DNA from: Rhodospirillaceae bacterium
GTDB lineage: Bacteria > Pseudomonadota > Alphaproteobacteria > SHVP01
Assembly: GCA_002722055.1 (NCBI GenBank)
Contig: PBKD01000001.1
Location: 1 to 57,520 of the forward strand
Direction of reading: 5' to 3'
DNA: 57,520 nucleotides
The notes beneath the pieces were generated by a model. The model saw only the letters and a program-made list of their open reading frames with translations, was not told the DNA's origin and made no database searches. A program made the position numbers and the translations under genes. Below, piece by piece: positions 1 to 57,520 of this stretch. The stretch's first letter is position 1. Every line of letters begins with the position of its first letter.

Positions 1-8
1 ATTATAGG

Positions 9-665
9 ATGAGTATAGGTCAACGAATAAAGCAACGCAGAAAAGAGTTAAATTTAACTCAGACTCAATTAGGGGAATTACTGCCTAACAAAGTTTCAGC
101 CGTTGCTATAAGTGGATGGGAGAAAGAAGAGTTTGAACCAAGTCGAATTAATCTCAATGAAACAGCGAAGGCCCTCAAGGTTTCGGTTGCTTGGCTTTTG
201 GGAGATAGTTTGGAAAGTTTTAACACGCAAACTCGTAAATGGGAAAAAGAAAGAAAAATTATTCCTAATCAACAATTTATTGATTCTCCAGAAAAAGACC
301 TCCCCCTATTATCTACGCAAATGGAACAGGGGCTTCTCAAAATGGTAGATAAAAGAGAAGTTTCTGAATACACCTACCGCCCCACGAATCTGAATGGGGT
401 AGAAAATGCTTTTGCTGTCTATATGCAGGGTAACACCATGTCACCTCGCTATATGGAGGGAGAGGTGTTATATTGTCACCCAAAACCCCCCAAACCTAAT
501 GACTATGTTGTGATCAAATTTAAGGATAACAAAGCCCAGGTTGTGCAATTTTTAAGTAAAGATGAAAAAAATATTTATGCTCAATCCCTCAATCCCCTCG
601 ATAACATCACCTTAAAAAGCGAAAATATCGCAGAAATCTCAGTAATAGTAGCCACTTCGATATAA
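9..665 (+). CDS. CI/LexA-like phage repressor (HTH + S24 fold)
   Basis: Transcriptional repressor that probably maintains lysogeny of the element. Residues 1-65 form a Cro/CI-type helix-turn-helix (starting SIGQRIKQRRKELNLTQTQL). Residues about 130-218 form the S24/LexA-like domain with the nucleophile region GNTMSPRYMEGEVLY. The position where LexA/CI proteins carry the catalytic Lys (VKRL-like segment) reads AQVVQFL, and I see no Ala-Gly cleavage dipeptide in the linker, so RecA-stimulated self-cleavage looks unlikely. Two inverted-repeat operators follow directly downstream, before the early operon. The start codon lies 9 bases into the window, so the upstream control region is not visible. 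Confidence 0.85.
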   Translation: MSIGQRIKQRRKELNLTQTQLGELLPNKVSAVAISGWEKEEFEPSRINLNETAKALKVSVAWLLGDSLESFNTQTRKWEKERKIIPNQQFIDSPEKDLPLLSTQMEQGLLKMVDKREVSEYTYRPTNLNGVENAFAVYMQGNTMSPRYMEGEVLYCHPKPPKPNDYVVIKFKDNKAQVVQFLSKDEKNIYAQSLNPLDNITLKSENIAEISVIVATSI

Positions 666-666
666 T

Positions 667-711
667 TTAAGCTGTACTTAAAAAAACACTTTAAATTTAA
701 GAAAAACTTAA
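667..711. promoter_or_regulatory. Pair of repressor operators, TTAAG-N5-CTTAA
   Basis: Two perfect inverted repeats with the same half-sites and spacer length: TTAAG-CTGTA-CTTAA at 667-681 and TTAAG-AAAAA-CTTAA at 697-711. Their centres are 30 bp apart, about three helical turns, so two dimers would sit on the same DNA face. They lie between the repressor gene and the early operon, where phage operators are expected. Binding by the 9-665 protein is inference. Confidence 0.65.
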
Positions 712-716
712 TTAAT

Positions 717-746
717 ATAACCTCAACTTTAATCAGGAGAGGTTAT
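717..746 (+). promoter_or_regulatory. Hairpin covering the Shine-Dalgarno site of the first early gene
   Basis: An 8-bp perfect inverted repeat (ATAACCTC at 717-724, GAGGTTAT at 739-746, 14-base loop). Its right arm overlaps the strong ribosome-binding sequence AGGAGAGG at 735-742, ahead of the ATG at 752. Folded RNA would mask part of the ribosome site, suggesting translational damping. The pairing is seen; the function is inferred. Confidence 0.45.
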
Positions 747-751
747 TTAAA

Positions 752-1021
752 ATGTCACAATTTATATCAGAAATTGGTAAACGCATTGATTTAGAACTCA
801 ATGTGCTTTTTGTAAGCCAACCAAAAGAATCCCAATTTGGATTATGGAACACTAACGTGTGTGAAACTCCACAAGGAGATCGTGTCATTTATCATGGTAA
901 ACTTTTAAATCCCCAAAAAAAATATCAGGTAAGAGCAACAATTAAACAACACCGCATTTTGGGCAACAAGCAAACAACAGTTATAAACAGACCAAAAATT
1001 CAAAAGGTTTCCGCACAATAA
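752..1021 (+). CDS. Small phage protein, possibly nucleic-acid-associated
   Basis: 89-residue basic protein. The C-terminal stretch VRATIKQHRILGNKQTTVIN resembles beta-strand segments I associate with small phage replication or ssDNA-associated proteins, but I cannot name a family with confidence. It has a strong ribosome-binding site (AGGAGAGG) and its stop overlaps the next start (TAATG), so it is translationally coupled to the nuclease gene. It is the first gene after the operators, so probably an early gene. Confidence 0.6.
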   Translation: MSQFISEIGKRIDLELNVLFVSQPKESQFGLWNTNVCETPQGDRVIYHGKLLNPQKKYQVRATIKQHRILGNKQTTVINRPKIQKVSAQ

Positions 1022-1842
1022 TGTTCACCCTAGAAGAAAGAAGAGTGGCTTGTCGAAAACATGGAATCCTCCATCACTCTTACTCTTCGCTTACCTTATA
1101 CCGAGCTGACCCTGCATTATGGGTAGCTCGGTATCTTTTTAATGTAAAAGGAGAAATTAGCTTAGACGTTTTTCGTGGGACTTGCTCAGAATACGCAATG
1201 GAACAAGCATTAAAAAATAATTTAAGTACAGAGGAAGCTGTAAATGTAGCTCTAGAAAAATTTGAAGAAGAAACTAAACCTAAAGCTATCTCGCAACAAA
1301 CTTTTGATCCAGAAAAAATAGAAGACACCAAAAATTGGATAGCTGGTCATACGACCTCAAGAAAAGAATATGCAGGTCACGTTAAACTAGGTTTAGAAGA
1401 ATTAAAAAAATATGGGGAACTTTCCAGAACCCAAGAAAAAATACACACAAAATTAGATAACATTGCTACACCGATTACAGGGTACAAAGATTTTTCTTTC
1501 GATGGAATAGGGATAGATGTTGATTTGAAATGCACCAAAAAAATTCCCAGTGAAATTCCAGCCGATCACCGCATTCAAGGAGCTTTGTATGCTAAGGCTT
1601 CTGGAAATAGAGGGCAACGCTTTATGTATGTATCAAAAGATAAGTGCGTGGCTTATGACTTAGACCAAGAGCAAACTGCAACTGCAATTCGCACCGCCAC
1701 AGGCATTGCATTAGCTCTTGAAAACTTTTTGTGTTTATCAGAAGACAAGAATGAATTGAAAACCATTGTTGCACCGGATTACGCAAATTTTCGATGGAGT
1801 CCTAATTCCATCAATCAAGCTCAAGAAATTTTTGGATTTTAA
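1021..1842 (+). CDS. PD-(D/E)XK nuclease, RecB/Cas4-like phage exonuclease
   Basis: 273 residues. The core motif is seen as GIDVDLKCTKK (the D-x-K element of RecB-type nucleases), followed by HRIQGALYAKASG, matching the Q-x(3)-Y motif IV of Cas4/AddB/RecB nucleases. The N-terminal FRGTCSEYAMEQAL helix is typical of the family's first motif region. No iron-sulphur cysteine cluster like that of Cas4 is evident, so this is better read as a phage recombination exonuclease than a Cas4. It is coupled to the upstream gene and followed by a probable ssDNA-binding partner, the usual exonuclease/annealing arrangement in phages. Confidence 0.75.
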   Translation: MFTLEERRVACRKHGILHHSYSSLTLYRADPALWVARYLFNVKGEISLDVFRGTCSEYAMEQALKNNLSTEEAVNVALEKFEEETKPKAISQQTFDPEKIEDTKNWIAGHTTSRKEYAGHVKLGLEELKKYGELSRTQEKIHTKLDNIATPITGYKDFSFDGIGIDVDLKCTKKIPSEIPADHRIQGALYAKASGNRGQRFMYVSKDKCVAYDLDQEQTATAIRTATGIALALENFLCLSEDKNELKTIVAPDYANFRWSPNSINQAQEIFGF

Positions 1843-1856
1843 CAAAGGAGATATAT

Positions 1857-2396
1857 ATGGCTTTAGGTTTTAATAATGATGGTGAAGGCGGAGCAACACA
1901 ATTTGATCCGCTGTTACTATATAGACCCCAAAAAGGGTTTTTTGAAACCCATGATGATAACCAGCAAATAAAAGATTTTGAGGGAGCGATGGATTTTGCG
2001 AATGCTCTAGTTGGTCAAATCAAAATACAAACCGGAGCTGCCCCAGATGAAAGATTGGTGAAGATAGGAGAGAAGTTACCTGAGGCTTTTCCGGAATCTA
2101 AATCTGGTATTAAAATGCCAGTAAAACTAAATGACAAAAAATACAGTTTTAGCTCAACCTCGGTTTTATTGCTAAATAGTTTAGATCAGTTGCATGATTC
2201 TTACTTAAAGGCAAAAGAAAAAAAAGAGGATTTAATTCCAGTTTGCAAAGTTACAGATTACGAAAAAATCTCAGGGAAGGGGACAAACTTTAAACCCAAA
2301 TGGTCTATTGCAAGTTGGGTAAAACGAGAAGAGTTTGAAACTGTAGCTTCTAAACCGCCACCAGCAAGTAATCAAGAATCAGTTGAAAAATTCTAA
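1857..2396 (+). CDS. Probable phage ssDNA-binding or recombination partner protein
   Basis: 179 residues with strong ribosome site AAGGAG. The segment around residues 140-160 (KGTNFKPKWSIASWVKREEF) resembles the conserved stretch of phage ssDNA-binding/annealing-associated proteins. The C-terminus is a Pro/Ser-rich tail ending EKF, similar in style to SSB tails. Position directly after a RecB-type nuclease supports a role in recombination or replication. The family name is not certain. Confidence 0.5.
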   Translation: MALGFNNDGEGGATQFDPLLLYRPQKGFFETHDDNQQIKDFEGAMDFANALVGQIKIQTGAAPDERLVKIGEKLPEAFPESKSGIKMPVKLNDKKYSFSSTSVLLLNSLDQLHDSYLKAKEKKEDLIPVCKVTDYEKISGKGTNFKPKWSIASWVKREEFETVASKPPPASNQESVEKF

Positions 2397-2599
2397 TGCG
2401 AATTTACGATCAAAAAACTTTAGCTTGTTGGAAATTGTCGTCTGCAATCCGCAGATACAAAAGACAATATGGGAAAGTTAATGAAGATCACATTAAGCAA
2501 TGGCAACACTTAACACAAGGGGTTGATTCATTAAAACTCAAAATGTTTGAGGATTTATGGGGAGATCCCTTGGAAGGGAGTCACAAAGATGCTGGGTAA
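2396..2599 (+). CDS. Small phage protein, unknown function
   Basis: 67 residues; the start overlaps the upstream stop (TAATG), so it is coupled to the preceding gene. Helical, charged, no cysteine cluster and no membrane segment. I do not recognise it. It lies inside the early operon of the element and ends 11 bases after the start of a tiny membrane-protein frame. Confidence 0.5.
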   Translation: MRIYDQKTLACWKLSSAIRRYKRQYGKVNEDHIKQWQHLTQGVDSLKLKMFEDLWGDPLEGSHKDAG

Positions 2600-2684
2600 A
2601 TACTTATTTGAAGGGTTAGCTTTTTCGTTAGCTTTAGCAACAATCGTTATTTTATTTATCTTTATTGGGGCAACCTTCAATTGA
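2589..2684 (+). CDS. 31-residue single-span membrane peptide
   Basis: A short frame starting MLGKYLFEGLAFSLALATIV and ending FIGATFN. Residues about 9-28 make one continuous hydrophobic helix with a charged N-terminus. It overlaps the end of the previous gene by 11 bases, as coupled phage genes often do, and fills the space before the excisionase. A real gene is plausible but there is no homology evidence. Confidence 0.4.
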   Translation: MLGKYLFEGLAFSLALATIVILFIFIGATFN

Positions 2685-2722
2685 CAAATTTGACAAAATC
2701 ATCACACAATAAAGGGGAAACT

Positions 2723-2905
2723 ATGGAATTAGAATTATTAACACCAAATGATGCGTCTAAAATGTTAGGTATTCACAGAAAAACTTTTGAAAAGTTGGAT
2801 AATGTTCCGTTTGTATTATTGGGTAAAAGGAAACGATATAAGAAAGAAGACCTAATACAATATATTAATGATAGGTCATATGAGCCATTAAATAATTGGG
2901 ATTAA
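2723..2905 (+). CDS. Excisionase-like HTH (MerR-type winged helix) protein
   Basis: 60 residues from the ATG at 2723, chosen because AAAGGGGAAA precedes it; an upstream TTG is less likely. The sequence has the layout of helix_turn_helix_17/Xis proteins: LTPNDASKMLGIHRKTFEKL, then a short wing and a basic GKRKRYKKEDLIQYI. It ends one base before the integrase start, the typical xis-int arrangement, so it probably steers excision. Two TTGACA hexamers at 2681-2697 could form a local promoter. Confidence 0.75.
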   Translation: MELELLTPNDASKMLGIHRKTFEKLDNVPFVLLGKRKRYKKEDLIQYINDRSYEPLNNWD

Positions 2906-2906
2906 A

Positions 2907-4031
2907 ATGGTAAATCCAGTTTTTAAACATAAAAAATCTAAGTATTATCATTATCAATTTAATATTGCCAATAAACGCTACTTTGGATCTACCAAAGAAA
3001 CAAATTATCGAAAAGCTCTTGATTATGTTAAAAAGCTAAAAGATACGATTGAAACTCCAACAAAAATTATAAATTTTAAAAAGAAAGTACATCCTCTTAC
3101 ATTTGAACAAGCGGTTATTAATAAGTTAAAATTTAATGGAACAGCTTTAGATGAACAATATGAAGATTTACATGAAAGACTAATCCATTCTACATGGAAT
3201 GAAAAATGTCGCTATTTACCCCTTGCAAAATTTTTTCAAATTAAAACTGGTAGAAGGGGAAGCAAAATTAAGATAGCAGATATTGATTTAACCCTCTTGG
3301 CTGATTATCCAGCATGGCGAAGAAAACAGCCTAAAATTAGAGGAAGACAAATTACTAATGAAAAAATAAAAGATTCTTCTATTAATCGAGAGTTTCAATG
3401 GCTCAAAATGATAATGAATTTTGCTTGTAAAACTAAAAAAATAGCTATCGAAATGGACACTTACAAGTGGAAAGAATTACAACTCCAAGAGCATCAAAGT
3501 GAAAAAAACATTTTAACATATGAAGAAGAAATACGATTATTTAAACAATTTGATAATTACCATAATAAACATTTTAAAAACCCATTTAAATTGTTGTTAT
3601 TAACAGGGCAAAGAATAGGTATGGTGCTAAATTTACAAATTGAAAATGTAGATATGGAATCAAGAAAAATATATTTTTATAATACAAAAGCAAAACGAAC
3701 ACATGAATTACCAATGAATGATGAAATTTGTGATTTAATGAAAGAATCAATAGGGGGGAGAACAACAGGATATGTGTTTTTGTATATGGGGAAACCTTTT
3801 AAAAATGCTACAAATGCGTTTAAAAATGCTTTACGAAATGCAGGGATAACAAAGCGATTACGATTGCATGATTTGAGACATACTTGCGGTACTCGTTTAT
3901 CCGCTAATGGTGTTCCTATTCAAGTGATACAAAAGATTTTGGATCACACAGATATAAAAACAACACAGCAATATGCAAGAACCAGTAACCCAGAAGTTGA
4001 GAACGCTTTAAAAACTTTAACTAAACAATAA
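2907..4031 (+). CDS. int: Tyrosine recombinase / phage integrase
   Basis: 374 residues. An N-terminal arm-binding region and SAM-like core-binding domain (about 65-190) are followed by the catalytic domain, with Arg in LTGQRIGMVLNL, the H-x-x-R box in LRLHDLRHTCGTRL, a later His in ILDHTDIKTT and the nucleophile Tyr in QQYARTS. It should catalyse integration and excision at the adjacent site: 150 bp downstream lies a tRNA-Ser 5' half flanked by short direct repeats. It is coupled to the excisionase. The gene looks intact, so the element could be mobile if its left part, outside the window, is complete. Confidence 0.95.
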   Translation: MVNPVFKHKKSKYYHYQFNIANKRYFGSTKETNYRKALDYVKKLKDTIETPTKIINFKKKVHPLTFEQAVINKLKFNGTALDEQYEDLHERLIHSTWNEKCRYLPLAKFFQIKTGRRGSKIKIADIDLTLLADYPAWRRKQPKIRGRQITNEKIKDSSINREFQWLKMIMNFACKTKKIAIEMDTYKWKELQLQEHQSEKNILTYEEEIRLFKQFDNYHNKHFKNPFKLLLLTGQRIGMVLNLQIENVDMESRKIYFYNTKAKRTHELPMNDEICDLMKESIGGRTTGYVFLYMGKPFKNATNAFKNALRNAGITKRLRLHDLRHTCGTRLSANGVPIQVIQKILDHTDIKTTQQYARTSNPEVENALKTLTKQ

Positions 4032-4032
4032 G

Positions 4033-4403
4033 GTCTGTAATAAGTCCGTAATATTTTGACTCCCAAATACTCCAAATTGCTCCAAATTACTCCAATTTAA
4101 AAAATAGAAAATAGAAATTTATCGCAGAACTCTAGGGATTGTGGGATTTATTTTTTATGGGAAAATAGGGGATATAAACTTTCAAGACCGGTACTTTCAA
4201 CCACTCAGTCACCCCTCCGAATGACCTAACTTTGTATATATTTCAATACCTTACACTACTTTCTTTACAGTTTTCAACCTCTATATTTTACCCAAAATTC
4301 GCAAAGTCCGTAAATAAGTCCGTAACTTTTTGTAACGATTTTGTAATCACCCCTCTAAAATCACCCTAAAAAATAGAAAAAAGTTGGTACTGTTTATCAT
4401 AGA
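4033..4403. repeat. Attachment-region repeats (putative integrase arm sites)
   Basis: Gene-free stretch after the integrase, rich in short helically phased direct repeats. GTCYGTAATA occurs twice in a row at 4033-4052. A 10-bp unit of the form TCCAAATTRC is repeated about four times at 4061-4100. AGTCCGTAA occurs twice again at 4305-4325. The tRNA-like core lies between them. TAAAAAATAGAAAA also occurs at 4098-4111 and 4367-4380, but is low-complexity. Arm repeats on both sides of a core resemble an attP rather than a simple attR junction. Confidence 0.5.
4180..4218 (-). other. 5' half of tRNA-Ser(UGA): attachment core / truncated tRNA
   Basis: Read on the minus strand from 4218, the 39 bases start GGAGGGGTGACTGAGTGGTT and continue through the D-arm, the anticodon stem CCGGT and the loop CTTGAAA (anticodon TGA). 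They match the bacterial tRNA-Ser(UGA) layout exactly up to the end of the anticodon loop. The next bases are GTTTA instead of the needed ACCGG, and no variable or T-arm follows, so this is a half gene. It is most simply the crossover region used by the adjacent integrase, with the anticodon loop as the breakpoint. Confidence 0.75.
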
Positions 4404-4499
4404 GTGTACTCTATTTTAAAAGCAAAAAAAATGCAATCCAAAGACCTAAAAGTGGTGAAAGGCAAGTTTTCTTTATACTTTATAAAAAGAGAATACTTA

Positions 4500-5234
4500 A
4501 TGGAAATTTTATCTAATGATACTATAAAACGTATAAAACAAAAACTAGTTCTTGGCTTTCATATTCTTGATAACGAAGGTCAAGGATCCGATATAGCTGG
4601 TCATATTTCAACCAGATCTCCCGGATCTGATTATTTTTGGACAAATCAATTTCCATTAGGATTTGATGAAGCGGATATAAATAAGCTTGAAAGCGTTTCT
4701 ATTGGAACGAATGAATTTGATATTCATGGCAGTGTAAGCCCTGCACTAGGGTTACATTGTGAAATTTATAAAACCTACGAAAATATAAATTCAATCGTTC
4801 ATACTCATCCTATTTATGCTGCTGCATTAGGTATTATCGGAAAAAATCTTGAACCAATAGATCAACAAGCATCACCATTTTTTGAAAGTATTATATTATT
4901 TGATGAACATCACGGGGTATTTAATAATGGTGAGGGGGGTACTAAAGAAATTGTTTCTGCAATAAAAAATAATAAAGCTATTTTATTAAAAAATCACGGT
5001 ATACTTGTATTTGGAGAATATATTGAAGAGGCTATAGTAGGTTCTATTATACTTGAAAAAGCTGCAAAAATACAGATTATTTCTATGGCAGCTGGTAATT
5101 TACAAAAAATTCCAGATGAATCAATAAGGCAAGCTAAGAAATTTTTAAACCAAGAAGAAATATTTAAATGGAAATTCAATTATTTTGCAAGACGTGCTAT
5201 ACGAGCCAACCAAAACATAAAAAAAATGCTATAA
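4500..5234 (+). CDS. Class II aldolase/adducin family protein
   Basis: 244 residues from the ATG at 4500. The frame opens further upstream, but that part is non-family sequence in the att region. Zn-binding motifs of the fold are visible: IVHTHPIYAAALG (paired His) and LLKNHGILVFG (third His), plus the oxyanion-type SPALGLHCEIYK before them. Family members are fuculose-/ribulose-phosphate aldolases or epimerases and related decarboxylases; the sugar substrate cannot be told here. It is the first chromosomal gene after the element and lies 4 bases before a DOPA-dioxygenase-like gene, so the two are probably co-transcribed. Confidence 0.85.
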   Translation: MEILSNDTIKRIKQKLVLGFHILDNEGQGSDIAGHISTRSPGSDYFWTNQFPLGFDEADINKLESVSIGTNEFDIHGSVSPALGLHCEIYKTYENINSIVHTHPIYAAALGIIGKNLEPIDQQASPFFESIILFDEHHGVFNNGEGGTKEIVSAIKNNKAILLKNHGILVFGEYIEEAIVGSIILEKAAKIQIISMAAGNLQKIPDESIRQAKKFLNQEEIFKWKFNYFARRAIRANQNIKKML

Positions 5235-5238
5235 ATAA

Positions 5239-5553
5239 ATGAACTATCATGCTCATATATACTGGAATAACTTAAAAGAAAAAATAGAAGCATTAGCGAC
5301 AAGAACTTATTTGGAGAATCTGGGTTGTATACTTGGAAGAATATGGGATATTCCTAAAGGTCCTCATCCATTACCAATGTTTCAAGTAAAGTATACTAGT
5401 AAGAATCAAAAAAAAGTTGAACAGTATTTGAATAATAAATCTTTAACAATCTTACTTCATGAAGATATAGGTAAAGACAACATTCGGGATCATACAATAG
5501 GTGCAAGATGGATAGGAAAACCTTTATCTTTAGATTTAGAAAAATTGAAGTGA
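5239..5553 (+). CDS. DOPA 4,5-dioxygenase family protein
   Basis: 104 residues, the usual length of the bacterial family. It shows the conserved pattern MNYHAHIYW at the start, GPHPLPMFQV in the middle and LLHEDIGKDNIRDHT near the end; these His residues are the likely metal ligands. Family members cleave catechols extradiol-wise in plants and fungi; bacterial roles are mostly untested. It follows the aldolase by 4 bases. The substrate is unknown. Confidence 0.8.
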   Translation: MNYHAHIYWNNLKEKIEALATRTYLENLGCILGRIWDIPKGPHPLPMFQVKYTSKNQKKVEQYLNNKSLTILLHEDIGKDNIRDHTIGARWIGKPLSLDLEKLK

Positions 5554-5607
5554 AGGTAATTATAAAAAATTAATTTATAGATGTATATGTTCTAATTAAT
5601 CTATATA

Positions 5608-6054
5608 TTAAATATTACCATCTAAAACATATTTTAATATTTTAACAACTTGATACTGATCTTTTGCGACAGCAGCTGCAGATGCATCAACTTCTTTAAG
5701 AGCATGTTGATGATCACTATTATGAATAATAATTATCGACTTATTTAAGGCAGAAGCATACCCAGCATCAAAAGCTGCGTTCCATTGTTTATATTTATCT
5801 CCAAATTTAATAATAACAATGTCTGATTCTCTTATAGATTTTTTAGTCTTTATAGAATTAATTTTTGCACCTTTATTATCTTTCCAGAAGTTACTTTCCT
5901 CGGGGCCAAGAATCTCTACACCACAATTATCTGAAATTTCGTGATTAGTATTTGGAGAAGAAAAATTAATAGATAGTCCTTCTTTTTCACAAAGAAGGAT
6001 TATTTCATTTCTCCAATCAGTATGAATTTCTCCTGATAAATATACATTTAACAT
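5608..6054 (-). CDS. YtoQ family protein
   Basis: 148 residues with the family's characteristic start (MLNVYLSGEIHTDWRNEI) and middle (ESDIVIIKFGDKYKQWNAAFDAG). The fold resembles nucleoside 2-deoxyribosyltransferase-like proteins, with a Rossmann-like core, but the biochemical role of YtoQ is unknown. It is transcribed convergently with the DOPA-dioxygenase-like gene and divergently from the SDR gene at 6174. Confidence 0.85.
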   Translation of the reverse strand: MLNVYLSGEIHTDWRNEIILLCEKEGLSINFSSPNTNHEISDNCGVEILGPEESNFWKDNKGAKINSIKTKKSIRESDIVIIKFGDKYKQWNAAFDAGYASALNKSIIIIHNSDHQHALKEVDASAAAVAKDQYQVVKILKYVLDGNI

Positions 6055-6173
6055 TTATTTTTCCTTATCAATTATATATAATATAATAACATTACTAACT
6101 TATCGAATCAATTATCTGAGATTAGAATTTTAGGTATATAAATATTCTATATTTCACAAATAAAAGGTTGATT

Positions 6174-6866
6174 ATGAATAAAAAAATTATAGTAACAGGC
6201 GCAAACAGAGGGATAGGTCTTGCTATAACAAAAAAATATTTAAATAGAGGTGATGAAGTTTATGCATTTTGTAGAAACCCAAATAGATCACAAGAACTAA
6301 ATAAACTTTTTCAGAAAAATAAAAAAATTATAATTAATGAATTAGATGTTTGTTCTGAAGAAAGTTTTAAGAATGCTTCTAGTACGATTAATGGATATAT
6401 AGATATTATTATTTGTAACGCTGGAATTGGTGCAAGTTACGGTGGGTTTATTGATGAGAAAAATACTCAGGAAAAATTTCTTGAAGTGTTAAACACAAAT
6501 GTAGTTGGGCCATTTTTAACTATCAAATATTTTTTAAAAAAATTTAATAAAAAAAATGATAAAAAAATTGCAATTATATCTTCTTTGATGGGTAGTCAGC
6601 ATCATGATTCTTCGAATGCTTATTTTTATAGATCATCAAAAGCTGCAGTAAATAATTTAATGGTAACTTTTTCAAATGAATTAATTGAACAGAATATATC
6701 TATTTGTTCTTATCACCCTGGTTGGGTTAGAACAGAAATGGGTGGACCAAATGCGGATATATCCCCAGAAGAGAGCGCTGAAAATCTAGTTAATAGATTT
6801 GATGAGCAATCTATGAATTCAACTGGTAATTTTTATAATTTTGATGGTAAAAAACTTTTAATCTAA
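6174..6866 (+). CDS. Short-chain dehydrogenase/reductase (SDR)
   Basis: 231 residues starting at the ATG at 6174, six bases after AAAGG; a TTG two codons upstream is less likely. The nucleotide-binding motif TGANRGIGLAI is at the N-terminus, CNAGIG follows strand 4, and the catalytic Tyr-x3-Lys is YRSSK near residue 155, with a Ser in the ISSLMGS strand. It resembles the C-factor/sniffer-like subgroup of single-domain SDRs. It should be a cytosolic NAD(P)(H) oxidoreductase; the substrate is unknown. Confidence 0.85.
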   Translation: MNKKIIVTGANRGIGLAITKKYLNRGDEVYAFCRNPNRSQELNKLFQKNKKIIINELDVCSEESFKNASSTINGYIDIIICNAGIGASYGGFIDEKNTQEKFLEVLNTNVVGPFLTIKYFLKKFNKKNDKKIAIISSLMGSQHHDSSNAYFYRSSKAAVNNLMVTFSNELIEQNISICSYHPGWVRTEMGGPNADISPEESAENLVNRFDEQSMNSTGNFYNFDGKKLLI

Positions 6867-6909
6867 ATAGGTTAACGGTTATAGAAAAAATATTTTTTAC
6901 TCTTTAATT

Positions 6910-7293
6910 TTATTTTGACGGCATTATGCAGAACTTTATAATTTGACGTTTGTTATAATTTCCTACAACCCAAGAAAAAAAATCTCCAATTTTAAAATAA
7001 ATACCATATTTAAATCTCAAAAGAGAATATGCAAGTTTTATTTTATCTTTATCTTCGATTAATTCAGCTTTTGCACTAATCCAATTCCCTTTGACTTTAC
7101 CACTAAAATTACATGGAGTAATCTTTACATCAGGAAAATTTCTTATTCTTTTAACCTTTCCAGATTTTTTAAGAGTATAAATGTAGTAAATATTTGACTC
7201 TTTTTCCTGGGCAAACCAAACAGGAGTATTTACATATGTGCCATTTCTTTTACGAGTGGATAGATTAATATATTTTTCTTTTTTAGAAATCAT
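6910..7293 (-). CDS. PPOX-class (F420/FMN-binding split-barrel) protein
   Basis: 127 residues. The pattern KYINLSTRKRNGTYVNTPVWFA at the N-terminus, a TLKKSGKVKRIRNFP strand-turn and a conserved central sheet match the pyridoxamine-phosphate-oxidase-like family of the PPOX class (Rv2061-type). Such proteins bind FMN, F420 or heme. Which cofactor applies here is not visible. It sits 55 bases from a CMD-family gene on the same strand. Confidence 0.7.
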   Translation of the reverse strand: MISKKEKYINLSTRKRNGTYVNTPVWFAQEKESNIYYIYTLKKSGKVKRIRNFPDVKITPCNFSGKVKGNWISAKAELIEDKDKIKLAYSLLRFKYGIYFKIGDFFSWVVGNYNKRQIIKFCIMPSK

Positions 7294-7348
7294 TTTAAAT
7301 ACCTAAAATTTTATTACAGATATAAAGAATATCTAAATAAAAAAAAAA

Positions 7349-7729
7349 TCATTTGATTTTCGATTCTTCTAAGACTTTTCTAGCGATTTTGAAACAGGAA
7401 ACGGCTGCTGGTACCCCACAATATATTCCAATTACATGAATAATAGATCTTATTTCTTCCATTTTTACACCATTAGCTATTGCTCCTTTACAATGTAATT
7501 CCCATTCATCCATTTTTCCTAAAGCTCCAAGCATACTAAGGTTTAGCATAGATCGAGTTTTTAGATCTAAAGTTTTATCAGCCCAGCCAAAACCCCAACA
7601 CCATTCTGTGATTGCATGCTGAAAAGGTAATGTAAACTCATCTGCTTCTGCTAAATTTTTAGTAACATATTCATCTCCTAGTGTAGCCTTTCGTATTTTA
7701 AGGCCTCTTTCAAAAAGATCTTTATCCAT
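7349..7729 (-). CDS. Carboxymuconolactone decarboxylase (CMD) family protein
   Basis: 126 residues. The typical PcaC-like pattern is present: EWCWGFGWADKTLDLKTRSM in the first helices, then HCKGAIANGVKMEEI and IYCGVPAAVSCFKIA. There is no C-x-x-C peroxidase pair of the AhpD kind, so a decarboxylase-like or general CMD role is more likely. No other beta-ketoadipate genes occur nearby, so the true substrate is open. Confidence 0.85.
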   Translation of the reverse strand: MDKDLFERGLKIRKATLGDEYVTKNLAEADEFTLPFQHAITEWCWGFGWADKTLDLKTRSMLNLSMLGALGKMDEWELHCKGAIANGVKMEEIRSIIHVIGIYCGVPAAVSCFKIARKVLEESKIK

Positions 7730-8118
7730 AATTACTCCTTATCATTCTTGTTTATTTCAATCAAAATAATTTTTGTGTTAAGTTAAAAATAATAGTAGAC
7801 ATGAATTTAGTCAAATAATTGAAATATTTCGATAAATTAAACATATATTTTTTCTATTCAAGAATATATTAATGAAGTAGGGGGTAACTTACTACCGAAC
7901 TATGGAAAAATATAATAAATTAATTTTTAAATTTTTTATTTATTAAAAATGATATATTTTTAATTATATTTTATTTATATGATATTTATCAATGTAAAAA
8001 AAATTATTTGTTTAAAGAAAAACTTGATTAAAATTAAAGATCATAATTATTATTAGCAATATTTATAATAATTTATTCATTATAAGTAAGATTATATAAT
8101 ATATTAAGGAATTGCATT
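7730..8118. other. Gene-free AT-rich spacer
   Basis: 389 bases without a convincing gene. It is almost entirely A/T apart from a G-rich island at about 7877-7910 (around GGGGGTAACTTACTACC, containing the small palindrome GTAAcTTAC). It separates the leftward CMD gene from the rightward glycosyltransferase operon, so both promoters should lie here. AAGGA at 8105-8109 is the ribosome site for the TTG start at 8119. I see no tRNA, terminator with a T tract or repeat. Confidence 0.5.
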
Positions 8119-9300
8119 TTGAAGATACTTTTCAAACTTTCTTCACCAAATTTATTAAATATTTGGATCTATATTGTAATAATATCAGTTATTGCAAGAT
8201 TAATCATATGGACACTAGCAATTATTTATCCTATTCCAAATGAGACAGGGTTATTAATTTCTCCTATTTTACCTAATTCCGGAATAGATTTAAATTTTTA
8301 TTTAGATGAAACAATAAAATATAAAACTTATTTTTTTAATATATACAATGATTTATTCTCTTCTTCATTTAATCACATTGTATATACATCAGCTTTTTCT
8401 GATTTACCAATATCACCTGGACCTATATTTCCTCTTATTTTAATTATTACAGATTTCATAAATAATCCTTGGATTTGCAGTTTTTTATATTTAATAATGA
8501 GTTCTTATTTAATTTATATATCTATAAAATGGCTTAATAAAAAAAATGTACATTGGTTTTGGCTTTTATCATTTGGGGGATTACCAGTTCCTTTTTGGTA
8601 TATGCTTAATATTAGTCCAGATTTAATATTCTCTTTAATTGTAACGTTATATATGTTTGTTATAACTGAAGAAAAAAATACAATAAATAAAAAATTATAT
8701 TTTCTTTTGATCTTAACTTTTTTATCAATCCTTCTTAAACCTAATGGGATTTCTCTTTTTGTTTTTTCAACATATTATATTTTATTTAATAATTATTTTG
8801 GTAGAAAAGTATTTTTACTGACTATTTTTATATTTATTGTATTGTCTATTGTTTTTATATATTTTTATGGAAATTATTTAATTACATATTTATTATCGAA
8901 TGAATATAGAACTTATTTTGGCTATTATCAAAAAGATTATTTTATTGGTATATATGAATTTCTTCCAAAAATTTTAAATCAATTCTTTTCAATAATAAGT
9001 TTAGTAATTATAAAATTTATATATTTTTCAGGAATCAGACCGACCTTTGGTGATACTTTAACTATTTTTATATTGATTAGATCATCTGCAGGCTTAATTA
9101 TTTTGCCTGGAATTATTTGGCTTTTTATCAAAGCTAATAATAATATAAGAATATTTACAATTATTTATTTATTACCAATAATGCTGGGTTTAGCACAAGA
9201 AAGATATTCCTTACCAATATATCCTTTATTATTTTATTATGGTGTATTATTTTATAGTAATTCTTTTAAATCAATTTATAATATTACTAAATTTAATTAA
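8119..9300 (+). CDS. GT-C type membrane glycosyltransferase-like protein
   Basis: 393 residues from a TTG start 9 bases after AAGGA. There are about ten predicted membrane spans. The first loop holds an acidic NSGIDLNFYLDE stretch, and the overall layout resembles the GT-C fold (ArnT/PMT/PIG-V-like) that moves sugars from polyprenyl-phosphate carriers on the outer face of the inner membrane. The next gene encodes a polyprenyl-phosphate sugar synthase-like GT2, which fits donor supply for this enzyme. Acceptor and sugar are unknown. It is very AT-rich, like its neighbours. Confidence 0.7.
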   Translation: MKILFKLSSPNLLNIWIYIVIISVIARLIIWTLAIIYPIPNETGLLISPILPNSGIDLNFYLDETIKYKTYFFNIYNDLFSSSFNHIVYTSAFSDLPISPGPIFPLILIITDFINNPWICSFLYLIMSSYLIYISIKWLNKKNVHWFWLLSFGGLPVPFWYMLNISPDLIFSLIVTLYMFVITEEKNTINKKLYFLLILTFLSILLKPNGISLFVFSTYYILFNNYFGRKVFLLTIFIFIVLSIVFIYFYGNYLITYLLSNEYRTYFGYYQKDYFIGIYEFLPKILNQFFSIISLVIIKFIYFSGIRPTFGDTLTIFILIRSSAGLIILPGIIWLFIKANNNIRIFTIIYLLPIMLGLAQERYSLPIYPLLFYYGVLFYSNSFKSIYNITKFN

Positions 9301-9314
9301 TTTTTATATATTCA

Positions 9315-10037
9315 ATGAATAAAAATAATGTTGTTATAATGGTACCTTCTTATAACGAAGGGGATATTATTAATTTAATTTGTGATAATATAAACAAATT
9401 AAATCCATTATATTCTATTCTAGTTTTTGATGACGGTTCAAACAATGTATTTAAGCCAAACAAAATATTTAAAAATTTGTTTATTTTTAATACTAAAGTT
9501 AATTATGGGTTAGGATTAACAACAAATATAGCAATTAACTTTATGCTAAAAAATAAATTTGATTTTTTAGTTCGCATTGATGGTGATAATCAGCATCCAA
9601 TTGATAATATACCTAAACTGATAGATAAACTAATGAATGGATCAGATTTTTGTATAGGAACTAGAGTTAATGCAGATACTGGTTTTACCATAAGGCAAAA
9701 GTTAAATAAATATATTAAAAGATATTTTAATTTTATGGCTAAATTTTTAATTTCAAAAAAGATACCAAACGATCTTAGTACTGGTTTTATGGCATTTAAT
9801 CAAAAATCTGCTATGTATCTATCATCTCAAGTACTAGATAGATATCCAGAACCAGAGATTATAATGCTGCTTACAATAAAAAAATTTAATGTGAATGAAA
9901 TATTAATTAAACAGCTTCCAAGAAAACATGGTGTTTCAAGCATTAGGTATTTTAGGGGGATTCTATTGCTTTATAAATTTAATGTATTTTTAGTAACTAA
10001 TTTCTTAAGTAAGGTAATAAATTCATGCAAACTTTAG
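9315..10037 (+). CDS. Family 2 glycosyltransferase (polyprenyl-P-mannose synthase-like)
   Basis: 240 residues, cytosolic GT-A fold. It opens with VVIMVPSYNEGDIINLI, carries FDDGS and the metal-binding RIDGDNQHP (a DxD-like DGD), then RVNADTGFTIRQKLN and the acceptor-loop QLPRKHGVSS. The size and lack of a C-terminal membrane domain resemble DPM1-type dolichyl/undecaprenyl-phosphate mannose synthases. It overlaps the DUF2304 gene by 13 bases and follows the GT-C gene by 14, so the three form one operon. Confidence 0.85.
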   Translation: MNKNNVVIMVPSYNEGDIINLICDNINKLNPLYSILVFDDGSNNVFKPNKIFKNLFIFNTKVNYGLGLTTNIAINFMLKNKFDFLVRIDGDNQHPIDNIPKLIDKLMNGSDFCIGTRVNADTGFTIRQKLNKYIKRYFNFMAKFLISKKIPNDLSTGFMAFNQKSAMYLSSQVLDRYPEPEIIMLLTIKKFNVNEILIKQLPRKHGVSSIRYFRGILLLYKFNVFLVTNFLSKVINSCKL

Positions 10038-10375
10038 TTGTAATATTTTTATCTATAGGTTTCTTTTTCTTATTATGGAAAAAACTTATTCATATAGATA
10101 TTTCATTTTTTTTATTTTTAGCATTAATTTTTCTTGGATTTTTAAGTTTAAATAATACTTTTGTAACTTTTATTGCTAATATCTTTTCAATAAAATATGA
10201 ACCAATTGCTATAATTTTTCTTACAATATTTATTTTATTATGTATTAATATAACACTTTTAGTTTTTATTACTAAAATAAATTTAAAGCATGCAGCTTTA
10301 GTAAAAAAAGTAGCAGAAATAGATTTAGAGAGTCAAAAAAAATCTCTAAATATTAAAAATAGCAATGGTGATTAA
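10025..10375 (+). CDS. DUF2304 family membrane protein
   Basis: 116 residues with three hydrophobic spans (about 1-17, 23-60 as two segments, 62-85) and a C-terminal helix NLKHAALVKKVAEIDLESQ that is typical of DUF2304 proteins. This family is regularly encoded beside GT2 polyprenyl-phosphate glycosyltransferases and is thought to help anchor or partner them at the membrane. The 13-base overlap with the GT2 gene supports coupled synthesis. Confidence 0.75.
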   Translation: MQTLVVIFLSIGFFFLLWKKLIHIDISFFLFLALIFLGFLSLNNTFVTFIANIFSIKYEPIAIIFLTIFILLCINITLLVFITKINLKHAALVKKVAEIDLESQKKSLNIKNSNGD

Positions 10376-10418
10376 TTCAGGTTTTTGTAAATAGTATTTA
10401 CAATAAATTTAAAAAAAA

Positions 10419-10949
10419 TTATTTCCACCAACCTGTAAATTGAGATTTTGAAATAATTATTTTTTTATACTTCTTTTCAAACCTTTCTATTGTTAACGAA
10501 CCTAATTTCTTATTAATAGGCTCACTTAATGCAAAACCTGCAATTCTATACACATGTTTACCATTAGGAGGACACATCCCTTGGTAAGATCTTGATCCTG
10601 AACTATTTCTACCAATTTTACCAAATTTGTATTTACCACTTTTGATTGGTTTTAAATTATTTTGTTCTATTGGAATATCTGATAAAACAAAATGTACCCA
10701 GGTTTTACCCGCAACACTTTTTGCATCAGGATCATCAATTATTATAGCTAATACAGTTGTTCCCTCAGGCAGATTTCTAAACATTACAGGAATGGAAATA
10801 TCTTTACCACCTTGTCTTCCACAAACATGAATCTTGGGAATCTTTTTGCCGTTTTCAAATGATGGAGACATAATTTCAAAAGCCTGAACATTTGAAAATA
10901 TAAAAAATAATGAAAAATTTATTGATATAATTAATAAAAGTTTTTTCAT
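10419..10949 (-). CDS. Exported YbhB/YbcL (PEBP/Raf-kinase-inhibitor-like) protein
   Basis: 176 residues. A signal peptide is seen at the N-terminus (MKKLLLIISINFSLFFIFSN, cleavage probably after VQA). The PEBP fold follows: FENGKKIPKIHVCGRQGGKDISIP, the conserved IIDDPDA motif, TWVHFVL and GKHVYRIAGFAL. Bacterial members bind small anionic ligands; their function is poorly known. It is convergent with the DUF2304 gene, 43 bases away, and precedes the ECF sigma island. Confidence 0.85.
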   Translation of the reverse strand: MKKLLLIISINFSLFFIFSNVQAFEIMSPSFENGKKIPKIHVCGRQGGKDISIPVMFRNLPEGTTVLAIIIDDPDAKSVAGKTWVHFVLSDIPIEQNNLKPIKSGKYKFGKIGRNSSGSRSYQGMCPPNGKHVYRIAGFALSEPINKKLGSLTIERFEKKYKKIIISKSQFTGWWK

Positions 10950-11135
10950 ATAAAGTCCCCTAAAGTTATTTTTATAAAAATTCGTTAATATTTATATTAT
11001 GACATAAATCCATGATAAATTTAATATAATTATAATTTTTATATATATAACATATACTTATATTAAATAGTTATTAGACTAATTTAAAAAAATATTAGTA
11101 TAAAGTAATTACTTTCCAAGAAAAAATTATTTAGG

Positions 11136-11165
11136 TGATCTAACCATTAATTTTTTACGTAAATA
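11136..11165 (+). promoter_or_regulatory. Possible ECF-sigma promoter, TGATCT-N18-TAAATA
   Basis: TGATCT (11136-11141), an 18-base spacer ending ACG, then TAAATA (11160-11165), 20 bases before the ATG at 11186. It has the same geometry as the two sites at 11499 and 12956, with two mismatches, so it may be a weaker member of the same regulon. The RpoE/ChrR -35 element TGATCC is established knowledge; assignment of this site is inference. Confidence 0.4.
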
Positions 11166-11185
11166 TAGGTAATTAGGAGAATAAT

Positions 11186-11482
11186 ATGTTTAAAAACTTA
11201 TACAATTTAATTTTTGATGCTGATAAAAATCCATTCTGGAAATTACCTTTGACTGTACGTTTCCAGGTTATGATAATCTTATCATTTATGTGGTCAGTTA
11301 TTTTTTCTGTTGGAATAGGTACTTGGTCATACTTTGGTTATTCAGTACTTATTCACATCCCTATAGTTCTTGGGGTAGTTTTTACCTCTTGGATATTCAA
11401 AGATAGTCAAACAATATCTCCCAGGGATTTAATTAAAAGAAAAGACAGCACACCTATGTATGATGATGTGTGGGGTGGATAA
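11186..11482 (+). CDS. Small two-span membrane protein, unknown
   Basis: 98 residues with strong ribosome site AGGAG. Two membrane spans (about 26-48 and 54-72) are flanked by a charged N-terminus (FDADKNPFWKLPLTVRFQ) and a C-terminal tail ending TPMYDDVWGG. I do not recognise a characterised family. It lies immediately upstream of the sigma/anti-sigma pair and has a possible ECF-type promoter, so an oxidative-stress link is possible but unproven. Confidence 0.65.
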   Translation: MFKNLYNLIFDADKNPFWKLPLTVRFQVMIILSFMWSVIFSVGIGTWSYFGYSVLIHIPIVLGVVFTSWIFKDSQTISPRDLIKRKDSTPMYDDVWGG

Positions 11483-11498
11483 TTAATTAATTTATAAC

Positions 11499-11528
11499 TA
11501 ATCCAAAACCTATTTATCTTCGTATAAA
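11499..11528 (+). promoter_or_regulatory. Probable autoregulated ECF-sigma promoter
   Basis: TAATCC (11499-11504), an 18-base spacer, and TATAAA (11523-11528). The 15 bases TTATCTTCGTATAAA are identical to the site upstream of the secreted protein at 13015. Its placement upstream of the sigma gene fits autoregulation of RpoE-ChrR operons, whose known -35 element is TGATCC. Confidence 0.6.
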
Positions 11529-11537
11529 AGATGTTGT

Positions 11538-11588
11538 TGGCTCACTCTAAGGTATCCCAAAACAATTCCTCCCACTTAGAGTGAGCCA
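11538..11588 (+). promoter_or_regulatory. Perfect 14-bp hairpin at the predicted 5' end of the sigma mRNA
   Basis: The arm TGGCTCACTCTAAG (11538-11551) is the exact reverse complement of 11575-11588, with a 23-base loop. Transcription from the promoter at 11499-11528 should begin near 11535, so the hairpin would form at the very 5' end of the leader, about 40 bases before the sigma start. There is no T tract after it, so it is not a classical terminator. It may protect the mRNA, bind a protein or act as an operator on DNA. Confidence 0.65.
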
Positions 11589-11626
11589 CATTAGTACTAA
11601 ATATTTAATAACTGATTGATTTTTTT

Positions 11627-12295
11627 ATGTTTTTTTATTCTTTACAAGATAATTCAAAAGTTCCAGTTTACAAATGTACGGACAATAATTATGTTCCCTA
11701 CATGAATAATAATGTTTTAAATAATAACGTTTTGAATAATAATGTTTCTCAGATTAACTATTCATTTTTAATAGATGAAATAGCAAACAATCAAAATAAG
11801 CAGGCTTTTATTAAATTATTTAACCATTTTGCACCTAGAATTAAAAGTTTTGTTCTAAAAACAGGCTTATCTTTGAATGAAGCAGAAGATCTAACCCAGG
11901 AAACCATGATAACTGTTTGGAATAAAGCTAAATTATTTAAGAGTGATAAATCCGCCGCTTCTACTTGGATATTTGCTATAGCTAGGAATAAAAGAATCGA
12001 CCATCTCAGACGTCAAAAACATCCTTTACCACACCAGGATGACTTATTATTAGCCTCGGAAATAGACCTGAAGACTCATGAGTTAGAATTAGAAAAAGAG
12101 CAAACTTTCAATAATATTAAACTCGAAATTACAAAACTCCCTAAAGAACAATCAGATGTATTAAAAAAATCTTTCTTTGAAGGGATGTCACATATTGAAA
12201 TATCAAAAGATTTAGATATTCCATTAGGAACTGTTAAATCACGTATCCGACTTGCTTTAACAAGTATTAGGAAAAAAATGAAGGGCTTAAATTGA
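11627..12295 (+). CDS. rpoE: ECF sigma factor, RpoE/ChrR group (ECF11-like)
   Basis: 222 residues as drawn. Region 2 (AFIKLFNHFAPRIKSF ... EAEDLTQETMITVWNKA, STWIFAIARNKRIDHLRR) and region 4 (LPKEQSDVLKKSFFEGMSHI, then IPLGTVKSRIRLAL) are clear. The first about 40 residues are not part of the fold and include a tandem NNNVL repeat; an alternative ATG at 11702 would give 197 residues, nearer the family norm. The gene is coupled to chrR (TGATG). In R. sphaeroides this sigma group activates the singlet-oxygen response once ChrR releases it; the same role is inferred here. Confidence 0.9.
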   Translation: MFFYSLQDNSKVPVYKCTDNNYVPYMNNNVLNNNVLNNNVSQINYSFLIDEIANNQNKQAFIKLFNHFAPRIKSFVLKTGLSLNEAEDLTQETMITVWNKAKLFKSDKSAASTWIFAIARNKRIDHLRRQKHPLPHQDDLLLASEIDLKTHELELEKEQTFNNIKLEITKLPKEQSDVLKKSFFEGMSHIEISKDLDIPLGTVKSRIRLALTSIRKKMKGLN

Positions 12296-12939
12296 TGTAT
12301 CCAAAACACCATCCAAGTTATGAATTATTATTAGATTATGCAGCAGGTAATCTACCAATAGCTCCATCTGTAATAATTGCCACGCATTGTTCTATTTGTC
12401 ATGAATGTAGAGATACTCTCGATACAATCAATATAACTGGAGCTGCTCTGATGGACGATTTAAATGCCGATAGTCTTGATACTGATTCTTTAGAAAATGT
12501 TTTAACAAAAATAAATAATCAACCTAAAGATACTGAGATTAAATACGATTATAACTCTAACAGTTTGACATTTGATGTTCCAAAGACACTTAATAACTAT
12601 TTACCAAAATCATTAAAATGGAAAAACCTTAGTTCTGGTGTAAAAACTGCTGAACTCATTGCAGATGATGGTTTCAATTTAGATATTTATAGGATCAAAA
12701 GCGGTTATAAAATCCCTAAACATACTCATACTGGATTCGAGTATACAATGGTATTAGACGGTGGTTTTACTGATAATCAAATTTATTTCGGACCAGGTGA
12801 TTTTAGTTTTCTAGATGATACTTCCAATCATTCACCAAAGGCCGATTTAGATAGAGACTGCTACTGTTTAGTCTCAATTGATTCTCAAATTAAACTAACT
12901 GGTCCGATTGGAAGATTTATAAACTTAATTAATAATTAA
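12295..12939 (+). CDS. chrR: ChrR-family zinc-binding anti-sigma factor
   Basis: 214 residues from the ATG overlapping the sigma stop. The N-terminal anti-sigma domain carries the zinc motif H-x3-C-x2-C, seen as THCSICHEC, with an upstream His in HHPSYELLLDY. The C-terminal half is the ChrR cupin, with HTHTGFEYTMVLDGG, GPGDF and DTSNHSPKA supplying the metal ligands His/His/Glu/His. In the known system the N-terminal domain holds RpoE inactive and the cupin is needed to respond to singlet oxygen. All key ligands are present, so it should be functional. Confidence 0.92.
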   Translation: MYPKHHPSYELLLDYAAGNLPIAPSVIIATHCSICHECRDTLDTINITGAALMDDLNADSLDTDSLENVLTKINNQPKDTEIKYDYNSNSLTFDVPKTLNNYLPKSLKWKNLSSGVKTAELIADDGFNLDIYRIKSGYKIPKHTHTGFEYTMVLDGGFTDNQIYFGPGDFSFLDDTSNHSPKADLDRDCYCLVSIDSQIKLTGPIGRFINLINN

Positions 12940-12955
12940 TTTTATTTTTTTTATG

Positions 12956-12985
12956 TGATCCATTTTTTCTTTATCTTCGTATAAA
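12956..12985 (+). promoter_or_regulatory. Probable ECF-sigma promoter of the secreted repeat protein
   Basis: TGATCC (12956-12961), an 18-base spacer and TATAAA (12980-12985), 30 bases before the ATG at 13015. The -35 element is an exact match to the RpoE/ChrR consensus half, and the -10 side shares TTATCTTCGTATAAA with the site at 11514-11528. Confidence 0.65.
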
Positions 12986-13014
12986 GTTAAAACAATCATA
13001 AAGGAAAAATTTCA

Positions 13015-13368
13015 ATGAAATATATAATTTCTGTACTATTGGTAGTATTTTTTACTAGCTCAGCTAACTCCATGTATACAACAGGTTATTCGCCTAAAGC
13101 TCTTGGTATATCTTACAATGAATATAATAATAGTGTTTACATGCAAGCATCTTATTCAAAATTTAACAAAGACGTATTAATCGACGAATCATTGATTGAT
13201 CAGTTAATTGCAAGTTTTCCAACAAATAAAAAGAAATACAATTTTGATGAGTCTATAATTGATCAATTAATTGCAAGTTTCCCTGATACACTGGACTCTT
13301 ACACTTCAAAAACACCTTTTAAGGAAGTTAGTCTTTACGAGTTATTATTAGACACATATAGAAGTTAA
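13015..13368 (+). CDS. Small secreted protein with duplicated DESxIDQLIASFP motif
   Basis: 117 residues. A signal peptide (MKYIISVLLVVFFTSSANS) precedes a mature protein of about 98 residues. The 13-residue motif DESLIDQLIASFP (57-69) recurs as DESIIDQLIASFP (78-90), a 21-residue period. The two DNA copies differ at several synonymous positions while the residues are kept, suggesting an old repeat under selection. It has an ECF-type promoter and its own terminator, so it is a single-gene unit. I recognise no family. The amphipathic motif could be a binding helix, and periplasmic location is likely. Confidence 0.75.
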   Translation: MKYIISVLLVVFFTSSANSMYTTGYSPKALGISYNEYNNSVYMQASYSKFNKDVLIDESLIDQLIASFPTNKKKYNFDESIIDQLIASFPDTLDSYTSKTPFKEVSLYELLLDTYRS

Positions 13369-13386
13369 AGTAATATTATGATAAAT

Positions 13387-13420
13387 GACCAGGTATAGCG
13401 TTATCTGGTCTTTTATTTTT
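13387..13420 (+). terminator. Rho-independent terminator after the secreted protein
   Basis: GACCAG (13387-13392) pairs with CTGGTC (13405-13410) around a 12-base loop, followed directly by TTTTATTTTTT. It lies 19 bases after the stop of the 13015 gene. Confidence 0.75.
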
Positions 13421-13608
13421 TAACATTATCTATTCCCAGTAAAATATCATATTTGAAAAATCACCTGGTATCATCATAGTTCAAACTATTTAAATACCGT
13501 ATTATAATAAGCTTTATATTCCATATTTAATATAATAATTTATTATAGATAAATTTTCATTTTATATATATTATGCAAATCTTAATTAGATTCTAATATT
13601 TAAATTAA

Positions 13609-14398
13609 ATGAAAAATATATTATCAATAATTGATACATTTACATCTACAGAATTTTCTGGTAATCCTGCTGCTGTGTATCATATGAAAGAAGATAAGAC
13701 ACAATTTTGGATGCAAAAATTTGCTGCTGAAATGAACTTATCTGAAACAGCATTTTTAAAAAAAAAAAACAGATAATTATTGGTTTTTGAAATGGTTTAC
13801 TCCAGTTGCTGAAGTAGAACTGTGTGGTCACGCTACTCTAGCAAGTGCTCATTATTTATGGAGTCAAGAACTAGTTTCTATAAATGATGTAATAAAGTTT
13901 GAAACCAAATCTGGTATTTTAGAATGTAAAACAGATAATAAATACATATATATGTATTTTCCGTTGATAGAGACAAAAAATATATATCATTTAAATAATT
14001 TAGATAAATACTTAGGAAATAAACCTGAATATATTAAAAAGTCTAAATGGGACTTAATCGCTATATTTAATAATCATAATGATATAATTAATTTGGATCC
14101 AAAATTTAATGAACTTAAACAGTTTTCATCGAGAGGGGTAATTGTTACTTCACCTGGTAATGAAAAATATAACTTTTTTGCAAGGTTTTTTGCTCCTAAC
14201 CTTAGAGTCAATGAAGATTATGTTACCGGATCGATATACTGTTCACTTGCTCCATATTGGAGTGAGAGATTAGGCTTAAAAAATATGATTGCTTATCAGG
14301 CATCAGAAAGACCAGGTATTATTGATTTAAAAGTATATAAAGATAAAGTTAGAATTGGAGGTAAGGCAAAAACTATTACAATTGGTAAATCAATATAA
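13609..14398 (+). pseudogene. PhzF-family isomerase with a frameshift in an A12 run
   Basis: From the ATG at 13609 the frame reads MKNILSIIDTFTSTEFSGNP, a perfect PhzF start, through MNLSETAF. It then meets a run of twelve A (13758-13769) and stops at NR. Removing one A joins it to ...TDNYWFLKWFTPVAEVELCG and the rest of a normal PhzF (HATLASAHYLW, GSIYCSLAPYW) to 14398, about 262 residues. PhzF-type enzymes are trans-2,3-dihydro-3-hydroxyanthranilate isomerase-like epimerases; the substrate here is unknown. The fault could be a real mutation, a sequencing error in the homopolymer, or a slippage site that still gives some full-length product. Confidence 0.85.
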
Positions 14399-14401
14399 AT
14401 A

Positions 14402-15343
14402 TTATGGGTCATAACCTAATAGTAATACATTAAAAAATTTATCTTTATCATTCCAACTATTTATTTTCTTATAACCACTACTTTTTGCTAAATTTAAAAA
14501 ACTTTTTTCAGAATATTTATATGAATTTTCTGTATGAATTATTTCATTTTCCTTAATATATATTTCTTTATCTCCGATTTTAACAATTTGATCTTTCAAA
14601 CTAATAATATGCATTTCAATTCTATTATAATTATCATTATAAATAGCAATATGTTTATAATAGTTTAAATCAAAGTTTGCTTTTAACTCTCTGTTTATTC
14701 TTATTAAAATATTTAAATTAAATTTAGCAGTTATGCCTTCTTTATCATTGTAAGCATTTAATAATATATTTTTCTCTTTTATCATATCAATACCAATAAT
14801 TAATTTAGAATTTATACCTAAAAATTCACCAAAATTTTTTAATAATTTTTTTGCTGATGAAGGATCAAAGTTACCAATTGTAGAACCTGGAAAAAAACCA
14901 ATTTTATTATTATAGTTATCAAAATTATTTTTTTGATAATCTATTTTTTTATTAAAGTCAGCATATAGTGGTTCAATTTTAATATTTGAGTAATCACTTC
15001 TTAATAACTCTGAATGATAGTTTAAGAATTCAAATGATATATCTATTGGTATATAATTTTCTACTGACAAATTATCTAATAGAATTTTAATTTTTTGTAA
15101 TGAACCCGCACCGAACTCAAATATACTAAGATTGTTTTGTAAATATTTATTAATAATATTTATATTTTTTTCAAGTATAGAGACCTCTGTTCTTGTAAGG
15201 TAATACTCTGTAAGTAAACAAATTTTATCAAAAAGTTGAGAGCCTAATTTATCGTAAAAATATTTACTTGGAAGTGTTTTGTTTTTTTTACCTAAACCCA
15301 TACATACATCAGAATATAGTTGACTATTATAAATATTATTCAT
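14402..15343 (-). CDS. egtD: Ergothioneine biosynthesis: histidine N-alpha-methyltransferase EgtD
   Basis: 313 residues, normal length. The SAM-dependent histidine trimethyltransferase fold is visible: LPSKYFYDKLGSQLFDKIC and LTEYYLTRTEVSIL at the start, SIFEFGAGSLQK as the SAM-binding motif I, GFFPGSTIGNFDP in the core and LIIGIDMIKE later. EgtD makes hercynine from histidine with three SAM. It follows egtB by 15 bases on the same strand, giving a minimal two-gene ergothioneine operon. Confidence 0.95.
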   Translation of the reverse strand: MNNIYNSQLYSDVCMGLGKKNKTLPSKYFYDKLGSQLFDKICLLTEYYLTRTEVSILEKNINIINKYLQNNLSIFEFGAGSLQKIKILLDNLSVENYIPIDISFEFLNYHSELLRSDYSNIKIEPLYADFNKKIDYQKNNFDNYNNKIGFFPGSTIGNFDPSSAKKLLKNFGEFLGINSKLIIGIDMIKEKNILLNAYNDKEGITAKFNLNILIRINRELKANFDLNYYKHIAIYNDNYNRIEMHIISLKDQIVKIGDKEIYIKENEIIHTENSYKYSEKSFLNLAKSSGYKKINSWNDKDKFFNVLLLGYDP

Positions 15344-15358
15344 AAAACTACAAACCTA

Positions 15359-16597
15359 CTATATGTTATTTGCTAACCTTAAACCGGAGAACATCCACCT
15401 CATATGGGGATAATAAAAATTTCTATATGATATTCTAGAATGATTACAAGGAGTAACAAATGAGCTCCCACGTAAAACTATCTGATTGATCATAAATTTA
15501 CTATTATACTCTCCAAGATGTCCTGTATAAGGTTTATAATTAGGGTAGGGTTGAAAAAAGCTACTTGTCCATTGCCATAATGAACCAAATAAATCATTTA
15601 TTTTATAACCTTGATTCATAATTGTTGAGTACTTTGCAGCATACTCCCATTCAAACTCTGATGGTAATCTTTTATTTGACCATCTAGCAAATGCATCAGC
15701 CTCGTAAAAATTAATGTGAGAAACAGGTTCGTCATCATCTATTTCTTTTGTGCCAGATAAAGATATGTGTGACCAAACATTATCTTTTTTCTTCCAATAC
15801 ATGGGACTATTAATATTATAATTTTTTATTAATGACCATCCATCCGATAACCACAATTCTGATCTATTGTAACCATTATCAGAAATAAAGTTTTTCCAAT
15901 CTTTGTTTGTAACTAATTTTGAAGATATTTCAAATGGTTTAATCAAAACTTCATGTTTAGGTGTTTCACAATCAAAACCAAACTTTTTACTATCGAGACC
16001 TATATCTATTACTCCACCTTTTTGATAGATCCATTTTTGCTTGGAAGTATCTTTCTCTAATTTAATTTTTTTATCAAATATAGGTACAATAATATTTTTT
16101 GAGTAAAGATTTAGTATATCTGATTGTATTAATTCAGCATGTTGTTCTTCATGAGCAATACCTAATTCTATAAGTTCAAAAAAAACATTCATATATTTAT
16201 CGGAAATTGCTTCGAATAACTGAATTATATGCGTATCAACATATTTACGATATTTAGTTACCTCATCTACTGTAGGTCGTAATATATATCCTCGGTTATT
16301 TCTTTTATGAATTTTTCCTATTGTTTCATAGTATGAGTTAAATAAATAAGCATAGTCTTTATCAAATACATTATAATTTTTACTATATTTTTTTAGAATA
16401 ATTTCTTCAAAAAACCATGTTGTATGAGCTCTATGCCACTTCAATGGGCTGCAATCTTCCATTGATTGAGGAATTTGATCTTCAGGGTTAACTTTAGATG
16501 CTAAGGATTCAGTATAGTTTCTTATATTAATAAAATTATTTAATAAAGAATCATTTAATTTATTTAAATTAAATTTTTTTTTGTTATCTACAGTCAT
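15359..16597 (-). CDS. egtB: Ergothioneine biosynthesis: hercynine sulfoxide synthase EgtB
   Basis: 412 residues. The N-terminal DinB-like domain gives the iron-binding His residues in WHRAHTTWFFEE and GIAHEEQHAELIQ; the C-terminal formylglycine-generating-enzyme-like domain runs through GFDCETPKHEV, EPVSHINFYEADAFARWSNK, RLPSEFEWEYAAKY and GSLWQWTSS to VLRGSSFVTP. EgtB uses O2 and Fe(II) to form the C-S bond on hercynine. EgtC/EgtE are not seen here. Ergothioneine is an effective singlet-oxygen quencher, which fits the adjoining sigma/ChrR genes, although no matching sigma site is seen upstream. Confidence 0.95.
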   Translation of the reverse strand: MTVDNKKKFNLNKLNDSLLNNFINIRNYTESLASKVNPEDQIPQSMEDCSPLKWHRAHTTWFFEEIILKKYSKNYNVFDKDYAYLFNSYYETIGKIHKRNNRGYILRPTVDEVTKYRKYVDTHIIQLFEAISDKYMNVFFELIELGIAHEEQHAELIQSDILNLYSKNIIVPIFDKKIKLEKDTSKQKWIYQKGGVIDIGLDSKKFGFDCETPKHEVLIKPFEISSKLVTNKDWKNFISDNGYNRSELWLSDGWSLIKNYNINSPMYWKKKDNVWSHISLSGTKEIDDDEPVSHINFYEADAFARWSNKRLPSEFEWEYAAKYSTIMNQGYKINDLFGSLWQWTSSFFQPYPNYKPYTGHLGEYNSKFMINQIVLRGSSFVTPCNHSRISYRNFYYPHMRWMFSGLRLANNI

Positions 16598-16670
16598 ATC
16601 TATTCATAGTTCTATCATTATTTTTTCAAAATAAATTATATAATATATTAATAAGGTTATTTAAAAATAA

Positions 16671-17819
16671 TTATGTATAAATATTTTTTAATTTTGATTT
16701 TATTTTTTTATATATATATTTAGGAGTTGAGTTGCTAATTAAATTTGTAGCTGGAATATAATGGGTGCAGGTTTTACAGCTATTTGGTATAAGTTTTTTT
16801 TCTGACCAATCGTTCCTGATTTTCTCTAACTTACTATTTTTCCATGCACTAGATAAATCCTTATGGTTCAATATATTGTCTGTCCACAGATCTGGTTCAA
16901 CTCTACAAGCACACCCTTGAATAGTTCCATCCATAAGAACTACTAATTTTCTAAATAACGCATAACAAGGTATTTCTTTAGAAGTTTCATTAATTAAAAG
17001 TTTATGACCTTTTGGTAGATTGTTTTCTGATATTAGGCCATTATAGTCATCCCATTCATCATCAAGAATACTAATTTTATTTTTACCAATTAGTTTAACT
17101 AATTTTTTATATAATGACGAGTTTAAGAAAGGGTCATAAGGTTTATCTTGACGTAACATCAAATGAATTGAAACTGGATTACCTAATTTTACGTTTGTTT
17201 CAAGAATATCTAGTATATTATTTAATACTTTATCATATTTATCTACACCATATAGTCTTTTATATTGTTCTGAAGAGCCCAATGAAGTAGATATAGCTAA
17301 ATTAGTTAATCCAGATTTTAAAATATTTTCAGATCCAAACCTATCAAATAAAATTGCATTACTAAAGCAACTAACTCCAGATATATTTGGATATAACCTT
17401 GCTTCTTTAATTAAATCTAACCATTTAGGATCAGATGAAATTTCTCCAAGAATTGGAGAAAGAAAAAAATTTCCACCGCCAGCATCATTATATAATTGAA
17501 GAGTGTGTGAAAATACATTTCTATTGAGCTTAGTTTTTTTTCTAGGATCTGCTGTAATATCATTAACTTGTTTATCATAACCACAAAAACTACATTTTGC
17601 ATTACAAACATTATTTATTTCTGCACCAACGTTTATTGGTAATGGTTTAGAAAATATATCAGATATAGTAACAGGGTGATTCGGGTTTTTATAAAGAAGT
17701 CTTACTATTGATTTCCATAATTTTTGTGGTAGGTAATCTTTTTTTGAAAGCATGAATTTTGGTATAAATTGAAGATGTGAAGATCGATAATTAATTTCTT
17801 CATTAGATAAATCTTCCAT
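16671..17819 (-). CDS. Radical SAM / SPASM-domain protein, unknown substrate
   Basis: 382 residues from the ATG at 17819, chosen because AAGGG lies five bases before it; an ATG at 17840 has no ribosome site. The cluster motif C-x3-C-x2-C is NVCNAKCSFCGYDKQ. A C-terminal SPASM-like region has CYALFRKLVVLMDG, GCACRVEPD and SCKTCTHY, which would bind one or two auxiliary clusters. Such enzymes modify peptides or small molecules. No obvious precursor peptide is next to it. It sits upstream of egtB on the same strand (74-base gap), so a link to thiol metabolism is possible only by position. Confidence 0.8.
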   Translation of the reverse strand: MEDLSNEEINYRSSHLQFIPKFMLSKKDYLPQKLWKSIVRLLYKNPNHPVTISDIFSKPLPINVGAEINNVCNAKCSFCGYDKQVNDITADPRKKTKLNRNVFSHTLQLYNDAGGGNFFLSPILGEISSDPKWLDLIKEARLYPNISGVSCFSNAILFDRFGSENILKSGLTNLAISTSLGSSEQYKRLYGVDKYDKVLNNILDILETNVKLGNPVSIHLMLRQDKPYDPFLNSSLYKKLVKLIGKNKISILDDEWDDYNGLISENNLPKGHKLLINETSKEIPCYALFRKLVVLMDGTIQGCACRVEPDLWTDNILNHKDLSSAWKNSKLEKIRNDWSEKKLIPNSCKTCTHYIPATNLISNSTPKYIYKKIKSKLKNIYT

Positions 17820-17929
17820 TTTAACCCTTAACACTTTCATAAATAAATATTTATTATTACAATAGATTGATATTAAATTAAAGAATTATTTCAAACATGT
17901 AAAGTTAATAAAATTAAGTAAGTATCATA

Positions 17930-18910
17930 TCAAACCATATTAGGCTTTAGAATAACTGACCCTATATTTTTTCTATTTTCTAATATTTCATGGGCAATAT
18001 ATGCTTCCTTTAAGTCAATTAATTTATCTATCCTAGGTGTTATGAAATTTCTGGATAATGCATCAAGGTATTTTCTGCTATTTTCTAAAAAAATACTTCT
18101 ATTACCAACAACCGAACCTACTGTAGCCCGAGTTATATAAGATTCTGCCGGAATTTGCTCAAAACTAAATACTGGTAATGGTCCAGAAGCCAGTCCAAAA
18201 CTTATACATTTTCCATATGGCTTAACAGATTTCAATGATTCAAACCAAGTAAATTCCCCAACACCATCAACAACTGCATCACATAGTTGTCCTTTAGTTA
18301 ATTCTATTATTTTTTTAGAAGTAGATTCTCGGTTGTAATTAATTACATAATCACAACCATATTGCTTTACTAGGTCTATTTTTTTATCATTACCAACTGT
18401 ACCTATTACAGTAGCACCTAATCTCTTTGCCCATTGACATGCAATTAATCCGACACCACCACCTATTGCGTGCCATAAAATAACATCACCTTTTTTGATA
18501 TTAATTACATCAAAAAATATATGACTAACCGTTAGACCTTTCATAAAAGATGCTGCAATTATATTATCATCAATTGAATTATCTAATTTTATACACGAAT
18601 TCTTATCAATATTTCTGTGAGTTGCGTAAGCACCTATATTTAGTGGGTATGCTATTTTATCTCCAATAACAAAATCATTTATTGAAGGATGAGTTTCTTC
18701 AACTATACCAACACCTTCTACACCAATTATACCAGGTAATAAGATATTTTGAAAATGAGTTCCTAATCTATGATAAATATCTAAAAAATTAACACCAATA
18801 GCAGTCTGTTTAATTCTTAATTCGTTTTTATTTAAAGGTTTTAAATCTAAGTCACAAATTTTTAAATTATCAACTGAACCAAATTCTTTAATTATTATTG
18901 CTTTAGGCAT
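17930..18910 (-). CDS. NADPH:quinone oxidoreductase (zinc-independent MDR family)
   Basis: 326 residues, typical for QOR-type medium-chain reductases. Seen are the N-terminal GroES-like part (GVNFLDIYHRLGTH), PGIIGVEGVGIVEE, and the NADPH-binding IGGGVGLIACQWAKRLGATV followed by GTVGNDKKIDLVKQYG and FGLASGPLPVF. No structural zinc Cys cluster is present, as expected for QOR. It reduces quinones or enones in the cytosol and fits the surrounding redox genes. Confidence 0.9.
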   Translation of the reverse strand: MPKAIIIKEFGSVDNLKICDLDLKPLNKNELRIKQTAIGVNFLDIYHRLGTHFQNILLPGIIGVEGVGIVEETHPSINDFVIGDKIAYPLNIGAYATHRNIDKNSCIKLDNSIDDNIIAASFMKGLTVSHIFFDVINIKKGDVILWHAIGGGVGLIACQWAKRLGATVIGTVGNDKKIDLVKQYGCDYVINYNRESTSKKIIELTKGQLCDAVVDGVGEFTWFESLKSVKPYGKCISFGLASGPLPVFSFEQIPAESYITRATVGSVVGNRSIFLENSRKYLDALSRNFITPRIDKLIDLKEAYIAHEILENRKNIGSVILKPNMV

Positions 18911-19021
18911 TAATTATCTCTTTTCTATATTGTTTAGTAAAAATGAAGCTTAATTATTTACTTATATTAAAAAATTGTTTAATTTAAATTTACGTTAAAA
19001 ATTAAATACAGGATAGATAAA

Positions 19022-19306
19022 ATGAAAGTTTTAAGCAAATTTAAAATTACCAAAGGTTTTAATACTTGGTTAGATATGTATAAAGATATAGAACCAGATC
19101 TAAATAAATTAGGTATAAAAATTTTATGGGCGGGTACAAATTCAGACGAAACTATTGTTTATGATGTAACTGAAGTTGAAAACCCAGAAGAAGCAATGAA
19201 GGTTTTAACCACACGCGAAGATATTACAAAAAAAAGATCTGAAGCTGGTGTAATTCTTGAAAGCACAGAAATTATAGACTCAATAAGTAGTGACTATTGG
19301 GGTTAA
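19022..19306 (+). CDS. Small DUF3764-like protein
   Basis: 94 residues, single domain. The pattern FKITKGFNTWLDMYKDIEPD ... GIKILWAGTNSDETIVYDV ... EEAMKVLTTREDI resembles DUF3764 ferredoxin-like (dimeric alpha-beta barrel) proteins. No catalytic residues can be assigned. Divergent from the quinone reductase gene and 45 bases before a LysE gene. Confidence 0.55.
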   Translation: MKVLSKFKITKGFNTWLDMYKDIEPDLNKLGIKILWAGTNSDETIVYDVTEVENPEEAMKVLTTREDITKKRSEAGVILESTEIIDSISSDYWG

Positions 19307-19351
19307 ATTAATATTAATTTAAATTAAATTATCTTTATATTCTTAACTAAT

Positions 19352-19978
19352 ATGTTAGTTGATTTTACTCTTTTATATTTCTTTATACCAATTTTTTTTA
19401 TTATTTCAATTACGCCAGGTCTATGCATGACACTTGCATTAACGATGGGAATTACTGTTGGTGTAAAGAATACAATGAAAATGATGGTTGGAGAATTACT
19501 TGGTGTTTTGATAGTTGCCAGTTCAGCCGTAATAAGTGGTAGTACAATTATAAATTCATTTCCTATTGGTTTTATAGTTTTTAAATATGTTGGGGGATTA
19601 TATTTAATATATATAGGATATAATATGATTCGGTCTAAAGGTTCGCTTTCTCTGAATATTGATGGTTCTCACAAATTCCAAATAAGTTTCTTCAAATTAG
19701 CTACACAAGGTTTTTTAACTGCTATTGCTAATCCAAAAGGATGGGCTTTTTTTATCGCAATGGTTCCAGCTTTTATCAATTATAAAAACCCAATTATCCC
19801 TCAAATGACTTCTTTAATTATAATTATTGTAATTATTGAATTTATATCATTAATGATTTATGCAACTGGAGGGCAGGTTTTAGGAAAATTACTAAAAAAA
19901 CAAAATAATATAAAATTAATAAACGGTATTGCAGGAATCATGATGATAGGAGTAGGAGGGTGGTTAGCACTAAGTTAA
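19352..19978 (+). CDS. LysE/RhtB-family exporter
   Basis: 208 residues with six membrane spans. The family signature is present in the first loop (ITPGLCMTLALTMGITVGVKN) and the IANPKGWAFFIAMVPAF stretch in span 4. It exports amino acids or small metabolites across the inner membrane; the substrate cannot be predicted from sequence. It converges on the NicO gene with an 18-base gap. Confidence 0.88.
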   Translation: MLVDFTLLYFFIPIFFIISITPGLCMTLALTMGITVGVKNTMKMMVGELLGVLIVASSAVISGSTIINSFPIGFIVFKYVGGLYLIYIGYNMIRSKGSLSLNIDGSHKFQISFFKLATQGFLTAIANPKGWAFFIAMVPAFINYKNPIIPQMTSLIIIIVIIEFISLMIYATGGQVLGKLLKKQNNIKLINGIAGIMMIGVGGWLALS

Positions 19979-19995
19979 GAAAAAAAATTTATAAA

Positions 19996-20955
19996 TCATT
20001 TAAATGGGTGAGGTGGTGCAATAAAAGTAGTTTGAATAAGCAAAAGGCCAAATATAAAGATTATTATTCCACCAAAGAGACTTACCCAATCGAAAATATT
20101 TTTAAAATTACTATTTTCACCTGGTAATAATGATAATAATTTAATAGCAGTTTTTCTTCCATATACTGAAATAGTAGCTAACAGACTTGTTGATAAACCT
20201 GTACCAAGAGACATAATTAATACCGATAATATTCCAGATATATATAATTTTAGTGAAAATGATAGTAGCAAAACAATTATTGCACCTGAACAAGGCCTTA
20301 TACCTATTGCAAAGGCAATACTAAGGATCGATTTAAGTGATGAGTTATTTAATTCTACTTCCGATGGCCCATGAGAATGATGGTGATTATGATCTGTAAT
20401 TTGTTGATTATTTGATCCTAAATTTAAAAAAATATATTTTATTTTATGAATTATTTTTTTAAGTTTAGTAAATATGATATATAGACCAACTAATGTAATT
20501 AAAATATAACTTACAATTTCTATATCAGTACTAAATTTTAAAGTTTCCCTGAATGAAAAATTAAGAATTATAGTAATAGTTATAACTAGTAAAATAGCAG
20601 TTAAACCTTGAAAAATTGATGAAGTCATGGAAAGAATTATTCCTCTTTTCAATTTACTTTCTTGAGTAAGTAAATAAGTAGAAATAATTATTTTACCATG
20701 ACCGGGCCCAATTGCATGAAAAACTCCATATATAAAACTCAAAAACATTAGACTAATTGATGTAATCAAGCCATTAATTTGAATATTACGAATCGATTGA
20801 GATAACTCTAAGTGAAATCCTCTTTGTAAAGTTTGAATCTCAATAAGTAGGTAAGCCCATACAAAATTAAAATAATTGGAAATTAAATAATAAATCAGTA
20901 CAAATAATGTACTCATGAAAAAAATAGCTAATGAGTAATATTTTATTTTTGACAT
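19996..20955 (-). CDS. NicO-family nickel/cobalt (RcnA-like) transporter
   Basis: 319 residues, about seven to eight spans. Conserved GVFHAIGPGHGKIIISTYLL and GIRPCSGAIIVLLLSFS motifs are seen, with a His-rich cytosolic loop TDHNHHHSHGPSE between them, which suits metal binding. The start overlaps the DUF1007 gene by 13 bases. This pair is common in alphaproteobacteria and probably moves nickel or cobalt (or another divalent metal); direction is not certain. Confidence 0.88.
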   Translation of the reverse strand: MSKIKYYSLAIFFMSTLFVLIYYLISNYFNFVWAYLLIEIQTLQRGFHLELSQSIRNIQINGLITSISLMFLSFIYGVFHAIGPGHGKIIISTYLLTQESKLKRGIILSMTSSIFQGLTAILLVITITIILNFSFRETLKFSTDIEIVSYILITLVGLYIIFTKLKKIIHKIKYIFLNLGSNNQQITDHNHHHSHGPSEVELNNSSLKSILSIAFAIGIRPCSGAIIVLLLSFSLKLYISGILSVLIMSLGTGLSTSLLATISVYGRKTAIKLLSLLPGENSNFKNIFDWVSLFGGIIIFIFGLLLIQTTFIAPPHPFK

Positions 20956-21587
20956 GAAATATATATTAGTTCTGCAAAAAGCTTTCCTATTGATTTATCT
21001 GGAGTCACATCTATAGTTGGTGATTTCGAAAGTATAATTGCTTCTTCGGTTGGGTTTGGTTGAATAATATTCGCTGAACAATTATTTGGTTTATTTCCAA
21101 TAAAATTTATTTTAGCGTCTTCTAAATGAAGCATTTCTATATAATATGTTGGATCAAAAATAGAGTAAGTTAAATTTTTGGTTTGAATATTAACAGGTTT
21201 TATTAAAGGAACGTCAAATTCAATCCAAATACGGGTATCTTCGATTCCAGCATTAAATTTATTTACTTTACCTATTCTCGATTTAATATTGTCAACTTTA
21301 ATATTAGTAAAATAATCATATTCCTCTAAGTTAACTAATATTTTAGATATTTCTTCTTTAAGTCCTTTATTTATTCCTTTTTTATTTTTGACAATATCAT
21401 CTATCAAAGAAGCTGAGAAAAATTCTCCAAATAACCATTTTTGGTTGATTGAAGTAACCAATCCTTTTTCATTTATCACAATCTTTGTGAATAGATCTAT
21501 CCACATATGTGGGTGAGAATAAGAATTAGTTATTAAAAAAAAGTAGAAAATTAAAGATAATAAATAAAACTTAAATAAATTAAACAT
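20943..21587 (-). CDS. DUF1007 family exported protein
   Basis: 214 residues. A signal peptide (LLSLIFYFFLITNSYS) precedes HPHMWIDL, the conserved His-containing start of mature DUF1007 proteins. Later AGIEDTRIWIEFDVPL and IFDPTYYIEMLH are also typical. It probably delivers or senses metal for the overlapping NicO transporter. The function of DUF1007 itself is unproven. Confidence 0.85.
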   Translation of the reverse strand: MFNLFKFYLLSLIFYFFLITNSYSHPHMWIDLFTKIVINEKGLVTSINQKWLFGEFFSASLIDDIVKNKKGINKGLKEEISKILVNLEEYDYFTNIKVDNIKSRIGKVNKFNAGIEDTRIWIEFDVPLIKPVNIQTKNLTYSIFDPTYYIEMLHLEDAKINFIGNKPNNCSANIIQPNPTEEAIILSKSPTIDVTPDKSIGKLFAELIYISCQK

Positions 21588-21691
21588 TTACCCCACATAA
21601 ATTTTATAAAAAACAATTATTTACACTATAATATTTAAATTATAAATACAATTTTAGAAAAAAACTTGTAAAATGTATTATTTATAACTTT

Positions 21692-22030
21692 TTATTCTTT
21701 ACTATCATAAACTAATTTAGGTAAAGGAGGAGGGGGGGCATTAACATCCAAACCGTGTACATCAAGAGCAAATTCAGCAAAATCACCTGGCATATTTGAC
21801 ATAATTTTTGCAAACCCATTCTCAGGATCATCTCCTTCAAATGTTAAAATTACAAAATCTCCATTAGGTGATTCATGTAAAAATGTTCTTTCATGAACAC
21901 CGGCCGCTTCTCTTGAAGCATTAAAATTTTTTCTTGATTCAGTGCCATGTGCAAGTAGACTATCCATCATTTCTTGCCATTTTTGTTTTTTGCCAGGAAG
22001 AATTGGCATACATATTGTTAATAGAGACAT
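21692..22030 (-). CDS. Small alpha-beta barrel-like protein, unknown
   Basis: 112 residues. ICMPILPGKKQKWQEMM at the start and NGDFVILTFEGDDP in the middle suggest a dimeric ferredoxin-like (ABM/NIPSNAP-type) fold, but I cannot name the family. The tail has a PPPPLP stretch. It is a monocistronic unit next to the unusual intergenic region at 22031-22552. Confidence 0.6.
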   Translation of the reverse strand: MSLLTICMPILPGKKQKWQEMMDSLLAHGTESRKNFNASREAAGVHERTFLHESPNGDFVILTFEGDDPENGFAKIMSNMPGDFAEFALDVHGLDVNAPPPPLPKLVYDSKE

Positions 22031-22552
22031 ATTATTTTCCTTTATATATAAATTTCTATATTATTTTAATATACTCGACCGAATAAAACCAATATTTGAA
22101 CTTTAATAATTTTTTATTGGAATTTCCATTGAATTAAATTAGATAATGTCTAAAAAGTTTAATTGCTCTAATTATATCAGGTGTATTAATTATACAATAT
22201 ATGCTATTAAACTTTTCTATGAGCTATTATGCTTTTGCCTAATCGGTTGGTTAGGACCTCCGTGAAATGCCTACTCTAAAAAAGAAGACATCCACAAAGT
22301 TTTGAAAATCAACCCTCATTAACGCTAAAAAGTGTCAAACGGAGTGTTTGATGATTCGTACCAAACCGACTGAAGAATGTATAGATTTAGGAGATTAGAT
22401 TATGAACCCCCAATATAAGGAAAACCCAATGAAACACACAAATAATGATAGTACGGATACCACATATAGTCGTATAACGTATATTATGTCAAATATTATA
22501 TTGATATAGATTTTATGTTTTTAATTCAGTAAATTATACAATTTTAATTACT
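22031..22552. other. Unexplained structured region, less AT-rich than its surroundings
   Basis: 522 bases without a normal gene. From about 22230 to 22480 the base composition is visibly less AT-rich than the flanks. Two local hairpins are seen: CCTAA-N8-TTAGG (22238-22255) and TCAAAC-GGAGT-GTTTGA (22335-22351). A nested long-range alternative is also seen: TCGGTTGGT (22243-22251) with ACCAAACCGA (22360-22369, one bulge) enclosing CTCCGT (22258-22263) with ACGGAG (22339-22344). The two folds exclude each other. I do not recognise a known riboswitch, 6S, tmRNA, SRP or RNase P RNA in it. Confidence 0.5.
22267..22509 (+). other. Three short in-register frames with ribosome sites
   Basis: Frames of 12, 15 and 35 codons start at 22267 (MPTLKKKTSTKF), 22351 (MIRTKPTEECIDLGD) and 22402 (MNPQYKENPMKHTN...). 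The second and third have good ribosome sites (GGAG six bases and AGGAG eight bases before the ATG); the first has only AGGA at ten bases. All three share one reading register, broken by TGA (22303) and TAG (22396). It is either a decayed gene of about 80 codons or a set of leader-type peptides in the RNA described above. Confidence 0.35.
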
Positions 22553-23332
22553 CTATACATGAGGTATTTTATTGAATAAATTAAAAAAGTTATTTGTTGT
22601 AATCTTTGCTATATCATCTAAAGATATATTACAGACTTCACTTAATTTTTTAGCTGTTTCTACAACATATGCAGGTTCATTAACCTTACCTCTATATGGA
22701 ACCGGAGCTAAATATGGTGCATCAGTCTCAATTAGCAGTCTATCCAGAGGTATTTTCTTTGCTGTTTCACGGATTAATTCAGCATTTTTAAAAGTTAAGA
22801 TACCTGAAAATGATATGTAAAAACCTAATTCAATACATTTTGATGCAAACTCATATGTAGAAGAAAAGCAATGAATAACTCCGGTTAATTTAGGATTAAT
22901 TTTTTTTTGATGAGTCAAAATACTGAGTATATCTTTTTCACCTAGCCTATTATGAATAATTAGAGGAAGGTTGGTTTCCTTAGATATATCACAATGCATT
23001 TTAAATGATGCAATTTGCTTATCTTTCGGTGAATAATTATAATGATAATCTAATCCTGTTTCACCTATACCAACCACTTTAGGATTAGTATAATATTCAA
23101 TAATATCTTCAAATTTAATATCATCGGATTCAACTGAATGTGGATGTACACCTATTGTACACCAAATATTATTATATTTGTTTGCAATATCAATTACAGA
23201 TTGAAAATTGTCTTTTTTTGTAGCAATACATAAAATAGAACTTACCCCTGATTTTTTTGCTCTAATTAGAACATTTTCAAGATCTTCAGAAAGTTCGTTA
23301 AAATTTAAATGACAATGGCTATCGATATACAT
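22553..23332 (-). CDS. tatD: TatD-family metal-dependent DNase/hydrolase
   Basis: 259 residues, typical length. Metal-binding motifs of the family are visible: YIDSHCHLNF at the N-terminus, GETGLDYHYNY, LPLIIHNRLGE, GVIHCFSSTYEFA and LIETDAPYLAP. TatD proteins are 3'-5' exonucleases on damaged DNA. It follows metG, holB and tmk on the same strand, the usual alphaproteobacterial string. Confidence 0.92.
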   Translation of the reverse strand: MYIDSHCHLNFNELSEDLENVLIRAKKSGVSSILCIATKKDNFQSVIDIANKYNNIWCTIGVHPHSVESDDIKFEDIIEYYTNPKVVGIGETGLDYHYNYSPKDKQIASFKMHCDISKETNLPLIIHNRLGEKDILSILTHQKKINPKLTGVIHCFSSTYEFASKCIELGFYISFSGILTFKNAELIRETAKKIPLDRLLIETDAPYLAPVPYRGKVNEPAYVVETAKKLSEVCNISLDDIAKITTNNFFNLFNKIPHV

Positions 23333-23373
23333 ACAGCACCTTATTTATTATTTATATATTCACATAATTATAA

Positions 23374-24924
23374 TTAATCAGTAAATCTGGGGAAAATTCC
23401 AGTTGGCTTAGGAAGTTGAGTACCAGGTTTTAAACTTAAAAAATTATTTAACTCATTGAAACTTCTATTGTTATTTTCAACCGCTAACTGATCAAGAATT
23501 AATGAACAGCTACTAGGCATAAATGGTTGTAGCATAATTGTTAAATACTTTATACTACATGCAAGCAAATATAAAATTGTTTCCATTCTTTTATTATTAT
23601 TATTTTTTAATTTCCATGGTGCTTGTTCATCGATATATTGATTTGCAGATGAAATACAAGACCATATTTCGATTAAGACATTATGAAATTCTAAATTATC
23701 AAAAATTAATTTATCACATGATTTGTTAAGTGATTTAAACTTATTAATGTATTTTTGATCTAATTCGTTTAGTTCAAAATATTCAGGAATTTGTGATGAA
23801 CAGTTTTTATTTATAAATGACAGTACTCTTTGAGATAAATTACCATAATCATTAGCTAAATCATTATTTATTCTTTGAGTTATTTGAGTATGAGAAAAAT
23901 TACCATCTTGTCCGAATGGCACTTCTCTAAGTAAAAAATATCTTAATTGATCTAAACCATATTTTTCAACTAAGTCTTTAGGTGATAAAACATTACCCAA
24001 TGATTTAGACATCTTACTTCCATTAATATTAAGAAAACCATGACAGAATATAGTTTTAGGAGGTTCTAAACCTGCAGACATTAAAAATGCTGGCCAATAT
24101 ACTGCATGAAATCTAACTATATCTTTTCCTATAACGTGGAAATCTGCTGGCCAAAAACATTTAAATTTCTTATCTGATATATCAGGGTAATTAATTGCTG
24201 TAAGATAATTAGTTAATGCATCTAACCACACATACATTACATGTTTATTATCATTTGGGACTTTAATACCCCATTTTAATCTTTGCCTAGAAATTGATAA
24301 ATCATTTAGCCCTTGTTTAACGAAGTTTATTACTTCATTTCTTCTAGATTTTGGTTTAATAAAATCTGGATTTTCTTTATAAAATTCCAATAATTTATTA
24401 GTCCATTTTGAAAGTTTAAAAAAATAACTTGGCTCTTCCAACCATTCTAATTTATCACCAGATGGACCTAATTTAGTTTTATTAGGACCATCAATTATTT
24501 CATCTTCATTTATAAAAGTCTCATCTACTATAGAATACCAGCCTTCATATTTATCTATATATATTTCATTATTTTCAACCAGTTTATTCCATAAGGCTTT
24601 TGATGCAATATGATGACTTTCTGAGCTAGTTCGGATAAAATAATCATTGGAAATATTTAAGTAATTTGTCATATCCTCAAAGTGATCTGAATTAATTTTA
24701 GTAAATTCTTGAGGACTTAAACCTTCTTTATTTGCAGATCTTTCATTTTTTTCTCCATGTTCATCAGTTCCAGTTAGAAAAAAAGTATTAACACCGGAAA
24801 GTCTTTTATATCTAGCAAGAACATCGCAAGCTATTGCTTCATAAGCATGCCCAAGGTGAGGTTTCCCATTAACATACGAAATTGCAGTTGTAACAAAAAA
24901 ACTATTCATATTATCATTACTCAT
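23374..24924 (-). CDS. metG: Methionyl-tRNA synthetase
   Basis: 516 residues from the ATG at 24924. An upstream frame extension overlaps holB and is not family sequence. Class I signatures: HLGHAYE (HIGH) near residue 20 and KMSKSLGN (KMSKS) near 305. FLTGTDEHGEK and FHGFLNINGSK (read as CHGFLNINGSK) are also typical. The protein ends after the anticodon-binding helices without a C-terminal dimer domain. It lacks an obvious four-Cys zinc knuckle, as in the short alphaproteobacterial type. It starts 7 bases after the end of holB. Confidence 0.95.
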   Translation of the reverse strand: MSNDNMNSFFVTTAISYVNGKPHLGHAYEAIACDVLARYKRLSGVNTFFLTGTDEHGEKNERSANKEGLSPQEFTKINSDHFEDMTNYLNISNDYFIRTSSESHHIASKALWNKLVENNEIYIDKYEGWYSIVDETFINEDEIIDGPNKTKLGPSGDKLEWLEEPSYFFKLSKWTNKLLEFYKENPDFIKPKSRRNEVINFVKQGLNDLSISRQRLKWGIKVPNDNKHVMYVWLDALTNYLTAINYPDISDKKFKCFWPADFHVIGKDIVRFHAVYWPAFLMSAGLEPPKTIFCHGFLNINGSKMSKSLGNVLSPKDLVEKYGLDQLRYFLLREVPFGQDGNFSHTQITQRINNDLANDYGNLSQRVLSFINKNCSSQIPEYFELNELDQKYINKFKSLNKSCDKLIFDNLEFHNVLIEIWSCISSANQYIDEQAPWKLKNNNNKRMETILYLLACSIKYLTIMLQPFMPSSCSLILDQLAVENNNRSFNELNNFLSLKPGTQLPKPTGIFPRFTD

Positions 24925-24931
24925 AAAAAAA

Positions 24932-26038
24932 TTAGTAATCGTTAAAACATTTTGAAAATTCGCTAAATATCTCAATTATTATACTTTTATTATTAAGATT
25001 AAATATTTGACTTTTGTCAATCGTATCTTTTAATTTAGTCCAACAATTTATAATTTGAATAACATTATTTTCATTAATTTCTATATTATTAAATAATTCT
25101 ATTTCTTCTTTAAAATAATTTATATTTGAGTTTTTAATGTTATATATATTTAATACCCCCCTATGTATAAATTCATTTACTAAATTTAAAAATAAATAAA
25201 ATGTCTTATTATTTTTTTTGTTATTAATAATAATGTTTAATTTATTAATTTCATCAAGATCTAAAGAAGGCATTTTGCTAAATAAATTGATAATTTTCTT
25301 ATATATTTCTAACCCATTTTGATCTATAATTTCTAAACAATACCCTGGGCTATTAGAAGATAAAATACTTAAAAAATCTATTTCATTTTTACTAATAGAT
25401 GGTTTTATTTTATTTATTACTTTGATAAAATTTTCAAACTTAAGGGAATTTAAATTATATTTGACACATCTAGATTTAATAGTTTTTAGCAATGTACTTG
25501 GTTTATGTGATATTAATATAATTAAACTGTTTAATGGGGGCTCTTCTAATAATTTTAATAATGCATTAGAGGCATTTTTGTTTAAATTATCAGATGAATC
25601 AATTATTGCAATTCTCCATGAGTCATTTAATGATTTTTTTTCAAAAAAGGATTTTAAACTCCTTATATCATCAATGCTTATTTCTGTTTTTTTGTTGTCT
25701 TCATCATCGTGAAATACTTCTTGGATTACATAAAGATTATTATTTATACACATTGATACTTCTTTGAATATTTGAGAATCTTTTTGAATATTTAAATCAT
25801 TTTGGTATATGTCTTCTTCACCAAACATAACCTGGTGATTAATTTCATTAATCTTAAAAGATTTATCTAAAATAAAACGGGAAATTTTATATGCAAGTGT
25901 TGACTTACCTATACCTTTTTGACCTGACAAAATAATGGCATGTGGTATTTTATTCTTTAACCATAAATCTACAAAATTTTTCTCTAATTTTTCATGTCCA
26001 TATAGATTTTGATGATTATAAGGTTGTAATGTTTCCAT
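24932..26038 (-). CDS. holB: DNA polymerase III subunit delta' (HolB)
   Basis: 368 residues. The clamp-loader AAA+ N-terminal domain has LSGQKGIGKSTLAYKI (Walker A) and IIDSSDNLNKNASNALLKLL with EEPPLNSLIILIS (Walker B/sensor 1 region, SRC motif at IKSRCVKYN). The C-terminal part is degenerate and very Asn/Ile-rich, reflecting the base composition. It acts in the gamma-complex that loads the beta clamp. It lies between tmk (19-base gap) and metG. Confidence 0.88.
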   Translation of the reverse strand: METLQPYNHQNLYGHEKLEKNFVDLWLKNKIPHAIILSGQKGIGKSTLAYKISRFILDKSFKINEINHQVMFGEEDIYQNDLNIQKDSQIFKEVSMCINNNLYVIQEVFHDDEDNKKTEISIDDIRSLKSFFEKKSLNDSWRIAIIDSSDNLNKNASNALLKLLEEPPLNSLIILISHKPSTLLKTIKSRCVKYNLNSLKFENFIKVINKIKPSISKNEIDFLSILSSNSPGYCLEIIDQNGLEIYKKIINLFSKMPSLDLDEINKLNIIINNKKNNKTFYLFLNLVNEFIHRGVLNIYNIKNSNINYFKEEIELFNNIEINENNVIQIINCWTKLKDTIDKSQIFNLNNKSIIIEIFSEFSKCFNDY

Positions 26039-26057
26039 ATCATAATTTAAATTTTAA

Positions 26058-26690
26058 CTAATTAATAAAAAATTTATTTAAAACTATTTTAAATATATCT
26101 TCAGAAATTTCATTTTTATTTAAATTTGCATTAATAATTTTATATTTTTTTTCGTCTGTATTTGCAATTTTTAAAAATGATTCTCTAATTTTATAATGAA
26201 AAGAAATATCCATTTGTTCATATCTATTTTCATTATTATTTCTCTTTTTAGCTCTTTTTAACCCTATTTCAGGCGATAAATCTAAAATAAAAGTTAAATC
26301 AGGAATGTATTCACCTACAGTTAATTTATTTAAATTTCTAATTACTTCTAGATCTAATCCATGTGCATAACCTTGGTAAACTAAAGTAGAATCAGTAAAT
26401 CTATCACATAAAACCCACTTTCCTACATCTAAAGATGGTTTAATAAGTTTTTCAATATGCTCTTTACGAGAGGAAGAGTTTAAAAATAATTCAGATAAAG
26501 GTGTTAAATCATTTTTACCACCACTCACAAGTAATTCTCTTATTTTTTCACCAACATATGTTCCCCCAGGTTCTCGTGTTTTTAATACATCGATACCTTT
26601 GTTCTTTAGTTTAGCTAAAAGAACATCAATTTGAGTGCTCTTTCCACTACCCTCGCCCCCTTCAAAAGTTATAAATTTTCCCTTTTTCAT
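26058..26690 (-). CDS. tmk: Thymidylate kinase
   Basis: 210 residues. The P-loop is FEGGEGSGKSTQ, the DR(Y/F) motif is CDRFTDSTLVYQGYA and the LID region follows LDLSPEIGLKRAKKRN. It phosphorylates dTMP to dTDP. It is part of the conserved cell-wall/replication string, 11 bases after the carboxypeptidase gene. Confidence 0.95.
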   Translation of the reverse strand: MKKGKFITFEGGEGSGKSTQIDVLLAKLKNKGIDVLKTREPGGTYVGEKIRELLVSGGKNDLTPLSELFLNSSSRKEHIEKLIKPSLDVGKWVLCDRFTDSTLVYQGYAHGLDLEVIRNLNKLTVGEYIPDLTFILDLSPEIGLKRAKKRNNNENRYEQMDISFHYKIRESFLKIANTDEKKYKIINANLNKNEISEDIFKIVLNKFFIN

Positions 26691-26701
26691 AATGATAAAT
26701 A

Positions 26702-27853
26702 TTAATTTATTATACTTTCTCCAAACAATAGATATTCTAATTTTGTTTTTAATTTCCCTATAAAAGTCAGTTGTTCAATTGAAACATTTGAATATAACGG
26801 TTTCTCTATTACCTCTCCCTTATCTAAATAAATTTTTAATGTTGCTAGTTTTGTATCTTTTTTTATAGGAGCTTTTATGGGACCTTTATAATTTATTTTT
26901 AATTTGAGATTTCTATATTGTTTATTATTAAGTGTTAAAAGTAATTTTTTGTTTAAAACTAATGGAACAGTTTCTTTATTACCTAACCAGACAGGAATAT
27001 CGAAAACAATATCATTTTTATCAAATAATTCATAATTTTTAAATTCTCTAAATGACCAATCAATTAATCTCTCTGCTTCATTAGAACGATCTTTAGAACT
27101 TTTTAAACCATTTACTACAATTATAACTCTTCTTCCATTTCTTAAAGCACTACCTACTAAACCATAACCTGATTCTTCTGTATGCCCAGTTTTCAAACCA
27201 TCAGATCCTAAGTTTTTATATAATAGTGGATTTCTATTACCTTGTTTAATATCATTATATGTAAAGTTTTTTTCAGAGTAATATTTCATAAATTCTGGGA
27301 AATTTTTATACAAGCTTATAGCTAACAAACTTAAATCTTTAGCAGTTGTAACATGTTCAGGGTCTGGCCACCCAGTCGAATTTCTAAAGTTTGTATTATT
27401 CATTCCTAAAGTTCTTGCGAACCTATTCATTTCCATAGAAAATAACTCTTCACTTCCAAAAAGCCCTTCTGCAAGAACTATACTTGCATCATTCCCAGAT
27501 TGGATTATCATTCCTCTTAGTAAATCCTCTACAGAAACTCTTTTGCCTATTTCTACAAACATTTTAGACCCACCTTTTTTCCAAGCTTTTTCACTTACTC
27601 TGAAAGTATCTTCTAAAGAAATTTTATTAGATGATAAATGGGAAAAAACAACATATGCAGTCATCAATTTACTCATTGATGCAGGAAACATCAATTCTTC
27701 TGAGTTCTTATTTAATAAAATTTTATTTGTTTGATAATCCAATACGATAGCATATTTTGCCAATGTTTCAATTTGGTTATTGGCATAAGAATATGATGAA
27801 ATTACTAAATTTAATTTAATTAAAACTAAAAATAAAAATAATTTTTTATACAT
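26702..27853 (-). CDS. D-alanyl-D-alanine carboxypeptidase (PBP5/6-like)
   Basis: 383 residues from the ATG at 27853, preceded by AAGGTG; a longer frame would overlap rlpA. A signal peptide (KLFLFLVLIKLNLVISSYSY) is seen. Active-site motifs: SMSK (S-x-x-K), SGN (S-x-N) in IIQSGNDASIVLAEG, and KTG in GLKTGHTEESGYG. A C-terminal PBP5_C-like domain is followed by a short membrane-anchor-like end. It trims pentapeptides in the periplasm. Confidence 0.93.
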   Translation of the reverse strand: MYKKLFLFLVLIKLNLVISSYSYANNQIETLAKYAIVLDYQTNKILLNKNSEELMFPASMSKLMTAYVVFSHLSSNKISLEDTFRVSEKAWKKGGSKMFVEIGKRVSVEDLLRGMIIQSGNDASIVLAEGLFGSEELFSMEMNRFARTLGMNNTNFRNSTGWPDPEHVTTAKDLSLLAISLYKNFPEFMKYYSEKNFTYNDIKQGNRNPLLYKNLGSDGLKTGHTEESGYGLVGSALRNGRRVIIVVNGLKSSKDRSNEAERLIDWSFREFKNYELFDKNDIVFDIPVWLGNKETVPLVLNKKLLLTLNNKQYRNLKLKINYKGPIKAPIKKDTKLATLKIYLDKGEVIEKPLYSNVSIEQLTFIGKLKTKLEYLLFGESIIN

Positions 27854-27875
27854 ATATAAACACCTTGCTCTTAAA

Positions 27876-28814
27876 CTAATCAATAATTATCTTAGCTTTA
27901 ATAAACCCGTTTTGAATAACCTCTTCAAGTTTCATATCTGCTAATTCGATATTTTTTATAGGACCCATCCTAACTCTAAAAAACTCTTTTTCATTATGAA
28001 TTATAGAAGTTATTTTTGTTTCACCAAATGGAGTTAATTTTGCTGATAATTTATTAGCATTATTATAAAGAATAAATGAACCAAATTGTATATATATATC
28101 CGCTGACTCTATTGGTTCTAATGCTATAATAGGAGTATTTTTATTATCTTTTAATGAATTAGATTTTTCATTAATTGGCTTTGATGTAACAACCTTTATA
28201 GGGGCAGCAATAACTTGATCTTTTTCCTCCTTTGTAGTGTTGGGCTTTTTAGAAATAAAACTCTCACTAGTGTCACCTATAACTTTTACTCTTACTTTGG
28301 CTAAACCTTGTTTTTGAAAACCAAGAAGTTGTGCCCCTCTCTTTGACATATCAATTATTCTATTATTAACAAAAGGACCTCTATCATTAACTCTTACAAC
28401 AATAGATCTGCCGTTATCTAAGTTGATAACCTGAACATAAGTTGGCATTGGTAAGGTTTTATGGGCAGCAGTTAATGCATTCATATTATAAATTTCACCA
28501 TTAGCTGTCCTCTTACCATGAAAGTCTTTGCCATACCAAGATGCAATACCTGTCTTATCATAATTTAAATCTAATTTTGGAACATACCTAACACCTTTAA
28601 TTATATATGGTTTACCAATTTTATATACTCCTCCAGGCCCTAAATCTTTACCATCTACAATTGGTTTCTCTATTTCTTTTTGTGCTTTTTTAATTACATC
28701 TACAGCTAATTGTGTGGTTGAACATGATGATAATATAAACAAAATAAATAAAATTAAATAAATTGAAATAATTTTAAAAGAAAATATAATTTTATAATTT
28801 ATTTCATAAATCAT
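27876..28814 (-). CDS. rlpA: RlpA-type septal-ring lipoprotein (DPBB + SPOR)
   Basis: 312 residues. A lipoprotein signal is seen (FILFILSSCSTTQ, Cys about 31). The double-psi beta-barrel domain carries TGIASWYGKDFHGKRTANGE, MNALTAAHKTLPMPTYVQV and VVRVNDRGPFVNNRIIDMSK, with the catalytic His/Asp positions kept. A C-terminal SPOR-like domain begins around IYIQFGSF. RlpA cleaves or binds denuded glycan at the septum. The start overlaps the mltB stop by four bases. Confidence 0.9.
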   Translation of the reverse strand: MIYEINYKIIFSFKIISIYLILFILFILSSCSTTQLAVDVIKKAQKEIEKPIVDGKDLGPGGVYKIGKPYIIKGVRYVPKLDLNYDKTGIASWYGKDFHGKRTANGEIYNMNALTAAHKTLPMPTYVQVINLDNGRSIVVRVNDRGPFVNNRIIDMSKRGAQLLGFQKQGLAKVRVKVIGDTSESFISKKPNTTKEEKDQVIAAPIKVVTSKPINEKSNSLKDNKNTPIIALEPIESADIYIQFGSFILYNNANKLSAKLTPFGETKITSIIHNEKEFFRVRMGPIKNIELADMKLEEVIQNGFIKAKIIID

Positions 28815-29809
28815 TTTGCGGCTATCTTATCCGATAAAATTCCCACACTAAGGGCAAAATAGTTAGATCTATTCCATTTAAGCAATGTATCAAAATTATC
28901 ATAAACAAGAAAAACTTTGAAATTATTTTTATCGGGTTTAATTAACCTTCCCTTTAAATTTATATTAGGAAGATCGTTACCATTTTTCTTTCTAATACCT
29001 AATAACTGCCATTCTGATAATAATTTTTCTTTTTTATTATTAATTAAAGATAAATCAAAATTTTTAGGTAGAACAACTTCCCTACCCCAAGTTTTTGAAT
29101 CATCCCAGCCTGATTTATTTAAATAATTACTTGCAGATGCAAAAATATCCTTTTTATTTGTCCAAATATCTGTTTTTCCATCATTATCAAAATCTAACGC
29201 AAAATTTAAAAAACTTGAAGGCATAAACTGGGGTTGTCCCATTGCTCCTGCCCAAGAACCATTCATTTTTTCATATGAAATATGACCTTCATCAATAATT
29301 TTCAAAGCATTTAATAATTCTTTTCTAAAATACTTTGCTCTTCTTCCTTCAAAAGCAAGCGTAGCTAAAGCATCTATGACTTTAAAACCTCCAGTAAGTC
29401 TTCCAAAGTCAGTCTCAATCCCCCAAAGTGCAACAATAAATCTTGGCTGAACACCTAATTTTTCAGAAACTTTGTTTAAAATAATTTTATTTTCTTCAAA
29501 AAGTTTTTTACCTTTATTTACTCTTTTATTAGATACAACTCTGTTCAAATAATCTTCAAAACTTAATTTAAATTCTGGTTGATTTCTATCAAGCTCAATA
29601 ACTCTTTTAATAACTTGTATTTTAGGAATAATTGAATTAATTGTATTTGAACTTATACCAGATGATATTGCTTCAGCCTTAAATTCAACTAACCAACTAT
29701 CCCATTTTTTTAGATCTATATATATTTCTTTACTATATGAATTACTTATATATATAAAAAATATAAAATTAAAAAATATAAATATATTTAAAAAATTTTT
29801 TTTATACAT
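28811..29809 (-). CDS. mltB: Membrane-bound lytic murein transglycosylase B (GH103)
   Basis: 332 residues. An N-terminal hydrophobic signal (IFIFFNFIFFIYISNSYS) is seen. GH103 motifs: RFIVALWGIETDFGRLTGGF with the catalytic Glu, ALATLAFEGRRAKYFRKELL and GSWAGAMGQPQFMPSSFLNF. The C-terminal peptidoglycan-binding part is short. It cleaves the glycan chain with 1,6-anhydro product formation. It is coupled to rlpA. Confidence 0.93.
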   Translation of the reverse strand: MYKKNFLNIFIFFNFIFFIYISNSYSKEIYIDLKKWDSWLVEFKAEAISSGISSNTINSIIPKIQVIKRVIELDRNQPEFKLSFEDYLNRVVSNKRVNKGKKLFEENKIILNKVSEKLGVQPRFIVALWGIETDFGRLTGGFKVIDALATLAFEGRRAKYFRKELLNALKIIDEGHISYEKMNGSWAGAMGQPQFMPSSFLNFALDFDNDGKTDIWTNKKDIFASASNYLNKSGWDDSKTWGREVVLPKNFDLSLINNKKEKLLSEWQLLGIRKKNGNDLPNINLKGRLIKPDKNNFKVFLVYDNFDTLLKWNRSNYFALSVGILSDKIAAK

Positions 29810-29820
29810 ATTTAAAATTC

Positions 29821-30600
29821 CTATGGATTCGGTAAAAAACTATCAGTTCTATTAAGTATTTTATAAAAAATTAATCCAATCCATTCATATGTTACAATGT
29901 TTAATGATGTTAAACCAGATAAAAAATTTTTATTTATAGTAAAAAAATTACTTTTTTTATTTGTTATATAATCAACACTGAAAGGAATAACATTCCAACC
30001 TATTTTCCTAAAAGTACCTATTGCTCGAGGCATTGTTATAGCTGATGTAATTAATACCCATCTCTGATCAGTGTTAGGTCTAATTAATTCATATGAAAAC
30101 TTTGCATTTTCGTAGGTATTTCTTGATTTACTTTCAAAGACTATTTGATTCATATCCATCCCTAATTCTTCAAAAAAATTTCTAGCAACATCAGATTCAT
30201 TTATATTATTATATAATTTTCCAGCACCTGAAAAAACTAATTTAGATTCTGGGTATTTTTTTGACAGTATATAAAAATATAAAAGCCTTTCTGAAGAACT
30301 ATTTAAAGATATTTGATTTCTAACTGATGAATTAAGTACTTTTTCTGATCCTCCTAAAACAATAATCCCGTATGGTTTTTGAAGTATTTTATTTTTAAAT
30401 CGATTTTCTAAAGGTAAGGCTAAATAATTCCCAATAGGAAAAATGCTGGAAAGTGTTAATAAAATAATTCCTGTGTATAAAAATTTTAAACCAATTTTTT
30501 TATATTTAAATAAATAGATTATTGAACCTAAAATTATTATCAATATGATACTATTTACTGGTTGAAAAATAATCCAAAATATATTTTTTAAAACTATCAT
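29821..30600 (-). CDS. YdcF/ElyC-family (DUF218) membrane protein
   Basis: 259 residues. Two N-terminal membrane spans are followed by the DUF218 fold: PYGIIVLGGSEK, SKLVFSGAGKLY, ESDVARNFFEELGMD, FESKSRNTYENAKFS and WVLITSAITMPRAIGTFRK. Homologues such as ElyC affect envelope polysaccharide/lipid-carrier metabolism. The cell-wall gene context supports an envelope role. Confidence 0.88.
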   Translation of the reverse strand: MIVLKNIFWIIFQPVNSIILIIILGSIIYLFKYKKIGLKFLYTGIILLTLSSIFPIGNYLALPLENRFKNKILQKPYGIIVLGGSEKVLNSSVRNQISLNSSSERLLYFYILSKKYPESKLVFSGAGKLYNNINESDVARNFFEELGMDMNQIVFESKSRNTYENAKFSYELIRPNTDQRWVLITSAITMPRAIGTFRKIGWNVIPFSVDYITNKKSNFFTINKNFLSGLTSLNIVTYEWIGLIFYKILNRTDSFLPNP

Positions 30601-30615
30601 ATCATAAAAAAATAA

Positions 30616-31488
30616 TTATTTTTTTAATATAAGTATATTTCCAAAAATTAAGAATAATGATCCAATAATTGATAAATTTGTCCATTGATAATTTTCAAAC
30701 AAAAATGACAGAAACAAAGCAACTAACGGAGCAGCAACCCAAGCATAAGCAGCTTTTCGGGAACCAATTTTTTTTATCAATGATAAGTAGGCCCAAAAGG
30801 CTATAGTTGTACAAAAAATTACTAAATAAAAAAGAGAGTATATAAATTCACCAGAAAACTCAAAACTAATTTTTTGGCCCCTGAAAATTGCTAATATTGC
30901 AGAAATTATGCATCCATAAATCATACCCCATGCACTGGTTTGAATGATTTCACCACCATTTTTTTGATACCACTCTGATAGAGTATTACCAAAAGAAGCA
31001 ATTATTGCTGCAAAAAAAGATAGAAAAAAACCAAAAAATACTAAAGTACTATTTTGGATATTTGATATTTCAGGTAAAAAAATAAAAATTATTCCTAATA
31101 TACCAAAAAAGGAACCAATAATTACAGGAATTTCAAATTTATTTTTTAGAAATATTTTGGATAAAATTACATTCATAATTAATATAGATGAAAAACCCAC
31201 AGCCGTTAATCCGCTTTTAATAATACTAATTGAATAATATACAGCTATAAAATGCAAAGAAAATAATAGAATGCCTAATAAAATATATACGGTATGATCT
31301 TTTAATGAAAAAGAAATTTTCTTTTTGAATAATATAGAAATTAGAAAGAATATAAGACTTGTAAAGAAAAATCTATAAAAAACAGACCACTCAATTGATA
31401 CAACATTAATTTGATATGTTGTAAAAAAAAATGCTGAACCCCAAGCAGTAATAGTAATAAAATATAAAAATATAATACTAATTGACAT
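30616..31488 (-). CDS. EamA/DMT-family transporter
   Basis: 290 residues with about ten membrane spans in two EamA repeats (TAWGSAFFFTTYQI in the first, ISTAFWAYLS-like and AAPLVALFLSFLFE in the second). The ATG at 31488 is preferred over 31506 because MSISIIFLYF starts the first span. It probably exports a small metabolite. It follows the isochorismatase-type gene on the same strand. Confidence 0.85.
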   Translation of the reverse strand: MSISIIFLYFITITAWGSAFFFTTYQINVVSIEWSVFYRFFFTSLIFFLISILFKKKISFSLKDHTVYILLGILLFSLHFIAVYYSISIIKSGLTAVGFSSILIMNVILSKIFLKNKFEIPVIIGSFFGILGIIFIFLPEISNIQNSTLVFFGFFLSFFAAIIASFGNTLSEWYQKNGGEIIQTSAWGMIYGCIISAILAIFRGQKISFEFSGEFIYSLFYLVIFCTTIAFWAYLSLIKKIGSRKAAYAWVAAPLVALFLSFLFENYQWTNLSIIGSLFLIFGNILILKK

Positions 31489-31508
31489 AAAAAAACCAAT
31501 ATACAAGA

Positions 31509-32252
31509 CTAATTATTATTATCATCACCTAATGGAAGTTTAAAAAGATTATCTTCAAGATCATTTAAGTATTTTATTACTTCATTACTTTCAATAACGT
31601 CTGCATATTTTGCATTTAAATCACAAAGATTAATAGCATGAGAAGACTCAGACCTATCAAAACAACAATCTTCAACAATACATATTTTATAATTTGCCGA
31701 AAAACCATCTATTGCTGTAGCTCTTACGCAACCAGATGTTGTGGTTCCGAATATCAATAAAGTATCTGCGCCAAATAAATTAAGAAAAGATTGTAAATTA
31801 GTACCATAAAATCCACTAGGTTTAAGTTTTTTTATAATTATATCCTTAGATTGAGGTTTAATATCTTCTAAAATATCATTTGGGTCAAATTTATGATTTT
31901 TATTTATTTTTTCTCCTGAAGTTCTTTTGTTCTTCCATGCCCATGAACCCCTATCCCATTTATCATTTCTTACTTCGCCAGTTGTATAAATTATAGGAAT
32001 TTTTTTTTCTCTACATTTTGTAATCAAATTTATTATTTTTGGAATACAGTTCCAACCAACCTCTCCACATGAGTTCGGCCATTCTTCTATTGATTCAAGA
32101 ATAGGTCTGGGTTTATCACCTAAAAAGTTATAATTTATATCAATTACTAATAGTACAGGCCTTTTTCCAAAACCAGCTTTAACCCCATAACCTGATTTTT
32201 CAAAAACTTCTTTATCTTGTTTTGTTAGAAAATTATCCCAAACTCTTTTCAT
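31509..32252 (-). CDS. Isochorismatase-family amidohydrolase (N-carbamoylsarcosine amidase-like)
   Basis: 247 residues from MKRVWDNFLT at 32252, the usual start of this subgroup. The catalytic triad of the family is visible: Asp in VLLVIDINYNFLG, Lys in IIIKKLKPSGFYGT, Cys in GTTTSGCVRATAIDG. Closest in layout to N-carbamoylsarcosine amidase and related carbamoyl hydrolases. It is divergent from the PhyH gene, with which it may share a promoter region. Confidence 0.85.
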   Translation of the reverse strand: MKRVWDNFLTKQDKEVFEKSGYGVKAGFGKRPVLLVIDINYNFLGDKPRPILESIEEWPNSCGEVGWNCIPKIINLITKCREKKIPIIYTTGEVRNDKWDRGSWAWKNKRTSGEKINKNHKFDPNDILEDIKPQSKDIIIKKLKPSGFYGTNLQSFLNLFGADTLLIFGTTTSGCVRATAIDGFSANYKICIVEDCCFDRSESSHAINLCDLNAKYADVIESNEVIKYLNDLEDNLFKLPLGDDNNN

Positions 32253-32311
32253 ATTATACAACTTTCTAATTTTTTGTTGTTTGATAAATTAATTTTATAT
32301 ATGTTTTTAAA

Positions 32312-33163
32312 ATGAAAAAATATATTAACAAAAAAAATATTGAGAATTTTGAAAACTCTGGCTTTTTCGTTTTTGACAAATATTTTGACGAAGATATATG
32401 TCATAAACTTATAAATCAAGCTAATTATTTAGTTAGTTCTATAAACGTAAAAACAAGATCCTTATTTTTAGCTCATGAAGGATCCGTTAATCAAGATGAT
32501 TATTTTATGGAGTCATCTGAAAAAATTCATGTTTTTTTTGAAGAAGATGCTTTTGATTTAAATGGTGATTTAAAACAGGATATATTACTTTCTGTTAATA
32601 AAATAGGTCATGCACTTCATGAATTAGATCCAATATTTAGAGAATTTTCAACAGGACATAATTTACATAATATTGCACATAAATTTGGAAAAATTGAAAA
32701 ACCGATAGCAGTACAAAGTATGTATATTTTTAAACAACCTAAAATTGGAGGTGAAGTGACTTACCATCAGGACTCAACTTATATATACACAAAACCATCA
32801 AGTGTCATGGGCTTCTGGTGGGCTTTGGAGGATGCAACAATAGATAACGGCTGTTTATGGGTTTTGCCTGGAGGCCATAAAAAATACCCACTTAAATCAA
32901 AATTTGTAAGAAATCCCTCAGGTGGAATGGAATATGAAGTATTTAATAAAGAACCATGGCCTAAAGAAGATTTTATTCCTTTAGAGGTTCCCAAGGGTAC
33001 GCTAGTACTTTTAGATGGCCTCTTACCTCATGGTAGTAACCATAATTTTTCAAAAATTTCAAGACATGCATACTCCTTACATGTAATTGACGGGTTTCTC
33101 CCCTATTCTCGCCAAAATTGGCTTCAAAGAAGTCCAAAAATGCCATTTAAAGGGCTAATTTAA
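32312..33163 (+). CDS. Phytanoyl-CoA dioxygenase (PhyH) family protein
   Basis: 283 residues. The Fe(II)/2-oxoglutarate facial triad is visible: His and Asp in VTYHQDSTYIYTKP, distal His in GLLPHGSNHNFSKISRHAYSLH, with Arg binding 2-oxoglutarate in that last stretch. WWALEDATIDNGCLWVLPGG is a characteristic middle motif. It hydroxylates a small organic substrate that cannot be deduced. No visible operon partner. Confidence 0.9.
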   Translation: MKKYINKKNIENFENSGFFVFDKYFDEDICHKLINQANYLVSSINVKTRSLFLAHEGSVNQDDYFMESSEKIHVFFEEDAFDLNGDLKQDILLSVNKIGHALHELDPIFREFSTGHNLHNIAHKFGKIEKPIAVQSMYIFKQPKIGGEVTYHQDSTYIYTKPSSVMGFWWALEDATIDNGCLWVLPGGHKKYPLKSKFVRNPSGGMEYEVFNKEPWPKEDFIPLEVPKGTLVLLDGLLPHGSNHNFSKISRHAYSLHVIDGFLPYSRQNWLQRSPKMPFKGLI

Positions 33164-33275
33164 TTTCAACTTTTGTTTTTTATCTCTTTAGAAATTTTTA
33201 TTTATGAAGTATTTTTATTTTTATAAATCATTAATAATAATGTTTAACATATATTTTAAAGGGGAGTTATAGAAA

Positions 33276-34268
33276 ATGAGAATTTTTCTAACAACTATAA
33301 CAGCAGCTATTAGTTTTTTTACACTAATTAGCATTGCAAATAGTGCTGATCATAAGTTTGTACCTGCACTTGTATTTGATATGGGTGGTAAATTTGATAA
33401 ATCATTTAATCAAGCGGCCTATGAAGGTGCAGAAAAATTTAAAAAAGATTCAGGTATAAATTATAAGGAGTTTGAAGTTACTGCTCCAACTCAGAGAGAA
33501 CAAGCAATAAGAAATATGGCTAAAAGAGGTGCGAATGTTGTTATTGCAATGGGTTTTGCTCAAGCAGCAGCAGTAGAAAAAGCTGCTAAAGAGTTTCCTA
33601 ATACTAAATTTGCAATTATTGATATGGTTGTAGATTTACCCAATGTTCGGTCAGTTGTTTTTAGAGAACATGAAGGTTCTTTTTTAGTAGGAATGGCAGC
33701 TGCTATGGCTTCTAAATCAGGTAAAGTAGGTTTTATTGGAGGAATGGATATTCCACTAATTAGAAATTTTGCTGCTGGATACGTTGAAGGAGCAAAGTAT
33801 GCTAACCCAAATATAGAAGTTTTTCAGAATATGACAGGAACAACACCTGCAGCTTGGAATAACCCAGGTAAAGGTGCTGAACTAGCAAAAAGTCAGTTTG
33901 GAAGAGGTGCAGACGTTGTATACGCAGCAGCAGGAGGAACTGGTGTTGGCGTATATCAAGCTGCCGTTGATGAAGGTAAACTTGCTATTGGTGTTGACTC
34001 AAATCAAAATTACTTACATCCAGGTACTATGCTTACTTCAATGTTAAAAAGAGTTGATGTTGCCGTTTATAATGCAATGAAAGATGCTAAAGATGGTAAT
34101 TGGTCCTCTGGAATTATTAGTCTAGGAGTTGCTGAAAATGGTGTAGGTTGGGCATTAGACCAATATAATAGAAAGTTGATATCTGCAGAAATGGAAGAGA
34201 AAATTAATCAAGCAAGAAAAGATATTATTTCTGGAAAGATTAAAGTTAAAGGTTATCAATCAAACTAA
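33276..34268 (+). CDS. BMP-family nucleoside-binding lipoprotein-like protein (ABC transporter)
   Basis: 330 residues with strong ribosome site AAGGGGAG. Signal peptide MRIFLTTITAAISFFTLISI with cleavage probably after ANS; no lipobox Cys is visible, as expected for a Gram-negative periplasmic protein. BMP/PnrA features: LVFDMGGKFDKSFNQAAYEG, VIAMGFAQAAAVEKAAKEFP, KVGFIGGMDIPLIRNFAAGY, GVDSNQNYLHPGTMLTSMLK. It probably binds nucleosides, because it opens an operon with two BMP-type permeases and a full salvage set. Confidence 0.92.
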   Translation: MRIFLTTITAAISFFTLISIANSADHKFVPALVFDMGGKFDKSFNQAAYEGAEKFKKDSGINYKEFEVTAPTQREQAIRNMAKRGANVVIAMGFAQAAAVEKAAKEFPNTKFAIIDMVVDLPNVRSVVFREHEGSFLVGMAAAMASKSGKVGFIGGMDIPLIRNFAAGYVEGAKYANPNIEVFQNMTGTTPAAWNNPGKGAELAKSQFGRGADVVYAAAGGTGVGVYQAAVDEGKLAIGVDSNQNYLHPGTMLTSMLKRVDVAVYNAMKDAKDGNWSSGIISLGVAENGVGWALDQYNRKLISAEMEEKINQARKDIISGKIKVKGYQSN

Positions 34269-34288
34269 CCTTGTATTTGAGAGTAAAA

Positions 34289-34340
34289 AGCTGTAGCAGG
34301 ATAATGTATACTAAAAAAAATGATAAACCCTGCTACAGCT
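34289..34340 (+). promoter_or_regulatory. 12-bp perfect hairpin enclosing the ATPase start codon
   Basis: AGCTGTAGCAGG (34289-34300) is the exact reverse complement of CCTGCTACAGCT (34329-34340). The 28-base loop contains the ATG at 34320, and the right arm is coding (residues NPATA). No good ribosome site lies ahead of that ATG. Such a hairpin could stall polymerase/ribosomes or protect the upstream mRNA, giving more binding protein than transporter. Confidence 0.65.
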
Positions 34341-35861
34341 AACTCAAAAAATATTATTCTTGAACTTAAGAATATTGATAAATGGTTCGGACATGTTCAT
34401 GCCAACCAAGATGTTTCTATACAAATTGAGAATTCTACTATTCATGGGATTATTGGCGAAAATGGAGCCGGTAAATCAACATTAATGAGTATAGTTTATG
34501 GGTATTATCAAGCTGATAAAGGTTCAATATTTGTAAATGGTAAAGAAGTCTTTATAAGTTCTCCAGTCCAAGCTTTGAATTATGGAATAGGTATGGTTCA
34601 TCAACACTTCAAGCTTGTTGAACCATTCACAGTTCTAGAAAATATAATATTAGGTGCAGAAACCGGAACAATTCTTGAAAACAGTCTTCAGAGTGCTAGA
34701 AAAGAATTAAAAAGACTTGAAGATGATTATTCACTAAATGTTAATCCTGACTCAGTTGTAGGTGAATTACCAGTTGGAATAAGACAAAGAGTTGAAATTT
34801 TAAAAGCATTATATAGAGGAGCAAATATTTTTATTTTAGATGAGCCAACCGGAGTTTTAACTCCTCAAGAGGTTGATCATTTATTTAAAATATTAAAGTC
34901 ACTAAAAAAACAGGGTAAAACTATAATTCTTATTACACATAAGTTAAGAGAGATTATGGACCTAACTGATAATGTTACAGTAATGAGACAAGGTAGAGTT
35001 ATTAATAATAAACCTACAAAAAAAACAAATAAAGAAGAACTAGCTGAATTAATGGTAGGCCGATCTGTTTTATTAAGTGTGAATAAAAAAGATAAAAAAA
35101 TAGGAAGAAAAATATTAAGTGTAAATAATTTATCAATTATCGATGAAAAAAATATAGAAAAAGTAAAAAATATATCTTTCGATATACATGAAGGTGAAAT
35201 AATTGGTATTGCTGGTGTAGCTGGTAATGGACAAACAGAGCTCTTAGAGACTTTAACAGGAATAAGAAGAATAAATGATGGTACAATAAAATTTCATAAC
35301 AAAACTTTTGATAACTCAAACCCAATTAACGCGAAAGAAATAAGAAAAAACGGCCTGGCCCATGTTCCTGAAGATAGACAAAGAATGGGACTAGTAACAT
35401 CTTTTTCTGCAAATGAAAGTGGGATATTAGGTTACCAAGATTTAAATATTTATAAAGGAAAAATTTTTTTAAAAAAATATGCAATACTTAAAGACATGTA
35501 TGATAAGTTTAAAAGATTTGATGTTAGACCTGCCAACCCTATTTTAAAAACCTCATCATTTAGTGGAGGGAATCAGCAAAAAATAGTTCTTGTAAGAGAA
35601 ATGGATCAAGAACCTGAATTACTTATTGTAGGACAACCTACAAGAGGTGTAGATATTGGAGCAATAGAATTTATTCACAAACAATTAATAGAATTACGCA
35701 ACAAAGGTAAAGCTATCTTGTTAGTATCTGTTGAATTAGATGAAGTTTTATCCTTATCAGATAAAATTCTTGTTATGTTTGATGGAAAAATAGTTGGTAA
35801 AATAAATCAAAAAGATGCAGATGAAAAAACTCTTGGTTTACTAATGGCAGGAGCAAAATAA
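34320..35861 (+). CDS. Nucleoside ABC transporter ATPase (two ABC domains)
   Basis: 513 residues with two ABC modules. The first has GENGAGKST (Walker A), a degenerate signature PVGIRQRVEILKAL and LDEPTGVLTP (Walker B); the second has GVAGNGQTELLE, signature FSGGNQQKIVLVRE and VGQPTRGVDIG. This double layout is that of YufO/NupO and sugar (RbsA-like) transporters; the BMP partner points to nucleosides. It follows the binding protein across a hairpin. The permease starts at the base after the stop codon. Confidence 0.93.
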   Translation: MINPATANSKNIILELKNIDKWFGHVHANQDVSIQIENSTIHGIIGENGAGKSTLMSIVYGYYQADKGSIFVNGKEVFISSPVQALNYGIGMVHQHFKLVEPFTVLENIILGAETGTILENSLQSARKELKRLEDDYSLNVNPDSVVGELPVGIRQRVEILKALYRGANIFILDEPTGVLTPQEVDHLFKILKSLKKQGKTIILITHKLREIMDLTDNVTVMRQGRVINNKPTKKTNKEELAELMVGRSVLLSVNKKDKKIGRKILSVNNLSIIDEKNIEKVKNISFDIHEGEIIGIAGVAGNGQTELLETLTGIRRINDGTIKFHNKTFDNSNPINAKEIRKNGLAHVPEDRQRMGLVTSFSANESGILGYQDLNIYKGKIFLKKYAILKDMYDKFKRFDVRPANPILKTSSFSGGNQQKIVLVREMDQEPELLIVGQPTRGVDIGAIEFIHKQLIELRNKGKAILLVSVELDEVLSLSDKILVMFDGKIVGKINQKDADEKTLGLLMAGAK

Positions 35862-36995
35862 TTGGCAACTTTATTAGATAAAACACAACAATCAAATAGA
35901 TCTTCCCCAAAATGGATTACTCACATAGTGGTTCCATTATTTAATTTGTTTGTTGCTCTTATGATTGCTGGTATTGTTATTTATTTTAATGGTGACGACC
36001 CAATTGAGGCTTTATTACTATTAATTAAAGGAGCTTTTGGTAACGATGAGTTTATAGGTTTTACATTATATTACACAACTAATTTTATTTTTACAGGATT
36101 AGCTGTTTCTATTGCCTTTCATTGTGGACTTTTCAATATTGGTGGAGAGGGACAAGCTTATATCGGTGGTCTGGGAGTTGGATTAGTTGCTATATATTTA
36201 GGTCACTTATCTCCATTTTTTGTTATACCTTTATGTATTCTAGCCGCAGTAATTTTTGGTGCTAGTTGGGCTTTAATACCTGCTTATTTGCAAGCAAAAA
36301 GAGGGAGTCATATAGTAATTACAACGATTATGTTCAATTTTTTAGCGGCAGCTGTAATGACATACCTTATGGTAGAGGTTTTAATTGAACCAGGTCAACA
36401 AGCACCGCAATCTCGAGAATTTAACAATAATTCTTGGCTGCCATTTATGCATGAGATTTTTAATTTTTTTGGCATTCAAATATCAGTATCTTCATTAAAT
36501 TTTTCATTTATTATAGCAATTATATCTAGTCTTTTGATATGGTTATTTATTTGGCGTACCCACTGGGGATACGAAATAAGAACCACAGGAGCAAATCAAA
36601 AGGCAGCAATATATGCAGGTATATCGCCATCTAAAAATATTATTTTAGCTATGGTTATTTCTGGTGGCTTAGCAGGAATGGTAGGAATAAATGAAATAAT
36701 TGGTGTGCATCATAGATTAATACTTGATTTTCCTGCTGGGTTTGGTTTTGTTGGAATTGCTGTAGCATTAATGGGCAGAAATCATCCGTTAGGTATTTTT
36801 TTTGCTGCTCTTCTTTTTGGTGCGCTTTACCAAGGTGGTGCTGAATTATCCTTTGATATTCCGAATATAACTAGAGATACAATGGTATTTATTCAAGGGC
36901 TTGTAATTCTTTTTTCAGGTGCTATGGAATTTGTATTTAAACCATATATCGAAAATATATATTTTTTTATTAAAAATAATTTATTGAGAAGTTAA
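35862..36995 (+). CDS. Nucleoside ABC transporter permease 1
   Basis: 377 residues from a TTG directly after the ATPase stop. About ten spans. BPD_transp_2-type features: LAVSIAFHCGLFNIGGEGQA, AKRGSHIVITTIMFNFLAA and the cytosolic EAA-like GANQKAAIYAGISPSKNI. YufP/NupP-type subunit. It forms the channel with the gene at 37002. Confidence 0.92.
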   Translation: MATLLDKTQQSNRSSPKWITHIVVPLFNLFVALMIAGIVIYFNGDDPIEALLLLIKGAFGNDEFIGFTLYYTTNFIFTGLAVSIAFHCGLFNIGGEGQAYIGGLGVGLVAIYLGHLSPFFVIPLCILAAVIFGASWALIPAYLQAKRGSHIVITTIMFNFLAAAVMTYLMVEVLIEPGQQAPQSREFNNNSWLPFMHEIFNFFGIQISVSSLNFSFIIAIISSLLIWLFIWRTHWGYEIRTTGANQKAAIYAGISPSKNIILAMVISGGLAGMVGINEIIGVHHRLILDFPAGFGFVGIAVALMGRNHPLGIFFAALLFGALYQGGAELSFDIPNITRDTMVFIQGLVILFSGAMEFVFKPYIENIYFFIKNNLLRS

Positions 36996-37001
36996 ATAAA
37001 G

Positions 37002-37976
37002 ATGCTTGAATATTTTACAATTTTTTCTCTTTTAATTGATTCAACGTTAAGGATAGCTACCCCTTTAGTTTTTGCTGCATTAGCAGGTTTGTTTGCAGAA
37101 AGATCAGGTGTTGTTGACATAGGACTAGAAGGCAAATTACTTGGTGCGGCATTTGCAGCAGCAGCAGCAGCAGCTATTACTGGATCAGCTTTTATTGGAT
37201 TATTTGCTGGCATAATATGCTCAGTGTTTCTATCTCTTATTCATGGTTTTGCTTGTGTTACACATAAAGGTGATCAAGTTGTTTCTGGTATGGCTATAAA
37301 TATATTTGTTGCAGGAATTGGTCCCACTTTAGCACTTGCATGGTTTAAATTAGGGGGTCAAACGCCACAACTATCTGGGGATGCACGTTTTAGCCCATTA
37401 CATTTTCCTGGTGAAGAAATCATTGCAAACATTCCTTACATTGGCTTAATTTATTCAGAAATTTTAAGTGGTCATAATATTTTCGTATATTTAGCATTCA
37501 TACTTATACCAATTGTATCTTGGATTGTTTATAAAACAAAATTTGGTCTTCAACTTAGAGCAGTAGGAGAAAATCCAGAAGCTGTAGATACAGCTGGAAT
37601 CTCTGTAGATTGGATGAGATATAAAGCATTAATTATTACCGGTTTATTATGTGGTTTTGGTGGGGCTTATATTTCAATTGCTCAAAACGCTGGATTTATA
37701 AGGAATATGTCAGCTGGTCAAGGTTTTCTTGCTCTAGCTGCACTTATTTTTGGAAAATGGAAACCTGGTTTAACTTTATTTGCGTGTCTTTTATTTGCTT
37801 TTACAGATGCACTTCAAGCTAGGCTCCAAGGAGTAGCTATACCAGGTATTGGAGTTATACCTGTTCAATTTATTCAAGCTTTACCATATATTTTAACAGT
37901 TATTCTATTGGCAGGTTTTATTGGAAAAGCAGTAGCACCTAAAGCTAGCGGAATTCCATATATAAAAGAAAGATGA
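37002..37976 (+). CDS. Nucleoside ABC transporter permease 2
   Basis: 324 residues, about eight to nine spans. Family motifs include FAALAGLFAERSGVVDIGLE, GDQVVSGMAINIFVAGIGP and LRAVGENPEAVDTAGISVDW. Residues about 48-58 form an Ala-rich run encoded by GCAGCAGCAGCAGCAGC at 37157-37173. YufQ/NupQ-type subunit. It starts six bases after the previous stop. Confidence 0.92.
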   Translation: MLEYFTIFSLLIDSTLRIATPLVFAALAGLFAERSGVVDIGLEGKLLGAAFAAAAAAAITGSAFIGLFAGIICSVFLSLIHGFACVTHKGDQVVSGMAINIFVAGIGPTLALAWFKLGGQTPQLSGDARFSPLHFPGEEIIANIPYIGLIYSEILSGHNIFVYLAFILIPIVSWIVYKTKFGLQLRAVGENPEAVDTAGISVDWMRYKALIITGLLCGFGGAYISIAQNAGFIRNMSAGQGFLALAALIFGKWKPGLTLFACLLFAFTDALQARLQGVAIPGIGVIPVQFIQALPYILTVILLAGFIGKAVAPKASGIPYIKER

Positions 37977-37986
37977 TAAAAAAACA

Positions 37987-38379
37987 ATGATGTTTGATAA
38001 AATGTTTAAAATGGCAATTAAAGCCCATAAAAACGCGTATGTTCCCTACTCTGGATTTAAAGTTGGAGTATGTTTAAGGTCAGAAAATGACAATTTATAT
38101 ATAGGTTCAAATGTTGAAAATGCTGCATATCCACAAAGTCAATGTGCTGAAGCATCTGCAATTGGATCTTTAATAAGTAGTGGTGAAAAAAAAATAAAAG
38201 AAATATTAGTAATTGGTGGGGGAAAGGATTTATGTACCCCTTGTGGTGGTTGTAGGCAAAGGTTAAACGAGTTTTCTTCACAAGATACAATTATCTACCT
38301 TTGTAATTCAGATGGCTTATTAAAAACTTTAAAATTTACTGAACTTCTTCCACTTTCTTTTGGGCCAGAAAATTTATAA
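37987..38379 (+). CDS. cdd: Cytidine deaminase
   Basis: 130 residues, the tetrameric short type. The zinc site is seen as SQCAEASAIGSLIS (Cys and catalytic Glu) and TPCGGCRQRLNEF (two Cys). FKVGVCLRS and GSNVENAAYPQSQ form the substrate pocket. It turns cytidine and deoxycytidine into (deoxy)uridine, feeding the phosphorylase at 42603. Two consecutive ATG codons are possible starts. Confidence 0.93.
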   Translation: MMFDKMFKMAIKAHKNAYVPYSGFKVGVCLRSENDNLYIGSNVENAAYPQSQCAEASAIGSLISSGEKKIKEILVIGGGKDLCTPCGGCRQRLNEFSSQDTIIYLCNSDGLLKTLKFTELLPLSFGPENL

Positions 38380-38382
38380 CTT

Positions 38383-39198
38383 ATGTCTGATATTGATAAA
38401 TCACTAGAAATTATTCATAAATTATCAGATGATAAACCTGAAATAGGTATAATTCTTGGTTCAGGTATGTCTGGAATATGTAATGAAATAAATTCAAAAA
38501 TTTCAATTAATTACAATGATTTACCTGGTTTTCCTAAAACTTCAGTTGATGGTCATAAAGGTGAATTAATTATTGGAAAATTAAATAATGTTCCAATACT
38601 TTGCCTTAATGGAAGGTCGCATTTTTATGAAGGTGATAATAAAAGTATGGTTTTACCAATTAGAGTGCTTAAAAATTTTGGTATTAAAACATTAATTATT
38701 ACAAATGCTGCAGGAGGTATTAATACAGAATATTTACCTGGTTCTCTAATGTTAATTAAAGACCATATAAACTTTCAATCCTCAAATCCTTTAGTAGGAA
38801 AAAATAATGATACGTATGGCCCTAGATTTCCTGACCTATCAAATGCTTATGATCAATTATTAAGAAGAAGAATAGCTGATATTGCAAAAAAACTGACAAT
38901 ACCACTTCATGAAGGAGTATATCTAGCATGCCTAGGCCCTAACTTTGAAACACCAGCAGAAATAAACGCATTTAGGATACTTGGAGCAGATGCTGTTGGT
39001 ATGTCAACAGTTCCGGAAGTTATTTTAGCTCGACATTGTGACATAAGGGTTTTAGCAATATCTGTAATTACTAATTTAGCTGCTGGTATTACTTCTGAAC
39101 CTATTACTCATCAAGAAACTCTTGCAAATGCTAAAATTGCATCTAAAAATATGATATCTTTAATTTCAAATTTTGTTTATAAAATATCAAATAATTAA
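38383..39198 (+). CDS. Purine nucleoside phosphorylase (trimeric type)
   Basis: 271 residues. PNP motifs: GIILGSGMSG (phosphate loop), VPILCLNGRSHFYEG, ITNAAGGINTEYLPGSLMLI (purine side), GPNFETPAEI and VITNLAAGI. It splits purine (deoxy)nucleosides to base and (deoxy)ribose-1-phosphate. It follows cdd by three bases inside the salvage operon. Confidence 0.93.
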   Translation: MSDIDKSLEIIHKLSDDKPEIGIILGSGMSGICNEINSKISINYNDLPGFPKTSVDGHKGELIIGKLNNVPILCLNGRSHFYEGDNKSMVLPIRVLKNFGIKTLIITNAAGGINTEYLPGSLMLIKDHINFQSSNPLVGKNNDTYGPRFPDLSNAYDQLLRRRIADIAKKLTIPLHEGVYLACLGPNFETPAEINAFRILGADAVGMSTVPEVILARHCDIRVLAISVITNLAAGITSEPITHQETLANAKIASKNMISLISNFVYKISNN

Positions 39199-39218
39199 AA
39201 TGATTTGGCGAGGGAAAA

Positions 39219-40223
39219 TTGGAAAAAATTACTCAAATTCATAATCATCGCAATAATTCTATTGATAACAAAATAAAAAATATAAACATTGGAACAGATT
39301 TTACATATGACTTATTTGAAAGTATAAAATCAAATAGAAGTGCCATAGAAAAAAGAACAACTACTTTAATTGGAAGAAGAAGTATAAAAAAACAATGGCA
39401 AGCCGCATGGCTCCTTAAGGCAATAACATTATTAGACCTTACAACATTATCAGGTGATGATTCACCTTCAAAGGTTGATAGATTATGTTCTAAGGCGATA
39501 AACCCATTACGTAAAGACTTAATTAAAGAACTTGGTATAGAAAAAAATGAAATTAGTGTTGCTGCAGTTTGTGTATATCACTCTTTAATAAATGTAGCTT
39601 GTAAAAAATTAGAGAACAGTAATATTCCAGTAGCTGCTGTATCAGCTGGTTTTCCTGCTGGTTTATCTCCTATGGAAACCAGAATAAATGAAATTTCATT
39701 ATCTATTCACAATGGTGCTAAAGAAATTGATATAGTTATAGATAGAAGTAATATTTTTAAAGGTAATTGGAAAGCAATATACAATGAAGTTAAAAGTTTT
39801 AAAAAAATATGCGTAGGAGCTAAATTAAAAACAATTATAGCTACTGGTGATATTTCTACTTTTAAAAATATTTATAAAGCAAGTACAGTTTGTATGATGG
39901 CTGGAGCAGACTTTATTAAAACCTCTACTGGTAAAGAATCAACTAATGCTACCTTACCAGTAAGTTTAGTTATGATAAGAGCTATAAGAGATTATTTCGA
40001 AAACACAGGTTATAGAGTTGGTTTTAAAGCAGCTGGAGGCATTTCCACAGCTAAAGACTCTTTATCCTATCTCACATTAATAAAAGAAGAATTAGGTAAT
40101 GATTGGTTAAACTCAAATTTATTTAGAATTGGTGCTTCAAGCCTTTTAAGCGATATAGAAAGACAGTTAGAACATTTTATTACTGAAAAATATTCATCCT
40201 TTAATAGACATGCTATGAGTTAA
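39219..40223 (+). CDS. deoC: Deoxyribose-phosphate aldolase
   Basis: 334 residues from a TTG at 39219 after AGGGA; longer than the about 250-residue E. coli type because of an N-terminal extension, as in many Proteobacteria and eukaryotic DERA. The Schiff-base Lys lies in GADFIKTSTGK, with the second Lys in VGFKAAGGIST and the Asp in KEIDIVIDRS. It makes acetaldehyde + glyceraldehyde-3-phosphate from deoxyribose-5-phosphate. The aldehyde dehydrogenase follows by two bases. Confidence 0.93.
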   Translation: MEKITQIHNHRNNSIDNKIKNINIGTDFTYDLFESIKSNRSAIEKRTTTLIGRRSIKKQWQAAWLLKAITLLDLTTLSGDDSPSKVDRLCSKAINPLRKDLIKELGIEKNEISVAAVCVYHSLINVACKKLENSNIPVAAVSAGFPAGLSPMETRINEISLSIHNGAKEIDIVIDRSNIFKGNWKAIYNEVKSFKKICVGAKLKTIIATGDISTFKNIYKASTVCMMAGADFIKTSTGKESTNATLPVSLVMIRAIRDYFENTGYRVGFKAAGGISTAKDSLSYLTLIKEELGNDWLNSNLFRIGASSLLSDIERQLEHFITEKYSSFNRHAMS

Positions 40224-40225
40224 TT

Positions 40226-42613
40226 ATGAAAGTTAAAGATATATTTAATAATTTAAATTATGGTCCCGCATTAGAAGAAAATAATGTTGCTATAGAATGG
40301 TTAAAAAATAAAAATCAAACAATAGAATCCTTTATTTATGGTGCTTTTCACAAACCTAAATTAGGTAAGTATTTTGAAACGCTTAACCCCTCTAATGGTG
40401 AAACAATTGCCAAAGTTGCTCTTTCAACAAAAGAAGACTTAGAAATTGCTATAGATTCAGCTGAAAAGGGGCTAAAAAAATGGCAAGAATTAACTAATCA
40501 TGATAGATCAAAAAGAATTTATTCATTAGCTAGGTTGATCCAAAAAAATTCTCGAAAATTATCAGTTATTGAAACACTAGATAATGGAAAACCTATAAGA
40601 GAAACAAGAGATATAGATATTCCTTTAGTTGCAAGACACTTTTATTATCATGCTGGTTGGGCACAAATAATTGATGAAGAATTTAAAAATTATGAATCAA
40701 TTGGAATAGTTGGACAAATAATTCCTTGGAACTTTCCTCTTTTAATGTTGTCATGGAAAGTTGCTCCTGCTCTTGCTTCAGGTTGCTCAATAATTATTAA
40801 GCCTGCAGAACAAACAAGTTTATCAGCTATTTTGTTTGCTGAGTTAACTTTAGAAGCAAATATTCCTCCAGGAGTTATAAATATATTAACAGGAGATGGC
40901 ACTACTGGAGAACTAATTGTTAACCATCCGAAAATTAGTAAAATTGCTTTTACTGGTTCCACAGATGTTGGAAGATCTATAAGGTTAGCTACTGCCGGTT
41001 CTGGCAAATCTCTTACTTTAGAATTGGGAGGTAAATCTCCGTTCATAGTTTTTGAGGATGCTGATCTAGATAGTGCAGTAGAGGGAGTAGTTGATTCTAT
41101 ATGGTTTAATCAAGGACAGGTATGTTGTGCAGGTTCTAGGTTATTACTTCAAGAAAGCATATCTGATAAATTTTTAAATAAATTAAAAAAAAGGATGGAT
41201 AATTTAAGGATTGGTGACCCCTTTGATAAATCAATAGATATTGGAGCAATAATTTCTAAATCACAAGTTGATAAAATTCAATCAATTGTTAAGGAAAGTA
41301 TAAAAGATGGCTGCACTCTTTGGGAGTCAAATACCCCTCTGCCAAAAAAAGGCTATTATTACCCTCCAACAGTGATCTCCAACGTAAACGCAGTATCAGA
41401 AGTAACACAGGTTGAAATTTTTGGTCCTGTTTTAGTGTCAATGAACTTTAGGACACCTAAAGAAGCAGTAGAATTAGCAAATAATACTTTATACGGATTA
41501 GCTGCTAGTATATGGTCAGAAAATATAAATCTTGCACTTGATATAGCACCCAAAATAAAAGCTGGTGTAATTTGGATAAATTCTACAAATACTTTTGACG
41601 CTGCTTCCGGGTTTGGTGGATACAAAGAATCAGGTTATGGTCGAGAAGGTGGAAAAGAAGGTATGTATTCTTATGTAAAAACTAAAGATTATACCATAAC
41701 GCCAACTAGTAACTTAAACAAATATAAACTAAATAAAATAAATACAGATATTATCAATAAATTACCATCCGATATTGACAGAACTGCTAAACAATTCATT
41801 GGAGGCAAACAAAAAAGACCAGACTCAGGTTATGTGATAGGAATAAATAACTATAAAGGACAAAAAATTACTGATGTAAGTGATGGTAATAAAAAAGATA
41901 TTAGAGATGCTGTTGAAGCAGCAAACAAGTCAAATACTTGGAGTACATTAACATCTCATAATAGAGCACAAATATTATTTTACTTGGCAGAAAACCTAAG
42001 CATTAGGTCAAAGGAATTTTCAGATAGAATAACTTCTATGACTGGAGTAAGTAAAGAAGTAGCAAATAAGGAAGTTTCTTTATCAATATCAAGGCTATTT
42101 TTATATGCTTCATGGGCTGATAAATATGATGGTAATGTGCATTCAACTCCAATGAGAAATGTTACAATTGCTATGAATGAACCTATAGGTGTTTTAGGAA
42201 TTATATGCCCAACAGACTACCCTCTCTTAGGTTTTATCTCATTGCTAGCGCCTGCTATTAGTATGGGTAACAGAGTTGTTATAATCCCATCTAATAGTTA
42301 TCCGCTTTCTGCAACAGATTTCTATCAGGTAATTGAAACCTCTGATTTACCTGGAGGAGTTATAAATATAATTACCGGCGAAAATTCTAAGTTAATTAAA
42401 ACTTTGTCTGAACATAATGCTGTTGATGGAATATGGTATTTTTCCAGTGATGGAATGTCTAAAGAAATAGAAGCATATTCTTGTGGAAATATGAAGCAAA
42501 CATGGGTTAACTATGATAAACAATTAGACTGGTTTGATGAAAAAAATCAAGGTAAAGAATTTCTAAGAAAATCTACTCAAGTAAAAAATATTTGGATACC
42601 TTATGGAGAATAA
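40226..42613 (+). CDS. Two-domain aldehyde dehydrogenase (ALDH16-like)
   Basis: 795 residues, about 1.6 times a normal ALDH. The first domain (about 30-480) is complete, with VGQIIPWNFPLLM, the catalytic Glu in LTLELGGKSP and the catalytic Cys at about residue 300 in NQGQVCCAGSR. The second domain (about 520-795) keeps the ALDH start (AVEAANKSNTWSTL, EPIGVLGIICPTDYPLLGFI) but lacks ELGGK and the Cys loop, so is non-catalytic. This matches ALDH16, whose bacterial members are active. Right after deoC, it probably oxidises the released acetaldehyde. Confidence 0.9.
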   Translation: MKVKDIFNNLNYGPALEENNVAIEWLKNKNQTIESFIYGAFHKPKLGKYFETLNPSNGETIAKVALSTKEDLEIAIDSAEKGLKKWQELTNHDRSKRIYSLARLIQKNSRKLSVIETLDNGKPIRETRDIDIPLVARHFYYHAGWAQIIDEEFKNYESIGIVGQIIPWNFPLLMLSWKVAPALASGCSIIIKPAEQTSLSAILFAELTLEANIPPGVINILTGDGTTGELIVNHPKISKIAFTGSTDVGRSIRLATAGSGKSLTLELGGKSPFIVFEDADLDSAVEGVVDSIWFNQGQVCCAGSRLLLQESISDKFLNKLKKRMDNLRIGDPFDKSIDIGAIISKSQVDKIQSIVKESIKDGCTLWESNTPLPKKGYYYPPTVISNVNAVSEVTQVEIFGPVLVSMNFRTPKEAVELANNTLYGLAASIWSENINLALDIAPKIKAGVIWINSTNTFDAASGFGGYKESGYGREGGKEGMYSYVKTKDYTITPTSNLNKYKLNKINTDIINKLPSDIDRTAKQFIGGKQKRPDSGYVIGINNYKGQKITDVSDGNKKDIRDAVEAANKSNTWSTLTSHNRAQILFYLAENLSIRSKEFSDRITSMTGVSKEVANKEVSLSISRLFLYASWADKYDGNVHSTPMRNVTIAMNEPIGVLGIICPTDYPLLGFISLLAPAISMGNRVVIIPSNSYPLSATDFYQVIETSDLPGGVINIITGENSKLIKTLSEHNAVDGIWYFSSDGMSKEIEAYSCGNMKQTWVNYDKQLDWFDEKNQGKEFLRKSTQVKNIWIPYGE

Positions 42614-43943
42614 ATTTTTCCCTCAAGAAATTATTAGAAAAAAAAGAGACGGTAAAGTTCTAAATAATGAAGAGATTAAATTTATCATTGATGGAATAAT
42701 ATCTAAAAATATTCAAGAAAGCCAAATAGCAGCTTTTGCTATGTCAATTTTTTTCCAAGGAATGAATAATGATGAAACTGTAAGTTTAACTAAATGTATG
42801 TTGAATTCTGGAACACAACTTAATTGGAAAAAATATAATTTAAATGGACCTATAGTTGACAAACATTCAACAGGCGGAGTTGGAGATAAAGTCAGTATTA
42901 TACTTGCCCCTCTTTTAGCAGCATGTGATTGTTATGTTCCTATGATATCAGGAAGAGGTTTAGGTCATACAGGAGGTACTCTAGATAAACTAGATTCAAT
43001 AAATGGTTACAACACACAACCTGATCTAGAAAAATTTACTGATATTGTTAATAAGATTGGTTGCGCAATTGTTGGGCAGACAGAAGATTTAGCACCAGCA
43101 GATGGAATACTTTACTCCATTAGAGATATAACAGCGACTGTTGAGTCAATTCCTTTGATTACTGCTTCAATACTCTCAAAAAAACTTGCAGCAGGTTTAG
43201 ATAATTTAGTAATGGATATAAAAACTGGAAATGGTGCTTTTGCTTCAGATCTAAACATGGCAGTTAAACTTGCAAAAACTATTTCTTCTGTATCCAATGA
43301 TGCTGGTGTTAAGTGTACATCATTAATTACTGATATGAACCAAGTATTAGGAAAATCTGCAGGTAACGAAGTAGAAATTTTAGAAGTTATCGAACACCTT
43401 ACAAATAATAAAATAAATAATAGGTTATTTGATATCACAATGGCTCTATCTTCAGAACTATTAGTAAACTCTAATATTTCAGACAATTTAGAATCCGCTA
43501 ATAAAAAATTAATAAGAGCTTTAGAATCTGGTAAAGCAGCAGAAAAATTTTCACAAATGGTATATGAATTAGGCGGACCAATTGATATAATTGATAATCC
43601 AAATAAGTACTTAAAAAATTCGAGTAAAGAAACTACTATTTACCCAGAAAAAAATGGTTATATTTGTGAGATTGATACAAGAAATTTAGGTTTAATCATT
43701 ATGGAACTTGGTGGAGGTAGAAAAAAATCTACAGATCATATTGACTTTTCAGTAGGGTTAACAAATATAGCTTCCATTGGTGAGTATGTAGACACCACTA
43801 ATCCAATCTGCACTATATTAAATAATAATAATGATGATGATTATTTAAATCCAATAAAAGCAAAAATTCATAATTCTTTTAAAATTATTGATAAGAAAAA
43901 TGAAACTAAGTTTAATGATAAATTATTTTATGAAAAGTTCTAA
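42603..43943 (+). CDS. deoA: Thymidine/pyrimidine-nucleoside phosphorylase
   Basis: 446 residues, overlapping the ALDH gene by 11 bases. Conserved features: IIRKKRDGKVLNNEEIKFII, DKHSTGGVGDKVSIILAPLL (phosphate site), MISGRGLGHTGGTLDKLDSI and LDNLVMDIKTGNGAFASDL. It splits thymidine and deoxyuridine to the base and deoxyribose-1-phosphate. It completes the pathway from cytidine and thymidine in this operon. Confidence 0.94.
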   Translation: MENKFFPQEIIRKKRDGKVLNNEEIKFIIDGIISKNIQESQIAAFAMSIFFQGMNNDETVSLTKCMLNSGTQLNWKKYNLNGPIVDKHSTGGVGDKVSIILAPLLAACDCYVPMISGRGLGHTGGTLDKLDSINGYNTQPDLEKFTDIVNKIGCAIVGQTEDLAPADGILYSIRDITATVESIPLITASILSKKLAAGLDNLVMDIKTGNGAFASDLNMAVKLAKTISSVSNDAGVKCTSLITDMNQVLGKSAGNEVEILEVIEHLTNNKINNRLFDITMALSSELLVNSNISDNLESANKKLIRALESGKAAEKFSQMVYELGGPIDIIDNPNKYLKNSSKETTIYPEKNGYICEIDTRNLGLIIMELGGGRKKSTDHIDFSVGLTNIASIGEYVDTTNPICTILNNNNDDDYLNPIKAKIHNSFKIIDKKNETKFNDKLFYEKF

Positions 43944-43951
43944 ATATAGCT

Positions 43952-45049
43952 ATGCTAAATGTCGATAAAAATAGTATTGAAAAAGCTGAGGTTATTTTAA
44001 ATACTTCACTTTTAAATGAAGAAATCTTTTTTTTGGAAAATGAAATTGGGTTTAAGCTTAAAGAAATTTACCCCGCAGATTCACCAAAATTTGCTTCATT
44101 AGAAGGATTTGGACTAAATATATTTTTAAAACTAGAAAAAGAAAATAGTAAATATAATTTAACACATATAAGAGTACGGTTGGATAAAAGTTCTAAAAAA
44201 ATTAAATCAAAATTACTCACATCACCTGGAGGCAATAAAGTAGAATTCATTATTGAGCAAAGTTATAAAATAATTAAAAAGTTTCCTAATTCAATAGAAA
44301 TTAATCAAAATACACATACTTGGAATAATGGAAGAGCAGGAATGCTATATAGAGATTTATTACCATCTAGGTATGGAGGTTATATTATTGCGTCTCATAT
44401 TAAATTAGATTCTATAGGCAAAGTTCATGATAGAGTGCACTATCATAACATTGATTTTCAGGTTTTATATTGTTTAAAAGGTAAAGTAAAACTTGCTTAT
44501 GAAAATCAAAAAAACTATATCATGTTTAATAAAGGTGATTGTATACTTCAACCACCACAGATCAAGCATCAAGTTATAGAGACCTATGAACCGCTTGAAG
44601 TAATAGAAATTACTTCTCCAGCAGAACATATTACAAAAATTAACTATGACCTTAAAATTCCAAACAAAGATAAAACATCATTTGATGAAAAAACAAAATC
44701 ATTTTTTTTACATTATAAACATGAATTACAAGGAATAGATTCTATTATCCCAGGTTTTAATGAAAAAAAAATGGGTATTTATGATGCAAGCGCCGAATTT
44801 GCCGACTTAACAATACTAGAGTCTGATAATTTTAATAGCTTTGAATTTTTACATAGAAACAAAATTTTATTTATTTATGTTTTAGATGGCTCAATTAAAC
44901 TAATTGATGACATTACAGAACACTCTTTAAATACAAATGATTGCTTTACACTCCCACCAAATAAAAAATTTTCCTTATTTTATTTAAATAAAATTAAGTT
45001 ACTTTTATTGAACATATCAGGTAAATTAGATATAAAAGTATTCAAGTAA
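43952..45049 (+). CDS. Bicupin-like protein, unknown function
   Basis: 365 residues at the end of the nucleoside operon, eight bases after deoA. A clear cupin lies at about 160-230: RVHYHNIDFQVLYCLKGKVK (His-x-His and a later Glu/Gln position), then MFNKGDCILQPPQIKHQVIE (distal His). A second, weaker barrel is at about 290-365 (ILFIYVLDGSIKLIDD, CFTLPPNKKFSLF) without metal His. The operon position suggests a role in sugar or base catabolism, but this is inference. Confidence 0.7.
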   Translation: MLNVDKNSIEKAEVILNTSLLNEEIFFLENEIGFKLKEIYPADSPKFASLEGFGLNIFLKLEKENSKYNLTHIRVRLDKSSKKIKSKLLTSPGGNKVEFIIEQSYKIIKKFPNSIEINQNTHTWNNGRAGMLYRDLLPSRYGGYIIASHIKLDSIGKVHDRVHYHNIDFQVLYCLKGKVKLAYENQKNYIMFNKGDCILQPPQIKHQVIETYEPLEVIEITSPAEHITKINYDLKIPNKDKTSFDEKTKSFFLHYKHELQGIDSIIPGFNEKKMGIYDASAEFADLTILESDNFNSFEFLHRNKILFIYVLDGSIKLIDDITEHSLNTNDCFTLPPNKKFSLFYLNKIKLLLLNISGKLDIKVFK

Positions 45050-45232
45050 TTATAGATATATACAACCTTCAATAAACTTATTAACAGGATTAATTTCATT
45101 TGCATTGAAATCATCTGAAATTTTAAAATAATCCACAGGATTAAAAAATTTTATAGAAATGAAAATAAATATTAATATTATTGAAACGATAAAGATTTTA
45201 TTTAAATTTTTCAAGTTTATCAAAATAGTCAT
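45050..45232 (-). CDS. Small single-span membrane protein, unknown
   Basis: 60 residues from the ATG at 45232, six bases after AGGA. One strong N-terminal membrane helix (IFIVSIILIFIFISI) is followed by a short soluble tail (NPVDYFKISDDFNANEINPV). It converges on the bicupin gene and ends one base after it. A real gene is plausible; no family recognised. Confidence 0.4.
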   Translation of the reverse strand: MTILINLKNLNKIFIVSIILIFIFISIKFFNPVDYFKISDDFNANEINPVNKFIEGCIYL

Positions 45233-45364
45233 TTTTAATCCTACCAAATATAATCATTATTTTTAAAAAAAATTCATAGATTGTGATTTAGTTAAAAATT
45301 GAAATTTTTTTAAATTAATAAATTCAGTTGAATTAACAAAACCACTCTCGTGAAAAACTTCAGA

Positions 45365-45718
45365 TCAATATATAGTAATTAACTGTACTATAGCTATAAT
45401 TATAAAAACACCCGCAAAAATGAATCTAAGGATATGAAAAGGTATACTCTGAAGCTCTTTTCCATAATTTGTTTCTGACATTTTGTCATCCATATCACTT
45501 GCAATTAATTTCATATTTGTCATCATACGAATAATTCCAAAAGCTCCAATAAAAGCCGAGCCAACAATTGTAATAGCTATAAGATTCTCTTTTCCCGAAA
45601 TATCAGCAAAAACTATAGTTATCATAGTAGCCAATTGACTTACCGTTGTCATAAAAAGAATTATTATAAAGTAATAAAAAGTATTTGTTTGTATTGATGC
45701 CCTTATATGTGGATCCAT
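45365..45718 (-). CDS. Three-span membrane protein, unknown
   Basis: 117 residues from MDPHIRASIQ at 45718; a TTG four codons upstream is less likely. Three spans are predicted (about 15-38, 46-65, 92-115), with a short cytosolic loop DMDDKMSETNYGKELQ. I do not recognise the family. It is a single gene between two divergent units. Confidence 0.6.
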   Translation of the reverse strand: MDPHIRASIQTNTFYYFIIILFMTTVSQLATMITIVFADISGKENLIAITIVGSAFIGAFGIIRMMTNMKLIASDMDDKMSETNYGKELQSIPFHILRFIFAGVFIIIAIVQLITIY

Positions 45719-45850
45719 TTTACACCTCAAAAAAAAATCAATTAATTAATCAACGAATATATTAGTTTAATATACAATTGTAAATAATTGTAGATTATAA
45801 ATTTAATTATTTACTTGTTATATTTTTTTAAGATTTTATTATAATTTCAA

Positions 45851-46999
45851 ATGATAAAACCACTTAAAGGATACAAAATTGTTGAATTTGCTGGCATAGG
45901 ACCGGGACCATATGCAGGCATGTTATTAGCTGATTTGGGCGCTGAAATAATCGAAATAAACAGAACAATTCCCTCTGAAAATGGCATTCCCCTACCCCAT
46001 AGATATGATTTGCTGAGACGGGGAAAAAAATCAATATCTCTAAATATTAAAGATAAAGACGGCAAAAAACTAGCAAACCAACTTATCGACACTGCAGATG
46101 CATTAATTGATCCTTTTAGACCAGGAGTGTTAGAAAAACTCAATCTTGGTCCTGATGACTGTTTTAAAACAAATAAAAAATTAGTATATGGAAGAATGAC
46201 AGGATTTGGTCAGAATGGTCCAATGGCTAATTATGCAGGTCATGATTTAAACTATATATCTTTGTCAGGAGCACTAGCAGGTATTGGTGAAAAAGATAGC
46301 AATCCTCTACCACCCCTAAATCTTATTGGAGATTTTGGTGGAGGGGGAAATTTTCTTGTTATTGGAATATTATCAGCGCTTCTTTCAAGAGAAAAGACAA
46401 ATAAAAGTACAATTATAGATGCTTCTATGGTAGAAGGTTCGGCTCACCTTATGACTTTATTCTTTGGATTAAATGCTGCAGGCATGCTTGATAAAGAAAG
46501 AGGTAATAATATTCTCGATGGCGGAGCCCCTTATTATAAAACTTATAAAACTAAAGATGAAAAATGGATTGCTGTCGCAGCAATTGAGGAAAAGTTCTAT
46601 TTAAACTTTCTAAAAGTATTAAATTTAGATATTAAAAATATACCTGATCGTAAAGATAAAAATAATTGGCATAAAATAGAAAAAATATTTAGTGAAAAAA
46701 TCTATGAGAACTCCTTATCTGATATTTTAAAAAAATCAGAGGGTATAGATTCTTGTATAACTCCTGTTTTGGATTTAAATGAAACTATTAAAAATCATCA
46801 TAATATTGAAAGAAAAACATTTATTAATATTGATGGTATAGATCAACCAGGTCCTGCACCAAGATTTGATAATAAACAATTATCAAACCCTTCTCCCCCA
46901 GTAAAACCTGGGGAAAATACTAAAGATATATTGAAAAATTTAGGTTATACTGAAAATGATATAGTTATTTTTAAAAATAAAGGGTCGATAAATTATTAA
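45851..46999 (+). CDS. CaiB/BaiF family III CoA-transferase (AMACR-like)
   Basis: 382 residues. Motifs: GYKIVEFAGIGPGPYAGMLL, LADLGAEIIEI, RRGKKSISLNIK, the family's catalytic Asp in IIDASMVEGSAHLMT, and GRMTGFGQNGP. It has the length and second-half layout of alpha-methylacyl-CoA racemase, but family III also includes true CoA-transferases. Acts on an acyl-CoA in the cytosol. The pseudogene starts just after it. Confidence 0.9.
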   Translation: MIKPLKGYKIVEFAGIGPGPYAGMLLADLGAEIIEINRTIPSENGIPLPHRYDLLRRGKKSISLNIKDKDGKKLANQLIDTADALIDPFRPGVLEKLNLGPDDCFKTNKKLVYGRMTGFGQNGPMANYAGHDLNYISLSGALAGIGEKDSNPLPPLNLIGDFGGGGNFLVIGILSALLSREKTNKSTIIDASMVEGSAHLMTLFFGLNAAGMLDKERGNNILDGGAPYYKTYKTKDEKWIAVAAIEEKFYLNFLKVLNLDIKNIPDRKDKNNWHKIEKIFSEKIYENSLSDILKKSEGIDSCITPVLDLNETIKNHHNIERKTFINIDGIDQPGPAPRFDNKQLSNPSPPVKPGENTKDILKNLGYTENDIVIFKNKGSINY

Positions 47000-48564
47000 A
47001 AATACACAAACATGGGCAGTACCTTTTGCACCGAAAAGTTTAGATAATAACTTTGATTCTAGCCTTGGTAGTCTTGATGCAGTCAGTTCTTGTTATGATA
47101 GCCTTGTAGAATATGAAAGTATACCAGATCAAACTTTTAATTATATATCAAGAGAAAATTTAAATTATTATAAATCAGAACCTGGTGGTTTTAAACTAAA
47201 AGGTAAACTAGCAGAAAAGTGGGACCTTAACGAGAATATGAAAACTATTACATTTAAACTCAGAGAAGGTGTCAAAAGCCACTGGGGTAATGAATTAACA
47301 GCTAAAGATGTTAAATGGAAGCTGGTTGAGGAAGCTTGAACTAGGAGGTATAGGAGGTTTTTTTGCATCAATAATGGGTTTAAAAAAAGCCGGACAAATA
47401 AAAATAGAAAATAAATATACAGTACAAATAAAAATAGAAAATAAATATACAGTTACATTTAACCTTGATGAACCCTCATCATTAATTTTAAAAATACATA
47501 AAAACCCAAGAAATTATATTTACGACTCAAAAAAAATAATAGATTCAACTACTGATGATGATCCATGGGGGAAAAAATGGATTTCAGAAAATATTGCAGG
47601 TTTTGGACCTTATAAAATGGTTTCTCTAAATAAAGGAGAGAAATTTATAGCTGTAAAACATAACGACTATTGGGGAAACAAACCGTCTATAAATAAATTA
47701 ATAATGTTACAGGAAACATCATCAAGTAAAAGAACACAATTATTATTAAACAAAGAAGTTGAGATAGCTCAATTTCTTAATTTTGAAGACATAAAAAATA
47801 TAACCAATACACCGGAAATAAATATTGATAAGGTTGAATCGTCAAATATGTTTTGGATTAACCTTAATACTAACAAAGCTCCTTTTGATAAATTAAATAT
47901 AAGAAAAGCGATGAACTTAGCTTTTCCAATCAGTCAAGCTATAAATAATATTTTTCATGGTTATGGTAAGGTTTTAAAAGGAATAATACCAGATTTCTAT
48001 CCAGGCTATATACCTAATCAAAATTTTTTAGATTATAATATTAAAGAAGCAGAAAAATTACTAAAACATGAAGGTTATACTGAAGGTTTTGAAACTTATT
48101 GTATCTATGATAAAAATCAATTTTTTATGCACCCTCTCCTACTAATTTATAAAAAATCATTAAAAAAAATTGGTATTAAATTATCTCTCAAAGGCTTAGA
48201 TTCAGATGAATATTTTTCTCAGCTACAGTCTCTTGAGCATCCGATGAAAATGACTAGATATGCACCATGGTGTGCTGATGCTGGTTATGCAATGTTTGTA
48301 TGTTTTTTCTCATCATCTTTAGGAAACTATTCACATTATAATAATTCTAAAGTAGATAATTTTATTGAAAATGCTCTAGCTGATACAAATTATGAAACAA
48401 GATTAAATACTCTTCATAAAGTCCAAAAAATTATAATGGCTGATTATCCTTGGGTAAATATATGTAATCCTTACTTTGTAATTGCTCGCTCTTCTAACCT
48501 AAAAGGATGGACTTATAAAACCTATAATCATACTAAAGCTCAAGACTTTTATTTGTCCGTATAA
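46992..48564 (+). pseudogene. Decayed family 5 (peptide/nickel type) solute-binding protein
   Basis: Two fragments in different frames. The first, 46992-47339, starts without a start codon or signal peptide (NTQTWAVPFAPKSLDNNFDS, then EKWDLNENMKTITFKLREG) and reaches a stop after DVKW. The second continues from about 47319 in the +1 frame (SWLRKLELGGIGGFFASI) to 48564 with normal SBP_bac_5 sequence (KWISENIAGFGPYKMVSLNK, FDKLNIRKAMNLAFPIS). One extra base near 47318-47322 (GGAAGC for GGAGC) explains the break. N-terminal loss, frameshift and an internal 30-bp tandem duplication mark it as dead. No transporter partner genes adjoin it. Confidence 0.88.
47394..47453 (+). repeat. Perfect 30-bp tandem duplication in the pseudogene
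   Basis: Units 47394-47423 and 47424-47453 are identical and each encodes QIKIENKYTV. Identity at every base suggests a recent event, after or during decay of the gene. Being 30 bases, it keeps the frame. Confidence 0.9.
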
Positions 48565-48673
48565 TTAGGATAAACCTCTATAATCTGCTAAAAAAATATT
48601 TTTATAATTTCATTCTTTTTTAATTTTGATGAAGATGTTATAAAGTAGAATAGCATTTATAAAGGTTTAAATT

Positions 48674-49831
48674 ATGAAATTTCAATTTTTTCATTTAATG
48701 CCTTGGGATACTTTCCCAGCAGAATCACCAGAATGGCCAGTAGGTAATAAAGACTTTGACCCGGTAATAGGAACCGGTTTGTATGAAACATATATAAATA
48801 CAATGGCTTTTGCTGAAGAATGTGAATTTGATGCTGTTGGTTGTAATGAACATCACTACTCACCTTTTGGTTTAATGACAAATGCTAATTTAATTGGTGC
48901 TGCTTTAACTCAAAGAACAAAAAATATTAAACTTGCAATGACAGGTAGTCTTGTCCCGATTTTAAACCCAATTAGAGTTGCTGAAGAATATGCAATGATA
49001 GATGTTATGAGCGGTGGGAGACTTATGGCAGGAATATTAAGAGGTATTCCTCATGAATATGTTGCATATAATGTTTCTCCTGACGAATCACGACAAAGGC
49101 TAGAGGAAGCAACTAGCTTAATTTTAAAATCATGGACTGAACCAGAACCCTTTGGTTGGGAAGGAAAATTTTATAAGTTTAGAGCAATTTCAATATGGCC
49201 CAAACCCTATCAAAAGCCATATCCAACAATAATTATGTCTGCCAGTAACAAAGAATCAGCAAAATCAGCAGCTAGAAACTATGCAACTATGGGTTTAGCC
49301 CTGATACCTGACTTAAAATCCGCTAAAGAACTAATTGATATTTATATGGAAACCGCAATTCAAAGTGGGTGGCAACCTACCTCTGAAAATATATTAGTTG
49401 GATTAAATACTTGTATTTCAGAAAATTCTGAAGAAGCTAAAGAAGAATTGGCTAAAGGAACTGCTTATTTTGGTAAAGTACTTATGGGAGGCCCTAGAAC
49501 AGCTCAAAAAATAGTTTTACAAAAGTCTAGATATTTTTCTTCCGAAGAGGAGAATAAAGTTTTTATGAATAGATTAAAAGCTGTTAAACAAAGGACTTTA
49601 GAAGAAAGTATTGATGCTGGAGTAATTTTATGCGGAAACCCAGATGATGTTATTTCTCAAATAAAAAATGTTCAAAATCAATTGGGCTGTGGCTGGATTA
49701 ATATGAATATGAAAATAGGCAACCTACCAAATGAAAGCGTTTATAGATCTATGAAACTTTTTAAAAAACATATTCGTCCTATTTTTCCTAAACAAAATAC
49801 TATAGAAACACATAGCGAATTTGCTGCTTAG
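48674..49831 (+). CDS. LLM-class flavin-dependent oxidoreductase
   Basis: 385 residues. Luciferase-like TIM-barrel features: FAEECEFDAVGCNEHHYSPF, AMTGSLVPILNPIRVAEEYA, DVMSGGRLMAGILRG and PYPTIIMSASNKESAKSAA. It uses reduced FMN (group C/two-component style) for monooxygenation or similar reactions; substrate unknown. It is followed 36 bases later by an epimerase gene, so they are probably co-expressed. Confidence 0.9.
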   Translation: MKFQFFHLMPWDTFPAESPEWPVGNKDFDPVIGTGLYETYINTMAFAEECEFDAVGCNEHHYSPFGLMTNANLIGAALTQRTKNIKLAMTGSLVPILNPIRVAEEYAMIDVMSGGRLMAGILRGIPHEYVAYNVSPDESRQRLEEATSLILKSWTEPEPFGWEGKFYKFRAISIWPKPYQKPYPTIIMSASNKESAKSAARNYATMGLALIPDLKSAKELIDIYMETAIQSGWQPTSENILVGLNTCISENSEEAKEELAKGTAYFGKVLMGGPRTAQKIVLQKSRYFSSEEENKVFMNRLKAVKQRTLEESIDAGVILCGNPDDVISQIKNVQNQLGCGWINMNMKIGNLPNESVYRSMKLFKKHIRPIFPKQNTIETHSEFAA

Positions 49832-49866
49832 TTTATAATTATTGATTTTTTTGAAGGATTTATATT

Positions 49867-50817
49867 ATGGCATATCTTGTTACTGGAGGTACAGGTTTTA
49901 TAGGTTCATGGGTAGTAAAATCTATTTTAGAGAAAAAAAAACATGTTGTTTGTTTCGAACTTGATCCAAATATTGAACGATTAAAGAATTTGCTCGGAAA
50001 TGATTTTAATAAAGTTAAAATTATTCAAGGTGATATTTTACATTTTCACAAAATACTAGATGTAATTAAAGAAAATAATATAACTCACATTGCGCATATT
50101 GCAGCAGCTGTTATGAGAGTATGTAATACTAACCCGCATTATGCAATGCAAGTAAATATTACAGGCTTTACAAATATTCTTGAGGCTTGCAAACAAACTG
50201 AAATAGAAAGGTTAGTCTGGGCTAGTTCTGCTAGTGTGTTTGGTGGTTCATATGGTAATGAAAAAATTCCTAATGATGCATCGTTTCAACCCAACACTAT
50301 TTATGCAGGTAGCAAATTACTATCTGAAAAACTTGCTGAACATTATTTTACCAATTATGGTCTTGATATAATCGGTTTAAGATATACTTTTGTAACAGGA
50401 CATGGGATGCCTAACAGTATTGGAGGAAAATTTATTGAGGAATTATGTGAAAAACCTGCAATAGGTGAAAAAGGAAGGGTTCCATGGGGAGAAGATAATC
50501 CTGATTGGTTATGGGCAGGTGATGCAGGAAGAGCAACAATGTTAGCTTTATCTGCAAACACTACTCAGACTAGAGCATTTAATGTAGCAGGAGACCCAGG
50601 AAGTGTATCATCAGCAATCAACTTTATTAAAGAAATTCTTCCTGGTTCAGATTTAGAACCTCTTCCTGGGAAAATGGGTTTTAATAATTTTGATGGATCT
50701 GTAGCTGAAAAAGAAATTGGATATAAACCAGAATGGACAATGAAAAAACAAATTGTTGCCCATATTAATAGAGCAAGACAAAAAGCTAATATGAAGCTAA
50801 TTGAAGATACTTATTAA
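49867..50817 (+). CDS. NAD(P)-dependent epimerase/dehydratase (extended SDR)
   Basis: 316 residues. The cofactor motif TGGTGFIGSWVV is at the N-terminus, followed by HIAAAVMRVCNTNP and the active-site Tyr-x3-Lys as YAGSKLLSEKLAEHY with Ser in WASSASVFGG. Acts on nucleotide-sugar-like or related carbonyl/hydroxyl substrates. Convergent with the cupin pair, only five bases apart. Confidence 0.9.
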   Translation: MAYLVTGGTGFIGSWVVKSILEKKKHVVCFELDPNIERLKNLLGNDFNKVKIIQGDILHFHKILDVIKENNITHIAHIAAAVMRVCNTNPHYAMQVNITGFTNILEACKQTEIERLVWASSASVFGGSYGNEKIPNDASFQPNTIYAGSKLLSEKLAEHYFTNYGLDIIGLRYTFVTGHGMPNSIGGKFIEELCEKPAIGEKGRVPWGEDNPDWLWAGDAGRATMLALSANTTQTRAFNVAGDPGSVSSAINFIKEILPGSDLEPLPGKMGFNNFDGSVAEKEIGYKPEWTMKKQIVAHINRARQKANMKLIEDTY

Positions 50818-50822
50818 TAATT

Positions 50823-51662
50823 TTAATATGTAATTTTTCTAGTTTTTTTTCTTGAATATTTTAGCAATTTATCGGGTACAAGAACATTATGTTTCGAATT
50901 AAAATCAAAAGGTTTATCTAAATCATAATAGTCAACTATCAATTTTCCTCCTTTTGATCTACTTAATATAGTACATCCAGTTTTTGTGCCGTATGGACCA
51001 TGAAGTATATCCCTAGGCCTCCAAAAATAACTTCCTTTTACCATTGTTCCACAATTACCTTCAATTTCTCCATTTAAGATAAAACACTCTTGTACAACGG
51101 GATGACTCTCAACTTTTTTTTCTTGATAAGATGGAATAACACCCATAATCCATGTTTGATCACCATTATTAGTATCTGTCCGTAATAACTTTTTTTTTGA
51201 ACCGGATGATGCTATTTCTGGACTATTAATACCTTTATAGTTTTTATCCCAACCCTCTTCGTAAAGAGAAATTTTTTTAATTAAATTTTTTTTAATGTAT
51301 TTTTTTTTAATATTTGTATAAGATATTTTGCCTGAAAAAAAAGTTAGTACCTCTGCTCCTATGCTTGAAAAAAATAACTCTCTTGTATAATTAGCTGGTA
51401 TGTAAGCATAACACCCTTCATTTAATTCTTGATTGTTTATATTTATACTGCCAGTAAGCACATAAATTTCCTCATCAACTGTTAAACTCGATCTATTATT
51501 TATTTTCCAACCTTTAGGATATTTTAATATTAAACTCATTTCATTCGTAAGAATATCAACACTTAGCGTTTTATATTTAATACCATTTAAATATTTATTT
51601 AAATTTTTTTTACTCCATGGCATCTTATCTGTATGGATAAACTCAATATGTGGTCTAGTCAT
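50823..51662 (-). CDS. Cupin-type protein, DUF4437-like (paralogue 1)
   Basis: 279 residues in two barrel-like halves. The first has VDEEIYVLTGSININNQEL and GCYAYIPANYTRELFFSS; the second has SHPVVQECFILNGEIEGNCG, TMVKGSYFWRPRDILHGPYG, including the His-rich metal-type HGP site. It overlaps the following paralogue by eight bases and both start MTR. Likely a sugar- or acid-binding bicupin; function unknown. Confidence 0.65.
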   Translation of the reverse strand: MTRPHIEFIHTDKMPWSKKNLNKYLNGIKYKTLSVDILTNEMSLILKYPKGWKINNRSSLTVDEEIYVLTGSININNQELNEGCYAYIPANYTRELFFSSIGAEVLTFFSGKISYTNIKKKYIKKNLIKKISLYEEGWDKNYKGINSPEIASSGSKKKLLRTDTNNGDQTWIMGVIPSYQEKKVESHPVVQECFILNGEIEGNCGTMVKGSYFWRPRDILHGPYGTKTGCTILSRSKGGKLIVDYYDLDKPFDFNSKHNVLVPDKLLKYSRKKTRKITY

Positions 51663-52518
51663 TATTTAGTCTCGAATATGGTCCAGTTTTAATATTTAAT
51701 AGTATTTTCTTTGGAATTATACAATCATATCGTTTATATTTTTCCATATAATTAAATTTATTTTCGTTTGTTATAGGGCGTAAATTAAAAGATTTATGTG
51801 ATTTACATAAAAAAACAGCTGATTCTTTACTATGCATCTTTTGTATAACACTTCCTTTAGGTATAGAAAGATAACTTCCAGGTTTCATCAAGCCCCTTGA
51901 AGTGTTTATATTTCCGCTAATTAAAAACAATTCAATATCACCTCCAACATTCTTTGATTCTGGCATAGACCATAGAGGAGGAAAACCAACGAGAAATGTG
52001 CTTTGACTAGTTTTCTTTTCTTTTCTCAAAAATTTTACCCTAGCACCTGCATTATATATATCTATTGATTTCAAATTATCTGATATAGGTTGCCAAATAT
52101 TTTCAAAAGCATTTATTCTAGGTATCCATAATTTATGTTCAAAGTTAGGATAAAAAGAATTATTTTTTTTCGACTTTACTAATTTTTTATTTAAAAAAAC
52201 AAAACCTATTGAACCATTTAAAGAAGATAAAAAATTTTTTTTATACCCTATAGGATTATAAGTATAAAAATCTTTATTTAAGATATTTCCTGAAAATTCT
52301 AAAGAACCATCTAAAATATATATTTCTTCATTATAATTAGATATTATAGTTTTTTTATGATACGTATTTTTTGGAAATCTAAATAACAAGGTTATTTCAC
52401 CTGATGATTTGTTTTTATTTAATAATTTAAATGAAGCACCAGGTAAGTTATTAATTAAAGAACTTGGCTCCCAATCAAACCAAGTAGAAGAAATAAAATT
52501 TATCAAAGTTCTTGTCAT
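51655..52518 (-). CDS. Cupin-type protein, DUF4437-like (paralogue 2)
   Basis: 287 residues with the same two-barrel layout as its neighbour (NYNEEIYILDGSLEFSGNIL in the first half, GGDIELFLISGNINTSRGLM and GSYLSIPKGSVIQKMH in the second). The distal site lacks the HGP of the other copy, so one of the two may be non-catalytic. The pair arose by tandem duplication, though identity is low. Confidence 0.65.
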   Translation of the reverse strand: MTRTLINFISSTWFDWEPSSLINNLPGASFKLLNKNKSSGEITLLFRFPKNTYHKKTIISNYNEEIYILDGSLEFSGNILNKDFYTYNPIGYKKNFLSSLNGSIGFVFLNKKLVKSKKNNSFYPNFEHKLWIPRINAFENIWQPISDNLKSIDIYNAGARVKFLRKEKKTSQSTFLVGFPPLWSMPESKNVGGDIELFLISGNINTSRGLMKPGSYLSIPKGSVIQKMHSKESAVFLCKSHKSFNLRPITNENKFNYMEKYKRYDCIIPKKILLNIKTGPYSRLNND

Positions 52519-52575
52519 TGGTTATTTTAATTATAAATTTAGTAAATAGACAACAAATACATATCTAATAGATAA

Positions 52576-54291
52576 TTACTGAGACCTTACAAGTTTTCCG
52601 GGCCTACATCCAGTATCCTGACCATTTTCTTGGACCAACTCACCTGAAACAAAAGTTTTTTGATACCCTTCAGCCTTAGACATAAGTCTTTGAGCATTAC
52701 CCGGAAGATCATTAACAATAAAGGGTTTATTTATCTTTAAGTTTTGATAATCGATAATATTTATATCAGCTCTAAAACCTTTCTTTAATACTCCTCTGTC
52801 TAAAAATCCATAAAGTTTTGCAGTATCACTTGTCTGTTTTTTTACAATTTTTTCTATTGGAAATTTTGGACCTCTAGATCTATCTCTTGTCCAATGTGTT
52901 AACATAAATGTAGGTACATTAGCATCACAAATATAACTGACATGAGCCCCACCATCGCCACCCCCAATTATTGAAGATGGATGATTAATTTGATCATATA
53001 ATGCGTTTAAATTACCAAATGTATAATTTAACCCACAAAACATTAAATAATTACTGCAATTATTTTTAAGCATCTCGTCATATGCTACTTCATTAGGGGG
53101 TATATTTCTTTTTTTAGCAATATATGAAATTGTTTTTTCTTTAAGAGGTTCATAATCTATAGAATCTCCCATAACATATGTTTGATCCCATGCATTTTGT
53201 ATCATATCAGCTAATGCATCATCTATAGGATCATTCTCAGATAATATTTTCTTTCTTATTAAAGGATCTTTTAATGTATTAAATCTTTTTTCATCTGGTA
53301 AAGATAATAATTTTTTATATGTAGGAAACCTAGAAAATTGATTAGGCCCTCTAAAACTGAAAAGTAAGTTTGTTGGCCTTCCAAAAACTTGTGGGAATAG
53401 TTTTGCACCCTTCTTATTCTCAATATCACATTGTAATAATAGCTCTTTCCAATCATCAGGGGCTTTATTATTTTGAGCAAAAAGAAAAGTTACAGGTATT
53501 CCAGAATCTTGTGAAATCTTGGACATCATAGAAATTTCTTTTTTTGGGGCTATTATATCATCTCCAGAAATTCCAGCAGGAGCTGATTCAAAAAGGCCTT
53601 TTCCAGAATTAGCGACAGATCTAGCCAAAGATAAAAGTTCAAAATCAGATGCAAAGGTTCCAGGTACAGGGTTACCATCTACAGCTAAGTGAAGCATTGT
53701 TCTAGATGTTGAGAATCCTAGAGCCCCTTTTTTCATGGCGTCCTCAACTAATATAGACATTTGTTTTATATCATCTTCATTAGCATTTTCATTATTTGAA
53801 CCCCTTTCACCCATAACATAGGCCCTTAAAGGGCCATGAGCAATTTGACATCCAAAATCTATTGCATGAGGTTTTTTTTCAATTGCATCTAAATACTCAG
53901 GAAATGATTCCCATTCCCACTTCATTCCAATTGCAAGAGCTGAACCAGGAATATCTTCAACCCCTTCCATTAACCCAATAAGCCAATCTCGAGAATTTTT
54001 GTGAACAGGAGCAAAGCCAACTCCACAATTCCCCATAACAACTGTCGTAACTCCTTGCCAAAATGAAGGGGTTAATAGAGGATCCCACGAAACTTGACCA
54101 TCGTAATGAGTATGAATATCAACCCAACCTGGCATAACATGATAACCATCAGCATCATATATTTTTTTAGCTTGTGATGAAATTTTACCTATTTCATAAA
54201 TAATACCATTTTTAATTCCAATATCCCCAAAAAAACTCTGTTCCCCAGTTCCATCAACAATTAAACCATTTTTTATTATTGTATCTAACAA
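52576..54291 (-). CDS. D-aminoacylase / N-acyl-D-amino-acid deacylase-type amidohydrolase
   Basis: 571 residues. Amidohydrolase-superfamily metal motif PGWVDIHTHYDGQVSWDPLL, with further signatures VTTVVMGNCGVGFAPV, STSRTMLHLAVDGNPVPGTF, GGGDGGAHVSYICDA and the C-terminal GYQKTFVSGELVQENGQDTG. Members cleave N-acyl groups from D-amino acids, or act on related amides. No obvious substrate from context; it follows the cupin pair on the same strand. Confidence 0.9.
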   Translation of the reverse strand: MLDTIIKNGLIVDGTGEQSFFGDIGIKNGIIYEIGKISSQAKKIYDADGYHVMPGWVDIHTHYDGQVSWDPLLTPSFWQGVTTVVMGNCGVGFAPVHKNSRDWLIGLMEGVEDIPGSALAIGMKWEWESFPEYLDAIEKKPHAIDFGCQIAHGPLRAYVMGERGSNNENANEDDIKQMSILVEDAMKKGALGFSTSRTMLHLAVDGNPVPGTFASDFELLSLARSVANSGKGLFESAPAGISGDDIIAPKKEISMMSKISQDSGIPVTFLFAQNNKAPDDWKELLLQCDIENKKGAKLFPQVFGRPTNLLFSFRGPNQFSRFPTYKKLLSLPDEKRFNTLKDPLIRKKILSENDPIDDALADMIQNAWDQTYVMGDSIDYEPLKEKTISYIAKKRNIPPNEVAYDEMLKNNCSNYLMFCGLNYTFGNLNALYDQINHPSSIIGGGDGGAHVSYICDANVPTFMLTHWTRDRSRGPKFPIEKIVKKQTSDTAKLYGFLDRGVLKKGFRADINIIDYQNLKINKPFIVNDLPGNAQRLMSKAEGYQKTFVSGELVQENGQDTGCRPGKLVRSQ

Positions 54292-54341
54292 TTAAAATTT
54301 TCCCTCAATGATATTATATTATAGCATAATTTATTTAAATT

Positions 54342-56171
54342 TTATATTTTTTTATTAATTTTACGCAGTTCTTTTTTTCTTTGATGATGCAATAAAAGTT
54401 TTTTTCTTAGTCTAATTGATTTAGGTGTTACTTCTACAAGCTCATCGTCATTTATATAAGCAATTGCTTTTTCAAGAGTAAACTCTTTGATTGGAGAAAG
54501 CCTTATAGCCTCATCTTTTCCGGATGCTCTTATATTTGTTAATTGTTTGTTTTTTAAAGGATTGACTTCTAAGTCATTAGATTTACTGTGTTCACCAATT
54601 ATCATACCTGAGTAAACATCTGAGTTAGCTTCTATAATTATAACCCCCCTATCCTCCAGGTTCCATAAGGCGTAAGGAACTGCTTTACCTTGAGAAGTAG
54701 ATACCATTACACCATTTTTTCTTAACCTAATATTTTCTTTCTTTTCAGCAAGGTTATGAAAGGTTTTAGTTAATACACCTGTACCTTTCGTATCAGTCAA
54801 AAACTCACCATGGTAACCAATCAAGCTTTTAGATGGAGATAAAAATTTTAATCTCTGTTTACCTTCATTAGTTTCAAACATTTCCTTAAGAATACTTCCT
54901 CTTTTTGATAGTTTTTCCACTATATTTCCACTATACTCAGAATCTACATCAATTAAAACTTCTTCAATAGGCTCTAAAACTCTTTTTGTTTTTGGATCAA
55001 CTTGATAAATTATTTTAGGTTGACCTATTGATAGCTCAAACCCTTCTCTTCTCATAGTTTCAATTAGAATTGAAAGTTGCAATTCACCTCTACCAGAAAC
55101 ATCAAATGAATCTTTATTTTCTGATTCATTAACTGAAATTGCTACATTACCTTCTGCTTCTTGATACAACCTATCTCTAATATTTCTAGAAGTGACTTTA
55201 TCACCTTCTTTACCTGCTAATGGTGAATCATTGACAGAAAAAGTAATAGACATAATAGGAGGGTCAATTAATGGTGCTGGTATTGATTTTATTATATCTG
55301 GTGAGCATATCGTATGTGAAACAGTAGCTTTTTGCAAACCAGCAATAGCTATTATATCACCGGCTTGAGCTTCATCTAATGGCACTCTTTCAATTCCATG
55401 ATGAGATAAAATTTTTGTTAACCTCGTAGTTTCAATTATATTATTATTAGTATCTAAAACATTAGCAGTAATATTTGGCTTAATAATGCCTGTTTTAATT
55501 TTACCAGTTATTACTCTTCCCAAAAAAGGATCGTTTTCTATAATAGATGAAAGCATTGAAAATTTATCAGTAATACTTGGTTTAGGTGATGAAATATTAT
55601 TTATTATACAATCAATTAAAGGCATCATATTTTCTTTTTCTTCAGAAATATTTTTAACAGACCAACCTAATTTACCTGAACAGTAAATTATTGGAAAATC
55701 TAATTGTTCTTCTGTTGCATTTAATGAAACAAATAAATCAAAAACATCATTTATAACTTTTTCAGGGTATGAATTTTTTTTATCAATTTTATTTATAACT
55801 AAAATTAACTTTAAACCTAACTTTAAAGCTTTGCCCAGTACAAATTTTGTTTGCGGCATAACTCCCTCTGATGAGTCAACGAGTAGTAACGCCCCTTCAA
55901 CCATACCCAATATTCTCTCAACTTCACCGCCAAAATCAGCATGCCCTGGAGTATCAACAAGATTCAATTTAAAATTATTATATGGAATAGACGTACATTT
56001 TGCTGATATTGTTATTCCCCTCTCCTTTTCAAGATCACTTTTATCTAAAACTCGATCAACTAATTTTTGATTGTCTCTAAATATTCCAGACTGGCGTAAA
56101 AGTGCGTCGACTAAAGTAGTCTTTCCATGATCTACGTGAGCAATTACAGCTATATTTTTAATGTTTTTCAT
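54342..56171 (-). CDS. typA: Ribosome-associated GTPase TypA/BipA
   Basis: 609 residues, normal length. G1 AHVDHGKTTLVDAL, G2 region ERGITISAKCTSI, G3 VDTPGHADFGGEVERIL, G4 LVINKIDKKNS. EF-G-like domains III/V and the TypA-specific C-terminal region (LTNIRASGKDEAIRLSPIKE) follow. It acts in ribosome assembly and stress translation. Encoded alone. Confidence 0.96.
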   Translation of the reverse strand: MKNIKNIAVIAHVDHGKTTLVDALLRQSGIFRDNQKLVDRVLDKSDLEKERGITISAKCTSIPYNNFKLNLVDTPGHADFGGEVERILGMVEGALLLVDSSEGVMPQTKFVLGKALKLGLKLILVINKIDKKNSYPEKVINDVFDLFVSLNATEEQLDFPIIYCSGKLGWSVKNISEEKENMMPLIDCIINNISSPKPSITDKFSMLSSIIENDPFLGRVITGKIKTGIIKPNITANVLDTNNNIIETTRLTKILSHHGIERVPLDEAQAGDIIAIAGLQKATVSHTICSPDIIKSIPAPLIDPPIMSITFSVNDSPLAGKEGDKVTSRNIRDRLYQEAEGNVAISVNESENKDSFDVSGRGELQLSILIETMRREGFELSIGQPKIIYQVDPKTKRVLEPIEEVLIDVDSEYSGNIVEKLSKRGSILKEMFETNEGKQRLKFLSPSKSLIGYHGEFLTDTKGTGVLTKTFHNLAEKKENIRLRKNGVMVSTSQGKAVPYALWNLEDRGVIIIEANSDVYSGMIIGEHSKSNDLEVNPLKNKQLTNIRASGKDEAIRLSPIKEFTLEKAIAYINDDELVEVTPKSIRLRKKLLLHHQRKKELRKINKKI

Positions 56172-56239
56172 GATAATTATTGATAAATTATGATATTTTA
56201 TAACTACTTCTTTAATTAAATAAAAGCAACAATAAATAA

Positions 56240-56758
56240 TTATTTGACCAATTTGTTATAGATTTGAGTATTTTCAATCTGACCTAATAAGCCAGTACAT
56301 ATATAAGCATCATCTGACAAAAACTGATTATTTTTAGTAGGGTCATTATTTATTTTCGCATTATCAAGCATTAAAAAAGAATACTCAATATTAAATTTAT
56401 TTATTTCTTTTTCTAATTTTTTAGTTAAAAGCTTTATTTCTTTTTTATTAGAGATGTTAATTTTTTTTTCTTTAAGATATAATTCTAATAATACATTAAA
56501 AAATAAATCTCCAAATTTTTTAAATTCAACAGATTTTCCCTGTTTTGGACCAAACAAAATTTTATTTCTTTCTTTAATATTATTTTTTTTATCAGCTGAT
56601 ATTTGATGAAATGCATTAGAAGATCCGAAAAAAAAACCAGAGCACCTGGACAAAAGATAAGAAAAATCCTGAAATTTAAGTGGTTTATTTATTTTATTAA
56701 TATAATTCGATAGAGGCTTTGCAATAATATTTGAATCTTCAGCAAATAATGAATTCAC
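56240..56758 (-). CDS. Small exported protein, unknown; start codon unclear
   Basis: 172 residues from the GTG at 56758. The in-frame sequence upstream (KIFTNFSSIIFLVNSLFA, then EDSNI) reads as a complete signal peptide, but contains no ATG, GTG or TTG before the AGGAG at about 56810. The true start may be a rare ATT codon, or the upstream T7 run may hide a frameshift. Mature region is lysine-rich and helical with two cysteines (RCSGFFFG and YICTG). Family not recognised. Confidence 0.55.
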   Translation of the reverse strand: MNSLFAEDSNIIAKPLSNYINKINKPLKFQDFSYLLSRCSGFFFGSSNAFHQISADKKNNIKERNKILFGPKQGKSVEFKKFGDLFFNVLLELYLKEKKINISNKKEIKLLTKKLEKEINKFNIEYSFLMLDNAKINNDPTKNNQFLSDDAYICTGLLGQIENTQIYNKLVK

Positions 56759-56912
56759 TAAAAAAAATAATACTAGAAAAATTAGTAAAAATTTTGAGAA
56801 AAAAATCTCCTATATATTATTTATGTAAATTATATATAATATACTAATATATAAGAGATTAATTCAATAATAAAAGAAAAAAACTACTAAACTTATAGAA
56901 TTGATAAGTATT

Positions 56913-57520
56913 TTATTTGATACATGCTAAAAATGATTCAGTCATATTTATAATTAATTGATTATATAAATTCTTACCAGGTTCTATATTAAATCCAAGT
57001 GGATCAAGAATAACTGCTTTTTTGCCCGTACCTTCAACAACTGCCTTAACGATTTTAGATTCAAATTGTGGCTCTGAAAATACACATTTAATATTTTCGT
57101 TATTAATTAGTACTTTTAACTCTTTTAATCTTTTTGCTCCAGGCATGACCTCTGTGCTTATAGTAATAGAGCCCGATGCTTTTAAACCGAAGCGTTTTTC
57201 AAAAGATTGATATGCATCATGAAAATATATAAAACCACTATTGTCATAGTTTTGAAGTTTTCTCTTTGTATCTTCTATAAGAATATCAATACTCTTTTTA
57301 GCGTCTAAACTGTTTTTTTCATATATTTTTTTATTTGATGGATCAATTTTAGATAGTGCAATTTTTATCTCTTCTAAAATAACTTTTGCATTTTCTGGAT
57401 CTAACCAAACATGCTGATCAATCTCCTCTGAGTGGTCATCGTGATCCTTATGAGCTTTATGATCATCGTGGTCATCGTGATCCTTATGAGCTTTATGATC
57501 ATCGTGGTCATCGTGATCCT
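56913..57520 (-). CDS. znuA: Zinc ABC transporter substrate-binding protein ZnuA (5' part cut off)
   Basis: 202 codons of the C-terminal part, still open at the window edge. It holds the His/Asp-rich loop followed by DQHVWLDPENAKVILEEI (metal His), FIYFHDAYQSFEKRFGL (metal His) and VILDPLGFNI (metal Asp), with CVFSEPQFESKI. The protein binds Zn2+ in the periplasm for ZnuBC. The His loop contains a 36-bp repeat. Confidence 0.93.
   Translation of the reverse strand, partial: DHDDHDDHKAHKDHDDHDDHKAHKDHDDHSEEIDQHVWLDPENAKVILEEIKIALSKIDPSNKKIYEKNSLDAKKSIDILIEDTKRKLQNYDNSGFIYFHDAYQSFEKRFGLKASGSITISTEVMPGAKRLKELKVLINNENIKCVFSEPQFESKIVKAVVEGTGKKAVILDPLGFNIEPGKNLYNQLIINMTESFLACIK
57433..57520 (-). 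repeat. 36-bp tandem repeat in the znuA metal loop
   Basis: Units 57433-57468 and 57469-57504 are identical, and a third begins at 57505 and runs off the window. Each encodes DHDDHDDHKAHK. Exact identity points to recent expansion; copy number may vary between strains. Confidence 0.92.

Follow-up and report, generated by a model that had tools for sequence, protein, structure and literature searches.

Many genes of unknown function belong to the extended RpoE/ChrR regulon. The regulon table of R. sphaeroides lists cfaS, phrA, RSP_1087-1091, folE2, a fasciclin protein and others, RSP_1087 being annotated as short-chain dehydrogenase (PMC7074977), and rpoHII is a direct target of RpoE in the same bacterium (PMC6852236; PMC3441632). 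For PSPTO_1043 of P. syringae the promoter consensus TGATCC-N16-CGTA was deduced from ChIP-seq (PMC5507510), and the same consensus is found in the promoters of Shewanella oneidensis RpoE2, two of which have mapped starts (PMC4336711).

How does the locus described here compare with these systems? The window, which is the whole stretch of 57,520 nucleotides that was analysed, is a part of the genome G000 (2.16 Mb in 15 contigs). Its bearer is a marine alphaproteobacterium from the same genus as MarineAlpha2_Bin1, which serves below as the sister species (G001). Like RpoE/ChrR of R. sphaeroides (ECF11), the locus has an anti-sigma factor of ChrR type with a cupin domain, a putatively autoregulated operon, -35 elements of TGATCC type and an RpoH-type sigma factor as a predicted target. 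With PSPTO_1043/1042 of P. syringae and RpoE2/ChrR of S. oneidensis it shares an identical promoter consensus, which in those bacteria has been experimentally bound or mapped. The named targets differ: in P. syringae and Shewanella they are a photolyase, a catalase, a glyoxalase and a periplasmic glutathione peroxidase, and the regulon table of R. sphaeroides (PMC7074977) contains no secreted repeat protein. RSP_1088 and RSP_6222 of R. sphaeroides, named only 'hypothetical', can be set beside the small membrane protein of the window by name only, and PSPTO_4335 and PSPTO_3907, likewise 'hypothetical' targets in P. syringae, are known here by label and not by sequence. The features of the locus are collected in Table 1.

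Table 1. Features of the putative RpoE/ChrR locus, numbered from the first nucleotide of the window
Feature	Coordinates	Strand	Remarks
Predicted ECF11-type promoter of the small membrane protein, TGATCT-N16-CGTAAATA	11136..11165	+	Sister species: exact TGATCC-N16-CGTATAAA
Two-span membrane protein, 98 residues	11186..11482	+	Invariant in the family: L32, W36, F40, G45, H57, T67
Predicted ECF11-type autoregulatory promoter of the sigma/ChrR operon, TAATCC-N16-CGTATAAA	11499..11528	+	Sister species: TGATCC-N15-CGTATAAA
RNA hairpin, predicted 5' end of the sigma mRNA	11538..11588	+	14-bp stem, 23-nt loop; leader z -4.4
ECF sigma factor (RpoE of the RpoE/ChrR pair)	11627..12295	+	Pfam Sigma70_r2 and r4; TIGR02937 sigma70-ECF, 88 bits
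ChrR-type anti-sigma factor with ChrR cupin domain	12295..12939	+	TIGR02451, 186 bits; Cupin_7, 38 bits
Predicted ECF11-type promoter of the secreted protein, TGATCC-N16-CGTATAAA	12956..12985	+	Exact in both species
Secreted protein, 117 residues	13015..13368	+	Repeats (F/I)DES(L/I)IDQLIASF at residues 56-68 and 77-89; degenerate third copy at 103-115
Hairpin like an intrinsic terminator, with T-run, after the secreted protein gene	13387..13420	+	

A preliminary description of this DNA had assigned the regulatory pair to the RpoE/ChrR type, and the assignment agrees with the TIGR02451 score of the anti-sigma factor, which is above the cut-off of 124.5 bits, and with its translation, in which HxxxCxxC and the cupin HTH are seen. 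The ChrR-family gene directly follows the sigma gene, its start codon overlapping the sigma stop codon by 1 base. The class of the sigma gene itself is read from its ECF-type domains (Pfam, NCBIfam). We read the locus as a probable stress module of ECF11 (RpoE/ChrR) type in a marine alphaproteobacterium, and the small membrane protein as an output of RpoE/ChrR that has no name so far and is widely conserved among Alphaproteobacteria; to this reading as a whole we give a probability of about 0.85. When ChrR lets go of the sigma factor, the latter would transcribe its own operon and, via matching promoters, the gene of the small two-span membrane protein, that of the secreted repeat protein and also rpoH, which lies in another part of the genome. 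The signal may be singlet oxygen, as membership of the family suggests, or an organic peroxide, and under such stress both target proteins presumably serve the cell envelope.

The predicted regulon is well supported by its promoter sites. All three sites of the preliminary description are present: TAATCC-N18-TATAAA before the sigma gene, TGATCC-N18-TATAAA before the secreted protein gene and TGATCT-N18-TAAATA before the small membrane protein gene, in the intervals given in Table 1. For the -10 element, CGTA(TAAA) after a spacer of 16 bases is the better reading, and so read the sites match the ECF11 consensus TGATCC-N16-CGTA, which bears out the promoter class that had been proposed and suggests that the sigma factor of the pair uses them. 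In dinucleotide shuffles of their own upstream regions such sites appear at frequencies of 0.015%, 0.05% and 0.03%, and all three together in none of 20000 shuffles. Conservation upstream of orthologues had been named beforehand as one test of the claim, and the sister species keeps all three sites with both boxes exact, in intergenic DNA that has diverged around them. Before the sigma gene, where autoregulation demands a site, the window has one mismatch and the sister species exact boxes with a spacer of 15. The preliminary description had also drawn attention to a 15-mer common to two of the sites, TTATCTTCGTATAAA. The 15-mer is there in the window, but in the sister species only TGATCC and CGTATAAA are kept; thus, the identical spacer bases carry no evidence, and constraint seems to act on the boxes alone.

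Is it conceivable that the three sites are chance matches in AT-rich DNA, or that they serve another sigma factor? G000 is indeed AT-rich, loose matches with two mismatches are abundant in it (702), and the exact pattern TGATCC-N15/16-CGTA is not enriched genome-wide over a reversed-pattern control (3 versus 3 in G000, 5 versus 3 in G001). Genome-wide counts were therefore dropped as evidence, which lies in position and conservation instead; three of the five exact matches in G001 are the three sites of the module. Against this stand the dinucleotide shuffles and the conservation in the sister species; moreover, homologous genes of GC-rich genomes are preceded by the same motif, although their spacers are unrelated. 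This comparative result already contradicts chance, and we regard either explanation as very improbable. As a positive control, the strict motif was found 44 times in 33 rpoE-chrR loci, 30 of which had the highest ChrR scores in a sample taken across the Alphaproteobacteria, whereas 0.8 occurrences are expected from base-composition shuffles; 42 of the 44 have a spacer of 16.

Among the predicted targets it is the small two-span membrane protein that is widely conserved. Its site, called the weaker third copy in the preliminary description, is weak in the window, where it departs from the consensus in both boxes (TGATCT and CGTAAATA), and this counts against our reading; yet it is exact in the sister species, and the gene behind it gives the wider result. 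The gene differs from that of the sister species by 44 synonymous and 11 non-synonymous codons. The family has no convincing match in Pfam or NCBIfam, and neither a sequence search nor a structure search gave a match in the PDB. Its two membrane spans were read from the sequence, and the predicted model is mostly helix with fair local confidence (pLDDT 82, pTM 0.43). A profile search found homologues in 29 of 385 genomes of the class. In a sample of 398 genomes from the phylum there were 5 with the protein, one of these 5 outside the class, and none was found on plasmids.

The same predicted promoter precedes homologues of this gene far beyond the genus. A strict-type site lies within 130 bp upstream of 15 of the 33 homologues, where the remainder of these loci would lead one to expect about 0.10, and all 15 have a spacer of 16 bases with unrelated spacer sequences. 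The site-bearing genes span many alphaproteobacterial families. In addition, near-sites can be recognized by eye, unscored against a background, as AAATCC-N16-CGTA in L091 and TGATCT-N16-TGTA in L099 and L102, and, equally by eye and unscored, before two gammaproteobacterial homologues, as TCATCC-N16-CGTA in L088 and AGATCT-N16-CGTA in L151; the latter was placed by the search in another class of the phylum and is presumably gammaproteobacterial. The genomes of both L088 and L151 have a ChrR above cut-off. Within the class, the site and the regulator tend to go together: above-cut-off ChrR is present in 9 of the 11 small-protein genomes with a strict site, versus 4 of the 18 without it (Fisher p 0.003, uncorrected for kinship). 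Over the whole sample, however, genomes with the small protein do not have ChrR significantly more often (p 0.31, again uncorrected for kinship), and 16 of the 29 class genomes with the protein are without above-cut-off ChrR. One site-bearing genome, G006, gave no ChrR match at E 0.001; these observations weigh against our reading. In its favour, the site is also present in G008, where the small gene and chrR are on different contigs.

What does the small protein do? In several loci (L090, L094, L098) a short-chain dehydrogenase gene is found downstream of the small gene, and other neighbours are a photolyase FAD domain (L093), EgtD (L095), a DCC protein (L086) and, in L096, a BLUF protein with a fasciclin-like protein. 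These neighbours fit a role in photo-oxidative stress, without saying which. It is conceivable, at slightly less than even odds in our estimation, that the small protein is a new, widely conserved RpoE/ChrR output in both Alpha- and Gammaproteobacteria with an undescribed membrane function, such as sensing or repair of lipid damage. Another idea is that it is not an effector at all and acts from the inner membrane as feedback on the module, tuning the turnover of ChrR or reporting damage to membrane lipids, by analogy with the fatty-acid-modifying RpoE targets of R. sphaeroides. Its two predicted membrane helices, its conserved membrane histidine H57, the tail DGT..YDD.WGG in one subgroup and the adjacency of its gene to rpoE-chrR in the window, in the sister species and in L086 would suit such a role; however, the separation of the gene from chrR in G008 and the several genomes that have the protein without above-cut-off ChrR speak against it, and the damage-response neighbours (short-chain dehydrogenase, photolyase domain, EgtD, BLUF) fit an effector equally well. 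We regard feedback as rather doubtful. With the sigma site before its gene in many families and near-sites in a second class, the small membrane protein makes a concrete candidate for a component still missing from the photo-oxidative stress response, and one that can be tested in culturable hosts.

The secreted repeat protein, which the preliminary description had put forward as a dedicated output of the response, has a much narrower distribution. The reading frame of 117 residues with its signal-peptide-like start, the 13-residue repeat and the terminator-like hairpin were all found as described. The sister species has an orthologue in the same place (68% identical, E 4.4e-49), with its promoter. 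The two genes differ by 41 synonymous codons, and their differences are distributed 25/20/61 over the three codon positions; synonymous differences and the concentration of changes at third positions indicate that this is a real, constrained protein. Outside the genus, in contrast, it was found in no genome: no relative could be credited in any of 95 other genomes, none was found in about 85,000 species genomes or in viral contigs, and weak matches in four genomes of the class (E 0.002-0.03, 28-34% identity) were not credited. Therefore, it looks like a lineage-specific accessory, a predicted target of the sigma factor that was probably added at the level of the genus.

It has to be considered whether the secreted protein might be a sacrificial or lipid-binding envelope protein, whose tyrosine-rich head quenches singlet oxygen and whose three short amphipathic helices attach to membrane lipid. 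Ten tyrosines among the 98 mature residues in G000 and seven in G001, the repeat register S-L-x-x-x-L-x-x-S/T-F/Y and the signal-peptide-like start kept in both species point in this direction, but the argument is one from composition, the known sequences number only two, with three tyrosines fewer in that of the sister species, and the structure prediction is uninformative (pLDDT 38); we think this role unlikely.

A further candidate target lies outside the window. The exact pattern is located 63 bases before rpoH in G000 (L069 1501-1564; G000:C4:17601-17664), and a strict-type site 65 bases before rpoH in G002, a third genome of the genus (L156); no such site precedes rpoH in G008 and G009, more distant members of the family. 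Unlike in the core regulon of R. sphaeroides, the photolyase cluster of G000 (G000:C3:7678-11056, L075) is without the motif, no matrix match of 9 or more being present upstream, and it is the only detected rpoH, the single RpoH match at E 1e-20 or better, that carries the site. The link suggests that the only detected heat-shock sigma factor of this marine lineage may be under control of singlet-oxygen type. ECF11 control of the photolyase cluster and of egtB-egtD was considered and rejected, as no site was found.

The leader of the sigma gene has a peculiarity of its own. Some ten bases downstream of the -10 box in the sigma promoter there starts a predicted RNA hairpin, which would thus form the 5' end of the sigma mRNA. 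Its loop shares 22 of 23 bases with that of the sister species, where the stem is kept up by three compensatory pairs and one wobble, with one pair broken. When pairs were shuffled as a control, 72 of 500 shuffles reached the observed covariation, as is expected with two sequences only, so that the covariation of the stem is suggestive but not firm. Rfam gave only a below-threshold miRNA match at this place. Within a photolyase gene of G000, a coding stretch (L066 1501-1520; G000:C3:9202-9221) could pair with the loop at 18 of 20 bases, but as no second match was found in G001, this pairing was set aside as probable chance.

Downstream of the module, a frameshift at a run of A divides a PhzF-like gene (13609-14398), which in the sister species is intact with 263 residues; a sequencing error, decay and slippage are indistinguishable as causes. 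The genes egtD and egtB for ergothioneine synthesis (14402-16597) adjoin the module without an ECF11 site, and an EgtD gene is also close to the small membrane protein gene in L095.
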